A DNA stretch of 64,000 nucleotides from Prolixibacteraceae bacterium. GTDB lineage: Bacteria > Bacteroidota > Bacteroidia > Bacteroidales > Prolixibacteraceae. How positions within the stretch are numbered: the first letter of the stretch is position 1; each line of letters opens with the position of its first letter. The notes beneath the pieces were generated by a model. It was not told where the DNA came from, did not search any database, and was given only the letters and a program-made list of their open reading frames with translations. The translations under genes and the position numbers were made by a program. Location of the stretch: the NCBI GenBank assembly GCA_028377305.1, contig JAONJW010000007.1, positions 1 through 64,000 of the forward strand, written 5' to 3'. Below are positions 1 to 64,000 of the stretch, piece by piece.

Positions 1-1
1 C

Positions 2-1423
2 ATTAAAATAAAAACAATAAATAGCCTCTTCACTTCGATAGCTAAAGATGCTCCAATATACTTGAGTCACTTAGGAATGGATAAGAGTAAAATCCCCTTA
101 GAAGAGGTAAGATCCTTCTATGACCTGCCTAAAGAAAAAATTATTAATAGAAATTTAAGCTATGTGCAAAGCTACAATAAAGGCAAGGTTCATAAAGCAG
201 AAATAGTCTCTGCAGATACTATCGTCGATCAAAAGACCTTAATATGGACCCTTAGCAATAATGTAAAGGTTGTATACAAATACCTAGATTCTTATACGGG
301 AGTATTTAACTTTTCCGCTTATAAGAAACAGAAGCGTTTACCCATAGACAACTTTATCACGAGTATTATGAATAAGAACTATGGTTTACAAAACAAAAAC
401 TATTACGACTATCTAGGTAATTGCAATATAGACTTTAACACATCCTCAAACTACAACTATATATATGGAAGTTCTAGTGTATTATATATCGACAAGCTAT
501 TCCAGATGTTAGCTGAAAGACAACAAATTAACACGATATCCAAAGAGTATTTCGAACAACTTAAGAAAGAATACATACAACGATGTAAAAACAATTCAAT
601 CCTAGAGAACCAAATAAATGATGAACTCAACAATTTTTCCTTCGATAATTATTACACTTCAAACCAAGAGGTTAAAGCGCTAGAGTGTCTAGGCTATGAT
701 GAGTTTATCGACAGATATCGCAAACATTTCACCGACTTTGACAACTATGAATTTCATATCGTTGGCAACATTAAACCGACCCCAATGCGTCGATATATCA
801 AAAGGCATCTCTCCATGATACAGCCTACCAAAAAAGGATTTGCCTCTGATACAATCTCTCTAAATGTAACACCCAAAGCATCGAAAACAGACTCCCTACA
901 TCTCAAGAGTGATCAAACGGAACAATCAAAGATCAAATACCGACTACTATTACCCTACAACTATACGCATAATGGTTTTCTTATGTTATCGATTTATTCT
1001 GGTATCATAAGAAATAGAATCTTAACTAAGCTTCGAAACGAACACCAAATCATCTATACTGTAGATACAGATGAGTATTCATCTTATATCGAAAAGATTG
1101 CTCTAATTGATTTGACTATAGATCTTCAGAGTAAAAACAAAGAAAAAGCCCTTAAACTAATTGATGCAGAATTAGCGACACCGATCTCTAATGATGAGTT
1201 TGATAAGGAGAAGAAAATATTCGATAGTGCCATTCAAAACTTACACAAAGATATTCGTATATGCACCACTGCATTCTTCAATGAATATTTCACTTCACAA
1301 TCAAGCTTCAGAAATCCTATGGAGATTAAATTTAATCTAGAAGAGATCCAATTTGACAACTTTACAAAGTGTATTTCCTCTTGGAAAGATCAACAAAGAA
1401 CCATTAAAGTCATCGTAAACTAA
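2..1423 (+). CDS. M16-family (insulinase-like) zinc peptidase, C-terminal part; 5' end lies outside the window
   Basis: Frame is open to the window start (…IKIKTINSLFTSIAKDAPIYLSHLGMDK…). C-terminal M16-like features such as LRNEHQIIYTVDTDE and NDEFDKEKKIF. The track start at 62 is an internal TTG. Confidence 0.75.
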   Translation: MKIKTINSLFTSIAKDAPIYLSHLGMDKSKIPLEEVRSFYDLPKEKIINRNLSYVQSYNKGKVHKAEIVSADTIVDQKTLIWTLSNNVKVVYKYLDSYTGVFNFSAYKKQKRLPIDNFITSIMNKNYGLQNKNYYDYLGNCNIDFNTSSNYNYIYGSSSVLYIDKLFQMLAERQQINTISKEYFEQLKKEYIQRCKNNSILENQINDELNNFSFDNYYTSNQEVKALECLGYDEFIDRYRKHFTDFDNYEFHIVGNIKPTPMRRYIKRHLSMIQPTKKGFASDTISLNVTPKASKTDSLHLKSDQTEQSKIKYRLLLPYNYTHNGFLMLSIYSGIIRNRILTKLRNEHQIIYTVDTDEYSSYIEKIALIDLTIDLQSKNKEKALKLIDAELATPISNDEFDKEKKIFDSAIQNLHKDIRICTTAFFNEYFTSQSSFRNPMEIKFNLEEIQFDNFTKCISSWKDQQRTIKVIVN

Positions 1424-1429
1424 ATTTAT

Positions 1430-1470
1430 CTAAGCCATATACACTTTGCTTCAAAGTGTATATGGCTTAG
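1430..1470. terminator. Strong hairpin between convergent genes (probable bidirectional transcription end)
   Basis: Near-perfect inverted repeat ctaagccatatacactttg-ctt-caaagtgtatatggcttag between the + M16 gene and the - MFS gene; no long T tract. Confidence 0.6.
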
Positions 1471-1494
1471 GTGATCAAATCTTAAATAATCGGT

Positions 1495-2838
1495 CTACTG
1501 CGGATCTTTTACGGTCATGCCATAGAGAAATATACCCAAAGAGAGTGTTGCCAAAAGTAGAGCGATAGGTTGATAAGAGCCGAGGTAACTCTTCGAAAGG
1601 CTAAAAAGCAGGGGAGAGATGGCACTAAGAAAGATAATCAATGACATATTACGACCTGTGATAGCCCCAAGATGACGTTTACCAAAATAACGAGGGTAAG
1701 CAACCACCAGCAAGACACCAAACAGACCACCAATAGTTCCATAACCTATATTGAGTACAATAAAAGCCCAATGATATTTAAGGAAAGCAAATCCAACACC
1801 AAACAGAATGCCTCCCAGTGCTGCCAATAAGACCAGGTACTTAATCTTTATATGATCACTAATAATACTTCCTCCGAGCGACAGGAAAGTGGATATGATA
1901 GCACAATAAATAAAAATATCTTGTCCTCTCTCCCATGGAATACCTGCATCTCGAAGTATCGAGAAGATATGAAAAGTAAAGCCTGTCACAAAACAGGCAA
2001 AGAAAGAGGTGATCAAAGTAACCGACCAAAAGGCGCGTGTCTTCACCGCTTCATCATAAGTAAAATCTCTAATCTCCAACACCTTTTTGTCGCCCTTCAT
2101 CTCTTCCTCTTTAGAGATATCCCCATCAGGAGTAAGACCAAAATCTTCAGGTTTCTCTTCATAAGTTCCCAGAAATAGCAATGCACATAAGAGCAGTATC
2201 ACAGACAGAAACCTATACGTATGGTCCCATCCTATTCGAGACACAAAGTAAGCGAGGCCGATAGTAGCCAAAGAAAAACTTGCATTGGCAACCATACTAC
2301 TGATCCCGTTCGCCACTCCCCTTTTTCTCAAAAACCACTTCATCAACATCGTTCGAGCCACCATACTCATGATCCCTTGACCATTCAATCGCGCCAAGAA
2401 AAATAGAATCACAAGAAGTATCAAGCTCCACCCCTTGGCCGAGATAAGGTGAAAAGAGAGGTCGTCAGCAAAATTCGACAGCGGGATAAGATAGGACATC
2501 CCTAACATCGTAAAAGACATCAGCAAAGTAGCACCAAACATCATCACTTTCGCACCATGTCGATCATACCACACCCCTGCCTTCTTCAGAAATATTGACG
2601 AAATCAAAGTTCCAATCATGTAGACCACACTCAGCTCATTACGTGACAAATCGAGTGCCTCCATCAATGAATCCGTAAAAGCAGCCACAGCCATCGTCTG
2701 CCCTGGAATACTCACAAATAATCCAATGGTGGTCATCACCATAATAAACCAGCCGTAAAAGAAAGGCCAACGGCTTGGGTTGCTAAAATGTATATTCTTT
2801 ATCGAAATCATACTATTGGGTGGGTTATGTATAGACAA
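1495..2838 (-). CDS. MFS transporter (oxalate/formate antiporter / monocarboxylate-like)
   Basis: 447 aa, about 12 hydrophobic segments, MFS-like motif GVWYDRHGAKVMM and N-terminal WPFFYGWFIMVMTTIGLFVSIPGQT. Confidence 0.8.
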   Translation of the reverse strand: MSIHNPPNSMISIKNIHFSNPSRWPFFYGWFIMVMTTIGLFVSIPGQTMAVAAFTDSLMEALDLSRNELSVVYMIGTLISSIFLKKAGVWYDRHGAKVMMFGATLLMSFTMLGMSYLIPLSNFADDLSFHLISAKGWSLILLVILFFLARLNGQGIMSMVARTMLMKWFLRKRGVANGISSMVANASFSLATIGLAYFVSRIGWDHTYRFLSVILLLCALLFLGTYEEKPEDFGLTPDGDISKEEEMKGDKKVLEIRDFTYDEAVKTRAFWSVTLITSFFACFVTGFTFHIFSILRDAGIPWERGQDIFIYCAIISTFLSLGGSIISDHIKIKYLVLLAALGGILFGVGFAFLKYHWAFIVLNIGYGTIGGLFGVLLVVAYPRYFGKRHLGAITGRNMSLIIFLSAISPLLFSLSKSYLGSYQPIALLLATLSLGIFLYGMTVKDPQ

Positions 2839-3077
2839 TATACAACACTACCCATAAGATTCAGTCATCCTATGGGTAGTTTTATATTTTATTATGCCAA
2901 TTGCATTCTGAAACAAACTATTAAAACTTGCCATGATATTTTGTTTATACAGAGCAAGAAATAGTAGCAGAACCTTTCCCTACGGTGATATTTTTCAACT
3001 AAGTATAAAAAATATAGCACAAGAGGGTAAAGCCCATCTAAATATGTAATTGGAAAAAATCCTATGAACGGATAAAA

Positions 3078-4652
3078 CTAAAATTCCGATGTAAAGTGGA
3101 AACGAATATCTTTAAAGTCCGTTTGTGCCATCTGAAGAAGGAAACTAGAGTCCGCCATAAAGACATCACGCCCTTGCTTATCTACCGCCATCTTCTGATA
3201 CTTACGTTTCTTAAAGTCATCGATTACCGCAGGATCATCTGCTTCAATCCAACACGCTTTATACATTGGCAGTGACTCGAAACGACACTTTGCACCATAC
3301 TCATGTTCCAAACGATACTCGATCACCTCAAACTGAAGTTGTCCCACACATCCAATAATCTTACGACCATTAAATTGATTCGTAAACAACTGTGCAACCC
3401 CCTCTTCCATCAATTGATCGACACCCTTAGCCAACTGCTTAGCCTTCATTGGATCTGCATTCTCAATATAACGGAACATCTCTGGAGAGAACGATGGCAT
3501 CCCCTTATAATGAAGGTTTTCGCCTTCCGTCAGCGTATCTCCGATAATAAAGTTACCAGTATCAGGTATACCAATAATATCCCCTGGATAAGCCTCTTCG
3601 ATGGTCTCTTTCTTCGATGCCATAAATGCTGTTGGAGAAGAGAACTTAAAGTTCTTAGCCAATCGCATGTGGCGATAGTTCTTATTACGCTCAAACTTAC
3701 CACTACAGATCTTCACAAAAGCAATACGGCTACGATGATTTGGATCGATATTGGCATGGATCTTAAAGATAAAACCAGTAAACTTAGGTTCATTGGCCAT
3801 CACCACACGCTCTTCTGCATCTTTCTCCTTAGGGAATGGTGCAATACGAACAAATGAATCCAACAGCTCCTGAACACCAAAATTATACAGTGCACTACCA
3901 AAGAACACAGGAGCTACATTACCAGCAAGATATGCATCGTGGTCGAACTCAGGATAAACCCCTTCAATCAACTCCACCTCTTCACGTAAAGTATCCGCGT
4001 CATCACCGATCAATTCATCCAGCTTCTCAGTAGACAAATCATCTATCTCCACTGCACTCTCGATCTCTGTAATACTTGGATCAAAAAGGCGTAAGCTCGA
4101 ATCAAAAATATTATATACCCCTTTAAAGTCTGCACCCGAATTAATCGGCCAACTTAAAGGACGTGTCTTAATCTTAAGTTGCTCTTCAATTTCGTCAAGA
4201 AGATCAAACATATCCCCTGTAGGACGGTCCATCTTATTGATATAAACCATCACTGGAGTCTTTCTCATACGACAAACTTTCATCAGTCTCTCCGTCTGAG
4301 GCTCCACCCCTTTGGCTGCATCAATAACAATAATAACACTATCCACAGCAGTCAAAGTACGGAACGTATCCTCTTGAAAGTCCTGGTGACCAGGCGTATC
4401 CAAAATGTTCACCTTATAGCCTTCATACTCGAATCCCATCACAGATGTAGCCACAGAGATACCCCTCTGACGCTCAATCTCCATGAAATCGGAAGCTGCA
4501 CCTTGCTTGATCTTATTATTTTTTACGGCACCTGCCACTCTAATAGCACCACCAAAAAGCAGTAACTTCTCCGTCAAAGTTGTCTTACCGGCATCCGGGT
4601 GACTGACAATGGCAAAAGTCCGTCTTCTATTTATCTCTTCTTGTAAACCCAT
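3078..4652 (-). CDS. prfC: Peptide chain release factor 3 (RF3 GTPase)
   Basis: 524 aa; G1 [31 protein letters not shown]3-specific length and C-terminus ([20 protein letters not shown]). Confidence 0.95.
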
Positions 4653-5156
4653 TTAGTACGATACTTAATTTGACCACAAAAATACAAAATAGATCTAGCT
4701 ATTAAAACATTATTCACTCTTGCATACAGAAACCTTGCGATTTTTAATTCCCATACTCAATCAACTACTTCGCTTCACTCGACCAATCCTAACCTAAAAC
4801 ACTGTACGACCGACAAGTAATATTAACATATTTTAGCTACTAACACAAACCTCACTCCTCTCAGAATCAATCCTCAATGCATTCTTGAGTACACTAACTC
4901 ACTCGGTATCAAAAATAAAAGGCGAACGACAAACGAACTACAGAAACACACAAAACTCAGGATTGCAATATCCTTTCCTAACCAAATTGTGATCCAAGAA
5001 ATCCTTATGGTGTATTTTTTTGCAAGGGCCCTACCTAAGACCCTATGGAATGTAGAATTTATATTATATTTATATGCCAATAAAATAACTGAAGTTATAT
5101 GAAAGCATAATTCAATCGATATAACTATCTATAAATAATTACATATACAGACTTTT

Positions 5157-6731
5157 ATGAATACACAACTAGCAAGCAGCAGGTCATACAGAACAATGAA
5201 GCTCTTTGGGACTGTCATGTTCGCCTCTCTTCTTCACAGTTCTTGTGCTACAAACAAAAAACAACCCAAAGTAGAAGCACAAAAACCCAACATTGTCATC
5301 ATTTATGCAGACGATATGGGATATGGAGACTTAAACTGTCAAAACCCAAATTCTAAAATTCCTACTGCAAACCTTGACAAACTGGCTTCCGAAGGTATCC
5401 GATTTACGGATGCACATAGTTCTTCAGGAATATGTTCACCAAGCCGTTATGCACTACTCACAGGACAGTACCACTGGAGACGCACTCACAGAATCTCGGG
5501 CTCTTTCGACAAACCAATGTTTAGAGATAGCGATATCACATTACCTCAAGTTCTTAAAAAAGGTGGGTATGCGACTGCATGTATAGGGAAGTGGCACATG
5601 GGGTGGAATTGGGACTTTAATAATGAACCATCCGCTGAGATAAAACAGTGGGGCAAGATGCGTAAAGCCTATATGTCCAAAGACATTGACTGGAGCAAAC
5701 CCGTTTCAGGAGGACCAACAAGTCGAGGTTTTGACTACTATTTCGGGGATGGCACCATCAATTTCCCTCCATACACTTGGTTCGAAAATGACAAACCGGT
5801 AGAGGTTCCAACCGAGATGATGAATATTCAAGACACAGGATTCAAAACCAAAGAGGGAGGATGGGAATTCCGTCCAGGACCTAAAGTGAAAGATTGGGAT
5901 CCTTATAAAGTATTGCCAACCCTATGCACTAAGTCAACCGAGTGGATTGCTAAGCAGAGTAAAAAGAAACCATTCTTCCTCTATCTAGCGCTACCATCAC
6001 CTCATGCTCCAATCATTCCTAACGACGAGTTCGACGGAACATCAAAAGCAGGAGCATATGGGGACTTTATGGTACAAACTGACTGGGTGGCAGGACAAGT
6101 TTTAAAGGCCTTGAAAGACAACGGATTTGACGAAAACACTATTGTGATATTCAGTGCCGACAATGGTCCTGAGATCTATGCTTTTGAACGTGCACAAAAA
6201 TTCAAACACTTCAGCATGGGTGACTTCAGAGGGCTTAAAAGAGATGTATGGGAAGGCGGACACCATGTTCCTTTCATCGTAAAATGGCCTAAGAAGATTA
6301 AGGCAGGAACTATATCTAATGAGCTAATATCTCAAATCGATATCATGTCAACTGTAGCAGCTGCAGCAAACGTAAAGATGCCTAAGAATGCAGCTCCTGA
6401 CAGTAAAAACCTACTTCCTCTTCTTGAAGGAGAGAAGAGACAAGAACCAATTCACCCTATTCTAGTTCACAATACCAAGAAAGGACATTGGGGGCTTCGC
6501 AAAGGAAATTGGTTATATATCAACAGTTCAACCGGAGATGTATCTAGAATGCCAGAGAAGTATATGAAGTTTAAGAACTATACAAAATTCGACACCGAAG
6601 GACTTCTTTTCGATCTAGATAAAGATCCAGAGCAAAGAGTGAACCTTTATGCTGAACACCCTGAGGTGGTGCAAGAGATGAAATCTCTTCTTCAAAAAGA
6701 ACTGGACGAGAAATACGCTGTGGACTATTAA
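5157..6731 (+). CDS. Sulfatase (arylsulfatase A/GALNS-type lipoprotein), first of a tandem pair
   Basis: [19 protein letters not shown] metal site; [17 protein letters not shown] formylglycine signature; lipobox-like LLHSSCA. Confidence 0.93.
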
Positions 6732-6737
6732 TTGGGT

Positions 6738-6821
6738 TCCACTAGTCACCTAAAATATTTTATTCAAAGAGATCATCTAAGGACTTTTGCCTTAAGGTGG
6801 TCTTTTTCTTTTTTTCCCTAT
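6738..6821 (+). terminator. Rho-independent terminator after sulfatase 1
   Basis: Imperfect hairpin aaagagatcatctaagg…ccttaaggtggtctttttctttttt with T-rich tail. Confidence 0.65.
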
Positions 6822-7137
6822 CCAACGTCTCTTCTCCAAATCAACAAAGAGATAAAAGTCCGATATACTCTCAAAAACTCAATCCACTAACACTTGATGA
6901 AATTGTCAACCATGCACCACCTCCTCAATCACTCCATAAATACTACACCTTTAAAACCAACAGACTCTACAACACAAGCATTGATCACTATCTCTCAATA
7001 ATATAAACATAATAACAACACTTTTTATTATCCCCATCCATGCACATACTAGAATTAATGTTATATTTATAACTCCTAAACTAAAAAACGAAATGAGTTA
7101 TCTCATTAAATCAATACATAACTAAAATAACAATTTT

Positions 7138-8712
7138 ATGAATTCCAATCGAATTAAGCAACGGTCGTCTCATGCGATCAAACTCATTAGTGCAACCCTA
7201 CTTTTCCCATTTTTACATAGCGCTTGTACGAGTAGCACCAAGCAAGAAAAAAAAGAGCTCGACAAACCCAATATTGTGATTATCTATGCAGATGATATGG
7301 GCTATGGTGACCTGAATTGTCAAAATCCAGATTCTAAAATCCCAACCACAAACTTAGACAAGCTTGCTTCTGAAGGAATACGATTTACCGATGCACACAG
7401 CTCCTCTGGCGTATGTTCGCCAAGTCGATATGCACTACTTACTGGGCAATACCACTGGAGACGTACCCACAGAATTTCTAGTGCATTCGATTACCCGATG
7501 TTTAGAAAAGATGACATCACCTTACCACAAGTTCTAAAAGATGCAGGATATACCACTGCATGTATTGGTAAATGGCATTTGGGGTGGAATTGGAATTTCA
7601 AGAATGAACCTAGTGGGGAAATAAAATACAAACACAAGACAGCCAAAGCCTACCTACCACAAGATATCGATTGGGATAAACCGGTCACTGGTGGACCTAC
7701 AAGTCAGGGATTCGAATACTACTATGGGGACGGAACCATCAACATGCCTCCCTACACTTGGTTCAAAAATGACAAACCTATTACAATTCCTACAGAGCTA
7801 ATGGACCCAACCAAACAACAGACAAACTCGAAGGAAGGTCATTGGGAGTTCCGTCCTGGACCAAAAGACAAAGATTGGGACGCCTACGAAGTATTACCAA
7901 AACTTTGCAAAGAGTCAACCCAATGGATTGCAAAACAGCGTAAAGACAAACCTTTCTTCCTTTACCTTTCGCTGCCGTCTCCACATGCACCGATCGTTCC
8001 TTCCAAAGAGTTCGAAGGAACCTCAGAAGCTGGGGCATATGGTGACTATATGGTACAAACCGACTGGGTGGCAGGACAAGTCTTAAAGGCATTGAAAGAC
8101 AATGGTTTTGACGAAAACACTATTGTTATCTTTAGTGCGGATAATGGACCTGAAATCTATGCATTCCGTCGTGCACAGAAATACAACCACTTCAGTATGG
8201 GTAATTATCGTGGAGTGAAAAGAGATGTGTGGGAAGGTGGACACCATGTACCATTCATTGTGAAGTGGCCTAAGAAAATCAAAGCTGGAGCTATTTCCGA
8301 TGAGCTAATCTCTCAAATGGATGTCATGTCTACCGTAGCTGCTGCCGCAAATGTAAAAATGCCTAAAAATGCAGCGCCAGACAGTAAAAACATTCTACCA
8401 ATTCTTGAGGGCAAAACGTCATCAAATCCTATTCACACAACGTTGATTCACAACACCAAAGAGGGACATTGGGGACTACGACAAGGAAAATGGTTATATG
8501 TTAACCAATCGACAGGCTCTGTTTCTAGAATGCCTAAAGCATATATGGAGCTTAAAAACTACACTAAATTTGACACAGAAGGACTCCTTTTCGATCTAGA
8601 AAAAGATCCTGAACAGCGCGTAAATCTGTACGCTGAATATCCGGAAGTAGTCAAAAACATGGCAGCCCAACTACAAAAAGAGCTTGATGAAAAATATGCT
8701 GCAGACTATTAA
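7138..8712 (+). CDS. Sulfatase (arylsulfatase A/GALNS-type lipoprotein), second of a tandem pair
   Basis: Same length (524 aa) and closely similar to 5157..6731; CSPSR signature; lipobox-like LHSAC. Confidence 0.93.
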   Translation: MNSNRIKQRSSHAIKLISATLLFPFLHSACTSSTKQEKKELDKPNIVIIYADDMGYGDLNCQNPDSKIPTTNLDKLASEGIRFTDAHSSSGVCSPSRYALLTGQYHWRRTHRISSAFDYPMFRKDDITLPQVLKDAGYTTACIGKWHLGWNWNFKNEPSGEIKYKHKTAKAYLPQDIDWDKPVTGGPTSQGFEYYYGDGTINMPPYTWFKNDKPITIPTELMDPTKQQTNSKEGHWEFRPGPKDKDWDAYEVLPKLCKESTQWIAKQRKDKPFFLYLSLPSPHAPIVPSKEFEGTSEAGAYGDYMVQTDWVAGQVLKALKDNGFDENTIVIFSADNGPEIYAFRRAQKYNHFSMGNYRGVKRDVWEGGHHVPFIVKWPKKIKAGAISDELISQMDVMSTVAAAANVKMPKNAAPDSKNILPILEGKTSSNPIHTTLIHNTKEGHWGLRQGKWLYVNQSTGSVSRMPKAYMELKNYTKFDTEGLLFDLEKDPEQRVNLYAEYPEVVKNMAAQLQKELDEKYAADY

Positions 8713-8749
8713 TATCATCTCTAAATAAATACAACTTACATTATTATAT

Positions 8750-8797
8750 GATAGATCACTTAAGAGCCTTAGTTCCTAAGTGATCTATCTTATATTT
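8750..8797 (+). terminator. Rho-independent terminator after sulfatase 2
   Basis: Perfect 13-bp stem gatagatcactta…taagtgatctatc followed by ttatatttt. Confidence 0.75.
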
Positions 8798-9235
8798 TCG
8801 GATATAGCTATAGACATGAAGCATTTGAAGTTAATACAAATCCGATACCGTATACAATCAATATATTACGACTTCCAATGCATCCGATAAAACATAAACT
8901 AAATATAAAATTTATATTTAATTTGTTTACAACCAATAATTAATAGTATATTTCGACACATAAATTCAATCGATGTAATCAGAAAGTAAAACAATCATAT
9001 ATGGGTGAATAGAAAATGAGTATTACTATATGATTCAAAAAATTCAATCGATATAACCAAAACAGTAGATCTAATACAGATAACACCAAAAACATTGAGT
9101 ATTACATTAAACTAACCGATTTTTTTTTCCAAAGGGGAATAAAAAATATAGAACAAAATCTTAAACTATTATAAGTAAATAACCGATACAACGCTGAAAT
9201 TTATAATCTCAGATAATAACTAAATAGATATTACT

Positions 9236-10801
9236 ATGAACAATTTCATTCATTCCGCAAGGAAAAGATTCTCTCTTACCATGCTTTTCGCAGGGGCTAT
9301 ACTGATCAGCTCCTCGTGTCTTGCAACCAACCCCAAAACAGAAGGTAAAGACGACTTCAAAGAGAACTGGGAAGTATTTAAAGAGCACAAAGCATCTCCT
9401 AAATGGTTTGCCGATGCAAAGCTAGGAATCTACTTCCACTGGGGGGTCTATTCGGTTCCTGCATTTGCCAACGAGTGGTATCCTCGTAATATGCATTTTG
9501 ATGGTCATTGGGTAAACAAACACCATACCGAGAAATATGGTCCAGTCAATGAGTTTGGTTATCATGATTTCGTACCTATGTTCAAAGCCGAACACTTTAA
9601 TGCAAAAGAGTGGGTACAGCTATTCAAAGATGCTGGAGCCAAATTTGCGGGACCGGTAGCGGAACACCATGATGGATTCTCTATGTGGGACAGTGAAATT
9701 ACCCCTTGGAACTCTATGGACAAAGGACCACATAAAGATATCGTGGGAGAGATGAAAAAAGAGTTAGACAAACAAGGGATGAAACTAATCACTACGTTCC
9801 ACCACTCTCGAAACCTTCAAAGATATCGTGACACCTACAAAGAAGAGATGGCTAAAACCAGAGGTAAATTCAATCACTCCCACTACCCTTTTTACCCTGG
9901 AACGCCTCCGACATCAGACGATCAAGAATTAAAGTATCTATACGGAAATATGCCAGAGGCAGAGTGGAATGAAAAGGTATGGTTCGGAAAACTAAAAGAG
10001 GTGATCGACACATACCAACCAGACATCATCTGGTTTGACTCTTGGTTAGATCAAATCCCAGAAGACTATCGTAAGAAATTCTGTGCATACTACTTGGAAG
10101 AGGCAAAAAAATGGAACAAAGATGTTGTTATCGTCAGAAAGCAGAACGATCTACCAATTGGATTCACTGTTGATGACCTTGAGAAGTCAAGAAAAAACAA
10201 GATAGAGAAAAACGTTTGGATGACAGACGAAACCATCAGTAAAGGTAGCTGGTGTTACACCGATAAACTTACCATCAAACCTACAGAAGATGTAATCCAT
10301 GTTCTGATCGATATCGTAAGTAAAAATGGTGTTCTTCTATTGAACGTATCTCCAAAAGCAGATGGTTCGATCCCTCAAGATCAACGCACCGTATTGAAGG
10401 AGATGGGAGCTTGGTTAAAGAAATATGGCGAGTCGATCTACGAAACAAGACCTTGGTATACTTTCGGTGAAGGACCAACTAAAGAGCCAGAAGGAGACTT
10501 CAAAAACCACAAGAAATTCTTGAAGATCAAGTACACCGCAGAAGATATTCGTTACACAACCAAAGAGAACACAGTGTATGCATCTGTTCTTGGAAAAGTC
10601 ACACCAGAGAGAGACTATGTCCTTAAAGCATTTGATAAAGCACATAAAGATCATTTTGGTAAAGTTAAAGGAGTGGCAGTATTGGGCTCTGATCAAAAGA
10701 TCAAGTGGAAGCTCAAGAAAGATGGACTACATATCACTATGCCTAGCGATATTGTAGACAAAGACGCTTCTGTAATCAAAATTCAAACACAACATATATA
10801 A
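9236..10801 (+). CDS. Alpha-L-fucosidase, GH29 (lipoprotein)
   Basis: WFADAKLGIYFHWGVYSVPAFANEWYPRNM, FAGPVAEHHDGFSMWDSEITPWNSMD, PDIIWFDSWLD, LLLNVSPKADGSIP are GH29 hallmarks. Confidence 0.95.
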   Translation: MNNFIHSARKRFSLTMLFAGAILISSSCLATNPKTEGKDDFKENWEVFKEHKASPKWFADAKLGIYFHWGVYSVPAFANEWYPRNMHFDGHWVNKHHTEKYGPVNEFGYHDFVPMFKAEHFNAKEWVQLFKDAGAKFAGPVAEHHDGFSMWDSEITPWNSMDKGPHKDIVGEMKKELDKQGMKLITTFHHSRNLQRYRDTYKEEMAKTRGKFNHSHYPFYPGTPPTSDDQELKYLYGNMPEAEWNEKVWFGKLKEVIDTYQPDIIWFDSWLDQIPEDYRKKFCAYYLEEAKKWNKDVVIVRKQNDLPIGFTVDDLEKSRKNKIEKNVWMTDETISKGSWCYTDKLTIKPTEDVIHVLIDIVSKNGVLLLNVSPKADGSIPQDQRTVLKEMGAWLKKYGESIYETRPWYTFGEGPTKEPEGDFKNHKKFLKIKYTAEDIRYTTKENTVYASVLGKVTPERDYVLKAFDKAHKDHFGKVKGVAVLGSDQKIKWKLKKDGLHITMPSDIVDKDASVIKIQTQHI

Positions 10802-10858
10802 CAACAATCCTAGTATCTTACTCTTGAGATTTCAATCCTAGTAAAATAAAAACATCCT

Positions 10859-10900
10859 AATCCCATATTCATAGACTCCTATGGGTATGGGATTTTTTTT
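10859..10900 (+). terminator. Rho-independent terminator after fucosidase
   Basis: aatcccatattcatag-actc-ctatgggtatgggatttttttt. Confidence 0.85.
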
Positions 10901-11054
10901 AGCCGACAACTCTCCAAAACAGGCATACAAACTCCTGGCTGTCCAAAACACTCTAAAAGCTCCCAAAGACCAATTATACGAGAGCCAAAACCTCTGTTGA
11001 ACTCTACCTAAAAACCTTCATCTACTCCCCTTCCCCTCACCAAAGATTCAGATC

Positions 11055-11235
11055 ACAGGGGATTCATAGGGGAATGATACAGGGTTCCTTGCAACATCAT
11101 TCGAAACACTATCGAAGTTCATTCGAAGTTCACTCACCCAAACCCTCGAATGGATGACTTAACTTCGAGCTAATTTCCATAATCATCCGTAGAAAGGTGG
11201 GAGCAATCAGCTATCAATCCCCTATAAACCCCCTA
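11055..11235. repeat. Dispersed palindromic intergenic element, copy 1
   Basis: Shares acaggggattYMTAGGGGAAT, ttcattcgaaSttcactcacccaaaccc and gaatggatga blocks in the same order and spacing with 51639-51810; nested inverted repeats. Confidence 0.7.
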
Positions 11236-11462
11236 TCATATATTGAGGATATGGTGTTGAATTCGAAATGCAACCCACCTATGTTGATCTCTATACTCTA
11301 AAGATATTGGATGTAGCTTGTTTCATATTTATTCTAAATAAAAATAACACAAACGACTGAGAGAGTGTGATTTTTATCAGAACAAAAAAATCTTTAATTC
11401 CTTATATTTAATACATTAGAGCACAACAAAACGGATAACCCAGAGTATCCATTTTGCGGCTA

Positions 11463-11498
11463 CTATTTAGAATTCATCCATTATGAATCTTTAAATAG
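11463..11498. promoter_or_regulatory. Inverted repeat immediately upstream of the hydrogenase-cluster first ORF, touching its RBS
   Basis: ctatttagaattcat-ccatt-atgaatctttaaatag, followed by gaggagat and ATG at 11506. Confidence 0.45.
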
Positions 11499-11505
11499 AG
11501 GAGAT

Positions 11506-11901
11506 ATGCTAGAGCATGATACACAAAATATGCATTTTAAAACGACTTCATCGGTTCGACCCTTTGATGTAGACTCTCTTGCAGTGGGTGTAGGTGAAAT
11601 TCTATATCATAGCCATTCAAACAACCGGTATCGTTATGGTTTTTGTAGTGATTTAATGAGTGATCTATTGACCATTGATGCCCCCGAAACAGTTCTGATA
11701 ACTGGTCTTATTACCAAGCAGACGATTCGGACAGCACATATTGCGGAGATACATTGTGTGATATTGGTTCGGAACAAGACGATCCCTCAAGAGTTAATTC
11801 AGATTGCCGAAGAGTTAGATATATCTATTATCCGATCACCCTATACCATGTTTAGAGTTTGTGGACTATTGTATGGCAGAGGAGTTCAAGCAATCTATTA
11901 A
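11506..11901 (+). CDS. DRTGG-domain-like protein, hydrogenase-cluster accessory
   Basis: 131 aa; …ETVLITGLITKQTIRTAHIAEIHCVILVRNKTIPQELIQIAEELDISIIRSPYTMFRVCGLLY resembles DRTGG domains; position in hydrogenase operon. Confidence 0.65.
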   Translation: MLEHDTQNMHFKTTSSVRPFDVDSLAVGVGEILYHSHSNNRYRYGFCSDLMSDLLTIDAPETVLITGLITKQTIRTAHIAEIHCVILVRNKTIPQELIQIAEELDISIIRSPYTMFRVCGLLYGRGVQAIY

Positions 11902-11907
11902 AATCAA

Positions 11908-12333
11908 GTGGTGATGAAATATCAATTTGAGGTGGCCGGAGGAGACTTTTCTCACGCAGGATTTGTCTCTATTGAGATAAAGAAGATCATGAAACGCCTG
12001 CATCTTCCAGCAGATTTTATTCGTAAGATGTCTATTGCAAACTATGAGGCAGAGGTCAATATCATTGCCCATGCTTACGATGGGATTGTGGATGTAGAGA
12101 TTACACAAGATAAGATCACTACAACATTTACAGATCGAGGTCCTGGCATTGCATCGATTCAAGATGCCATGCAAGAGGGTTTCTCAACCGCATCGGACAA
12201 AGTGAGAGAGATGGGGTTTGGTGCGGGAATGGGACTTCCAAATATGAAGCGAAACTGCGATAGTATGGATATTCATACCAAGCAGAATGAAGGAACAATA
12301 GTCACCTTGACCTATATGGTTCCAGTAGCATAG
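11908..12333 (+). CDS. Anti-sigma/serine-kinase-like GHKL ATP-binding protein
   Basis: ANYEAEVNIIAHAYDGIVDVEI (N box), TDRGPGI (G1), GFGAGMGLPNMKRNCD (G2), RsbW-like size. GTG or internal ATG start possible. Confidence 0.8.
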   Translation: MVMKYQFEVAGGDFSHAGFVSIEIKKIMKRLHLPADFIRKMSIANYEAEVNIIAHAYDGIVDVEITQDKITTTFTDRGPGIASIQDAMQEGFSTASDKVREMGFGAGMGLPNMKRNCDSMDIHTKQNEGTIVTLTYMVPVA

Positions 12334-12360
12334 ATTGACAACATAACCAGACATAATCCA

Positions 12361-13686
12361 TTGAAAAGAGAGACGCTTCTGAAATATGTGACCGTTTCGA
12401 TTGCACATTGTCATGGGTGCACACACTGTATGCGTCATTGTCCTGTAGAGGCCATACGGATTCGAAGAGGGGTAGCCAACATTGACCATCAGAAATGTAT
12501 TCTTTGTGGTCGATGCTTAGATGACTGTGCCTATCATGCCATCTCATTGGTTACTCCTGCTGCCATAGAACAGGATGCAGATAAAATACGTTTCTTGGTT
12601 GTTCAGGAGGGTTTTTTTGGGCATTTCCCTAATGATAAACACCAAGAGGTTCGTCATGCACTTCGGACACTAGATTACCACCATATTATTGATGCACGCG
12701 ATTTTACTCGTCTCTCTACCCTATGGCGTCAACTGCACGAAATAGGCGAACAACAAAAAGATATTTCGACCCATTGTAATGTAATTAAGTCGATGGTGCT
12801 AAATGGGGAGATGGATACCGATCAAGATATTCGGTTTGTTCCAACCACCTCGGAACTGATTATTGGAGCCATTCATCTGCTTTATGAAGACCTCTCTAGG
12901 ATTCGCACCTCAATCACCATGACCACCCACTGCATGTCTGAGAATTATCATAATGGAAGTAGCAAACAGGATCTGTTTCTAGCCGACAAAACTTTACCTA
13001 CAGTCTCTTTGGTCAATGAGATACAGAAAAAGGTTTGGAAGAGAGAGGGAGACGCTGATGATAGTGTTGCTACACCACCATCGACTTCTCTGTGTAGAGA
13101 TAAAACATCGGTTTCTATTTCAGGAATTAAAGAGGTTTTAGGGTGGGTTGACAAAAATGATTTGAAGCCAGACGATTACAAACGAGACTACCACTTAGAG
13201 GGCTGTAAATATGGATGTTATAATGGTTCGTATATGACAGAATATCCGTCAATAATAGAACGACGAGAGACCAACTATTCGTCTAGATTAGATGAACGCT
13301 ATGATGAGAAGATTGAAAGGGTGATCAATTCGTTGTCTATCTACTGGGAGTCTGGCTATACAACAACTGAAACACCTAGTGAAGGCTTTCAAGAGGCACT
13401 CATTCGATCGGAAAGGGTGCGAAAGTTAATGTGTCTGCTTCCGGGCATCGATTGTGGTGTTTGTGGTGCACCAAGCTGCTTGGCTTTGGCAAAAGATATA
13501 TCTATAGGGTCCGCTAGGCTAGCACACTGTGTGCTTTTGGATTTGAAGTGGATGAAAGATCGACATGTAGGAATTGAGACCACCATGCTTCAGTTAGAGA
13601 AGATATGGGGAGATAAAGTATTACAAATGGACTGTACAAAGAAAGGAGCTAAGAATGAAATTATCGCAAATCGCAAAGAAGAATAA
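12361..13686 (+). CDS. [FeFe]-hydrogenase-like Fe-S protein with degenerate H-cluster domain
   Basis: Two N-terminal 4Fe-4S motifs (CHGCTHCMRHCP, CILCGRCLDDC); degenerate L1/L2/L3-like segments STHCNVIKS, TTHCMSENY, GCKYGCYNG; C-terminal Cys-rich motif DCGVCGAPSC. TTG start. Confidence 0.75.
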   Translation: MKRETLLKYVTVSIAHCHGCTHCMRHCPVEAIRIRRGVANIDHQKCILCGRCLDDCAYHAISLVTPAAIEQDADKIRFLVVQEGFFGHFPNDKHQEVRHALRTLDYHHIIDARDFTRLSTLWRQLHEIGEQQKDISTHCNVIKSMVLNGEMDTDQDIRFVPTTSELIIGAIHLLYEDLSRIRTSITMTTHCMSENYHNGSSKQDLFLADKTLPTVSLVNEIQKKVWKREGDADDSVATPPSTSLCRDKTSVSISGIKEVLGWVDKNDLKPDDYKRDYHLEGCKYGCYNGSYMTEYPSIIERRETNYSSRLDERYDEKIERVINSLSIYWESGYTTTETPSEGFQEALIRSERVRKLMCLLPGIDCGVCGAPSCLALAKDISIGSARLAHCVLLDLKWMKDRHVGIETTMLQLEKIWGDKVLQMDCTKKGAKNEIIANRKEE

Positions 13687-14002
13687 GCTGATCTTAAAGA
13701 ACGACCACGAGCGTTTTCATGAAGATCCTGAGATAAAGGAGTTGATAATTACTGACCTGATGAGTCATGCGATGGCTCAAGGGGATTGTGGCATGTTGTT
13801 TATCACCATTCAGGCACACCGAAACGTTTTGGCTGTAGCGCTACTAAAGGAGTTTGCAGCCATAGTAATACCTTATGATCTAGCAATCCCGGAGAATCTA
13901 TTGTTGGAGGCCAACAAACGAGAGATGCCGATATATTCTAGTTCGTTGAGCACGTATGAGCTAGTAGGACGTATCTATGAACAACTCCATTCCAAGAGAT
14001 GA
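13655..14002 (+). CDS. DRTGG-domain-like protein (second copy)
   Basis: 115 aa; KELIITDLMSHAMAQGDCGMLFITIQAHRNVLAVALLKEFAAIVIPYDLAIPENLLLEANKREMPIYSSSLSTYELVGRIY; overlaps the upstream CDS. Confidence 0.65.
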   Translation: MKLSQIAKKNKLILKNDHERFHEDPEIKELIITDLMSHAMAQGDCGMLFITIQAHRNVLAVALLKEFAAIVIPYDLAIPENLLLEANKREMPIYSSSLSTYELVGRIYEQLHSKR

Positions 14003-14706
14003 TCTATCATGGTGATCTACATATTCACACCACCCTCTCTCCATGCGGCGACTTGGAGATGACACCGGTGGGTATCGTGGAGAGAGCCAAAGCATTATCA
14101 TGGGATTTTATTGGAATCACCGATCATAATGACACACGACAAGCTCCGATTATTGCTTCGTTGGGAAGGAAGATGGGGGTGACGGTATTTGTTGGAGCTG
14201 AAATATGTAGTTCAGAAGAGATTCACCTGTTGGCTTTTGTTCCAACAGAAGAAGCTCGACTGTCGCTACAGACCTATTTAACCATACATCGAATGAAGGT
14301 AGAGAACAAGCCTTGCTATTTTGGAGATCAAGTGGTGGTCTCAAGTGACGAGCTGATTCTGGTTAACGAGAGAAACTTGCTGCTTACGGCACTCTCTCAA
14401 GATGTCTATCAAGTTACGGACTATGTTCATTCGCTGGGAGGTTTGGTTATTGCTGCACATGTAGACAGAGGGAGTTATAGTATGCTTACCTCCTTGGGAT
14501 TTATTCCGGAGGATTTGCCATTAGATGGTGTTGAATTTTATCGCGACAGGAGTCGGATTGATCTTCATAAATGGTGTTGCGTTCAGAATAGCGATGCCCA
14601 TTATTTGAAAGACATGCTACCCAATTCATGTGAATATCACATGAAGAGTTTGGACTTTGAGGGGCTTAAAGAATGTTTTCAGAATCATCAAATTCACATT
14701 AAATGA
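13999..14706 (+). CDS. PHP-domain metal-dependent phosphoesterase
   Basis: HGDLHIHTTLSPCGD, IGITDHNDTRQ, VIAAHVDR, NSDAHYL motifs; ATGA overlap with upstream gene. Confidence 0.85.
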   Translation: MIYHGDLHIHTTLSPCGDLEMTPVGIVERAKALSWDFIGITDHNDTRQAPIIASLGRKMGVTVFVGAEICSSEEIHLLAFVPTEEARLSLQTYLTIHRMKVENKPCYFGDQVVVSSDELILVNERNLLLTALSQDVYQVTDYVHSLGGLVIAAHVDRGSYSMLTSLGFIPEDLPLDGVEFYRDRSRIDLHKWCCVQNSDAHYLKDMLPNSCEYHMKSLDFEGLKECFQNHQIHIK

Positions 14707-15230
14707 AAGAGATAGCAGACCATATTATCGACCTTATTGAGAACAGTATTCGAGCCGATGCAAAACATATTGCGTTTGGCTATAAAGATGATGGTACCCT
14801 AAAGTCGTTCTGTATTAAAGACAACGGCAAAGGGATGAGTGCAGAAGAGGTCGCACAAGCCCTCGATCCATTCTATACAACCAAGCTGACTAAGAAGATT
14901 GGACTGGGACTCTCCCTGACTCGGCAGAGTGTGCTACAGAGTCATGGAAAGTTTAACATCTATTCTGCTCCCAACAAAGGCACAAAAGTGGTTTTTAGCT
15001 ATCCAAAACAAGATATAGATTGTCCTCCCAATGGAGATATTGTAAAGTGCTTTGTACAGTCAATAATGGCACATCCACAGATTGACTTTAAGCTGTCATA
15101 CCAAGAAAAAGAGAATGTACTGGTCGACACTTCCTTTCTGAGTTACGAGGAACGAATGGCCATAAGATATAGCGATCTATATGCCTATGTAAAAGAGGCC
15201 TATGTAGAGATCGACTGGAATGGATTTTAA
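14703..15230 (+). CDS. Histidine-kinase-like (GHKL) ATP-binding protein
   Basis: DLIENSIRADAKHIAFGY, KDNGKGMSAEEV, KKIGLGLSLTRQSVLQSHGKFNIYS, GTKVVFSYP; ATGA overlap with the PHP gene. Confidence 0.8.
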   Translation: MKEIADHIIDLIENSIRADAKHIAFGYKDDGTLKSFCIKDNGKGMSAEEVAQALDPFYTTKLTKKIGLGLSLTRQSVLQSHGKFNIYSAPNKGTKVVFSYPKQDIDCPPNGDIVKCFVQSIMAHPQIDFKLSYQEKENVLVDTSFLSYEERMAIRYSDLYAYVKEAYVEIDWNGF

Positions 15231-15253
15231 TCACAAAAATAAAATGTACGACT

Positions 15254-15643
15254 ATGACCAAGGTGAAAAACTTAGAAGAACTCGTAAAGCTTCGCAATAA
15301 ACTCAAAGACAAAATCCAAGTGCGAACCATCACAGAAGGAAGTGATCTTATTGCAAGAGTACGTGTGGCCATGGGAACTTGTGGAATTGCATCGGGAGCC
15401 AAAGAGACATTCGAAGCTCTTATTGCAGAAGCCGAACGTTTAAATATGAAGGTATTGATTACAACAACAGGTTGTATGGGAGCCTGTTATGCGGAACCTA
15501 CAGTAGAGGTGACGTTGCCTAATCAAGACCCTATTGTTTTTGGGGAGGTTGATCGCAAAAGAGCAGTAGAGATTATTAATGAATATATTATCAAAGGAAA
15601 ACTTATTGATGGTGTAGTTCCTCAGAATCACCAATCTATTTAA
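15254..15643 (+). CDS. Thioredoxin-like [2Fe-2S] ferredoxin (hydrogenase-associated)
   Basis: VAMGTCGIASGAKETFEAL…TTGCMGACYAEPTVEV 4-Cys pattern. Confidence 0.8.
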   Translation: MTKVKNLEELVKLRNKLKDKIQVRTITEGSDLIARVRVAMGTCGIASGAKETFEALIAEAERLNMKVLITTTGCMGACYAEPTVEVTLPNQDPIVFGEVDRKRAVEIINEYIIKGKLIDGVVPQNHQSI

Positions 15644-15655
15644 TCTCTAAATTCT

Positions 15656-17446
15656 ATGATACATACACACATATTGGTTTGTGGAGGTACAGGTTGTAGA
15701 GCCTCCCAAGCAAAAGAGGTGCAGGAGGAGTTGGTGAGTTTGATTAGAGATAAACATCTCAGCCAGACGGTTCAAGTTACCACTACAGGATGTTTTGGTT
15801 TCTGTGAAAAGGGACCTATTGTGAAGATAATTCCAGATCAAACGTTCTATACTCAAGTAACCCCCGAGGATGCTCGTGATATTATTGAAGAGCATATCAT
15901 TAAAGGCCGTAAAGTGGAACGCCTTCTTTATGAAGACCCTAAAACAAAGAAAAGGATCTCAGATAGTGTTCATATGAACTTCTACAAGAAACAATTGCGA
16001 ATTGCACTACGCAATTGTGGTATTGTGGACCCAGAGAATATTGATGAATATATTGCAAGAGATGGATATCAGGCATTGGGCCGAGTTCTTTCGATATACT
16101 CTCCTGACGAGGTGATTGATATCATCAAAAAGTCTGGTTTGAGAGGACGAGGAGGTGCCGGTTTTCCAACAGGAAAGAAATGGGAGATCACAAGTCAGGT
16201 AGAGGCTACACAGAAGTATGTAGTTTGTAATGCAGATGAAGGAGACCCAGGTGCTTTTATGGATCGATCGATACTAGAAGGAGATCCACACGCAGTGATT
16301 GAAGCAATGGCAATTTGTGGATATTGTATCGGGGCAAACAAAGGATTGATCTATATCCGTGCGGAATATCCTCTTGCAATTGGCAGGTTGTTGGTGGCGA
16401 TAGAACAAGCAAGGAAATATGGTCTTTTAGGAAGAGGAATCTTAGGTAACGATTTCGAGTTTGACATCGAGCTTAAATATGGTGCTGGAGCTTTTGTTTG
16501 TGGAGAGGAGACCGCACTGATTAATTCGATGGAAGGACGAAGAGGAGAACCGGTGATTAAACCGCCATTCCCAGCAGAGAAAGGATATTTCGACTGCCCT
16601 ACCAATGTGAATAATGTAGAGACTTTTGCCAATATCTGCCCTATCGTTTTGAAAGGCGCAGAGTGGTTCAGTAGTATCGGTACGGAGAAATCGAAAGGGA
16701 CTAAAGTGTTTGCTCTGGCAGGTAAGATCAATAATGTAGGTCTGATAGAGGTGCCGATGGGGACAACTTTGAGAGAGGTTATTTTTGATATCGGTGGAGG
16801 AATTAAAGGAGGAAAGAAGTTTAAGTCGGTACAGACAGGTGGTCCTTCGGGAGGTTGTTTGACAGAGAGCTCTCTGGATATGCCCATAGACTATGAAACC
16901 CTTTTAGAGGAAGGTTCGATGATGGGATCTGGAGGGATGATTGTGATGGATGAGGATGACTGTATGGTGGCCATATCGAAGTTCTATTTAGAGTTCACCC
17001 TAGATGAATCTTGTGGTAAATGTGCCCCTTGTCGTATAGGGAATAAACGTCTTTGGGAGATACTTAATAAGATGACCAAAGGAGAGGCTACAGAGAAAGA
17101 TCTAGAGAAGTTAATTGACTTGTCACACACTATTAAAGACACTTCATTGTGTGGTTTGGGACAGACATCACCGAACCCCATCTTGTCTACATTCAAGAAC
17201 TTTAAGCATGAATATTTGGGCCATGTAAGAGACAAACAGTGTGAAGCAGGACAGTGTAAGGATCTTTTACATTATACCATCGATGCTAAAATGTGTGTTG
17301 GGTGTACGGCATGTCTAAGAAATTGTCCTGTAGGAGCTATCTCGGGCGAGAAGAAGAAGCCTCACCTTATTCATCAGGATATATGTATTAAGTGTGGTAT
17401 CTGTTACGAGAAGTGTAAGTTTAACGCAATCCTTCATCAGTCATGA
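15656..17446 (+). CDS. hydB: NADH-binding flavoprotein subunit of electron-bifurcating-type [FeFe] hydrogenase (NuoF/HydB/HndC-like)
   Basis: N-terminal thioredoxin-like ferredoxin domain; GRGGAGFPTGKKWE, NADEGDPGAFMDRSILEGDPH; ESCGKCAPCRIG; C-terminal 2x4Fe-4S (CVGCTACLRNCP, CIKCGICYEKC). Confidence 0.93.
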   Translation: MIHTHILVCGGTGCRASQAKEVQEELVSLIRDKHLSQTVQVTTTGCFGFCEKGPIVKIIPDQTFYTQVTPEDARDIIEEHIIKGRKVERLLYEDPKTKKRISDSVHMNFYKKQLRIALRNCGIVDPENIDEYIARDGYQALGRVLSIYSPDEVIDIIKKSGLRGRGGAGFPTGKKWEITSQVEATQKYVVCNADEGDPGAFMDRSILEGDPHAVIEAMAICGYCIGANKGLIYIRAEYPLAIGRLLVAIEQARKYGLLGRGILGNDFEFDIELKYGAGAFVCGEETALINSMEGRRGEPVIKPPFPAEKGYFDCPTNVNNVETFANICPIVLKGAEWFSSIGTEKSKGTKVFALAGKINNVGLIEVPMGTTLREVIFDIGGGIKGGKKFKSVQTGGPSGGCLTESSLDMPIDYETLLEEGSMMGSGGMIVMDEDDCMVAISKFYLEFTLDESCGKCAPCRIGNKRLWEILNKMTKGEATEKDLEKLIDLSHTIKDTSLCGLGQTSPNPILSTFKNFKHEYLGHVRDKQCEAGQCKDLLHYTIDAKMCVGCTACLRNCPVGAISGEKKKPHLIHQDICIKCGICYEKCKFNAILHQS

Positions 17447-19224
17447 AAAAGATTCATTTAACCATAGATAATAAAGCCATAGAGGTGGCTGAAGGCACAA
17501 CCATCTTGGAGGCAGCCCAGAAGGTTGGAATCCATATCCCCGCATTGTGCCACATGAAGATGGATGATATTCATATCGAGAATCGTCCAGGGGGGTGCCG
17601 TATATGCTCGGTAGAAGTAAAAGGTAAGCGTAATTTATCGCCTGCCTGTGCCACCAAGTGTTTGGATGGCATGGAGATAAAGACCAATACTATTCGTGTG
17701 ATTCATGCGCGTAGAAATATTTTGGAGCTTATTATCTCGGATCACCCTTATGAGTGTCTCACCTGTGCCAAATCGGGACAGTGTGAATTGCAGACGATGG
17801 CACAAGATCTTGGTATTCGTGAAATCCACTTTGAGGGAGAGAAATCGACTTATAGAGAAGATTTCTCGAAAGCGATTATCCGTGATATGGATAAATGTAT
17901 TCTGTGTAGACGTTGTATTACCATGTGTAGTGACTTTCAGACGGTACATGCCCTATCGGCAGTAGAGAGAGGTTTTGAGGCGGTAGTAAGTCCTGCATTT
18001 CATATGGATTTGAATGAATCGTCATGTACTTTCTGTGGTCAATGTGTGGCTGTTTGTCCTACAGGAGCATTATCGGAAGCGGACTATTCGAAGGATGTTA
18101 TACAGGCCTTGGCCAATCCGGAATATACTGTGATTGCACAGACAGCTCCAGCAGTTAGAGCAGCACTAGGAGAGTCGTTTGGTTACCCTGTGGGTACGAG
18201 TGTGACTGGACAGATGGTTACGGCGTTGAAGAACTTGGGCTTTGATTATGTGTTCGATACTGATTTTGCTGCTGATATGACCATTATGGAGGAGTCGGCA
18301 GAGTTATTGGAACGATTAACACGACATCTTGAAGGTGATAAAACAGTTAAGCTTCCAATCTTGACATCATGTTGTCCTGCTTGGGTTCGATTTATTGAGC
18401 AGAATTTCCCTGATATGAAGGAGATTCCATCGACCACCCGTTCCCCTCAACAGATCTTCGGTGCTATAGCAAAGAGTTACTTTGCTGAGAAGATTGGTGT
18501 TCCAAGAGAAAAGTTGATTGTGGTCTCTATTATGCCTTGTGTGGCAAAGAAATATGAGTGTGAAAGAGATGAGTTTAAGGTGGATGGAGATCCAGATGTT
18601 AACTTCTCGATTACGACACGTGAGTTGGCTCGATTGATTAAGATCTCAAATATCGATTTTAAACAGTTAGAACCATCAGAATTTGATCAACCTCTAGGAG
18701 AATCGACCGGTGCGGGATTGATATTTGGAACCACAGGTGGCGTTATTGAAGCTGCAACACGTACAGCCTATGAGTTGCAAACAGGAAAGAAGTTGAAGAA
18801 GATTGACTTTGAATCATTACGAGGAATGGAAGCAATACGTAGTGCTACAGTTGATTTCAATGGGCTACCAATAAAGATTGGAATTGCCCACGGTTTAGGT
18901 CATGCTAGAAAGCTATTAGAAGAGATTCAAGAGGGTCGTTGTCACTATCACGCTATTGAGATCATGTCTTGTCCAGGAGGATGTATTGGAGGTGGAGGAC
19001 AACCGTTCCATCATAATAAAACATCTATCTTGCTAGAGAGACAAAAGGCCATCTATAGTGAAGATAAGCAGATGAAGATTAGGAAGTCTCATGAGAATGC
19101 ATCGGTGATGAAGGTGTATGAAGAGTTCTTGGGACATCCTCTGAGTGAAAAAGCGGAACATTTACTTCATACGAGTTACTTTGATAGATCATCACAGATC
19201 ACTATTGATGATAGTGAAATGTAA
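17443..19224 (+). CDS. hydA: [FeFe] hydrogenase catalytic subunit (HydA/HndD-like)
   Basis: N-terminal 2Fe-2S, His-ligated cluster and two 4Fe-4S motifs; H-cluster motifs TSCCPAW, MPCVAKKYE, MSCPGGCIGGGG all intact. ATGA overlap with hydB. Confidence 0.96.
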   Translation: MKKIHLTIDNKAIEVAEGTTILEAAQKVGIHIPALCHMKMDDIHIENRPGGCRICSVEVKGKRNLSPACATKCLDGMEIKTNTIRVIHARRNILELIISDHPYECLTCAKSGQCELQTMAQDLGIREIHFEGEKSTYREDFSKAIIRDMDKCILCRRCITMCSDFQTVHALSAVERGFEAVVSPAFHMDLNESSCTFCGQCVAVCPTGALSEADYSKDVIQALANPEYTVIAQTAPAVRAALGESFGYPVGTSVTGQMVTALKNLGFDYVFDTDFAADMTIMEESAELLERLTRHLEGDKTVKLPILTSCCPAWVRFIEQNFPDMKEIPSTTRSPQQIFGAIAKSYFAEKIGVPREKLIVVSIMPCVAKKYECERDEFKVDGDPDVNFSITTRELARLIKISNIDFKQLEPSEFDQPLGESTGAGLIFGTTGGVIEAATRTAYELQTGKKLKKIDFESLRGMEAIRSATVDFNGLPIKIGIAHGLGHARKLLEEIQEGRCHYHAIEIMSCPGGCIGGGGQPFHHNKTSILLERQKAIYSEDKQMKIRKSHENASVMKVYEEFLGHPLSEKAEHLLHTSYFDRSSQITIDDSEM

Positions 19225-19249
19225 TAGAAACGACCTAAAACAAGAGAAT

Positions 19250-19738
19250 ATGAAAACAATAAAATTATCCTCTTTTGCGATAGAGACAGTAGAAGAAGCT
19301 TGTTCAGATTTTCAATATAGAGAAGATGAGTTGATCAATATACTTCATCGCTGTCAACATAAATTGGGATATCTACCAGCAGAGGTTCAAGAGATAATTG
19401 CTCAGAAACTTCAAATGTCGGTGGCAAAGGTGTATGGTGTGGTGAGTTTCTACTCTTTCTTTTCGATGATTCCTCAAGGAAAACATCCGATCTCTATATG
19501 TATGGGAACGGCATGCTATGTGAGGGGCGCAGAGAAGTTGGTAGATGAGTTTAAACGACAATTACGTATTGATGTTGGAGAGACAACCCAAGATGGGAAC
19601 TTCTCTCTGAGCTGTTTGCGATGTGTTGGAGCTTGTGGTTTGGCCCCTATTGTGATGGTAGGTGATAAAGTGTATGGTAGGGTTTCTGCCAAGCAAGTAA
19701 AAGATATTATCTCAGAGTATCAGAAAAGCATGGTTTGA
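19250..19738 (+). CDS. hydC: NuoE/HydC/HndA-like [2Fe-2S] subunit
   Basis: ICMGTACYVRGAEKLVDEF…CLRCVGACGLAPIVMVGDKVYGRV. ATG at 19250 preferred over the 19145 track start, which overlaps hydA. Confidence 0.92.
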   Translation: MKTIKLSSFAIETVEEACSDFQYREDELINILHRCQHKLGYLPAEVQEIIAQKLQMSVAKVYGVVSFYSFFSMIPQGKHPISICMGTACYVRGAEKLVDEFKRQLRIDVGETTQDGNFSLSCLRCVGACGLAPIVMVGDKVYGRVSAKQVKDIISEYQKSMV

Positions 19739-19755
19739 TCTTTCTCATTTCATGC

Positions 19756-19790
19756 AAAAAAAGGGACGAACACAGTGTGTCGCCCCTTTT
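19756..19790. terminator. Bidirectional terminator between hydC and rplS
   Basis: aaaaaaagggacgaacac-agt-gtgtcgccccttttat between convergent genes. Confidence 0.8.
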
Positions 19791-19811
19791 ATGCTATAGT
19801 AAGAGATCCAA

Positions 19812-20165
19812 TTAGAATTTTCTCTCTTTAATCTTCGCTTTCTTACCAGTAAGATTACGGAAGTAGTAGATACGAGCACGACGTACTTTACCACGACGGT
19901 TTACTTCGATCTCATCGATGAAAGGAGAGTTAATTGGGAAGATACGCTCAACACCAACATTACCAGACATTTTACGAACAGTAAACATTTCTTGTCCAGA
20001 TTGTCCTTTTACTTGGATAACAACCCCACGGTACTTCTGGATACGCTCTTTACTACCCTCAACAATACGGTAGCTAATAGTAACTGTATCACCAGCACCA
20101 AAAGACAATTCTTGCTCTTTACCTTCAGCTTTGATTGCGTCTAACGCAACTTTCATTAAATCCAT
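19812..20165 (-). CDS. rplS: 50S ribosomal protein L19
   Basis: MDLMKVALDAIKAEGKEQELSFGAGDTVTISYRIVEGSKERIQKYRGVVI…RRGKVRRARIYYFRNLTGKKAKIKERKF. Start set at the internal Met (20165). Confidence 0.96.
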   Translation of the reverse strand: MDLMKVALDAIKAEGKEQELSFGAGDTVTISYRIVEGSKERIQKYRGVVIQVKGQSGQEMFTVRKMSGNVGVERIFPINSPFIDEIEVNRRGKVRRARIYYFRNLTGKKAKIKERKF

Positions 20166-20292
20166 TACAGTAATTTTTAATGTGTTATAGTGCAATATTC
20201 ACAGTTGATCTGCCAGAGATTACACTATTCGAGCGCAAATTTACAATGTTTTTGTAAATCGACCAATCATTAAATGCTTTTTTTCGTCTGTC

Positions 20293-21963
20293 TTACTTAA
20301 TCACTTTAAAGTGATCTCCAGTCTCTTTAACTACACGACGATAAAAAGAAGCTGGGTAACCAGGATGATTTGGTGAATCTGGCATTCCATCTTTGGTTTT
20401 CAAGAACTTACCATCTTTTTCTTTTTTCACATTTCCATCCAAATATTTGATCATCAAATAATGCCCAAGTTCTCTCCACTCGTTTGTCATTTGTTCTGCT
20501 CTCATGATAGAGTAGTCCGAAAGATATTTCTTTGCAAGATCTTTCTTGCCAGCATTCCAAAGTGTAGTTGCTGCAGTTTCAACCGCAGGAGCTAGTTCTG
20601 TAGATTCAATCTCAATACGATCTTGCACTTTCTTAAGATCAAGAATCATATCACCATAACGAGAGTAACAAAAGTTTGTAACGCTGTTAAATACCCAGAA
20701 AGCTGAAGTAGAGGACCATGTTAAAAGATCTCCATTCCCGACGTTGAAACATTCTGGAACTTCTTCGATGTTACAGTATATTGGGGTGTAACAAGTCGAG
20801 TAGGTATCATCCATTCCGAACCATAGCACCCCACCGATAGCAGCAGGCATCTCTGCACGAGATTGACCTACGAATGAGAATGCTGTTTGCTGAGTTGAAG
20901 TAGCACGCTCATTACAATATTCTACTGAATCTACTTCCCAGGTAAGACCTCTCCAACGATAAGGTAACTTATATGGTCCCGCACCTACATCTTGTGTCAT
21001 ATCTAGTGCAGTTCCTTCATAATGATCTCTCATTAGATCCATTACATCTTTAGCAGACAGTTTACTTGAAGGCTTAACCCAAAGTGGGAAACGATTGGTT
21101 GCATACCCATTTTTGTCATACTCTACTTTTCCTAATGCATATTGCTCATATTTCTTCATGTCTGGTGCGATACGATTGAAAGCAGCCCATACACGAGCAT
21201 CACAAAAACGTGCAGCTCCAAAGTCTACAGGTGCATATACATCAGAAAAACTGAAGTCTTTGTTCTTCCCTTTGAAGAATCCTTTTTCTCTGGCAAATGA
21301 TATTACATCATCCGAATAAAGACAGTTGTCAGTATCGTTTAGAGGAAAAGTAGTAATACGTGCTTGGTTTGCATGACCAGAAACATATCCATCAGGAACA
21401 CGTCGAGCAACCCATACAGCTCCTTTCTCCCCTTTGCCTTTACCAACTACTTCCATGATCCAAACTTCGTTACCATCAGAAATAGAGAACGATTCTCCTG
21501 AACTGTAGTAACCGTATTTATTCATCAAATCAGACATTGTCTTAATTGCTTCACGAGCTGTTTTTGCTCTTTGAAGTGTAATATAAATTAAGCTACCATA
21601 ATCAATTATAGCATTTTCTTGTCCATAAAGTTCTTTTCTACCTCCAAAAGTTGTTTCACCAATCACAAGCTGGTGCTCATTCATGTTTCCAACCACTTGA
21701 TAAGTGTGTGCGATTTCAGGAATTTGTCCAAGATATTTTCCTGAATCCCAATCGTAGACATCTCTCATCGCCCCAGCTTGGTGATCAGCAGCAGGCCAAA
21801 AATAGAGTTCTCCATAAAGAGAATGAGAATCTGCAGCATATGTTACCATGGTGGACCCATCTTTAGAAGCACCTTTGGTGATTAGGAAGTTTGTACATGC
21901 TTCACTTGTGAAAGAAGCTAACATCAAAAGTCCTAAGCATAAACTAGATAGTCTTTTCAACAT
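20293..21963 (-). CDS. C69-family dipeptidase (PepD-like)
   Basis: Signal peptide followed by Cys nucleophile EACTNFLITKGASKDGSTMVTYAADSH; NEHQLVIGETTFGGR; GNEVWIMEVVG. Confidence 0.92.
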   Translation of the reverse strand: MLKRLSSLCLGLLMLASFTSEACTNFLITKGASKDGSTMVTYAADSHSLYGELYFWPAADHQAGAMRDVYDWDSGKYLGQIPEIAHTYQVVGNMNEHQLVIGETTFGGRKELYGQENAIIDYGSLIYITLQRAKTAREAIKTMSDLMNKYGYYSSGESFSISDGNEVWIMEVVGKGKGEKGAVWVARRVPDGYVSGHANQARITTFPLNDTDNCLYSDDVISFAREKGFFKGKNKDFSFSDVYAPVDFGAARFCDARVWAAFNRIAPDMKKYEQYALGKVEYDKNGYATNRFPLWVKPSSKLSAKDVMDLMRDHYEGTALDMTQDVGAGPYKLPYRWRGLTWEVDSVEYCNERATSTQQTAFSFVGQSRAEMPAAIGGVLWFGMDDTYSTCYTPIYCNIEEVPECFNVGNGDLLTWSSTSAFWVFNSVTNFCYSRYGDMILDLKKVQDRIEIESTELAPAVETAATTLWNAGKKDLAKKYLSDYSIMRAEQMTNEWRELGHYLMIKYLDGNVKKEKDGKFLKTKDGMPDSPNHPGYPASFYRRVVKETGDHFKVIK

Positions 21964-22048
21964 TGTTTTTTATTTTTACGTGATTAAATATTGTTTTATT
22001 CCGATGGTTATCAGTCAAAATAAAGAAAAAATAATGAACTTCTTACTG

Positions 22049-23902
22049 TCAAAAGACAAAGGAACCATTAAATTCTGTGATATTTCCACAATTATCCTTC
22101 ACTGTGAATTTAAGTCTGTGAGTTTTAGATTTTGATATACGCAAAGGGTCTATTCTGTAGTCAAACATATGATTCTTTGCATCATAAGTGAATAGAGCGT
22201 ACTTACCATCTATTTCACCTCGATAATGAGCGATCCCTGTCTCCTTGTCTTTCACTACAAATCGCACACCTTGATGGGACTTAAGACGTTGATTTTTCCG
22301 ATTCAAAGTTAATGACCTTAGTTTTGGTGCTATGGTATCGACATCAATGGTAAACTTGCCAAGACTTCGTGTTTTAAATTTAGCCCACTCTCCTTCAATC
22401 TTACCTCCTACATAGTATCTGCTCTTTCCGTCCTTCGATAGCATTGCAACATATGCCTTACGAATAAGTGAATCAGGTATATTTCCTATTTTAAATGAGA
22501 TTGATGCACTTCTGTGTAGCGCAATATCATTCGGGGAAAATGCATAGATAGGCGACCACTTGGCAAACGGCGAGTTAATAATTTCACCTTTAAATTTAGT
22601 ATCTTGATATAATGTTCGACCATCGATCTTGAACGAAAACCACCTATCATGAAAATAATGTGCCGAATTATATTTCAACACTTCGGTTAATTCGACATGC
22701 TCATTCTTGTCTGATTTTTCTGTTATCATCTCTTCTGAAGAACCTTTAAAGCCTTTTCGACTACCAGCATTAGCCAAAGTAAAAGGTTTGATAGGCCTCA
22801 AAAAAGAGTCTTGGGTTTGAAACTCTTTGATCTCTTTAGAGTAGTCACGGTAAGATACAGAAAAGCGAAGACATGAACTGTTCATCCAACTGTCGGCTAC
22901 TTCAAGTTTAAAACTCTCAGAAGGATTATTCTTGTCAATTAAAACCGCAGCATTGGTATACTTCTTTCGATAAATTGATAAATTATTTCCTGGAAGTCGG
23001 AACATTCGGTGCACCTTGTGGCCAGTGTGCCATTTACGAGAATAGTCAATATGAGCATTGATGTAGCGTGATTCATAGAAATGGAAGCGGTCAATGTCGA
23101 AAGCATAAAGCGTGTCTTGATTGTTGACACTATTCCTTTTTATATATGCATGGTTAATTCCACATTTTGCCCAACTGCCAGAGATATAGTCCACAACTTC
23201 TATACCAAATCCGACACGACCATCGATATAAATCTTATTGGACGCCTTAATTCCGTATCCTTTTGAGGAAGGTATTAAAGGAAAACTTATGGGATTATTC
23301 TGTCCATTGACACAACTATTCTTATCCATGGGATAGATGTACAGTCGATGTAACAAGGGCTTACGAGTGTCCTTAATCGTAAGACCTCTAGTGACTGGGT
23401 TTAAAGGTATTTGCTTTGCAGTTTCTCTGATCTCATAATGAAGATGTGGGCCTCCTGAACTTCCACTATTGCCGGAGTATGCTATAACCTCATCTCTTGT
23501 TACTTTAAAGAGAGTCTGAGGTGGTATTAAATCTACAGCAAATGCCTCTTTTTTATATTGTTGAGACATTACCCACTTGTTAATTTTAGAGGTAAAACGA
23601 CTCAAATGTCCATAAACAGTCGTGAATCCATTAGGATGGTTAACATACAGAGCATATCCAAACCCAAAAGGCGAAACTTTTATTCTAGAAATGTAACCAT
23701 TTTCAACAACATGAATTGGGACACCTGTTCGACCATTAGTTTTTATATCGATACCAGAATGAAAATGATTGGATCTTAACTCACCAAAAGATCCAGCCAC
23801 TCTAATGGGGATTTTCACTGGATGAGTAAAATTTTTAAACTGAGCTTTCAAACTTGTTATTCCCAAAAAAAAGAAAATAATTATGATTGTAAATTGTTTC
23901 AT
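22049..23902 (-). CDS. M23-family metallopeptidase (LytM-like), secreted
   Basis: Signal peptide; SFGELRSNHFHSGIDIKTNGRTGVPIHVVENGYISRIKVSPFGFGYALYVNHPNGFTTVYGHLSRF…SSGGPHLHYEIRE. Confidence 0.92.
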   Translation of the reverse strand: MKQFTIIIIFFFLGITSLKAQFKNFTHPVKIPIRVAGSFGELRSNHFHSGIDIKTNGRTGVPIHVVENGYISRIKVSPFGFGYALYVNHPNGFTTVYGHLSRFTSKINKWVMSQQYKKEAFAVDLIPPQTLFKVTRDEVIAYSGNSGSSGGPHLHYEIRETAKQIPLNPVTRGLTIKDTRKPLLHRLYIYPMDKNSCVNGQNNPISFPLIPSSKGYGIKASNKIYIDGRVGFGIEVVDYISGSWAKCGINHAYIKRNSVNNQDTLYAFDIDRFHFYESRYINAHIDYSRKWHTGHKVHRMFRLPGNNLSIYRKKYTNAAVLIDKNNPSESFKLEVADSWMNSSCLRFSVSYRDYSKEIKEFQTQDSFLRPIKPFTLANAGSRKGFKGSSEEMITEKSDKNEHVELTEVLKYNSAHYFHDRWFSFKIDGRTLYQDTKFKGEIINSPFAKWSPIYAFSPNDIALHRSASISFKIGNIPDSLIRKAYVAMLSKDGKSRYYVGGKIEGEWAKFKTRSLGKFTIDVDTIAPKLRSLTLNRKNQRLKSHQGVRFVVKDKETGIAHYRGEIDGKYALFTYDAKNHMFDYRIDPLRISKSKTHRLKFTVKDNCGNITEFNGSFVF

Positions 23903-24029
23903 CTATTTTTTATTGTTTTGAACCATCGAAATTAATAACTTTAAAAAACGATTGAAAATCAAAATGTAGGATTTTTTAATTTTTTCTATTTAATGAAAAT
24001 GTTAATTTTGTGAAACAAATTGAATAACA

Positions 24030-24323
24030 ATGACAGAAAAGGAGTCTAAGCTTTTACAAGATTTTGAGGGAAAGGTAAATAGGTTAACCTCAATGTATAA
24101 TCACCTAGATGATAAATACAAGACGTTAGAAGAGGTAAATCAATTACTGCAAAATCAAATTGTTGATCTGAAAGACCAAAATGAGTCACTAATTCAAGAT
24201 TACCAAAATGCGACTATGGCTGTAGCATTTGCAGGATCTGAAGAGAATAGCAAGATGACTAAAAAGAAGATTAACCAACTGATCAAAGAAATTGATCAAT
24301 GTATAGCAATGCTTAGCAAATAA
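24030..24323 (+). CDS. Small coiled-coil protein upstream of zapA (cell-division ZapB-like)
   Basis: 97 aa with heptad-like coil and conserved position before zapA; function inferred from context. Confidence 0.55.
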   Translation: MTEKESKLLQDFEGKVNRLTSMYNHLDDKYKTLEEVNQLLQNQIVDLKDQNESLIQDYQNATMAVAFAGSEENSKMTKKKINQLIKEIDQCIAMLSK

Positions 24324-24345
24324 ACTCTGGAGTAAGATTCAAATT

Positions 24346-24645
24346 ATGGAAGATAAATTATCGATTAGTATAAATATAGCTGAGAGAAGATTCCCTCTAA
24401 AAATTGATCGTTCTGAGGAAGAAAAGATTCGAATGGCAACCAAACTTATCAATGAAAAGGTACTTCAATATAAGCAACGTTTTGGCAAAGATGATTTTGA
24501 TTCACTTGCTATGACTTCTCTACAATATGTGGTGGAAATGCTCATTATGAAAGACCAACAAGATTTATCTCCATTTGTTGAAAAGATTGAAGATATTAAT
24601 GACCAATTAGAGTCTTTTTTTGACGAAAAAGAGAACAAAGAGTAG
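24346..24645 (+). CDS. zapA: Cell division protein ZapA
   Basis: SISINIAERRFPLKIDRSEEEKIRMATKLINEKVLQYKQRF…DFDSLAMTSLQYVVEML. Confidence 0.85.
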   Translation: MEDKLSISINIAERRFPLKIDRSEEEKIRMATKLINEKVLQYKQRFGKDDFDSLAMTSLQYVVEMLIMKDQQDLSPFVEKIEDINDQLESFFDEKENKE

Positions 24646-24676
24646 CTCTTTCTTGTCAATATTATTATATTTATTG

Positions 24677-24783
24677 TGCGTTCTAGTGTATTTTATTTAA
24701 AAAAATAATGTATTGGGCTGTGAAAGAGTAATTTTATATCAAAAAGTCTCTATAGTTCAAACATTCGTATTACTAGACACGCA
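24677..24783 (+). ncRNA. ssrS: Putative 6S RNA (ssrS) in the zapA-rny intergenic region
   Basis: Long-range closing stem TGCG-T-TCTAGT (24677-24687) with ACTAGA-CA-CGCA (24772-24783); about 107 nt, large A/T-rich interior; adjacency to zapA matches a common ssrS context. Confidence 0.5.
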
Positions 24784-24818
24784 AAGTATGAACATCGTAA
24801 AATAGCAGAAAAGTAAAT

Positions 24819-26375
24819 ATGATTATTGAAATTATCATAGGTTTTGGAGGCGCTTTAGTCGGTGCGGGAATTTCCTATTATTTATGGGATTCCGCTCTGA
24901 ATAAAAAGCGAGACTCCATGATAAAAGATGCGGAGAATCAATCAAAAGTCCTTAAGGATAAAAAGATTCTTCAAGCTAAAGAGCGTTTTATTCAACTGAA
25001 GTCTGAGCATGACAAGATAGTTAACGAAAAAAATCAAAAGATTGCCGCTTCAGAAAATCGCCTAAAACAAAAAGAGTCTACGTTGAACCAACGTAAAGAC
25101 GAATTGAACCGAAAAGTACGTGACTTTGACACGGAAATGAAAAAAAACGATGCCATCAGAGAGAATCTTTCTCATCAACTTGAAGTGGTTGAACAACAAC
25201 AGGAAGAGTTGGAAAAGACACATCGTAAACAAGTTGAGAAACTAGAGACCATTTCTGCACTATCTGCTGATGAGGCTAAGGCTCAGTTGGTTGAATCGAT
25301 GAAGAATGAAGCTAAGACAGAAGCTATGTCTTATATTCAGGAGATTATGGATGATGCAAAAATGAATGCAAATAGAGAAGCTAAAAAGGTAGTTATTAAA
25401 GCAATTCAACGTGTTGCAACAGAAACTGCAATTGAAAATTCTGTTACAATATTCCATATCGAAAACGATGAAATAAAAGGTCGTATTATCGGTAGAGAAG
25501 GACGTAATATTAGGGCTCTAGAAGCTTCAACTGGTGTTGAGATCATTGTAGATGATACTCCTGAAGCAATCGTGCTTTCTGCATTCGATCCTGTTCGAAG
25601 AGAGATCGCCCGTCTTGCTCTACACCAGCTTGTTACCGACGGTCGTATCCACCCTGCAAGAATTGAGGAGGTGGTTAACAAAGTGAAACAACAAATCGAG
25701 GAAGAGATTATTGAAACCGGTAAGAGGACAACTATCGATCTTGGAATTCATGGAATGCACCCTGAATTGATTCGTTTGATTGGTAAAATGAAATATCGCT
25801 CATCATACGGACAGAACCTTCTTCAACACTCACGTGAGACCGCAAACTTATGTGCTATTATGGCAGTGGAACTAGGTTTAAATCCAAAGAAAGCAAAACG
25901 AGCAGGTCTTCTTCATGATATTGGTAAAGTGCCAGATGAAGAGCCAGAATTACCACATGCAATCTTAGGGATGAAGCTTGCTGAAAAATACAAAGAGAAG
26001 CCAGATGTATGTAATGCTATCGGTTCTCACCACGACGAAGTAGAGATGCAAAGTTTGATTGCTCCTATTGTTCAAGCATGTGATGCAATTTCAGGAGCGA
26101 GACCAGGCGCACGTAGAGAAGCGGTAGAAGCATATATCAAACGTCTTAAAGATCTTGAACAGATGGCATTATCTTATCCTGGTGTTCTTAAGACTTATGC
26201 GATTCAAGCAGGTCGTGAGCTAAGGGTTATTGTTGGTAGTGAAAAGATCACAGATGAGGATTCAGAAAAGCTATCATACGACATCGCGAAGAAGATTCAA
26301 GATGAGATGACTTATCCTGGCCAAGTTAAAATTACTGTTATTAGAGAGACTAGAGCGATTAATTACGCAAAGTAA
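24819..26375 (+). CDS. rny: Ribonuclease Y
   Basis: N-terminal TM + coiled coil, KH domain [36 protein letters not shown] domain [13 protein letters not shown]…GSHHDEVE. Confidence 0.97.
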
Positions 26376-26397
26376 TTCTCAAATACACAACATATAT

Positions 26398-26433
26398 AAG
26401 GAGTAAAGATGAATATCTTTGCTCCTTTTTTTG
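26398..26433 (+). terminator. Rho-independent terminator of rny
   Basis: aaggagtaaagat-gaat-atctttgctcctttttttgt. Confidence 0.88.
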
Positions 26434-26440
26434 TCACACA

Positions 26441-26882
26441 TTGCGTTCAAACCATAAATGCAAGAACTAAAAAGCTACAGTTCTGTACTGGATCAGATTA
26501 CTACAAGGAAAAAATACTAAAGAACTTACAGAGCAAACCATTGAGGCATTAAGACCTACTAAAGACCAATACACACTATCGCTTCTGACAATGATAGATA
26601 ATTTTATCTTGCATTCAAATCATAAATACATATCTGTTTCTTTAAACATTGATTTCCATTTTGTTTACCCATATTAATACAGGGAAAGAGTGGTAAATTA
26701 AAACCTTAATAAGTTGATTAGATAGTATATCCCAAGAGGAAGCTCATTTGAAGATTTAACACAGAAGGAAATATCATGGGTGCTAGCTAAACTTAATGAC
26801 TGAACGCATAAAAGATATGGCTATTATAAGCCTATTGAAATTTGAAATCGATAGAAAAGTTGCATTTATCTCTTGAATTCAG
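26441..26882 (+). mobile_element. Decayed, internally deleted IS30-family element
   Basis: Imperfect 22-bp terminal inverted repeats ttgcgttcaaaccataaatgca (26441-26462) and tgcatttatctcttgaattcag (26861-26882) flank an IS30 transposase C-terminal remnant. Confidence 0.75.
26498..26876 (+). pseudogene. IS30-family transposase remnant (C-terminal integrase part)
   Basis: Frame starting 26498 reads LLQGKNTKELTEQTIEALRPTKDQYTLSLLTMIDNFILHSNHKYISVSLNIDFHFVYPY*YRERVVN*NLNKLIR*YIPRGSSFEDLTQKEISWVLAKLND*THKRYGYYKPIE, then +1 shift to KFEIDRKVAFIS*; IS30-like NGLIRQY(I/F)PKG and LNxRPRKxxGYxxP motifs with four nonsense codons. Confidence 0.85.
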
Positions 26883-27034
26883 ATACTATAATAAACAGGT
26901 GGTCATTAAACGAATCATGATTAATAATCTTTTTCATTATGCTCTGAAACATTTAGTCAAAAAGATCTTTGCCTGTAGATAAAAAAATTACATTTTTCCT
27001 ATATATTTGAACAAAATAATCAAGTAATATATAT

Positions 27035-28099
27035 ATGGAAAATAACTATCTCGTAATCATGGCTGGTGGCATTGGCAGTAGGTTTTGGCCGATGAGCACT
27101 TCTGAAACACCTAAACAGTTTCTTGATATATTAGGGACAGGAAAAACAATGATACAGCAGACGGTCGATCGCATAAAAGATATTATTCCAACACAAAACA
27201 TCTACATCGTCACAAGCAGCAACTACAAAACGATTATTAAAGAACAATTACCATTCTTAGATGATGGTCAAGTGCTTCTAGAGCCATGTATGCGAAATAC
27301 GGCTCCATGTATTGCATATGCCAGTTACAAGATATATACACAAAATAAAAATGCTAATATTGTAGTGGCACCATCAGATCATTTGATTACAGATGAAACA
27401 GGATTTAGATCAATTATCAATAAAGCATTGGAATTTACATGTAAACAAAATGTACTTTTAACACTTGGCATTAGACCTCATCGTCCCGAAACAGGATATG
27501 GTTACATTCAATCAGTAAAAGAAGATATCCAAATTGGTGAAATAAATAAAGTCCAATCTTTCAAAGAAAAACCAGACCATGAAACAGCAAAACAATATGT
27601 AAATGCTAGAGAATATTTATGGAATTCTGGAATTTTTATTTGGAGTGCTCAAAGCATTATAAAAGCCTTTGAAAAGTCACTACCAGAGATAGCCAATACT
27701 TTTGCTAAAGGAAAGGGTGTTTATAATACGCCTAAAGAACAAGAGTACATCGACAATGCGTACCCTGAATGCCAAAATATTTCTATTGACTATGGGATAC
27801 TAGAAAAAGCAAATAACATATTTGTTTTAGCATCAGAGTTTGGATGGAGTGATCTAGGTACATGGGGAAGTTTGTGGGAGAAAAGAAAAAGGGATAATAA
27901 TGGTAACAGTGTAGTAGGAAGTGGTGTTCATTTATTCGAATGCAACAACACCATTGTGACCGTTCCAGAAAATCGTTCTTTTGTAATTCAAGGCCTTGAC
28001 AATTACATTGTAGTAGAAGCAAATGGCATTGTAATGGTATGTAAAAAGGAAGAAGAACAAAGAATTAAAGAATTTCGAGAAAAAGTTCTTATAAAATAA
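27035..28099 (+). CDS. manC: Mannose-1-phosphate guanylyltransferase
   Basis: VIMAGGIGSRFWPMSTSETPKQFLDILG; EPCMRNTAPCIAYAS; VAPSDHLI; RPHRPETGYGYI; EKP; FGWSDLGTWGSL. Confidence 0.93.
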   Translation: MENNYLVIMAGGIGSRFWPMSTSETPKQFLDILGTGKTMIQQTVDRIKDIIPTQNIYIVTSSNYKTIIKEQLPFLDDGQVLLEPCMRNTAPCIAYASYKIYTQNKNANIVVAPSDHLITDETGFRSIINKALEFTCKQNVLLTLGIRPHRPETGYGYIQSVKEDIQIGEINKVQSFKEKPDHETAKQYVNAREYLWNSGIFIWSAQSIIKAFEKSLPEIANTFAKGKGVYNTPKEQEYIDNAYPECQNISIDYGILEKANNIFVLASEFGWSDLGTWGSLWEKRKRDNNGNSVVGSGVHLFECNNTIVTVPENRSFVIQGLDNYIVVEANGIVMVCKKEEEQRIKEFREKVLIK

Positions 28100-28262
28100 C
28101 AATACAGGGATCGTCTTTTTAACTAAGGATTATCCCTTACTTATATCATACCTTTGGATCTTATACACAAATAAAAAGTCGTTCTAGAATAGACTATTTT
28201 CTCAAATTTTTCGTTCTAATTTTAAGAAGAATATAAAACCAAACTACAACATTAGAATTTGA

Positions 28263-29132
28263 ATGAGAGACATTACGGCATCTATTGTATTGTATAATAC
28301 TCCTATGTCTGAAATTAATCTGACATTAAAAACGTTACTAGGAGCTAGAAGACTCAAGCATATATATATAATTGACAATTCACCAATTCCATTATTATCT
28401 AACGTAGAATATAATAATAAGTTCACCACCTATATTTTCTGTAATAAGAATTTAGGGTATGGGAAAGCACATAATATTGCAATACAGGAGACTCTTTTAA
28501 GAAATACAAAGTATCATATAGTATTAAATACAGATATGGAATTCTCTTCTGGAATAATTGAGACGCTTGGTGGTTATATGGATAGTAATAGTAGTGTTGG
28601 ACAAATAATGCCAAAGGTTTTGAATCTTGATGGTAGTATACAGGATCTTTGCAAATTAATACCGACTCCGTTCGATCTTTTAGCACGTAGATTTCTCCCA
28701 AAGAATCTTTTCAATAAAAGACATGATAGATTTACTTTAAAAGGTGCTGATTTTAACAAGATCATGAATATCCCAAATCTTTCCGGGTGTTTTATGTTTT
28801 TAAGGTCAAGTGTCCTAAGTGAAATTGGCATCTTTGATGAGCAGTTTTTATTATATGCTGAGGACATGGACTTAACAAGAAGAATTCATTCGAAATACAA
28901 AACGATATTCTTTCCCAAAACAACTGTAATCCATTATGCAAAGCATGAATCATATTCAAACCCAACGGTTATGCTTATTCATGTAGCTAGCTTAATAAAA
29001 TATTTTAATAAATGGGGATGGTTTAATGATAAGGAAAGAGATTACACTAATCTAAGAATATTGAATAAATATATTTCGTGTAATCCAAATCAATTATCTA
29101 TGACTCTTGACAATAGTAGCTATAAAATTTAA
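28263..29132 (+). CDS. Glycosyltransferase family 2 (rhamnosyltransferase-like)
   Basis: SIVLYNTPMSEINLTLKTLL…NKNLGYGKAHNIAIQ…HIVLNTDMEF…FDEQFLLYAEDMDLTRRIH. Confidence 0.9.
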   Translation: MRDITASIVLYNTPMSEINLTLKTLLGARRLKHIYIIDNSPIPLLSNVEYNNKFTTYIFCNKNLGYGKAHNIAIQETLLRNTKYHIVLNTDMEFSSGIIETLGGYMDSNSSVGQIMPKVLNLDGSIQDLCKLIPTPFDLLARRFLPKNLFNKRHDRFTLKGADFNKIMNIPNLSGCFMFLRSSVLSEIGIFDEQFLLYAEDMDLTRRIHSKYKTIFFPKTTVIHYAKHESYSNPTVMLIHVASLIKYFNKWGWFNDKERDYTNLRILNKYISCNPNQLSMTLDNSSYKI

Positions 29133-29178
29133 CACAAAAATAGACTGTTTCTTTTATGATACAGCCTACTTTTGTGTT
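29131..29178. terminator. Bidirectional hairpin terminator
   Basis: aacacaaaaatagactgt…acagcctacttttgtgtt between convergent genes. Confidence 0.75.
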
Positions 29179-29188
29179 AAATACAGAA

Positions 29189-31621
29189 TCAATTTTTAGT
29201 CAGATTTACAATCGTTAAAATAGACGTAGCTAATGTAGCTAAAGATGTACCTATTGATATCCACTTAACTGTTTGATCTTGTTTTATTGGTTTTTGTGGA
29301 ACAATAATTTCAGACCCAGGTAGAACTTTTGGATATTTCCTAAACAGAATAAAATTCTTTGTTACTGCCGTTGTACCATTAGCATTGACAACATAGACTT
29401 TTGATCTTCTTGATCTCTCTCCATATCCCCCCGCTCTATTTATATATTTCTTAACGGTCAAACCTTTTTTATATACTGATGCAATAGGATTCATCACATT
29501 ACCTGAAACTCTTACAGTCTCCATATTTTTTGGAATTCTTATCTCATCTTCAGGTTGAACAAGAATGTCCAAGGGACCATGAGGATTTGATAGGATCTTC
29601 TCCAAATTTATTCCAACAATCTCAGTTCTATCCTGTTCAACTTTCATATTTATCTCATCATCAGCAGCAAGATTTCTCAACTTTTCTAGTTCAATATCAG
29701 ACAAATGAGTTGTTCTAACTAACATTGCGCCATTCACAAATGCATCCGGTGTAACGCCACCAGCACGTTTAATTATATCTGAAATATGATCTTTCTTAGA
29801 TATAATGCTATAATCACCTGCATACAATACTTCACCTCTTAATTGAACGGAACCAAATTTACGTCTTCCAGGAGCTCGTCGAATATATACAACATCAAAT
29901 GGCTGAAGTACAAAACCTTGACCTTCTGATGATAATTTAAGATCTCTATCTACACTAAAGCTATAATAATGCGAAATTGTATCTGAAAGAACAGATGCTT
30001 CTTGATTTGTTAGGCTTCTTGCAACTTCAATAAAAGAAACATCAGCATCTCGTGTAAAGCCTCCTGCTCTTACAATAAGATCTTGTAAAGTCATATTCTC
30101 AACATATGGATACTCTCCTGGATTATTAAGTTCACCAAATACTCGAACATTTTTAATTTCATGCATCTCGAAACGAGAACGGATTGTGACCACATCATCA
30201 GATCTCATAGCCACATCTGATTCACCATTCAAAATACTACGCAAATCAAAGGAAATATTCTCTAACTCCCTATTCTCCAGCGTTCGAGTCAAAAAACCTC
30301 TATCTAAATATGCATCTTCTCGTAACCCAGAAGCTTCTTTGATTAGAGTAGATAATTGCATATTATCCTTCAACTGATATGCTCCTGGTCTATATACAGC
30401 TCCTTTAATAACTACTTTATTTTTGAATTTATTAAGTACTTTATCAGCACTTGCGATATCTCCATTGTTAAGTGTAAAGTTATTAAATGATCCAATATTG
30501 ATAACCTGAATTTCTTTTAGCCCATCAACAATACGCTCAATTTTTACTTTATTTTTAAATGCATCATCTGCAAATCCTCCAGAATATTTCAATAAATCAC
30601 CAAACGATTCTCCTTCTAATAATTCATATTTCATGGGTTTTCGAAAAGAACCAATTAACTCAACTCTACTCTTGTAACCTGGAATATAAATTACATCATT
30701 ATCCCTCAACTGAACATCTTTATTAATAGTCCCATTAATGAGAAAATCATATAAATCAATATGAGCAATAATCTTATTACTACGAACGACTCTCACATCA
30801 CGAAAAGATCCATTAATATTTGGCCCTCCAGATGCATACAATGCATTAAATGCAGTTGAATTTGCAGGCAATGAATAAGTTCCAGGGATTACAGCGTCTC
30901 CCATCACAATAATTTTAATATCGTGTTGCCATGACAATGCTACATCTGCAAATATTGATGGGGTTGTACCTTTCATTCCTGAATAGATACCAACTAACAT
31001 TTGTTTAATTGTTTTAACAGCACTTTTAAATGTTTTCCCTTTTACATATATTGGTCCCAAATCTGGAATCAATATCGCACCAGAAGAATTAACAGTTAGT
31101 TGATATGTAGCTTGTGCATCTCCCCATATCTGAATTGTTATTTCATCTTCTTCAGATATGATATAATCATCTGAAACATTGACTATTCCTGAAGGCGAAA
31201 ATGACACATTTCTTGTCATAAACAACGAAGCGCCGAAGATCTCCTTAAGCTCTTCATCTACAATAACATCTCTTCTATTATCTTCTAATAGTTCACTGGT
31301 CCTATCTTGACTATGTGGTTTTGTTGTCTTACCTTTACTAATATTATTACGTGAAGCAGTTGATGAACTTGATGCCCCTCCCATACCAGACAGCCTCATT
31401 TTTAATTCCGACACCTGAGTTTCTGAAGCTCCCCGTTGCTTAGCAATCATTAATGCTTGATCAACAGTCAATCCTCTCTTCGTAATTTCATCTTTAATCT
31501 TAGTAATCTGCATATCACTAAGCTCAGACACATTTACCGTTGCAGGATCAATATTTTGAGTAAAGCCAAGGCTTGCTGTTATTATAAAAACAGCAACTAG
31601 AAGTAATATTCTCTTTCCCAT
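29189..31621 (-). CDS. Wza-like polysaccharide export protein with multiple SLBB domains
   Basis: Signal peptide; Poly_export-like YIISEEDEITIQIWGDAQATYQLTVNSSGAILIPDLGPIYVKG; repeated SLBB modules (LRGEVLYAGDYSI, VSGNVMNPIASVY). Confidence 0.92.
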   Translation of the reverse strand: MGKRILLLVAVFIITASLGFTQNIDPATVNVSELSDMQITKIKDEITKRGLTVDQALMIAKQRGASETQVSELKMRLSGMGGASSSSTASRNNISKGKTTKPHSQDRTSELLEDNRRDVIVDEELKEIFGASLFMTRNVSFSPSGIVNVSDDYIISEEDEITIQIWGDAQATYQLTVNSSGAILIPDLGPIYVKGKTFKSAVKTIKQMLVGIYSGMKGTTPSIFADVALSWQHDIKIIVMGDAVIPGTYSLPANSTAFNALYASGGPNINGSFRDVRVVRSNKIIAHIDLYDFLINGTINKDVQLRDNDVIYIPGYKSRVELIGSFRKPMKYELLEGESFGDLLKYSGGFADDAFKNKVKIERIVDGLKEIQVINIGSFNNFTLNNGDIASADKVLNKFKNKVVIKGAVYRPGAYQLKDNMQLSTLIKEASGLREDAYLDRGFLTRTLENRELENISFDLRSILNGESDVAMRSDDVVTIRSRFEMHEIKNVRVFGELNNPGEYPYVENMTLQDLIVRAGGFTRDADVSFIEVARSLTNQEASVLSDTISHYYSFSVDRDLKLSSEGQGFVLQPFDVVYIRRAPGRRKFGSVQLRGEVLYAGDYSIISKKDHISDIIKRAGGVTPDAFVNGAMLVRTTHLSDIELEKLRNLAADDEINMKVEQDRTEIVGINLEKILSNPHGPLDILVQPEDEIRIPKNMETVRVSGNVMNPIASVYKKGLTVKKYINRAGGYGERSRRSKVYVVNANGTTAVTKNFILFRKYPKVLPGSEIIVPQKPIKQDQTVKWISIGTSLATLATSILTIVNLTKN

Positions 31622-31744
31622 ATAATTTTTTAGTAAGTTCTCAGCACGTTGTAGTCTAACTGCGTAACAAGGCTTTTATTAATAACATAAATTTCAACAA
31701 AAATAAACACCTCATGTTATAACGCAAACTTTTTTACTATATTG

Positions 31745-32827
31745 TTAATGAACACTATCAATTTCGTAATCGATCAATATTCCATCTTTAGTCACTAAAA
31801 TCACTTCCAACTCCGATGAGCTTAAAAGTGGAAGACAAACTTGTTTGCATTTTTTTAAAATATGCTGATAAAAAACACTTGATTGTTGCATTGGTATAAT
31901 GGAGGGTAATTGCCCTGCCAAGGAAATTTTTAATATCTCAGACTGTATTTGTTTGTTATATCCACAATCCTTTGCCAATACAGATAACCATTTTGGGGAA
32001 AACTGTACTTTATGGCTATGAGTATCCAAATAGCCTTGGGCCAATTTAACGGCTTTACCCAACATGATACAAATTGTGATCTTCTTTATCCGGCTCTGGT
32101 CTATTATTTTAAGAGTCTCGCCTATAAAATTACCATATTGAATATAGTGAAGATCTGAATAGTCAGTGAGGCTTGCTTTTACATATTTCTCACTCCGGCC
32201 TCCAGAATTAAGAATCACATGAGATCCTCCATTCTCATCTAAGACACGTACCCCTTGAGCTATTGAAGCAACAAAAGCATCTGAAGAATATGGTTTCACG
32301 ACACCAGTAGTACCAATAATAGATATCCCTCCTATAATACCGACTCTAGGATTAAAGGTCTTTTTTGCAACCTCCTCACCCTCTGGCACAAATGGCTCAA
32401 CAATAAAACCTCCTTCATATCTATTTTTAAAAGCCTCCTTATACAGAAGCTTTGTAATCATCTCTCTCGGAGTAGGATTTATTGCAGGCTCCCCAACATC
32501 TAACGAAAGACCTGGAAGAGTAACCAGCCCTATTCCAACACCTCTTTTAAAAACGACTTCTTTTTTTTCGATTAATGTCACACTACACCCAATCTCCAAA
32601 CCATGCGTATCATCTGGATCATCACCACCATCTTTAGTAACACTTGCTTTAGCTGAGTTTTCATCTTTAGAAAGATTATACACTTCATACTTCACAAACT
32701 CTCCTGTAGGAATAAAAACTCCAACTGAAGAAGGTTCTTTTTTATCAAAAAGTTGAATTAAACAAGCTTTTACCGCCAACGTAACACATGTCCCAGTACT
32801 ATAACCATTTCTAAGTTTATTTTTCAT
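31745..32827 (-). CDS. cbiD: Cobalt-precorrin-5B (C1)-methyltransferase CbiD
   Basis: LRNGYSTGTCVTLAVKACL…KDGGDDPDDTHGLEIG…GVGIGLVTLPGLSLDVGEPAINPTPREMI…GGISIIGTTGVVKPYS. Confidence 0.95.
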   Translation of the reverse strand: MKNKLRNGYSTGTCVTLAVKACLIQLFDKKEPSSVGVFIPTGEFVKYEVYNLSKDENSAKASVTKDGGDDPDDTHGLEIGCSVTLIEKKEVVFKRGVGIGLVTLPGLSLDVGEPAINPTPREMITKLLYKEAFKNRYEGGFIVEPFVPEGEEVAKKTFNPRVGIIGGISIIGTTGVVKPYSSDAFVASIAQGVRVLDENGGSHVILNSGGRSEKYVKASLTDYSDLHYIQYGNFIGETLKIIDQSRIKKITICIMLGKAVKLAQGYLDTHSHKVQFSPKWLSVLAKDCGYNKQIQSEILKISLAGQLPSIIPMQQSSVFYQHILKKCKQVCLPLLSSSELEVILVTKDGILIDYEIDSVH

Positions 32828-32839
32828 CTTATGACTATT

Positions 32840-33583
32840 TTAGATTAGTTGTTCTAATAGTTCTTCATTAGCCGTTACAAGATGATCATAGCATGGAAGA
32901 TTTGGTCGTTTCCATACCCACATACTGATACCCAATTTAGATGCAACCTGAAGCTTCTCTTCAAAGAAACCACTCGAACCGCTCTCCTTGGTAATCATTA
33001 TGTCAATACCCAATCGTTCCATCAGCAACTCTTGTTCTCCTACATCTATTTTAGAAGGAAAGAGGTGCAAACATGATGGGGCGACACCTAACTGCTCCGC
33101 AATTAACTTTGATCGCTGACAATCAATAATTCGATAATAGAGTTTCGACTTTATTTTAGCTTCTATATATTTTGAAATATTCTGAACGCCAGTCATCACA
33201 AAGATATTTTTAGCATCTATCGTCGTAAGTGCGGAAACAATTTCAGCAATAGAATCAAAATAAGTAACAGAAGTATGTTCAATGGACACATACTCTCGTT
33301 CATATCGAATTAATCTGACATCTAATATATTAGCTACATTAAAAATATTACGATGCAATTCTAATGCAAAAGGATGAGCAGCATCAATTACCTTAGTTAC
33401 ACCCATCTCATTAAAGGCTCGAATCATATCGTTTGGAGTCATAGCTCCGAAACGATATGTTCCTCTCTTTCCAAGTTCAATCTTTACTTTTGTTTTAGTA
33501 GAGTATACATATGGTAATCTCAAGTGTTCCAAAACTTCGACACACTTTTTACCTTCCGTGGTTCCTCCAAAAATCCAAATCAT
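32840..33583 (-). CDS. cbiJ: Cobalt-precorrin-6A reductase CbiJ/CobK
   Basis: MIWIFGGTTEGKKCVEVL; VIDAAHPFALELHRN; VMTGVQNI; ITKESGSSGFFEEKL. Start set at internal Met (33583) immediately after the upstream stop. Confidence 0.88.
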   Translation of the reverse strand: MIWIFGGTTEGKKCVEVLEHLRLPYVYSTKTKVKIELGKRGTYRFGAMTPNDMIRAFNEMGVTKVIDAAHPFALELHRNIFNVANILDVRLIRYEREYVSIEHTSVTYFDSIAEIVSALTTIDAKNIFVMTGVQNISKYIEAKIKSKLYYRIIDCQRSKLIAEQLGVAPSCLHLFPSKIDVGEQELLMERLGIDIMITKESGSSGFFEEKLQVASKLGISMWVWKRPNLPCYDHLVTANEELLEQLI

Positions 33584-33584
33584 T

Positions 33585-35393
33585 CTATGTTCGATAAAGA
33601 TGTTTAAACTCGTGTGCATAAAGTCGAGAAAGACCTTTTCTATTTCCAATAGCTTCTCCAACTACAATAAGTGTAGTCAAAGTCAAGTTATTGTCCTTTA
33701 CTAAGGATACAAGTTGTGATAGAGATCCTCTAAAAATCTTCTCATCTTTCCATGTCAACTTATGACAGACAGCTACAGGTGTCTCGGGACCATAATGTTC
33801 CAACAGTTGAGCTTGAACAGAGTCAACCAATGTAGCGCTTAAATAGATACACATGGTACTTTGAGAACGTGCCAACTGGTGTAATTTCTCACCTTCAGGC
33901 ATCTTAGTACGCCCCTCTCCTCTAGTTAAGATAATCGTTTGCGTTTTCTCTGGAATGGTAAACTGAGACTTTAATTGTGATGCTGCTGCCTGAAATGACG
34001 ATATACCAGGAGTAATATGACAAGACATCTCATGCTTTTCCATGATAGCCATCTGCTCCTGTATGGCTCCATAGATACATGGATCACCAGTATGAAGACG
34101 AACAACCAACATTCCTTTATCATAAAACTCTTTCATCAAAGCAACCTGTTCTTCTAAATTCATCGAAGCTGAACTTCTAACCACAGCACCCTCTTTTGCA
34201 TAATAAGTGAGCTCCTTAGGCACCAAGGATCCAGCATACAAGATTAGGTCGGCCTCTTGAAGAAATCGCTTGCCTCTTACAGAAACTAATTCCGGATCAC
34301 CAGGACCTGCTCCAACAATCTCAACATGACCAGATCTTAACATTGTGACATCAATAGATATCGCATATGTAAAATCCATCTCATCAACCTTCCCTTTTGA
34401 CTTAGAGACAAGTAATGTTCTCTGATTATCATCATATAGCGATGAAGATTCACTCACACCATAAAATCCAGTGTGCTTAAATACGACATCTGATGGATTA
34501 AGAATCTCTACCCCATTTAACTTTTCTGAATCATATGTATTAAAAGGAACCTTTAGTTCTTTAGCAATAAATTTAAGTGCAGGCTCACCAGATCTTATAT
34601 CTGCACTATTTAATGATGCAATAGCAAATGGATTAATTTTCAATGCTTTTAACTCTTCAATAAGATGCTCCATTAACCCTTCAGGAGAAATACCTCTATG
34701 ACATCCCATTCCTAAATGCAAGACACTCGGAATCCATTTGATAGTTGGAATATTCCATTCATAATCAAATGGTGAGACTTGTAAAACATATTCAAATAAT
34801 GAAGGATCGATTTCTTCTTTCTTATAAAAAACTTGAATATGATCTGGAGCTGTTCGATCCAAATAGCTAGCACCTTTATCTTTTACATCTAATAATAAAG
34901 CACCCTTACGTTGATTGACAAACAGAGAGATTATTTCATTTAACGAAGCATCTACAACCTCTGAATGATAACCGAATTGACGATCTATCGTATCTAAAGC
35001 CCAAAGGTCTAAAGTATCACTTGCAGTAGAAATCGCAGCCCATCCCCCTAATACACGAGCAATGTCTTTGGCTAGATTATTTGCACCTCCAATATGTCCT
35101 GAAACCACAGGGGTTACAATATTACCTAGCACATCCACGTTCACTATTGCAGGGTCCGTTTTTTTATCTTGTAGACATGGGGCAATCGTGCGAACACAAA
35201 TTCCTAAAGCTCCAACAAAAATAAATCCATCATAATTTGAATATTCAGTCGCAAACCATTGTGATAAACTATCTATCTTTTTGCCTTCACCAAATTTAGA
35301 GCTACTAAACAACTCAAAGTTGGTATATTCTTTTGCTAGAATCGCTCCTGTTTCAGAGCCTCTCTTAGATGAAGAGATAACTGCAATCTTCAT
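33585..35393 (-). CDS. Fusion: cobalt-precorrin-5A hydrolase CbiG + precorrin-4 C11-methyltransferase CbiF/CobM
   Basis: N-terminal CbiG (GFIFVGALGICVRTIAPCLQDKKTDPAIVNVD…GNIVTPVVSGHIGGANNLA) followed by SAM methylase (EIVGAGPGDPELVSVRGKRFLQEADLILYAGSLVP…RLHTGDPCIYGAIQEQM). Confidence 0.94.
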   Translation of the reverse strand: MKIAVISSSKRGSETGAILAKEYTNFELFSSSKFGEGKKIDSLSQWFATEYSNYDGFIFVGALGICVRTIAPCLQDKKTDPAIVNVDVLGNIVTPVVSGHIGGANNLAKDIARVLGGWAAISTASDTLDLWALDTIDRQFGYHSEVVDASLNEIISLFVNQRKGALLLDVKDKGASYLDRTAPDHIQVFYKKEEIDPSLFEYVLQVSPFDYEWNIPTIKWIPSVLHLGMGCHRGISPEGLMEHLIEELKALKINPFAIASLNSADIRSGEPALKFIAKELKVPFNTYDSEKLNGVEILNPSDVVFKHTGFYGVSESSSLYDDNQRTLLVSKSKGKVDEMDFTYAISIDVTMLRSGHVEIVGAGPGDPELVSVRGKRFLQEADLILYAGSLVPKELTYYAKEGAVVRSSASMNLEEQVALMKEFYDKGMLVVRLHTGDPCIYGAIQEQMAIMEKHEMSCHITPGISSFQAAASQLKSQFTIPEKTQTIILTRGEGRTKMPEGEKLHQLARSQSTMCIYLSATLVDSVQAQLLEHYGPETPVAVCHKLTWKDEKIFRGSLSQLVSLVKDNNLTLTTLIVVGEAIGNRKGLSRLYAHEFKHLYRT

Positions 35394-35404
35394 ATCTTAA
35401 TTAT

Positions 35405-36592
35405 TTATTTTTGTTTCATCATAACGATTACACTCACGGGATTGAATGTATCAAGCTGAATGTGAGACTTCTCTTCTATTTGATAATCTTTATCGAGTAA
35501 AGTTTGAATAAATGTACTCGCACTCTCCTCCTTCACCGCATTGGTGGCAATAATTCCACCAACTGGTAGTATGGAATCAATACGATCAAGTATTTCGGCT
35601 AACTTCCCCCCATGACCACCAATAAACACGGCATCGGGTCTAGGATAGTCATCTATATCTTGATTCAAAAAATCTCCAATAACGTATTCAATACCCGGGG
35701 CACCAAATCTCTTCATATTATCTGTGATGATCTCTTCCGATACCAATCTCTTCTCGAAAGCGACCACTTTTAACTTTGGGTATAATCTTTTCGCCTCAAT
35801 AGATACTGATCCAGTACAAAACCCAACATCCCAAAACACCTTTTTTGCATGCATCTGCATCAAAGAGATAGTATGCAGACGATAGATTGGTTTTGTCATC
35901 ATATTTGGACGACCATTCAAATATTTAAATTGGTCATTAGACACACCGATAGGAAAACTACGATCTGCTTTACGATGTAATATAATATTATTAAGTGGTG
36001 CAAATTCTTGATGAATACAATCATTCAAAGTCAATGTTATCACCCGCTCAGAATCACCTCCTAAATTTTCCCCAACCGAAATATCATAATTATCATAACC
36101 CGAATCAAGTAGATATTGAGCAATAATTTCAGGACGTTTCTTTCGATCTGTTAATACTCCTATAATACCCTCATTACGAATCAATGCCTCATTTAATCTA
36201 TCCCATGGTCTTCCGGTACAACTGACACACATCATCTCTTCATACGGCAAGTTCAAACGATGTGCATGCATCTGAAGACTATTAAAATAGGGATAGTTCT
36301 CAAACGAAGCAAAAGGAAATTCTCTTTTTAATGTGGTTCCGAATCCATAAAAGAAAGGATCACCAGAGACAAAAACCACAACCGAACCATCTAACGATTG
36401 ATATGAAGACAATACCTCTGCTAGAGGTATTGTTATATTCAACCATTCATGAGACAGTGGCAGTAGATGCTTCACTCGTTCGTAATGACGTTTTCCACCA
36501 GAGAAATAATAGTTCCCAGAGATCAAATCCCCTACTTCATCAGTGGGAACATAATTAGATGTATCTGAGATTCCTACAAGTATAAATTTCAT
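35405..36592 (-). CDS. Fusion: CbiE-CbiT (precorrin-6Y C5,15-methyltransferase, decarboxylating; CobL-like)
   Basis: N-terminal CbiE methylase (VVVFVSGDPFFYGFGTTL) and C-terminal CbiT (FWDVGFCTGSVSIEAKRLYPKLKVVAFEK…PDAVFIGGHGGKLAEIL). Confidence 0.92.
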   Translation of the reverse strand: MKFILVGISDTSNYVPTDEVGDLISGNYYFSGGKRHYERVKHLLPLSHEWLNITIPLAEVLSSYQSLDGSVVVFVSGDPFFYGFGTTLKREFPFASFENYPYFNSLQMHAHRLNLPYEEMMCVSCTGRPWDRLNEALIRNEGIIGVLTDRKKRPEIIAQYLLDSGYDNYDISVGENLGGDSERVITLTLNDCIHQEFAPLNNIILHRKADRSFPIGVSNDQFKYLNGRPNMMTKPIYRLHTISLMQMHAKKVFWDVGFCTGSVSIEAKRLYPKLKVVAFEKRLVSEEIITDNMKRFGAPGIEYVIGDFLNQDIDDYPRPDAVFIGGHGGKLAEILDRIDSILPVGGIIATNAVKEESASTFIQTLLDKDYQIEEKSHIQLDTFNPVSVIVMMKQK

Positions 36593-36603
36593 AAAATCAT
36601 ATT

Positions 36604-38013
36604 TTACAAATCTCGACCCGGCATCATCTGAACAGAATCTTCAAAACTCAATGCTGCATTTAAAATTGTTGCAGCCAATGAAGAACCACCTTTTCGACCT
36701 TCAACAATACACTTATTTAAATCATCAAAACTCTTAATACGATGCTTTGACTCTACTACATTAACAAAACCAACCGGAGCAGCAACAACACCTGTTGGAG
36801 TCGCTTTCCCTTTTCTGATTGCATCCGTTAATTCGATTAATGCAGTTGGTGCATTACCAAAAGCATATATTGCATTTGGATGTTCTTCTACAGCCAAACG
36901 AATACCAGCCTGTGTTCTTGTTATATTCTTCTCTTTTGCCATCTTTGCAACTCTTTCATCGCTCAAATAGCACTTCACCTCAATCCCTAATCTCTCTACT
37001 GCTGCTTTTCTAATCCCAGACTTCACCATCGTTACATCGGTAATAATCACAGCATTTCCAGATTTCAAATAACTATTCCATTCCGCCATTGCCTCTGGAT
37101 CGCAGTAAAAGATATTCTCCATATCGAAATCTGCAGAGGTATGCACCAAATGCAATAATGGCCACAAACGCTCTAATCCCACTTCAGGGTTACGTAACTC
37201 CGACTGAATCTGCTTAAAACTTTTAATCATAATAGATTGACCAATCCCTACAGATGTTGTTTCCTCCTGATTATAGTAACCTCTTGGTGTTATAATTTTC
37301 TCTCCAACACTATAACTTTGAGAATTACCAATCACCAAGATAGTGAACATATCAATTGCTTCGTAATCGATGGTATCCAATGTACAAACAGTAACATTTT
37401 GCTCCTCACGAGCAACTTGTCGAACCACACCAACGGGTGTATCTCCAGATCTATGCTTCTTATAAATCTCAACAAATCGCCTCAACTGCCAATAACGACC
37501 TTTCGATTTTGGATTATATATTGAAGTAACAAAATCACCAATAGCTGCGGCTTCAATACGTTTCTCTATAAGAGGCCAAGGAGTCAATAAATCTGATAAA
37601 GATATCGTACACAGGTCATGTCCAATAGGAGCTCCTAATACTGCTGCAGCTGCTTGAAATGCTGAAATACCAGGAACAACAGTGACCTCAATTTGGTTAT
37701 TATGATCTTTGACCCCCATCTCTTCGATCAGAGGAGCCATACCATAAATTCCAGAATCACCTGAAGAGATCACAACAACATTCTTATCATTATGTGCATA
37801 TTCAAAAGCAATTTTAGCCCTCTCACGCTCTTTCTTCATTCCTGTATCTACACATATCACCTCTTCTCCAGCCAATTCAGTAACGAACTTAAAGTAGTAT
37901 TTATATCCTACAATCACTTCTGCACCTTTTATCGCTTCGATAGCCTGAGCTGTCATTAACGAAGTATCTCCAGGTCCAAGTCCAACAACGGTTATCTTTC
38001 CTCTTTGAGCCAT
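36604..38013 (-). CDS. Fusion: precorrin-3B C17-methyltransferase CbiH/CobJ + precorrin-8X methylmutase CbiC/CobH
   Basis: N-term VVGLGPGDTSLMTAQAIEAIKGAEVIVGYKYY…SSGDSGIYGMAPL; C-term HTSADFDMENIFYC…ITDVTMVKSGI…YAFGNAPTALIEL…PVGFVNVVESKHRI. Confidence 0.94.
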   Translation of the reverse strand: MAQRGKITVVGLGPGDTSLMTAQAIEAIKGAEVIVGYKYYFKFVTELAGEEVICVDTGMKKERERAKIAFEYAHNDKNVVVISSGDSGIYGMAPLIEEMGVKDHNNQIEVTVVPGISAFQAAAAVLGAPIGHDLCTISLSDLLTPWPLIEKRIEAAAIGDFVTSIYNPKSKGRYWQLRRFVEIYKKHRSGDTPVGVVRQVAREEQNVTVCTLDTIDYEAIDMFTILVIGNSQSYSVGEKIITPRGYYNQEETTSVGIGQSIMIKSFKQIQSELRNPEVGLERLWPLLHLVHTSADFDMENIFYCDPEAMAEWNSYLKSGNAVIITDVTMVKSGIRKAAVERLGIEVKCYLSDERVAKMAKEKNITRTQAGIRLAVEEHPNAIYAFGNAPTALIELTDAIRKGKATPTGVVAAPVGFVNVVESKHRIKSFDDLNKCIVEGRKGGSSLAATILNAALSFEDSVQMMPGRDL

Positions 38014-38721
38014 CTATTTTTGTATTATCAGTATTGAGAAATATGTTTTCTTACGCCTATTAATTTCTTCTATATCGCTTGTAATAAACTCCTCTTCAGT
38101 TCCTAGTTTTTCCACATAACGAACAGTTATATTACTATATTTTTCTTGCAGATAAGGTACTAAACGATCTTTTATAGTCGAAAATTTCATAATCACGACA
38201 GTACCTGAAGTTTCAATTGCATCATCGACTTCATCAAACTCTTTTACTGCTGCTAATACTTTTAAACTATTGCTTTGAGAAGTCAATGGAATACCAAGTG
38301 TAGAACCTGCTTGGATAAAAGCAGGCACTCCGGGGATCATCTTAAAATCAATACTATCATTATTTAAACGAGGAATCAAATACCCAAAAGTACTATAAAA
38401 CGAAACATCACCTTCTGAAACAAACGCAACCTTTTTACCATTACGAATATCGATCTTAATGGACTCATAAACCTGCTGATACAAAGCCTCTGTTTCAGTC
38501 CTATCAAAACGCATAGAGATATGAAAAACTTCCACCTTAGAAATATCAATATCCAATTGTCCGATAATACTTCTAGCATGTGATTTTAACTCACCATCTC
38601 TACTTACACTACCTGGAGCATAAATTTTATCAACCAACTGAAGCGTTTTTAATGCTTTCAAAGTGATCAGCTCTGGATCCCCCGGTCCTAAAGCCACTCC
38701 ATAAACGAAAATATCTTGCAT
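38014..38721 (-). CDS. cbiL: Precorrin-2 C20-methyltransferase CbiL/CobI
   Basis: VYGVALGPGDPELITLKALKTLQLVDKIYAPGS…VAFVSEGDVSFYSTFGYL…MIPGVPAFIQAGSTLGIPL. Start set at MQDIF (38721). Confidence 0.92.
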   Translation of the reverse strand: MQDIFVYGVALGPGDPELITLKALKTLQLVDKIYAPGSVSRDGELKSHARSIIGQLDIDISKVEVFHISMRFDRTETEALYQQVYESIKIDIRNGKKVAFVSEGDVSFYSTFGYLIPRLNNDSIDFKMIPGVPAFIQAGSTLGIPLTSQSNSLKVLAAVKEFDEVDDAIETSGTVVIMKFSTIKDRLVPYLQEKYSNITVRYVEKLGTEEEFITSDIEEINRRKKTYFSILIIQK

Positions 38722-38799
38722 GTTCCACTTTTTTTGGGCATGAAATGCCACGAAATACGAAAAACCATACTACCACTGTAACCCGAGAAGTAATATTAC

Positions 38800-38950
38800 A
38801 AAGAGTGGCAGGTTTCCTGACTTACTTCAATATGATCTACCTTCCCACTCTTTACATAAAGAGCAGTGGCTCGGACCTAATCATATCATTTACCGAAGCT
38901 TACAGTAGCGGGCACTGTCCTAGTTCTTCACTAGATTCCCTTTAATCAAT
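38800..38950 (-). promoter_or_regulatory. Cobalamin (B12) riboswitch
   Basis: Reverse strand reads aaagggaatctagtgaagaactaggacagtgcccgctactgtaagc…gagccactg…gtgggaaggt…gtcaggaaacctgcc, conserved cobalamin-riboswitch blocks in order, directly upstream of cbiL. Confidence 0.93.
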
Positions 38951-39091
38951 ATGTGAAGAAAACACATATGAACACCACACGACAAATGTAATACTTTGTT
39001 TCTTAAACTACACTTCTAATGATTATTAATAATACCAATTAATCCGAATTTATGGTTTTAATCTTGACAATTCTACCCACCTATTATATAC

Positions 39092-39126
39092 AAAAAAAGA
39101 GGTGATTCATATGAATCACCTCCTCG
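39092..39126 (-). terminator. Rho-independent terminator of SusC/D operon 1
   Basis: Perfect 24-bp palindrome gaggtgattcatatgaatcacctc followed by a T7 tract on the minus strand. Confidence 0.8.
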
Positions 39127-39163
39127 AACAACAAAGTTGTATATAGTATTATCAATAAATTAC

Positions 39164-41119
39164 TTATTTACTTATCCACATTTTAGCCATAATAAACTGA
39201 GAATCGTCAGCCTTACCATACTGACGTTGAATTGCTTCATTCACATTATCAGCATTAATCGTCCTCTCGTTACTTGGATAATCTAGACGGCGAGGGCGTA
39301 CACCTGCAGTTGTTCCACCATCATGAGAAAGAATCGAACTAAAAATAGTTGTTGGAAAAACATTGGGATTATAATCTGCTTGAGATGAAATATCTTTTAA
39401 TACAGTGGCCGTGATTATTCCAGGAGCATACACAGGTAAATCTATACGTCCTCGTGTAGCAGATACTGGATTGTACGGAATATTAGTTGTTGCAGCATCA
39501 CCATTTGTTGTATAGTTCATTGCAGAACGGTTCCACAACGCAAAACCCTCATAACCATTAATCAACAGAGACTTCCATCTTTCAATCTGAATATTCTCTA
39601 TAGATGCATCTGTTATCTGTGCCAGATAATCTTCTGTCATTGTCGCATAAGTACGTCCATCTCCTGTTGATTGTTGGTAAAGAGTCATATACTTACTTGG
39701 AGTACCATCCGTTGGATACAACAATGGATATTTCTCCAATGCTAAGCGATCTGCGGCTTTTAAATGTGTCAAAGCATCTCCTCCAGGAACACTCCAACCA
39801 AGTGCTGCTGCTTCAGCCAAGATAAAATACGTCTCATCTCCAGCAAAAACAATAGTTGGAGCAGTTTCAGAACCAATAGAACCAGGGTTTAACCCACATA
39901 GAATACTGTACTGAACAGAATCTACAGAGTAATCTAGATCTGTATTACTCTCATCAAAACCTCTTTCATAAATAAAATATGCAGCAGACACCGTTGTTGT
40001 ATCCGTACCATTTGCTACACGGTACTGACCAGACCATGCATCAGATTGACTTGCACCTCTAGCAGAAGCAAAAGAAACGGGCTTCCATGGTTCACCTGGC
40101 CTAGCGACTTCTTCGAAGGGGTTAAAGTAGCTCTGTCCTGTCCAAGCCACGTAATCTCCATTTTTAGCTTGCATTACATGTGCGCCAACATAAAACAGTC
40201 GAGGGTCTTGCATTTGTTGTGCTCTATGCAGATACTCATCACCCAAATATGCATAAGCAAAACCTCCAGCTTTACCATTTATTGCGGTACCTGATCCATT
40301 TTGGTGAGATCCCCAAGGACCACCAACTTCACTATGAATTATCAATGCGGCATCTGTATTACTAAGCGTTGTAATATAACCAGCAGCGTTAGCGGCAGCC
40401 TCTTCTACAACTCCTTGTGCCCATGCAAGATCAGCTGAAGATGCTCTCATTCCTATTCTTAATAGAACTGAGTTAGCTAACTTTGCCCAAGCCTTTGCTC
40501 TTGAATCATTTGCTAAGTGTCCATAAATGATATCTTCATCTTGAGCAAATGTATTAGCACTCGTTTCCATAAGGATATCACGAGCCTCTGTCAACTCTTT
40601 AACTAAATCTTTGTAAATATCTTCCTGTTTATCATACTTTGGATAGAAAATTCTATCATCATAACCATGCCCCCCTTCACTATATGGGATATCTCCATAT
40701 AGATCTGTTAGACGCTGGTAACTTAGAGCCTTCATAATACGACCTTGAGCCAATTTAGCAGTATTTACACCATTAACATTGGACTCTTCCATCTTTGCAA
40801 TCATATCAGTTACATTCTTGATTGCATTAGTGTACATTGACCCCCATTTAGCAGAAGCAAAACTTCCCCCTGTTGAGTAAGCCTCTCCTGATTGATAAGC
40901 ATCTTGCATTAATCCTGATAGAGGTCCTGCCATAATCAAATTACCTCTCCATTCTTCGTATGCACTACCAGCATAACTTAATTGAATACCAACAAACTGA
41001 TAACCTGGATTGATTTCGTTTGTAGTATTTGGGTTCGTATTGATCGATTCAAAATCGTTTGTACACGATGAAAGCAACCCCACAATCATCGCAATAATAT
41101 AAATATTTAACCTTTTCAT
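39164..41119 (-). CDS. SusD/RagB-like (SusD-like_2) nutrient-binding lipoprotein
   Basis: Lipobox LLSSCTNDFESINTNPNTTNEINPGYQF; RIMKALSYQRLTDLYGDIPYSEGG. Confidence 0.92.
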   Translation of the reverse strand: MKRLNIYIIAMIVGLLSSCTNDFESINTNPNTTNEINPGYQFVGIQLSYAGSAYEEWRGNLIMAGPLSGLMQDAYQSGEAYSTGGSFASAKWGSMYTNAIKNVTDMIAKMEESNVNGVNTAKLAQGRIMKALSYQRLTDLYGDIPYSEGGHGYDDRIFYPKYDKQEDIYKDLVKELTEARDILMETSANTFAQDEDIIYGHLANDSRAKAWAKLANSVLLRIGMRASSADLAWAQGVVEEAAANAAGYITTLSNTDAALIIHSEVGGPWGSHQNGSGTAINGKAGGFAYAYLGDEYLHRAQQMQDPRLFYVGAHVMQAKNGDYVAWTGQSYFNPFEEVARPGEPWKPVSFASARGASQSDAWSGQYRVANGTDTTTVSAAYFIYERGFDESNTDLDYSVDSVQYSILCGLNPGSIGSETAPTIVFAGDETYFILAEAAALGWSVPGGDALTHLKAADRLALEKYPLLYPTDGTPSKYMTLYQQSTGDGRTYATMTEDYLAQITDASIENIQIERWKSLLINGYEGFALWNRSAMNYTTNGDAATTNIPYNPVSATRGRIDLPVYAPGIITATVLKDISSQADYNPNVFPTTIFSSILSHDGGTTAGVRPRRLDYPSNERTINADNVNEAIQRQYGKADDSQFIMAKMWISK

Positions 41120-41126
41120 CTCTTAC

Positions 41127-44100
41127 TTAGAATTTTACATTTAGATTAAAACCAAAGCTTGCAGGTAATGACATATTACCATATTCAATACCACTACCAC
41201 CGTTACTGATTGAGAATGCAGCCTGTGGGTCAATATTATCAGTTGCTTTATAGATATATCCTAAATTCTTTCCAAATACACCTAAATTCACACCTCTTAT
41301 GTAATCAATATTATCAAACCATTTCGAAGGTAGACTATACATTACACTCAACTCTTTAACTGAAATATACGAAGCATCATAAATAAATTGCTCATCTACA
41401 CCAGCAACTCTCTGATAAAAATCTTGTGGAACAGCAGTCGTTCCTTTTCCCTCTAGCTCGGTAGGATACCAAACTTCGTTAGGAACAAACTCACTACGCC
41501 CTAGAGTTGATTCATGCTTACCTGCAGAATATGCTGAAGCCTCTGTTGCGGAGTACACTTCTCCACCAAATTTCGAATCAAGCACCAAGTTGAAGGTAAA
41601 TCCTTTATAAGTTACAGTATTAATCCAACCAAACATTAGATCTGGAATTCCCGAACCAATCGGAGTCGGACTAGAGGAAGCAATAGGCAACCCATTCTCA
41701 TCCAAAACAATTGTACCATCCTCTCCACGTTGGTAAGTCGAACCTAAAATTGTTCCATACGAATAACCAGTAGATGCTATAGTAGAAACTCCTCCACCTT
41801 CTAACAAGATAATTTGATTAACCTCATCTGCTAATTCCTCAACCGTATTTTTGTTGTAAGCAAAGTTCAATGTAGTATTCCATGTCACTTCTGAAGTCTG
41901 AATTGGTGTAGCATATAGTTGAACTTCAATACCTGAGTTACGGATCGAACCAGAGTTTACAACAGCATTATTATAGCCCGATGCATCTGAAACCTGAACT
42001 TGAATAATTTGATCAACAGCCAAAGAGTTATAATAAGTTACATCCACCCCTAACCTATTACTAAAGAATTTCAATTCCGTACCGAATTCATAAGAAGTCA
42101 TAGTAGATGGCTTAAGATCTGCATTAGGAATTGTACCTCCGTCTATACCTCCAGAAGGCATATTAGCACCACCCCATCCTGGGTGTTGATTACTATCCAA
42201 GTTATATTGCAGCGTCAACTTGTAAGGATCAGTATCTGAACCTACCTGAGCCCATGAACCTCGAACTTTTGCAAAAGAAATAAACTCTGGCAATTCGAAT
42301 GCATCAGATATCACAAACGATGAAGCAATAGATGGGTAAAAATATGAATTGTTATCCATTGGTAGCGTAGATGACCAGTCATTACGAGCACTCACATCCA
42401 CAAATAAGAAGTTGTTATATCTGAACTGAGCCGTACCATAAACAGAATTAATTCTTCTATGGTAAAAACTTGTACCTGCGGTATTATCACGTCCCTTATT
42501 TGGAACCTGTAAATTTGGATCTGCAAAATCTGAAGAGAATATAGAGATTGATTCAGATTCCTGATCCCATTTTGACGCACCTGCATTTACAGTTAAGCCA
42601 AACTTCTCATTGAAATCTTTATTATAAGTTATCAATGCATCCATATTCGTCTCAACATTCTGAAATTTTTCTGAATTTGCTCTACCTCTTTCATAATACG
42701 GTGTTCCTATTGGATACAAAGCATCTGAGTTATTAAAAGTCAAATCACCTCCATAACGAACCTGAGCACTCAATGCTTCTGTAAAATTAAATTTAGCAGA
42801 AACCATTGAGATCAAACGATCTTTTTCATAATTATTCTGTACCTCATTCAATGTCCAATAAGGGTTACTATTATTCAAACCAACTCCAATAGGCAAACCT
42901 GTAACAGGGTCCTTGTAGTTCTGAAGTTGTGATAAAGAGACGTTATTTGGAACACCAAGTAGCTGTACTGTTGGATTAAATGCAGAACTACCCATTAATG
43001 ATGCATCTGATTTCTCATTAGTATAAGCCAATTTTGCATTCAACTCTAATTTACCATCAAAGGCTTTTGCTCCTCCGTTCAAACTTAATGCATTACGATC
43101 ATAAGTTGTTTGAGGAACCAATCCATCATTAGTGGTGTTACTATATGAGAATCTCACGTTTGAATCGTCTCCTCTATTGGTTACAGAAACCGAATTGGTC
43201 CATGTCGTACCGTTCTCATAGAAATTGTTCTCATTATCATGGAAACGATATGCTGCATCTTTGTTACCCTGGTAATCTGTATATGTAGATTGGTTTGCAT
43301 AACTGTTACCCCACATCGAAGTGAAATTATTTGCATCAGCTTGTGAAGAAGGAGCATTACCTTGGTCTCCTTGTCCATAAACATCTTGCCACTTAGAATA
43401 TACTCTAGCCTTATCTAACGTGAAGTTCGAGTTGAACTCCACTTGAGTTCCTTTGGCTCCTTTTCCTGTTTTGGTCGTAATTAAAACCACACCATTCATC
43501 GCTCTCGTACCATATAGAGCAGTTGCTGAAGCCCCTTTTAGAACCGAGATATTTTCAATATCATCTGATGAAATACCTGACAAACCGTTACCAGAGTCTA
43601 TACCTCCATTGTCTTTATCATCCGCATCAGAAAATTGATTATTGGCAATTGGCACACCATCCACTACATAGAGAGGTTGGTTACTACCTGCTAGATTCGC
43701 ATTACCCCTGATGATAACCGATGAGGATCCTCCAGGACCTTGACCTGTTTGATTCACCTGTACACCTGCAAGACGCCCAGAAAGTGAGCTCATCACATTC
43801 GCATCTTTTGCTGAAGCATATGCTTCCTCTCCAACTTCTGAAGCGGCATACCCTAAGGATTTCTTCTCTCTTTTTATACCCAAAGCAGTTACAACTACAT
43901 CATCCAGCTGCTCTAGATCTGCATCCATTGTTATATTTATAACATCTTGACCTGAATAGGCAATTTCTTTTGTTTTTAGACCAACAAACTGAGATACTAA
44001 GGTTGCGTTTGTTTGATATTCTAAAGTAATCTTTAAACGATAGTTCCCATCAAAATCGGTAACCGTACCAATTGATGTTCCTTTAATCATTACAGTCGCT

Positions 44101-44243
44101 CCAGGAACGGGTAATCCATCTTGGCTTGACTTTACAATACCGGTAAGAAATTTATCTTGCGCAAAAAGAGCTGAGACACTAAATAGCATCACGAAAACAA
44201 GTGAAAATTTTCTTAACCACTGCAATTGGTGATTCTTCTTCAT
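41127..44243 (-). CDS. SusC/RagA-like TonB-dependent outer-membrane transporter
   Basis: CarboxypepD_reg-like domain (GLPVPGATVMIKGTSIGTVTDFDGNYRL), plug LYVVDGVPI, NISVLKGASATALYGTRAMNGVVLITTKTGK. Confidence 0.96.
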   Translation of the reverse strand: MKKNHQLQWLRKFSLVFVMLFSVSALFAQDKFLTGIVKSSQDGLPVPGATVMIKGTSIGTVTDFDGNYRLKITLEYQTNATLVSQFVGLKTKEIAYSGQDVINITMDADLEQLDDVVVTALGIKREKKSLGYAASEVGEEAYASAKDANVMSSLSGRLAGVQVNQTGQGPGGSSSVIIRGNANLAGSNQPLYVVDGVPIANNQFSDADDKDNGGIDSGNGLSGISSDDIENISVLKGASATALYGTRAMNGVVLITTKTGKGAKGTQVEFNSNFTLDKARVYSKWQDVYGQGDQGNAPSSQADANNFTSMWGNSYANQSTYTDYQGNKDAAYRFHDNENNFYENGTTWTNSVSVTNRGDDSNVRFSYSNTTNDGLVPQTTYDRNALSLNGGAKAFDGKLELNAKLAYTNEKSDASLMGSSAFNPTVQLLGVPNNVSLSQLQNYKDPVTGLPIGVGLNNSNPYWTLNEVQNNYEKDRLISMVSAKFNFTEALSAQVRYGGDLTFNNSDALYPIGTPYYERGRANSEKFQNVETNMDALITYNKDFNEKFGLTVNAGASKWDQESESISIFSSDFADPNLQVPNKGRDNTAGTSFYHRRINSVYGTAQFRYNNFLFVDVSARNDWSSTLPMDNNSYFYPSIASSFVISDAFELPEFISFAKVRGSWAQVGSDTDPYKLTLQYNLDSNQHPGWGGANMPSGGIDGGTIPNADLKPSTMTSYEFGTELKFFSNRLGVDVTYYNSLAVDQIIQVQVSDASGYNNAVVNSGSIRNSGIEVQLYATPIQTSEVTWNTTLNFAYNKNTVEELADEVNQIILLEGGGVSTIASTGYSYGTILGSTYQRGEDGTIVLDENGLPIASSSPTPIGSGIPDLMFGWINTVTYKGFTFNLVLDSKFGGEVYSATEASAYSAGKHESTLGRSEFVPNEVWYPTELEGKGTTAVPQDFYQRVAGVDEQFIYDASYISVKELSVMYSLPSKWFDNIDYIRGVNLGVFGKNLGYIYKATDNIDPQAAFSISNGGSGIEYGNMSLPASFGFNLNVKF

Positions 44244-44773
44244 CTTTTTGTTGTTAGTAATATAATAATAAAACTTTGTTCTTTCTAACCCTGAATAAGA
44301 AGTTGAGTCTAAATACTTCTTATCAAGCTCTTAGCAAACCTATTTGAAATGCTATCATTTTCTTATTTTATCATCCCAACGATGGTACTACTAATGATTT
44401 TTACATATCTACATAATACTACGAAAAGCTATAAACACCTAGCAAAGAACAACATAAACCAAACATGTTCTAAAACAGCAATCTAACACAGATGAAGCCC
44501 ATTTGTTCAATCTAAACACTATATACTAAGAGGTTAAGTGAGTCTTTAATAACACAGAAACAATATAATACACAAAGATGATTTAATTAACACAATGTCA
44601 ATATTGTAGATATAATCTTAAGTATTAGCTAAACTTTTATTGCTTAATTAAAAATTATAATATCTAATTGATCGAAAACACAAACGATAGTCAACTTTTT
44701 TTGTACTAATATTAACTAGATATTAGGAATTAATTCACAATTAAGTATTATTCAATTGTCAATTTGGTAACAT

Positions 44774-45943
44774 TTAGAATGCCTCAGTCATATTGAAGTA
44801 AAGAAGGGTATTTCCAACAACAGGATCCCGACCAACATCAATTCTAAAGTTCATTCTTGGTTGCACTTCTATTCTTAGACCAACACCATAATTTGGTAAA
44901 ACCCCATCAACATTCCAAGGTGATTCCCCCATTAGACCTACACCAGCCCAAGCCGCAAATCCTAAGCGATTCAACATTTTGGTTGCAAAATTATGTGGGA
45001 CAACATTTAGCATATGCCTATATTCACACACTAAGGCTGTTGCAGCTTTATCCCTAAACTGTCCTTTATAATAGCCCCTCAAATCAAAAGGAGAACCAAC
45101 AGAAGGGAATTGTGTAAAAGGAATTTCTCCCGAAGCATAACTTGATTTAGCAAGCCAAGACAACACAGAACGCTTTCCTAACTTCGGTAATCTTAGATAT
45201 TGGCTATAGGTAAAATCTGTAACATTAAAAGCATAATCACTACCTAAAATAGAAGCGTACTGCACAAATTGAAGATCAAAATAAATCCCTTTATATGCAT
45301 TCACTGGAATATCCCTTGTGTCATAGCTTACTTTAACACCAAGTCCAGAAGTCAGCATATCAATACCATCAACTGTTCCACCATCATCCAAATAGTAAGG
45401 GTCCTCAATAATCTCTTTCGCAGGATCAATAATTTTGTTTATTCTCAGGTCATAAACAGGTCCTATGAAGAAATCACTAGATGAAATACGAAACAAAACA
45501 ATCGGATTTAATCGAAACATACTATTACTATAAGAGGTCGTACTATCCGACCGAACCGTATTCTTATTTTGATCATATCCTACACCATAGTAATTATCTG
45601 TGGTATTCACATAAGAATAGAGCCCCATTAATCTTATCTTATCTTCTTTAAAAAACAGTTGTGGACGAACCAATATATTAACCCCACCCTCAAACAAAAA
45701 TGCAAAAGCGATTGGAACAACAGACCTTTTGCTAATGGTGTCCTGCATATTCATCTGGAATGTAAACAGTGCACTACCACCGATCAACACACCAAAATCA
45801 GGAGTATAACCAGGACCTCCTAGAATACTAAAACGAACATTCTTAGTAGAATCTCTTTCTGCTTTAGCTTTCTTCTTTTCACTAGCAAAAGTAGTTCCTA
45901 CTACACATAAAAGAACGAATATCAATAATCGTCGTAAAGCCAT
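44774..45943 (-). CDS. BamA/TamA (Omp85)-family surface antigen beta-barrel protein
   Basis: Signal peptide; GLGVKVSYDTRDIPVNAYKGIYFDLQFVQYA; PFDLRGYYKGQFRDKAATALVCEYRH; C-terminal aromatic. Confidence 0.85.
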   Translation of the reverse strand: MALRRLLIFVLLCVVGTTFASEKKKAKAERDSTKNVRFSILGGPGYTPDFGVLIGGSALFTFQMNMQDTISKRSVVPIAFAFLFEGGVNILVRPQLFFKEDKIRLMGLYSYVNTTDNYYGVGYDQNKNTVRSDSTTSYSNSMFRLNPIVLFRISSSDFFIGPVYDLRINKIIDPAKEIIEDPYYLDDGGTVDGIDMLTSGLGVKVSYDTRDIPVNAYKGIYFDLQFVQYASILGSDYAFNVTDFTYSQYLRLPKLGKRSVLSWLAKSSYASGEIPFTQFPSVGSPFDLRGYYKGQFRDKAATALVCEYRHMLNVVPHNFATKMLNRLGFAAWAGVGLMGESPWNVDGVLPNYGVGLRIEVQPRMNFRIDVGRDPVVGNTLLYFNMTEAF

Positions 45944-46185
45944 GGAGTCTTTTATTTAATCATTATTATTACTTAAACACAGGGAGAATCAAAATAGTTT
46001 AGGTGACAACTAAAATTTTATCTAACACCGTCAAACATATACCGAATCTTCCCTCCATTCGAATTGCAAGAGGTATACCATGTTATGGTAATTGTTATGA
46101 AAATTCCCTAAACAACACATAATTCAAATACTCTTTATGAAAGCTCCCACTATGTCTCAACAACCACGACCTTTAAAAAACAAAA

Positions 46186-46210
46186 AAAGAGGTCCTAAGA
46201 CCCCTTTTTA
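46186..46210 (-). terminator. Rho-independent terminator of SusC/D operon 2
   Basis: Minus-strand aaaaaggggtc-ttag-gacctctttttttg. Confidence 0.7.
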
Positions 46211-46238
46211 TCATCATTAACCACTATCTAAAAGACCA

Positions 46239-47897
46239 TTAATCTATATCCCACCATACTTTGGTGCTCATAAGATCAGGCCCATTCAAAAGATCCAATC
46301 CTTTTTTATACCCCGCAGGGTTTAAAAAACTCTCTTTATTAGAGTAACGCATCCTGTAGGGAAGATCATCCTGCACATCAGGAACCATGGACGTGAAAAC
46401 ATAGGCTTTTCCTTGTTCTGTCTCCCCCTGTTCATTTAACACTCCGTCCAGATCCATAAAGCTAACTTCTCCAGGTTTCACCAATGTTTTAGGGAAACCT
46501 GTTCTTCGATATTCAGCCCATGAATTGAAAGGTTGCATATAGAGTGCGATGTATTTTTGAGTAAGCACTCGCTCTTCATTGGCTGTTTCTAAATCGGCAA
46601 TATATGGCTTACGATACACCGAAGAAACCCCCCAGCGTTCTAAAGAAGCTTCCACTCCTCTCTTATAATAAGTATCATCCCAATTGTTCCATTCCGACAG
46701 AATAAAAGCCACTTCACTATACGCCATGACTGTATTCGCAAAATTTGCTTGAACAGGGACATTAGGCAAGGAAGTTCTCTCTATACCTATGCGTGAAGTA
46801 AAGACACTACCTAAACCGTATGGCATACCTTCATAATGATCGACTTGGTAGATTCCCAAACCAAGCTCATCAGTTGCTGTAGGAATATAATCCCCTTTGG
46901 TAATCAAAGCACCTGAATTTCCAATGGCCAATGCCTCTATAGGCGCAGCATAATAATAGAGTCTAGGATCCACCTGACCGAATGGGCCGATGCTTCCTTT
47001 CAACAGATCGACAAAAGGCTTTGCCACTGCAAAATCAGATCTATTTTCCACCGCAAAAGCTCTATAAAAAGGGGATGCATTAGCAGCTACGACATCACTC
47101 TCAAACAGAGCACTATCCTCATTACTTTCCATCACCCCACTTGCCAATGCTTTTTGAATTACCTCAGCAGCCACCTCAGGTAACGCCCTAGATATTCGTA
47201 AGGCTCCCCTCAAGATCAACGAATTAGCCAATCGCTTCCATTTCAAAGCATTCCCCTGAAAGATGTTATCTCCAGAAGAGAATGCAATTCGATCTTCATG
47301 AATCATATCGGCTGCCTCTCTCAACTCATTTAATATATCTAGATACACTTCCCGAGCATCGGCATATGTCGGACTCAACAGACCACCTCTAGCATCTAAT
47401 GCTTGGAAAGCCTCATTACTATTTCCATAAGAGTAATATGGTATGGGGCCATAACTTTCCGTAAGAACCATGAACACCCACGATTTCAATATTCTGGCTA
47501 CTGCAATTTGATTATCACTATCTCCAAACAGCTGTGCTTCTGCTCTACGCAAGGGATCATTATTAATGACTTCAATCTCTCTAAGATCCATCAAATCTAA
47601 GTAGATATCCGACCATCTCGATGCATTGGTATTATCATCCATAGCATATCGATCCTCATTGGTATAATTGGTATGAGACAGGTACTCCATCCATAGTAAT
47701 GCTGAACCTCCGGCATAAGAATTATCTCTAAGATGATGAATCAAACTATTCTGTGCCTTAATCAATAAAGTAGGTACAGGCACCCGATTAGGCTCATTTG
47801 GATTTACATTCGTTAGAGTCAAAGAATCTCCACAACCCATAAGAAATAAAAAGATTGGAAGTAAAGCGATATATTTTTTAAATCTCAATTTCATCAT
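46239..47897 (-). CDS. SusD/RagB-like lipoprotein
   Basis: Lipobox FLMGCGDSLTLTNVNPNEPNRVP; RILKSWVFMVLTESYGPIPYYSYGN. Confidence 0.9.
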   Translation of the reverse strand: MMKLRFKKYIALLPIFLFLMGCGDSLTLTNVNPNEPNRVPVPTLLIKAQNSLIHHLRDNSYAGGSALLWMEYLSHTNYTNEDRYAMDDNTNASRWSDIYLDLMDLREIEVINNDPLRRAEAQLFGDSDNQIAVARILKSWVFMVLTESYGPIPYYSYGNSNEAFQALDARGGLLSPTYADAREVYLDILNELREAADMIHEDRIAFSSGDNIFQGNALKWKRLANSLILRGALRISRALPEVAAEVIQKALASGVMESNEDSALFESDVVAANASPFYRAFAVENRSDFAVAKPFVDLLKGSIGPFGQVDPRLYYYAAPIEALAIGNSGALITKGDYIPTATDELGLGIYQVDHYEGMPYGLGSVFTSRIGIERTSLPNVPVQANFANTVMAYSEVAFILSEWNNWDDTYYKRGVEASLERWGVSSVYRKPYIADLETANEERVLTQKYIALYMQPFNSWAEYRRTGFPKTLVKPGEVSFMDLDGVLNEQGETEQGKAYVFTSMVPDVQDDLPYRMRYSNKESFLNPAGYKKGLDLLNGPDLMSTKVWWDID

Positions 47898-47925
47898 AAC
47901 AATTATCTTTTTACACTTATATAGT

Positions 47926-50900
47926 TTACAAACTCAATTGAACATTCACACCATAATTAGCAATGGAAGGGAGCGCTCCCCCCTCAATCCCTTGAACATT
48001 ACCAGAAGAGGTCACCGCCATTTCGGGATCTATATTAGGGTTATCCAATCCCCATGTATATAGATTACGACCATACACAGACAGTCGTAGATCCTGCAAC
48101 ACTTCAATCCAATGACTGGGAAATTGATAACTCAGTGTAAGCTCTCTCAACTTAACATAGGAGGCATCAAATATATTCTGCACATCCGGTCCATACCTAA
48201 AATCCTTACCATACTGACGGGCCGTAATTTTAGTCTCATTAACTACAGGCTGATCGGTAAGCATGTTCTCTTTGGTGATATAAACCACCTGTCCACTCCC
48301 ATCAAATTTCCCATAAACACCATCTAGAACAACCCCTTGTTGACGAATATCCACTCCATCTTTATAAACCGTCTCCTCCAATAATCCTGAAGACATTCCA
48401 AAAAGGTTAGACAGTGAATAGTAGTCTCCTCCCTTTTGGATATCAATCAGTGCCGAAAGCGTGAAATTCTTATATCTTAGATGCTGCTGAACACCCATAT
48501 TGAAGTCAGGAAGAACACTTCCGATCACTTCGGGAGACAAAGATTCCAAGTAACGACCATCGGGACCAACCACTCGATTCCCCTTATTGTCATAAACAAA
48601 ATTGGTTCCCAAAATAGCACCATAGGATGCACCAACAAATGCATTTACCGTTACATTTTGTGGTGCAACACCCATTTGATAATTATCAATACCTTCACTC
48701 AACGAAACTAACTTGTTCCTATTCTTAGCATAGTTTACAGAAAGATCCCACGAGAATCCTTTGGCCTGAACAGGAGTTGCATTCACCACCAGCTCAAAGC
48801 CTCTATTGGTCATCACCCCTGCGTTGGCAAACATATGAGAATATCCTGCCGTACCAGATAACGCAACTCTTGTAATCAAATCCTCCGTACGATTCCAATA
48901 TAGCGTCGCATCAAAACCAATGCGATTGTCCAAAAACATCGCTTCCAAACCAACCTCTTTAGCAAAAGTAACCTCTGCCTTCAATTCACTGTTAGCCAAA
49001 ACATTTGGCACACTATATTGTGCCACTCCTTTAAAGTTAGGAGAGGTCAGAGCATAAGTCTCTGACAGAGCATATGGATCAGTATCATTACCACTCTTGG
49101 CCCAACCTGCTCTTAGCTTACCAAATGAAAGGATCTCCGACGATGCCAAAAATGGCAACGAGCTGAACACTAAACTTCCGTTCACCGATGGATAGAAATA
49201 AGATCTATTCTCTACTGGCAAAGTCGAAGACCAATCATTACGAGCAGTGACATCCAAATACACAACACTTTTAAATCCTGCACTTGCTCGCCCAAATACA
49301 CTATATCCTAAACGGTGTTTCTCATAATCATCTACAATAGGGGGATCCACCGAATTCTTTGTATTGTACAATCCCGGAATAAACAAACCACTCTGTGTTT
49401 CACTTGAGCTACGGTAGAACTTATTATTCCTAACATTGGCACCAATCAAAGCATCAAATGTCCAATTAGCCCCCAAAGGCTTCTGCCATTGTGTAATCCA
49501 CTCTAGATTATCCTCTTGAAACTGTCTGACCGTCTCCGCATACCTTGGGGTATGACGAGAACCCACCGACATCCGATCTGAGTTCTGAAAAACATACGAA
49601 TCGTGATAAATCTTTAAGGTAGAATTCAACGATTGGATAGGCCTAAAAATCACTCCTGCATTTCCAATGAAACGATTTCTAGTCTCCTCCGTATAATTCT
49701 CATATCTAATCCAATAAGGATTATTGATATACTTCGGACGCGAATTTAGAGCCGAAGTTCTATTCCAAGGATTGTGTGTACCATCTGGATTCTTATACCT
49801 TTTCAAACGTTCGTAATCTAACTGACGCTGTCCCCACTGGGTTAACTGAAGCATCACATTATTAGAGCTATACCCCGTCACAGGACGTCCAGTCACTTGA
49901 TTATTAATAAATGAACCACCAGCTACAATCTCAAGCATATCGCTAATTTTCGATCGACCATTAAAAGTCACCGTATACTTATCTGAAGATGAGTTAGGCA
50001 AAAAACCCGACCCATTTAAACTATTGAATGACAGTCGAAAATCGCTCTTATCTTTTGCTCCCGATAACGTAATGCTATTATTAAAAATAACTCCTGTATC
50101 AAAGAAATGGTCGATATCATTCTCTGGAGCAACCCAAGGCCTAGTCTTAAGATAGTTCTCTGAATCTTGCGGATTCAGGCCATCCCAATGTAGCACCTGA
50201 ACATTTGGATCAAACTTCGGACCCCAACTCTCATCCACATCATAAGCAACCGTAGAGTAACGCTGCCCGTCAATGGTCACCTCATCAAAACTACTCAAAC
50301 CTCCACCACCATATTGATTTTGTAGCTTTGGCAAACGATTCACCTGTTCGATAGAGACTCCACTGCGAATCGAAACTCCAAAACCTGGTTGCTCTTGGCC
50401 CTTCTTGGTTGTAATCATAATCACACCATTAGCCGCCCTTGAACCATACAATGCTGCTGCTGAAGGTCCCTTCAGTACTGAAATGTTTCCAATATCCTCT
50501 GGATTGATATCTTGAGCCATATTGCCATAATCAACGCCACTGGCACCTGGACGTCCTTGACTCTCACTATAGTTCGAATTGTCTAACGGAACGCCATCAA
50601 CCACAAATAGAGGTTGATTTTCTCCAGTAATCGAGTTGGCACCTCTAATCAACACACGAGTAGAACCTCCGATGGCACTTGAAGAGCCCGAAACCTGAAG
50701 CCCTGCAACCTTTCCAGATAGTTGAGACAATGCATTTCCACGATCTCCCGATCCAACAGCATCTCCAGAAACATTCTGTACAGAATAACCCAATGCCTTC
50801 TTCTCTCGAGAAACCCCCAAAGCAGTCACCACCACTTCATCGACGGCGATATTATCAGGTTCAAGAGAAATCGAATAATAATTGTTTAACGAAATAGGAA

Positions 50901-51150
50901 CCTCAACCGATTTCATACCGATATAACTCACAGTTAAGGTCTTTGCCTCAGAAGGAGGCGATAATTGAAAGGAACCGTCGTAGTTTGTGACAGTACCCTC
51001 TAAAGTAGAGGAGACAACAATAGTTGCTCCAGGAATTGGTTGGTTATCACCTTTTGAGATAACTAGGCCGCTTATTGCACGTCTCTGACCGAGCGCAATA
51101 TTCAAACTGGCCAAGACGATTGCCGTCAGGGCGAATAAACTCTTTTTCAT
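47926..51150 (-). CDS. SusC/RagA-like TonB-dependent transporter
   Basis: [72 protein letters not shown]. Confidence 0.96.
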   Translation of the reverse strand: [1074 protein letters not shown]

Positions 51151-51638
51151 AAAATACTAACCTTTCTAACTTTATACAGTCACACTCCATAATACTGGAT
51201 GAATAATGAATTAATAAATAAATTGTATCCTCATTGATCAGCTACCTTGGCTTATCAGAATAAACTTCTGATAAGTAGGCAGCAGCTCTGAGAATGTTGT
51301 ATAACACATTACAAAGATAGGCAGTATTTTTATTAAAAGACAAATTGGTGTTTTATTGCAATTCTATGAAATATCCTCATAACGGATTGAACTCACGCTA
51401 ACACCTATCACCTCAAATATCGAATGTAAATAACAATATACTATAATATAAGACCTACCATAGACTCAACAATTCGCAACAATTCCAAAACCCCAAAACA
51501 CTCCAATTCAATCATACAATAAAAATAATTATCCCACACATTTTAGTCCTAAATCACATTTAGATAACATTCAGAAGGCAAAATCCGGAAGGTAACAAAG
51601 GCATCTTGGAAACATCTCTACCACATCAGAGTGGTATA

Positions 51639-51810
51639 ACAGGGGATTTCTAGGGGAATACTCCCAACATTCATCGAACCTTCCTCCATATTCATTCGAA
51701 CTTCACTCACCCAAACCCAGAATGGATGAGTGATCTTCGAATGAAGTCCGAAGGTTATTCGAATGAAGTCCCTAGAGTTCCCGAATCATTCCCCTACCAA
51801 TCCACTATCC
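51639..51810. repeat. Dispersed palindromic intergenic element, copy 2
   Basis: See copy 1 (11055-11235); inner hairpin tcattcgaacttcactca…tgagtgatcttcgaatga (16/18 paired), outer taggggaat…attccccta. Confidence 0.7.
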
Positions 51811-52197
51811 ATCCATTCTATTAGAAAGGCTACCCAACCCTGTTATATCAATCATAATACTCCAGCGATTGAGCACATTTAAGACTGCTTACATCACTCC
51901 ATTTAATTAAGTATCAATTAGAATCTAATCCAAAAGATATAATAAAGTGTCAGAATATATTACAAGACATATTAATATTTTTAAATATTAACATCTCTGA
52001 TACTATTTTTTATTCTAACTTTATAAAAGACGGGATCTCTACCTATCCATGTTCGTATAGTGACAATATACTTTTCAAAAGCATTGAATTATCTTACGAT
52101 CATCTAAACCAACATTATTCCCAAATACCCAATTATGGGCAGATTTGGTTCTATTTAGTTAGAGAATTCTGATTATCGACTATAACCAAACGCAATA

Positions 52198-55100
52198 ATG
52201 AAATATCTTCAACTGCTATCTGTACTATTGTTATTCTCAAAGGTCGTAACTGCTAATGATTATATCTCTATAGAGAATATTCCGAACTCTCAGGATCTAT
52301 CTGAAACCTCAGTTACTGCAATTGTTCAAGATAACAGTGGATATATCTGGATCGGTACTCGTGAAGGATTAAATAGGTATGATGGCTATTCATGCAAGAA
52401 GTATTTCTCTTCGAGTAAAGAAAGATCTCTCATCTCAAGTGAAATCACCGACCTATATATCGATAGTGACTCTTGCATGTGGGTAAAGAGTATAGAAGGA
52501 ATGAGCCTCTATGATCCCCAAACAGATCTTTTTGAAAAGATAACTATCCGCAATGATTCAATCTATGTTAGAGTTATCAATACACTAATCGAACAAAATG
52601 GGCTAAAGTGGATTGGTACTAAAGAGAATGGACTAATTGGATATAATTCAAAGAATAGAACTGTTGTCTATACACCAAAACAGAAAAAGTTTATTCGTGA
52701 TATATGTGTTCATAATGACACGACACTGTGGATATCTCATGGTTCGACCATTGGTTTATTTGACACAAAGAATAGAAGGTACATTCAGCATAATATCCAA
52801 TCAAGTGACCGAGTCATATATGAATTGATTCAGATGGATAATTATCTTTTCTTTTGTACAGAAAAACATTTTCATATATACGACATTTCAAAAAAGAAGT
52901 TATACTCTTCGAGGGAGGTTGAAAAAGTTGACCATAGTGATATTAAAGGGTTGTTAACAAAATTAGAGGGAGTCTTCATTACCAACATGATTACTCATGA
53001 TGATAAACTGTGGATCTCTACCGATGGGAATGGTCTATTTGTTGTAGATATTAAGCAAAAATTTCTAGTCAATAATATTACAGTCAAATCATCTAACCAA
53101 GAGTTAAAGACCGATGCCATTCGATGTATATACTCCGATTGTGATCAGAATATTTGGATTGGAACGATGCACAATGGAATGCACTTCATTCCATACAAAC
53201 GAAAGAAATTCTATAGTTATCAGACAAGACTAAATGAAGATCTATATCCTAATGGCAATTTCTCGGGATTTCTAGAAGAGATAGACAATACGTTATGGGC
53301 ATCAACTTTTGATGGTCTATGTCGGTTAGACAAACGTTCCTTCGAAATTAAAGAGGTGGTTGGGCGAGGTTTAACAATTAATGCGATCAGTTCAGACTGG
53401 CAAGGGAATATCTATATTGGCACCTATATGAAGGGGCTTTATAGGTATGATATTAAGAGGAAATCCTTGACAAAAGAGATACAAGACAATTCAAACCGCA
53501 TTGGACAGGAAGATTTGGAACATAATATCAATGCATTGTTAACAAGTAGTTCTGGAGATATTTGGATTGGAGCGAGAAACCTATACAGATATGACCCCAT
53601 AAGCAAGAAGTTGGAGGCCATAGGAAGTGGAAGAATAAGATCAATTAACTGTATACTTGAAGAGACCCCTAGCAGTTTATGGATCGGAACAGAAAATGGT
53701 CTGTTTCATTACAATCTGAACAGTGGTAATATTGAAGCGTATAATAAGAGTAAAGAGATACCATTCAGAATTACGCATAACTCAATCAATTGCCTTTTAA
53801 GGGACAGTCGAGGAGATATATGGATTGGCACAAAAGGTGGTGGACTAAACAGAATTAATAGTGGCAATATGGAGGTGGTCTACTACCAGAATGATTCAAA
53901 ACAAATTAGCCGGGTGGTTCATGGAATGGTGGAGGATGCATCTCAAGATATTTGGTTTACCACCAATAGTGGGTTAATGAGGGTAACACCTGAAAGACAA
54001 GAGATGCTGCTATACGATAAAACCGATGGGTTAATCAATAAACAATATATCGATAAAGCCATCTATCTTACGCACTCCAATAGGATTCTCTGTGGGGGAG
54101 AGCGAGGTATTGATTATTTTATTCCAGAGGATATTGAGACAAATCAGATAGCCCCTAAAGTCATAATAGAGGGCATCTTCTACTCATCCAAAGAAAAGAC
54201 GTTTGACAATAAGGATGGTATATATAAAAAACGGTTAAACGATGGAGACACATTAACTCTTGGCTATAACCAATCTTTCTTTGGTTTCGAATTTACAGGG
54301 ATCGAATATAGTAATTCAGCAGAGATTACTTATGCTTATCAAATGCAAGGAATAAACAACGACTGGATCGATATCACAGGTCGCAGAACGATTCAGTTTG
54401 GTCAAATTCCATCGGGAGAGTACACACTGAATGTAAAGGCTGCCAATAGTGACGGGATCTGGTCAGAACAACCTCACACAGTGCATATTATTGTTACTAC
54501 TCCTTTCTTTAAGACACCACTGGCCTATGCAATATATCTTATACTTATTCTTTCGCTAATATACCTATACCACCGCTTCAATGTACAACGTCAATTGCTT
54601 AAAAATCGATTAAGATATGAGTCAAAAGAGAGACAGCGCATCGAGGAGATGAGTCAGTTAAAGCTTCGCTTATTTACCCATATATCCCATGAATTTAGGA
54701 CTCCTTTGACTCTAATTATGTCTCCTACGGAAGAGCTTATTAGAACAGGAAGTCTATCTGTTGAAGATAGAAGGAAATTGAAATTGATCGAAGGTAATGC
54801 TAAGAAGTTGCAGCAGTTAGTGGACGAGGTGCTGGAGTATCGTAATATTGAATCAGGAACCATTCAACTAAATAAAGCAAATATTGATATTATATCATTT
54901 TTGAGGGGCTGTCAAGAGTCGTTAAAATATTGGGCAACCAAGAAGAATATTGAATTTGAACTTGAATGCTCCTTACACGAACTGACCCTTTCTTTAGACC
55001 AAAGGCTCATGGAGAAGGTGATCTATAATTTGCTGAGCAATGCACTAAAGTACACAAATGAAGGGCATGTAAAGATTGAAGTGAGGAGAGATGAACAGTG

Positions 55101-56187
55101 GTGCTATATCTCTGTTACAGATACAGGTATTGGCATTGAACCGCCTCATCTAGAAAGGCTATTTGAGATGTTCTATAGGGTTGATGAAAAAAGTACTGTC
55201 AAAGATAGTGGCATCGGATTGTCTTTATGTAAAGAATATGTTGAGCTACATAATGGGCAGTTAAAAGTAGAAAGTGAATTGAATAAAGGAAGCTGCTTCA
55301 CGGTCTTACTGCCTATCCCCACAAAAGATAGGGGCATACAGACCTCTGATATTCGAATAAATAGAAACGAAGAGTCTAATTCTCCAAAAACAACGATCCT
55401 GATTGTGGACGATAACGATGAGCGACGAAATTACCTTGTAGTTCAATTTCTAGGGATATATCAAATAATCGAAGCGAGAAACGGAGTGGAAGCTCTAAAG
55501 ATGATCAAAAAACAGAAACCCCAACTTATATTAAGTGATGTGATGATTCCAATTATGGATGGATGGAAACTTTGTGATAGAGTAAAAACGGATTTCAACC
55601 TATCACACATTCCCGTTGTTCTTTTAACAGCATTGAATGATGATGAAAATGAAATTACTGGATATAACACGGGAGCAGATGCATACATTCCTAAACCCTT
55701 TAGCTTGTCTCATTTACATAGTGTAGTAAACAACTTATTATCCAACAGTGAGAAGCGAAAAGAGAAATTCCATAACGCCCTTTTCGTAGGAGTCAATACA
55801 GATCATTTATCCGATCTTGATCGAAACTTTCTCGATAAAGCAGAAGAGATTGTTGTCAGAAATATCAATGACCCTGAGTTTTCTGTTCAGATTTTAAGTG
55901 ACCTTTTGGCCATGAGTCGATCGAATCTACATCAAAAATTAAAGATCCTATGTAATATCACACCTAGTGATTATATCCTCTCATTAAGGCTAACAAATTC
56001 GATAGAGCTTCTAAAAAGTAAAAACTACAGAATCAACGAAGTGGCTTACCTAACAGGTTTTTCTACCCCATCCCACTTTGCTAGTACTTTTAAGAGGTAT
56101 TTCGGAGGTAGCCCTAAAGACTTTTTAAATGGGAAAATAAAGGTGGACCTACACTCTGTGGATGTTGGCCGTAAGATCCTTTATTAA
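52198..56187 (+). CDS. Hybrid two-component system regulator (HTCS): periplasmic beta-propeller, Y_Y_Y, histidine kinase, receiver, AraC-type HTH
   Basis: Repeated W-I/G-T propeller motifs (IWIGT), HK motif FTHISHEFRTPLTLIMSPTEEL, receiver TILIVDDNDERRNYL…LILSDVMIPIMDG, C-terminal AraC HTH INEVAYLTGFSTPSHFASTFKRYFGGSPKDF. Confidence 0.97.
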   Translation: MKYLQLLSVLLLFSKVVTANDYISIENIPNSQDLSETSVTAIVQDNSGYIWIGTREGLNRYDGYSCKKYFSSSKERSLISSEITDLYIDSDSCMWVKSIEGMSLYDPQTDLFEKITIRNDSIYVRVINTLIEQNGLKWIGTKENGLIGYNSKNRTVVYTPKQKKFIRDICVHNDTTLWISHGSTIGLFDTKNRRYIQHNIQSSDRVIYELIQMDNYLFFCTEKHFHIYDISKKKLYSSREVEKVDHSDIKGLLTKLEGVFITNMITHDDKLWISTDGNGLFVVDIKQKFLVNNITVKSSNQELKTDAIRCIYSDCDQNIWIGTMHNGMHFIPYKRKKFYSYQTRLNEDLYPNGNFSGFLEEIDNTLWASTFDGLCRLDKRSFEIKEVVGRGLTINAISSDWQGNIYIGTYMKGLYRYDIKRKSLTKEIQDNSNRIGQEDLEHNINALLTSSSGDIWIGARNLYRYDPISKKLEAIGSGRIRSINCILEETPSSLWIGTENGLFHYNLNSGNIEAYNKSKEIPFRITHNSINCLLRDSRGDIWIGTKGGGLNRINSGNMEVVYYQNDSKQISRVVHGMVEDASQDIWFTTNSGLMRVTPERQEMLLYDKTDGLINKQYIDKAIYLTHSNRILCGGERGIDYFIPEDIETNQIAPKVIIEGIFYSSKEKTFDNKDGIYKKRLNDGDTLTLGYNQSFFGFEFTGIEYSNSAEITYAYQMQGINNDWIDITGRRTIQFGQIPSGEYTLNVKAANSDGIWSEQPHTVHIIVTTPFFKTPLAYAIYLILILSLIYLYHRFNVQRQLLKNRLRYESKERQRIEEMSQLKLRLFTHISHEFRTPLTLIMSPTEELIRTGSLSVEDRRKLKLIEGNAKKLQQLVDEVLEYRNIESGTIQLNKANIDIISFLRGCQESLKYWATKKNIEFELECSLHELTLSLDQRLMEKVIYNLLSNALKYTNEGHVKIEVRRDEQWCYISVTDTGIGIEPPHLERLFEMFYRVDEKSTVKDSGIGLSLCKEYVELHNGQLKVESELNKGSCFTVLLPIPTKDRGIQTSDIRINRNEESNSPKTTILIVDDNDERRNYLVVQFLGIYQIIEARNGVEALKMIKKQKPQLILSDVMIPIMDGWKLCDRVKTDFNLSHIPVVLLTALNDDENEITGYNTGADAYIPKPFSLSHLHSVVNNLLSNSEKRKEKFHNALFVGVNTDHLSDLDRNFLDKAEEIVVRNINDPEFSVQILSDLLAMSRSNLHQKLKILCNITPSDYILSLRLTNSIELLKSKNYRINEVAYLTGFSTPSHFASTFKRYFGGSPKDFLNGKIKVDLHSVDVGRKILY

Positions 56188-56580
56188 AACAAAAATTCAG
56201 TATCCTAGATGAGTAAAAAACTAGATCAGGAGGAGAGACAAGAAGTCTCTCTTAAATATCGTTTCACCACTTCTTTTGGGTAACTGCATTCATCAACAAA
56301 TTGTAATTCCGATACATCTCATTACGTCTTTAAAAAACCTAGCTTCATGGACATCAAATGAGACTCGAGATGCTCTGCCTTTTATCACCATAAGTTGTTC
56401 TACACTACATCAAGGATAGAAGCCAAAACAGAACTTAAGAATTGATTATCAAACTTACTTTAGGACATCTAGAAATATCACATTTGTCTAAAATAAAACA
56501 CAAACAGTTAAATACCAATGACATACAACCTACACCCAAAAGCCATTAAAATACAAGAAATAACACATTTTAGAGGATTT

Positions 56581-56614
56581 GGATCTTTTTTGACAGGAGT
56601 ATCAAAAAAGATCC
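56581..56614. promoter_or_regulatory. Perfect 13-bp inverted repeat upstream of a SusC gene (candidate operator)
   Basis: GGATCTTTTTTGA-CAGGAGTA-TCAAAAAAGATCC between the HTCS and SusC. Confidence 0.5.
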
Positions 56615-56796
56615 TTGACATATCGGATACTATATTGTACGTATCAAGAAACACAATACTCGAACTTATTATATCATTGTAGATGTATAATAATCAGTCT
56701 GCTGATTTTAGATAATAGAACACTAAACCAATTACCATATAAAACCATTTAATGATTAATAAAAACTAATTTTTAAATAAATAACTATCATGAACT

Positions 56797-59700
56797 ATGA
56801 ATAAACAAACCATGCTTAAAATCAAAAGACGCTTATGGAAAGAGCACAGGATAATCTTATTTATGGGATTATTACTCTTTTCGGTTTTGCCTACTTTTGC
56901 AGACCAAGGAGAGTCAGTCCACGATCTCAATAGTGGATATAACACACAGCAAACAGAAAAAAGAGTCGTTAAAGGACGAGTTGTTGATGAAAATGGAGAA
57001 CCTATGCCAGGGGTGACCGTGTTCATTAAAGAGACCAAAACTGGTACGGTGACCGATTTTGATGGTAATTTTACGATAAAAACGACTAGAGATGCTGTTA
57101 TTGAATTCTCGATGGTGGGGTTTGAATCGAGAAAAGAACCACTTGCTGGAAAAACATGGATTGAGGTATCTTTAAAATCGAAAGTAGCAGATCTTGATGA
57201 GGTGGTAGTAGTAGCATATGGAACAAAGAAGAAAGCTACTATTACAGGAGCCCTATCAACCGTGGAAACGGAAGAACTAGTTCGTTCACCATCAACTAGT
57301 GTCGCCAACTCTTTGGCTGGAGTTATGCCTGGAGTGACAACCATCCAAAGTAGTAGTCAACCGGGTAAAGATGCTGCAGAAATATATATTCGTGGAGCTG
57401 GATCACCTTTGGTTCTAGTCGATGGAGTTGAACGGTCATTTACTGATCTGGATCCGAATGAAATTGCAAGTATTTCAATCTTAAAAGATGCTTCTTCTAC
57501 AGCTGTATTTGGGGTAAGAGGAGCAAATGGTGTGATTTTGGTAACTACAAGACAAGGTGTGGTTGGAAAGCCACAGATCTCTTTCACTACCTCCATTGGT
57601 CTAGAGAAACCTGACCACTTATACCAATCAGCCAGTAGTTATGATTATGCAAGACATTGGAACTACATGATGGATGCAGATGGAGCAGGGAATAAGTTCT
57701 CATCAGAGGCTATTGAAGCATTCCGTACAGGCTCAGATCCCTTGATCTATCCAAGTGTTGATTGGGCAGACTATATGTTCAACGATTACTATATGCAGAG
57801 CAAGAACAATATCTCAATCACAGGAGGAACCAAAAAAGTACAATACTTCATATCTCTAGGATACCAATACCAAAATGGTTTGATGAAATCGATGGAGGAT
57901 CTTCAAGGATATGATAACAACTTTAATAATAATAGATACAACTATCGCTCCAACATCACTGTCAACCTTACTGAGTCGACTAAAATGAAGGTAAACCTTG
58001 GGGGAGTATATAACAAACTCCAGGATCCGATCATTGTCACTGGTTTAAATAAAGATTTAAATCACAGGTACAATAGACCATTTATCTATGGAACCCGATG
58101 GACCTTGCCTTTCGCTAGTCCTGGTTTTGTAGATGGAAAGCACTATAAGTTGAAAGCAGGAAGAAAAGTGCTACCGACAGGTTTCGGAATGCGTGAAGGT
58201 ATTTGGGCTCTTTATGGATATGGTTACAGAAATGTAAACTCAAATAAACTGAACCTAGACATTGATATATCACAAGACTTATCAAGCATTACAAAGGGAT
58301 TACAAGCATCAGTGAAAGGAGCATATAATGTTAGATACGAAACCATTAAAGCATGGAGAGGTAGCCAACCAACATACTACCCTTCCTATACTAGTACATT
58401 AGAGTCTCCTACCATGGAAGTCACCGATCCTAATTTTAATAAGGATATTATTATCGAACTAGGAGGGACGAAAAACGACTTATACTATGCTGAGAAATCA
58501 TCGAGAAAAAGAGACTGGTATTTAGAAGGACGTGTAAACTATAATAGAACCTTTGGAAATCACTCGATTGGAACCCTGTTGCTTTATAATTTATCGAGGA
58601 CTTATTACCCAAGTACCTTCAAATATATTCCTTTAAGCTATATTGGCTATGTGGGACGATTGACCTATGACTATAAGCAAAAATATCTATTAGATATTAG
58701 TATGGGATATAATGGTTCTGAGAACTTTGCACCTGGTGATACGAGGTATGGTTTCTTTCCTTCAGTATCGGGGGGTTGGGTTGTTTCAGAAGAGAAATTG
58801 GCAAAAAAACTTAACCTTTTCTCTTACTTAAAAGTTAGAGGTAGTTATGGTCAGGTTGGAAATGACAAGGGTGGCAAACGCTTTCTTTATATGCCAGAGA
58901 TATGGAACTCAGAAAAAGGTATCAGTTTTGGTGTAGACAATACTGTTTTACAGCCATCCTACATTCAGGGTCCAATTGGAAACAGTGAGGTGACTTGGGA
59001 AACAGCAACTAAGATGAACCTCGGTGTTGATCTAAAGCTCTTTCAAAACAAACTTTCTATCAATGCGGATATATTCTCAGAACAACGAGAAGGAATTCTT
59101 ATTGCACCCAAATCCACTCCAGGAATTATTGTCACCAAATCTCCTATACTTAACATTGGGAAGAGAGATAATAAGGGTTATGAACTGATGGTCGGATGGA
59201 GCGACTACACACATAAGGACTTTCAATACAATCTTTCGGCCAGTTTGTCCTACGCAAGAAACACCATTATAGACAATGATGAACTTCCTTCAGACTATCC
59301 ATGGCAACTTGAAGAAGGTGGGTCCACCAAAAGAGGTCCAGTAGAGTATATGTACCAAAGATTATACCAAAAAGAGGATTTCATAAAAGATTCTGATGGT
59401 AAATTGAGACTAAACCCTGAATTACCTCAACCTTCCTATAAGGTGTCACCAGGTGATGCTAAGTATCAAGATATCAATGGTGACCATGTTGTAAATGATA
59501 TTGATAAGAAGGTATGGGGATACTCTTCAGTTCCAGAATATACCATGGGATTTAACTCTACTCTTACTTACAAAAAATGGACACTGTTTATGCAATGGAC
59601 AGGTGTTACGAATGTAAACAAGATGGCACACGTTGGACACAGACAGATTTTTGGTAACCCAAAGAATATGGGACTAAACCAGATGTGGGTAGACAATGTT

Positions 59701-60024
59701 TGGACACCGGATCGCACGGATGCTCCATGGCCTAAGGCAACAAAAAGTGGGATGGCATGGAATGGTGCTGAATCCACCTTATGGGATTTAGATGCTAGTT
59801 ATGTCAGATTAAAGAACCTCTCTTTAACCTATGATATGAATGCGAATTCTAAAATATTCAGAGCTATTGGTATAAAGAAAGCTGCCATTACTGTGAGTGG
59901 ATACAACCTATTTACATTTAGTAAGCTAGACTACTTTGATCCTGAAGGAAGTGACATTACAAATTGGGATGGTGCATATCCATTGACAAGAATATATAAC
60001 TGCTCATTGAGGGTGAACTTCTAG
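56797..60024 (+). CDS. SusC/RagA-like TonB-dependent transporter
   Basis: EPMPGVTVFIKETKTGTVTDFDGNFTI; PLVLVDGVERSFTDLDPNEIASISILKDASSTAVFGVRGANGVILVTTRQG. Confidence 0.96.
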   Translation: MNKQTMLKIKRRLWKEHRIILFMGLLLFSVLPTFADQGESVHDLNSGYNTQQTEKRVVKGRVVDENGEPMPGVTVFIKETKTGTVTDFDGNFTIKTTRDAVIEFSMVGFESRKEPLAGKTWIEVSLKSKVADLDEVVVVAYGTKKKATITGALSTVETEELVRSPSTSVANSLAGVMPGVTTIQSSSQPGKDAAEIYIRGAGSPLVLVDGVERSFTDLDPNEIASISILKDASSTAVFGVRGANGVILVTTRQGVVGKPQISFTTSIGLEKPDHLYQSASSYDYARHWNYMMDADGAGNKFSSEAIEAFRTGSDPLIYPSVDWADYMFNDYYMQSKNNISITGGTKKVQYFISLGYQYQNGLMKSMEDLQGYDNNFNNNRYNYRSNITVNLTESTKMKVNLGGVYNKLQDPIIVTGLNKDLNHRYNRPFIYGTRWTLPFASPGFVDGKHYKLKAGRKVLPTGFGMREGIWALYGYGYRNVNSNKLNLDIDISQDLSSITKGLQASVKGAYNVRYETIKAWRGSQPTYYPSYTSTLESPTMEVTDPNFNKDIIIELGGTKNDLYYAEKSSRKRDWYLEGRVNYNRTFGNHSIGTLLLYNLSRTYYPSTFKYIPLSYIGYVGRLTYDYKQKYLLDISMGYNGSENFAPGDTRYGFFPSVSGGWVVSEEKLAKKLNLFSYLKVRGSYGQVGNDKGGKRFLYMPEIWNSEKGISFGVDNTVLQPSYIQGPIGNSEVTWETATKMNLGVDLKLFQNKLSINADIFSEQREGILIAPKSTPGIIVTKSPILNIGKRDNKGYELMVGWSDYTHKDFQYNLSASLSYARNTIIDNDELPSDYPWQLEEGGSTKRGPVEYMYQRLYQKEDFIKDSDGKLRLNPELPQPSYKVSPGDAKYQDINGDHVVNDIDKKVWGYSSVPEYTMGFNSTLTYKKWTLFMQWTGVTNVNKMAHVGHRQIFGNPKNMGLNQMWVDNVWTPDRTDAPWPKATKSGMAWNGAESTLWDLDASYVRLKNLSLTYDMNANSKIFRAIGIKKAAITVSGYNLFTFSKLDYFDPEGSDITNWDGAYPLTRIYNCSLRVNF

Positions 60025-60048
60025 TAATTCTATGATAAAACAATAATT

Positions 60049-61860
60049 ATGAAATTCGTAAAATATATCGCGGTTCTACTTTGTACTATCATCATATCCT
60101 GTACAGAGGTAGATTTTGGAGATGAGTTTCTTGGGACACAACCCGAAAGTTCTGGAGCAACATTGGATACTCTATTTGCCAGTGCCATTAATTCTGACTT
60201 AGTTCTTAACAGAGCATATACCTATTTGCCATATGGTTTACCAATCAATTGTGGGGGGAAAGATGCAGATTATAATAAGCTAGGAGGAGGACTTTTAGAG
60301 GATCTTACAGATCTTAGCTATTCATTTAATAAGCAGACTGGAGTTGGTCCCCACAACTACTACTATAATGGTTCATTGACCAGTATTACACAAAGTAAAG
60401 GACAGACATTTCTTTTACAATCAGAGCCAATGTACTTTGCTATTAAGTATGCTTGGATCTATATTGAAAATATTGATCGTGTACCAGACTTATCGGATGT
60501 AGAGAAGAATATTCGCAAAGCTGAGGCTAAAATGATTTTAGCGATTAGCTATACTGAAATTCTTCGAAATATTGGAGGAATTCCATGGATAGATCATGCT
60601 ATCAAACCAAACGATGAGATGAAATTTTCTCGCATTACATTTGAAGAGTCTGTTAACAAAATCGTAGGATTATTAGACGAGGTCATTGCATCCGACTTAC
60701 CGTGGAAACAACTAAGTACAGATGATGGTAAGATGACAAAAGCTGGGGCAATGGGGCTTAAATTACGAGTACTACTGTTTGCTGCAAGTCCCACATTTAA
60801 TTCAGATCAACCATGGCATCCAGATGCAACGGAACTAACGCGTTACAAGAGTTATGATGCCAATCGATGGGTCCTAGCAAAGAAAGCCGGGGAGGATTTC
60901 TTTAAAGCGTTGGCTGCTAATGGTGACTATGCATTAACATGGCCAGAAGAGGAGACCCACCAAGCACGAAGAGAGGCTTACCGTAGTGGATATTATGATC
61001 GAGGAGGGACCGAAATTCTGATCTCTGTCAGAACCAATAAATATAACTCAAGTGCTCATGATTGGTTTGCAGGATCACAAACGTCATTCTGGCCTCTATT
61101 AGGGCCAACTCTAAATTATGTGAATATGTTCTCTTGGGAAGATGGTACGGAGTTTCCTAAAGATTTTGATTGGAAAAATCCAGCACGCCAACCATTCTTT
61201 GATGTGACAGCGTCTAAAGAGTTTATTCCACAAAGAGATCCACGTCTTTATGAAACAGTTGCCGTTCCAGGAGATAATGTGATGGGGGTTGCAATGCCTC
61301 TATATGTTGGAGGAAATGGCACCTACACAGCAGAATGTTCAGGCTTTAGATTGATGAAGTGGATGCTTCCTGAGCCATCTGATCGAATTGGTCGATTTAC
61401 ACAATGGCCATATCTAAGGCTATCGGAAGTAATGTTAAGTTATGCTGAAGCAATCTGTATGGCAGATGGAGCTCCTAATGCCATTGCATATAAAATGATA
61501 GGAGATGTTAGAGCTAGAGTTGGACTACCTAATATTCCACAAGGATTAAGTAAAAAAGAGTTTGTAGATAAGGTGATAACAGAAAGAGCTTTGGAGCTAG
61601 GGTATGAAGAAGTACGTTGGTATGATTTGGTTAGACATAACATGAAAGAAGCTTTTCAAAAACCACTTCTAAGATTAAAAAGTACTCTATTAACCATTGG
61701 AGAGAGCGCAGCAGAACCTTTGACATATGATTTTGAGGTTGTTTCAACTTCTCCACGTTCTTGGGCTACAGGGACCTTTGATACCAAATGGTACTTGGCT
61801 CCAATTCCACAGAATGAGATCAATAAAAACTATGGACTTGTTCAAAATCCAGGTTGGTAA
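60049..61860 (+). CDS. SusD/RagB-like lipoprotein
   Basis: Lipobox IISCTEVDFG; MILAISYTEILRNIGGIPWIDHA; C-terminal RALELGYEEVRWYDLVRH, WYLAPIPQNEINKNYGLVQNPGW. Confidence 0.94.
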   Translation: MKFVKYIAVLLCTIIISCTEVDFGDEFLGTQPESSGATLDTLFASAINSDLVLNRAYTYLPYGLPINCGGKDADYNKLGGGLLEDLTDLSYSFNKQTGVGPHNYYYNGSLTSITQSKGQTFLLQSEPMYFAIKYAWIYIENIDRVPDLSDVEKNIRKAEAKMILAISYTEILRNIGGIPWIDHAIKPNDEMKFSRITFEESVNKIVGLLDEVIASDLPWKQLSTDDGKMTKAGAMGLKLRVLLFAASPTFNSDQPWHPDATELTRYKSYDANRWVLAKKAGEDFFKALAANGDYALTWPEEETHQARREAYRSGYYDRGGTEILISVRTNKYNSSAHDWFAGSQTSFWPLLGPTLNYVNMFSWEDGTEFPKDFDWKNPARQPFFDVTASKEFIPQRDPRLYETVAVPGDNVMGVAMPLYVGGNGTYTAECSGFRLMKWMLPEPSDRIGRFTQWPYLRLSEVMLSYAEAICMADGAPNAIAYKMIGDVRARVGLPNIPQGLSKKEFVDKVITERALELGYEEVRWYDLVRHNMKEAFQKPLLRLKSTLLTIGESAAEPLTYDFEVVSTSPRSWATGTFDTKWYLAPIPQNEINKNYGLVQNPGW

Positions 61861-61882
61861 GAAATTAAATCAAAATTTAGAC

Positions 61883-64000
61883 ATGAAAAAAATTATATTC
61901 ATTTCAATTTTGTCCATTTGTCTCTTTAATAGTGCAATAGCCCAAAACAAAGCAGATGTAGATACGCCTACATTGAAGAATTCTGGTCAGATTATTGACC
62001 TAGAGAACACTGCTATTAACTATTCAAAATCAGACAGAGATGCTCTAAAATACGGGAGTAAGCTTGAGGTAATGGACGCTCTTTTTGGTCAAATCCCCGG
62101 ACTCAATATTAGTCAAGGAAAGGGAGTTTCATTTACTCAAAATCCTAGCTTTACACTTCATGGATTTAAACCTCTTGTATTGATTGATGGTATTCCTCGT
62201 GATGTCAATGATCTTATTATAGATGAAGTAGAAGATGTTATTGTATATAAAGATGCTGCTGCAACAGCTATTTATGGGGTCAGAGGAGCACATGGTGTGA
62301 TTAATATCATTACAAAAAAAGGTAGAAATCAAAAGAAACTTGAAATTGGGACATCCTATCAATATGGTATGGCTCCTAAATTTCGTGCTCCAGAGTTTGC
62401 GGATTCTTATACTTATGCTAGATCTTTAAACACTGCATTGGCAGCAGATGGTATCGATCAAAGATATTCCGCATTAGAGTTAGATGCATTTAAGAACAAC
62501 ACTTACCCTGAGGCATATCCAAATATAGACTGGTATAACGAGTCGCTATCTGACTTCGAAGTAAACCATCAGTTTACCTTTGATGTAAGAGGTGGGAAAA
62601 AGACCTTTGACTATTATGCACTTATTGCTTATTCTCGAAATCAAGGGTTGTTTGAGCATCACAATGAAGATGATAGGTACGACAATCAACTACTGGATAC
62701 TCGTCTTACGATGAGAACAAACATTCGGGTTGATGTAACAAAAACCACAGAAGTAAAGGTGAACTTGCAAACTCGTATGAAAGAGTTTAATAGTCCAAAC
62801 TCTTATGATAAGATCATAGATAACATATACAGAACACCGAGTGGAGCATTTCCTATTAAGAGTGATGGAATATGGGGAGGTGATGTAAATTTTGGTAACA
62901 TAAACCCTATTGCAGCCTTAAGCAGTAATGGTCATTACAAAAAAATGGCTAACACACTGAACTTAGATGTTTCACTCGCTCAGGATTTACAGATGATTAC
63001 AGACGGTCTATCTGCAACGGTTCTATATGCGATTGACAATAATGGAGTATTAAACGAACAGTCAGAACTTAATTATCAGTACATTGATCTAAATCCAACA
63101 ATTCTACCAGATGGAACATTGGTTACGGATCCAATAATCTACGGTGATAATTCTAAGACTCTTAGCCACGATTCAGGGATAAAGAAAACCTACTTTAATA
63201 GCTACGTAGATGCGATTCTAAGCTACAAAAAGTCATTTGGTAAGAGTAAGGTTAATGCGAACTTTATTTACAATATGCAATCAAATGAGGTAACAGGACA
63301 AAACCAATCACGTAAGCGTCAATCAATGACTGGATCATTAGCGTATAGCTATAACAAGAAATATTTTATTGACTTGGTTGCAAGCTACGCTGGTGCTTCT
63401 GCGGTACAATTAGGAGATCGTTTTGATACTTACCCTGCTGTTTCGGCAGGCTGGGTTATCTCAGAAGAGAACTTCTTTAAACCAGGAGCTATCTCATACT
63501 TAAGAGTTAATGGATCATTTGGTTATTCTGGATGGGATGCGAGTACACCTTATGACCTAGAAAAGCTATATTATAAATCAGGTAAAAAAGGGTTCGCTAC
63601 ACTAGGTAAAAAAGGGAATATCTTAGGAAAAGGAGGGTGGAGTGAAAGTGACCTTCCAACCAATAATCTAAGAATAGAAAAGATGCGTAGAATAACATTT
63701 GGAGCGGACCTGAATATGTTTAGATCTAGAATGTCAATTAGCGCAGATGCTTTCTATAATAAGCGTTATAATGTACTACTTGAAAGTACCAATACCACCT
63801 CTAGTGTTCTTGGATTGCCTGTGAGAAAACAGAATGATGGTATCTATAACTACAGAGGAGTTGATCTTGCACTTAATTGGAAAGATAACCTAGGTCACTT
63901 CTCCTATGAGTTTGGAGGAACACTTTCATTCACAGAATCAGAAATTGTCGAAAACAATGAAGGATTCAAGCCATATGACTATTTGTCTCGTAAAGGGAAT
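61883..64000 (+). CDS. SusC-like TonB-dependent transporter, truncated by the window end (not in the ORF track)
   Basis: ATG at 61883: MKKIIFISILSICLFNSAIAQNKADVDTPTLK…MDALFGQIPGLNISQGKGVSFTQNPSFTLHGFKPLVLIDGIPRDVNDLIIDEVEDVIVYKDAAATAIYGVRGAHGVINIITKKG; open to 64000. Confidence 0.92.
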   Translation, partial: MKKIIFISILSICLFNSAIAQNKADVDTPTLKNSGQIIDLENTAINYSKSDRDALKYGSKLEVMDALFGQIPGLNISQGKGVSFTQNPSFTLHGFKPLVLIDGIPRDVNDLIIDEVEDVIVYKDAAATAIYGVRGAHGVINIITKKGRNQKKLEIGTSYQYGMAPKFRAPEFADSYTYARSLNTALAADGIDQRYSALELDAFKNNTYPEAYPNIDWYNESLSDFEVNHQFTFDVRGGKKTFDYYALIAYSRNQGLFEHHNEDDRYDNQLLDTRLTMRTNIRVDVTKTTEVKVNLQTRMKEFNSPNSYDKIIDNIYRTPSGAFPIKSDGIWGGDVNFGNINPIAALSSNGHYKKMANTLNLDVSLAQDLQMITDGLSATVLYAIDNNGVLNEQSELNYQYIDLNPTILPDGTLVTDPIIYGDNSKTLSHDSGIKKTYFNSYVDAILSYKKSFGKSKVNANFIYNMQSNEVTGQNQSRKRQSMTGSLAYSYNKKYFIDLVASYAGASAVQLGDRFDTYPAVSAGWVISEENFFKPGAISYLRVNGSFGYSGWDASTPYDLEKLYYKSGKKGFATLGKKGNILGKGGWSESDLPTNNLRIEKMRRITFGADLNMFRSRMSISADAFYNKRYNVLLESTNTTSSVLGLPVRKQNDGIYNYRGVDLALNWKDNLGHFSYEFGGTLSFTESEIVENNEGFKPYDYLSRKGN

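Follow-up and report, generated by a model that had tools for sequence, protein, structure and literature searches.

The window considered here, a stretch of 64,000 nucleotides from a Prolixibacteraceae bacterium, encodes a hydrogenase-like protein with a degenerate H-domain upstream of an intact trimeric hydrogenase, and the question is what this protein is and what it may still do. In a preliminary description it was taken for a paralog of HydA, and the motifs quoted there were found in both proteins: TSCCPAW, MPCVAKKYE and MSCPGGCIGGGG in HydA (17443-19224), and STHCNVIKS, TTHCMSENY, EGCKYGCYNG and DCGVCGAPSC in the protein at 12361-13686. The latter comprises 441 residues, and its reading frame is uninterrupted from a TTG start and overlaps the downstream gene for DRTGG-domain protein 2 at 13655-13686. 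The window features located below lie, like this gene, on the + strand. The protein aligns over its whole length with intact group D HydS, holds the identical operon position and has orthologues within the genus (61-78% identical); it was classified as a degenerate group D (M2e) HydS-type protein.

Its F-domain carries two CxxCxxCxxxC [4Fe-4S] motifs (C17-C27 and C46-C56; 12409-12528) with matches to Pfam Fer4 families and with eight of eight Cys kept. The H-domain contains an L1-like segment, STHCNVIK (12766-12789), with C139 at an H-cluster ligand position, an L2-like segment, TSITMTTHCMSEN (12907-12945), with C191 at a ligand position, and an L3-like segment, GCKYGCYNG (13201-13227), in which C282 and C286, the latter at the position of the bridging Cys, are retained in the alignment to intact HydS. 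The C-terminal Cx2Cx4Cx16C [4Fe-4S] motif (C365, C368, C373 and C390; 13453-13530) corresponds to that of TamHydS (PMC8163306). No PAS domain was detected by a Pfam scan of the protein. As for the HMM check that had been suggested with PF02906 and PF04060, the latter family was recovered (E 3.8e-9), and PF02906 gave no match in the window protein at E values up to 1 or in three genus orthologues at E values up to 10, compared with 9e-24 for an intact relative and 4e-93 for HydA of the window.

A search of 101 related genomes yielded three orthologues from the same genus (78, 62 and 61% identity); in other genera, homologues matching over their full length were 25-29% identical. The homologues from other genera, which have the loops ISxFCPA, TPCxAK and CxxxCxGG, no PAS domain and the Cx2Cx4Cx16C C-terminus known from TamHydS (PMC8163306), were assigned to the group D (M2e) putative sensory [FeFe] hydrogenases. 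When a profile of the H-domain alone, with both flanks removed, was compared with that of the intact group D H-domain, a match over 207 columns was obtained with 96.7% probability and an E value of 3.9e-10, with the four Cys in register, against 0.2-0.3% for unrelated operon proteins as controls; after masking of the Cys, the first 74 columns still matched at 84%. This profile match and the identical gene order identify the protein as an orthologue of HydS and not as a decayed copy of HydA, and its standing as the positional orthologue of a group D, TamHydS-like putative sensory [FeFe] hydrogenase is well supported. The operon position and the C-terminus, both of group D type, rule out recent paralogy to HydA, against which the H-domain profile reached only 13.5%; the label "paralog" is not supported, the protein being the orthologue of a HydS with 118 intact relatives. 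Agreement among four genomes, of which two are single-contig, and a dN/dS of about 0.07 exclude a sequencing or frameshift artefact, a possibility named in the preliminary description. A profile search of the PDB with the H-domain gave nothing meaningful, and the best PDB sequence matches of the whole protein were RnfB-type ferredoxins, reached through the FeS and Fer4 parts. Such ferredoxins share the PF04060 FeS motif and Fer4 motifs with the window protein but have no H-domain, and the window protein is not in an Rnf operon; the C-terminus, previously read as RnfB-like, bears the Cx2Cx4Cx16C signature of group C/D HydS.

The ten-gene order DRTGG1-GHKL1-HydS-DRTGG2-PHP-GHKL2-[2Fe-2S] protein (Fd)-HydB-HydA-HydC is identical in the four degenerate and nine intact loci. 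In the window these genes, identified by Pfam and operon comparison except where noted, encode a DRTGG-domain protein 1 (11506-11901; sub-threshold Pfam match, conserved operon position), a GHKL ATPase 1 with intact nucleotide-binding boxes and 44 of 48 invariant residues retained (11908-12333), and, following HydS, a DRTGG-domain protein 2 (13655-14002), a PHP-domain protein with its catalytic His/Asp (13999-14706), a second, histidine-kinase-like GHKL ATPase with its catalytic residues (14703-15230), a thioredoxin-like [2Fe-2S] protein (15254-15643), HydB (15656-17446), an intact group A HydA (17443-19224; NCBIfam FeFe_hydrog_A6, above cut-off) and the thioredoxin-like [2Fe-2S] subunit HydC (19145-19738, the true start probably lying downstream of 19145). 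Both HydG and HydA are encoded in all four genomes of the genus, which shows that the maturation pathway is available at least in part. No hidden intact HydS was found elsewhere in these four genomes (G000-G003). A second PF02906 protein, an intact group B-like [FeFe] hydrogenase of 478 residues, is present in G001-G003 (L109, L110 and L111) and was not found in the window's own genome, which is 77% complete. Outside the order, a Spirochaetales MAG (L037:8105-10284) carries DRTGG1-GHKL1-HydS with intact loops, and the module may stand alone there, since no HydABC match occurs in the 9 kb examined downstream. In a Myxococcota contig (L045:10705-12747), a group C-like H-domain and a PF04060-type motif are fused to a histidine kinase directly 3' of HydB and HydA; the L1 of this fusion reads ATACAAAV, without the usual Pro.

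Conservation within the protein is very uneven. Compared with 26 intact relatives, 18 of 18 conserved Cys are retained, including the four H-cluster ligands, and conserved columns are kept at 20 of 30 positions in the F-domain, 28 of 39 in the C-domain and 16 of 79 in the H-domain (12 of 75 when the four Cys are left out). H-domain identity between the genus and nine intact operons is 16%, against 55% among the intact operons and 57% among the genus members. The four H-domain Cys align with the four H-cluster Cys of intact group D homologues in 26 of 26 cases, and in 118 of 118 in the larger set, and they are invariant in the four genomes of the genus. Retention of all four while 13 of 54 conserved H-domain columns (or 16 of 79) are kept has a hypergeometric probability of 0.002 (0.001), and the claim that four Cys persist at cluster-ligand positions is thereby confirmed. 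The same numbers bear on whether the four Cys bind no cubane at all, the H-domain being a structural spacer and only the F-domain and C-terminal clusters and the protein-protein surfaces being of importance. L1-L3 are otherwise hardly recognizable and Pfam is blind to the domain, which favours a spacer, but with the nine intact operons as reference the Cys are kept at four of four positions versus nine of 50 other invariant positions (P about 0.002), and we regard a spacer as most improbable.

The losses were judged against group D HydS, which is the right baseline, and not against HydA. Neither the proton-transfer Cys (C299) nor the L2 Met occurs in group D (PMC8163306); these two entries in the earlier list of losses are thus ancestral absences. 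The real losses are the L2 Lys, the L1 and L2 Pro, the L3 Ala-Gly, the GE loop and the D265-like and E289-like acids. In the catalytic pocket, L1 Pro is replaced by Asn, L2 Pro by His and L2 Ala-Lys by Ser-Glu; within the genus, these changes and those in the proton path described below have reached fixation or come close to it. Among 122 proteins, the Cys of L1 is present in every one, and L1 Pro and L2 Lys, invariant in the 118 intact members, are Asn and Glu in the four genus members; L2 Pro is found in 116 of the 118. The L2 Lys corresponds to CpI Lys358, which contacts a CN ligand of [2Fe]H. Two otherwise intact HydS proteins of the order (L060 and L082) have Gln in place of the Pro that precedes the L2 Cys directly. 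Changes are also seen in the group D proton path (E252, E289, S249 and D265 in TamHydS), whose positions were assigned from the alignment pattern in relatives and not by aligning TamHydS itself. The loop G(I/V)xW....GE with its E252-like relay, whose G, W, G and E are conserved in 26 of 26 intact relatives, is deleted at about residues 241-246 (13081-13098), the E289-like residue is His or Asn, and the D265-like residue is Ser. In TamHydS, replacement of E252 or E289 leaves no more than 3% of the H2 oxidation (PMC10407848).

These replacements weigh against a complete H-cluster that still senses H2 in an unusual pocket: three positions that are Lys and Pro in 118 of 118 or 116 of 118 intact proteins are here Glu, Asn and His, and the proton path of group D is gone. 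Retention of all four H-cluster Cys including the bridging one, the occurrence of HydG in all four genomes and the tolerance of group C/D enzymes for large pocket changes (PMC8163306) speak for such a cluster, which we nevertheless hold to be quite unlikely. In place of the conserved Pro, Ala, Lys and Gly, the residues Gln82, Asn140, His190, Ser193, Glu194 and Asn288 have become fixed in the genus. Together with the bridging Cys286 they might form a new sensor site in the former [2Fe]H pocket and bind a different ligand, for example a [2Fe-2S] cluster, mononuclear iron or some gas that is not H2; this is a tentative and rather doubtful idea, but if it were true, a lineage of H2 sensors would have switched its signal and left the signalling module unchanged.

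The distribution of the rebuilt loops was examined in 122 distinct HydS-type proteins, gathered across the family and the order together with a single Spirochaetales genome. Catalytic loops are kept in 118 of them, and exactly four have the rebuilt loops CNVIK, TTHCMSEN and GCKxGC[YF]NG; these four represent all genomes of the window's genus in the set. In the family survey, HydS was present in 84 of 141 genomes, and the genus profile scored the four degenerate proteins at 867-900 bits and all others at 196 bits or lower. The degenerate form was seen beyond the genus neither in these 141 family genomes nor in 394 genomes of the order, in which motifs were checked where the sequence was retrieved. 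In 398 genomes of the phylum, an H-domain-only profile, which also misses intact HydS, detected nothing closely similar to the degenerate domain. In the genomes searched, the degeneration is confined to the window's genus within the Bacteroidales.

The pace of change was compared along the operon. On the stem branch of the genus, 4.2 substitutions per site were estimated for the H-domain, 1.6 for the F and C parts and 0.33 for HydABC, and within the genus the H-domain is still the fastest-evolving part of the operon, for which reason part of its change may reflect relaxed constraint. Against the nearest species, its dN/dS is 0.066, an approximate value because dS is near saturation, and purifying selection on the H-domain is well supported. 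These rates describe a burst on the genus stem, after which the domain was under constraint and yet went on changing quickly. The genes for DRTGG1, DRTGG2, PHP and GHKL2 (within 11506-15230) evolve, relative to HydABC, at approximately twice the rate found among intact loci, and GHKL1 and the C-terminal domain of HydS are less affected. The fast H-domain with by far the longest stem branch and the fast accessory genes speak for a gene in decay, under relaxed selection once H2 sensing had become useless and now losing its function. With the dN/dS of 0.066, however, frames are open in four species, residues have been newly fixed (the invariant genus-specific loops are TSIT-x-TTHCMSEN and GCKxGC) with all 18 Cys in place, and the catalytic motifs of the neighbours are retained; decay is hardly probable.

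Structure models were obtained by AlphaFold with alignments of three and six rows, at pLDDT values of 37 and 51, which are too low to place the four H-domain Cys. Foldseek with the pLDDT-51 model ranked [FeFe] hydrogenases at the top, but at a TM score of 0.26 and 20 A rmsd, and this result is circular and weak because the input alignment itself contained hydrogenases.

The closest known system is TamHydS of group D (PMC8163306, PMC10407848, PMC13104023), which has the same arrangement of two [4Fe-4S] motifs, H-domain and Cx2Cx4Cx16C without PAS, and whose gene likewise precedes those of a trimeric hydrogenase of group A. The window protein keeps all Cys of its intact group D relatives but differs in its rebuilt L1, L2 and L3, in the loss of the L2 Lys and proton path and in an H-domain below Pfam detection. 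TmHydS of group C (PMC10055695) also counts as putatively sensory and has a cluster domain at its C-terminus, but it retains the H-cluster, and the window protein lacks a PAS domain. The C-terminal cluster of TamHydS is unresponsive to H2 (PMC13104023). Near the corresponding cluster, the conserved acids of group D (Glu in LAED and the Asp before the last Cys) are replaced in the genus by Lys at residue 378 and His or Gln at residue 389; these changes could alter the potential of the cluster, and the site there may have changed too.

Nar1, NARF and CIAO3 (PMC12621388, PMC8924675) are derived from hydrogenases and keep the cubane Cys but lack [2Fe]H; in the window protein the Cys are kept as well, and the absence of [2Fe]H is predicted. 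The three are eukaryotic CIA factors or nuclear proteins of separate origin, unlike the window protein with its bacterial operon and HydABC; the earlier comparison with Nar1 is fair as a functional analogy and does not extend to relationship. The clusters of Nar1 are labile to O2 and may serve to sense it (PMC12621388). In a Nar1-like role, the window protein would be no sensor and would scaffold or carry clusters, either for HydABC or for further Fe-S proteins. In favour of this, Nar1 is hydrogenase-like, binds clusters without [2Fe]H and may hold a [2Fe-2S] cluster in the cavity once occupied by [2Fe]H (PMC12621388). Its operon partners GHKL, DRTGG and PHP are of signalling type and are not Fe-S assembly factors, and intact relatives with normal loops occupy the same operon place, which leaves such a role with a slim chance. 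No C-terminal Cx2Cx4Cx16C domain is known in Nar1, NARF or CIAO3.

In our judgement, the protein is probably a pseudo-hydrogenase, the genus version of HydS, with four [4Fe-4S] sites kept, without [2Fe]H or H2 turnover, and acting as a redox- or Fe-S-responsive regulator of HydABC. The evolutionary part of this account is well supported by orthology, retention of the Cys, purifying selection and an unchanged operon; the cluster content, the loss of H2 chemistry, the regulatory target and the signal we infer. On the branch to the genus, the H-domain was remodelled, the residues holding the [2Fe]H subsite and passing protons being replaced and new ones fixed, with the Cys ligands all staying in place. 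The protein is predicted to contain four [4Fe-4S] clusters, namely two in the F-domain, the former [4Fe-4S]H cubane and one at the C-terminus, and to lack the [2Fe]H unit. H2 turnover would be absent, with no place for [2Fe]H and no proton path. The protein would then serve as a signaller responsive to redox state or cluster integrity and still drive the GHKL/DRTGG/PHP module, which adjoins and probably regulates the bifurcating-type hydrogenase HydABC. The preliminary picture of a conserved, probably cluster-binding and non-H2-evolving protein amid GHKL and DRTGG genes is supported.

H2 sensing by sensory hydrogenases has little direct physiological proof (PMC8924675), and literature searches found nothing on this DRTGG module or on hydrogenase pseudoenzymes of group D. 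A lineage that has the whole module and the cluster ligands but has lost H2 chemistry would be a natural test of what "sensor hydrogenases" sense, and should the protein still mediate regulation of the operon, signalling can do without H2 turnover. By the evidence of the literature searched, the protein would be a bacterial counterpart to Nar1/NARF, a hydrogenase that lost its H2 function and gained another role.
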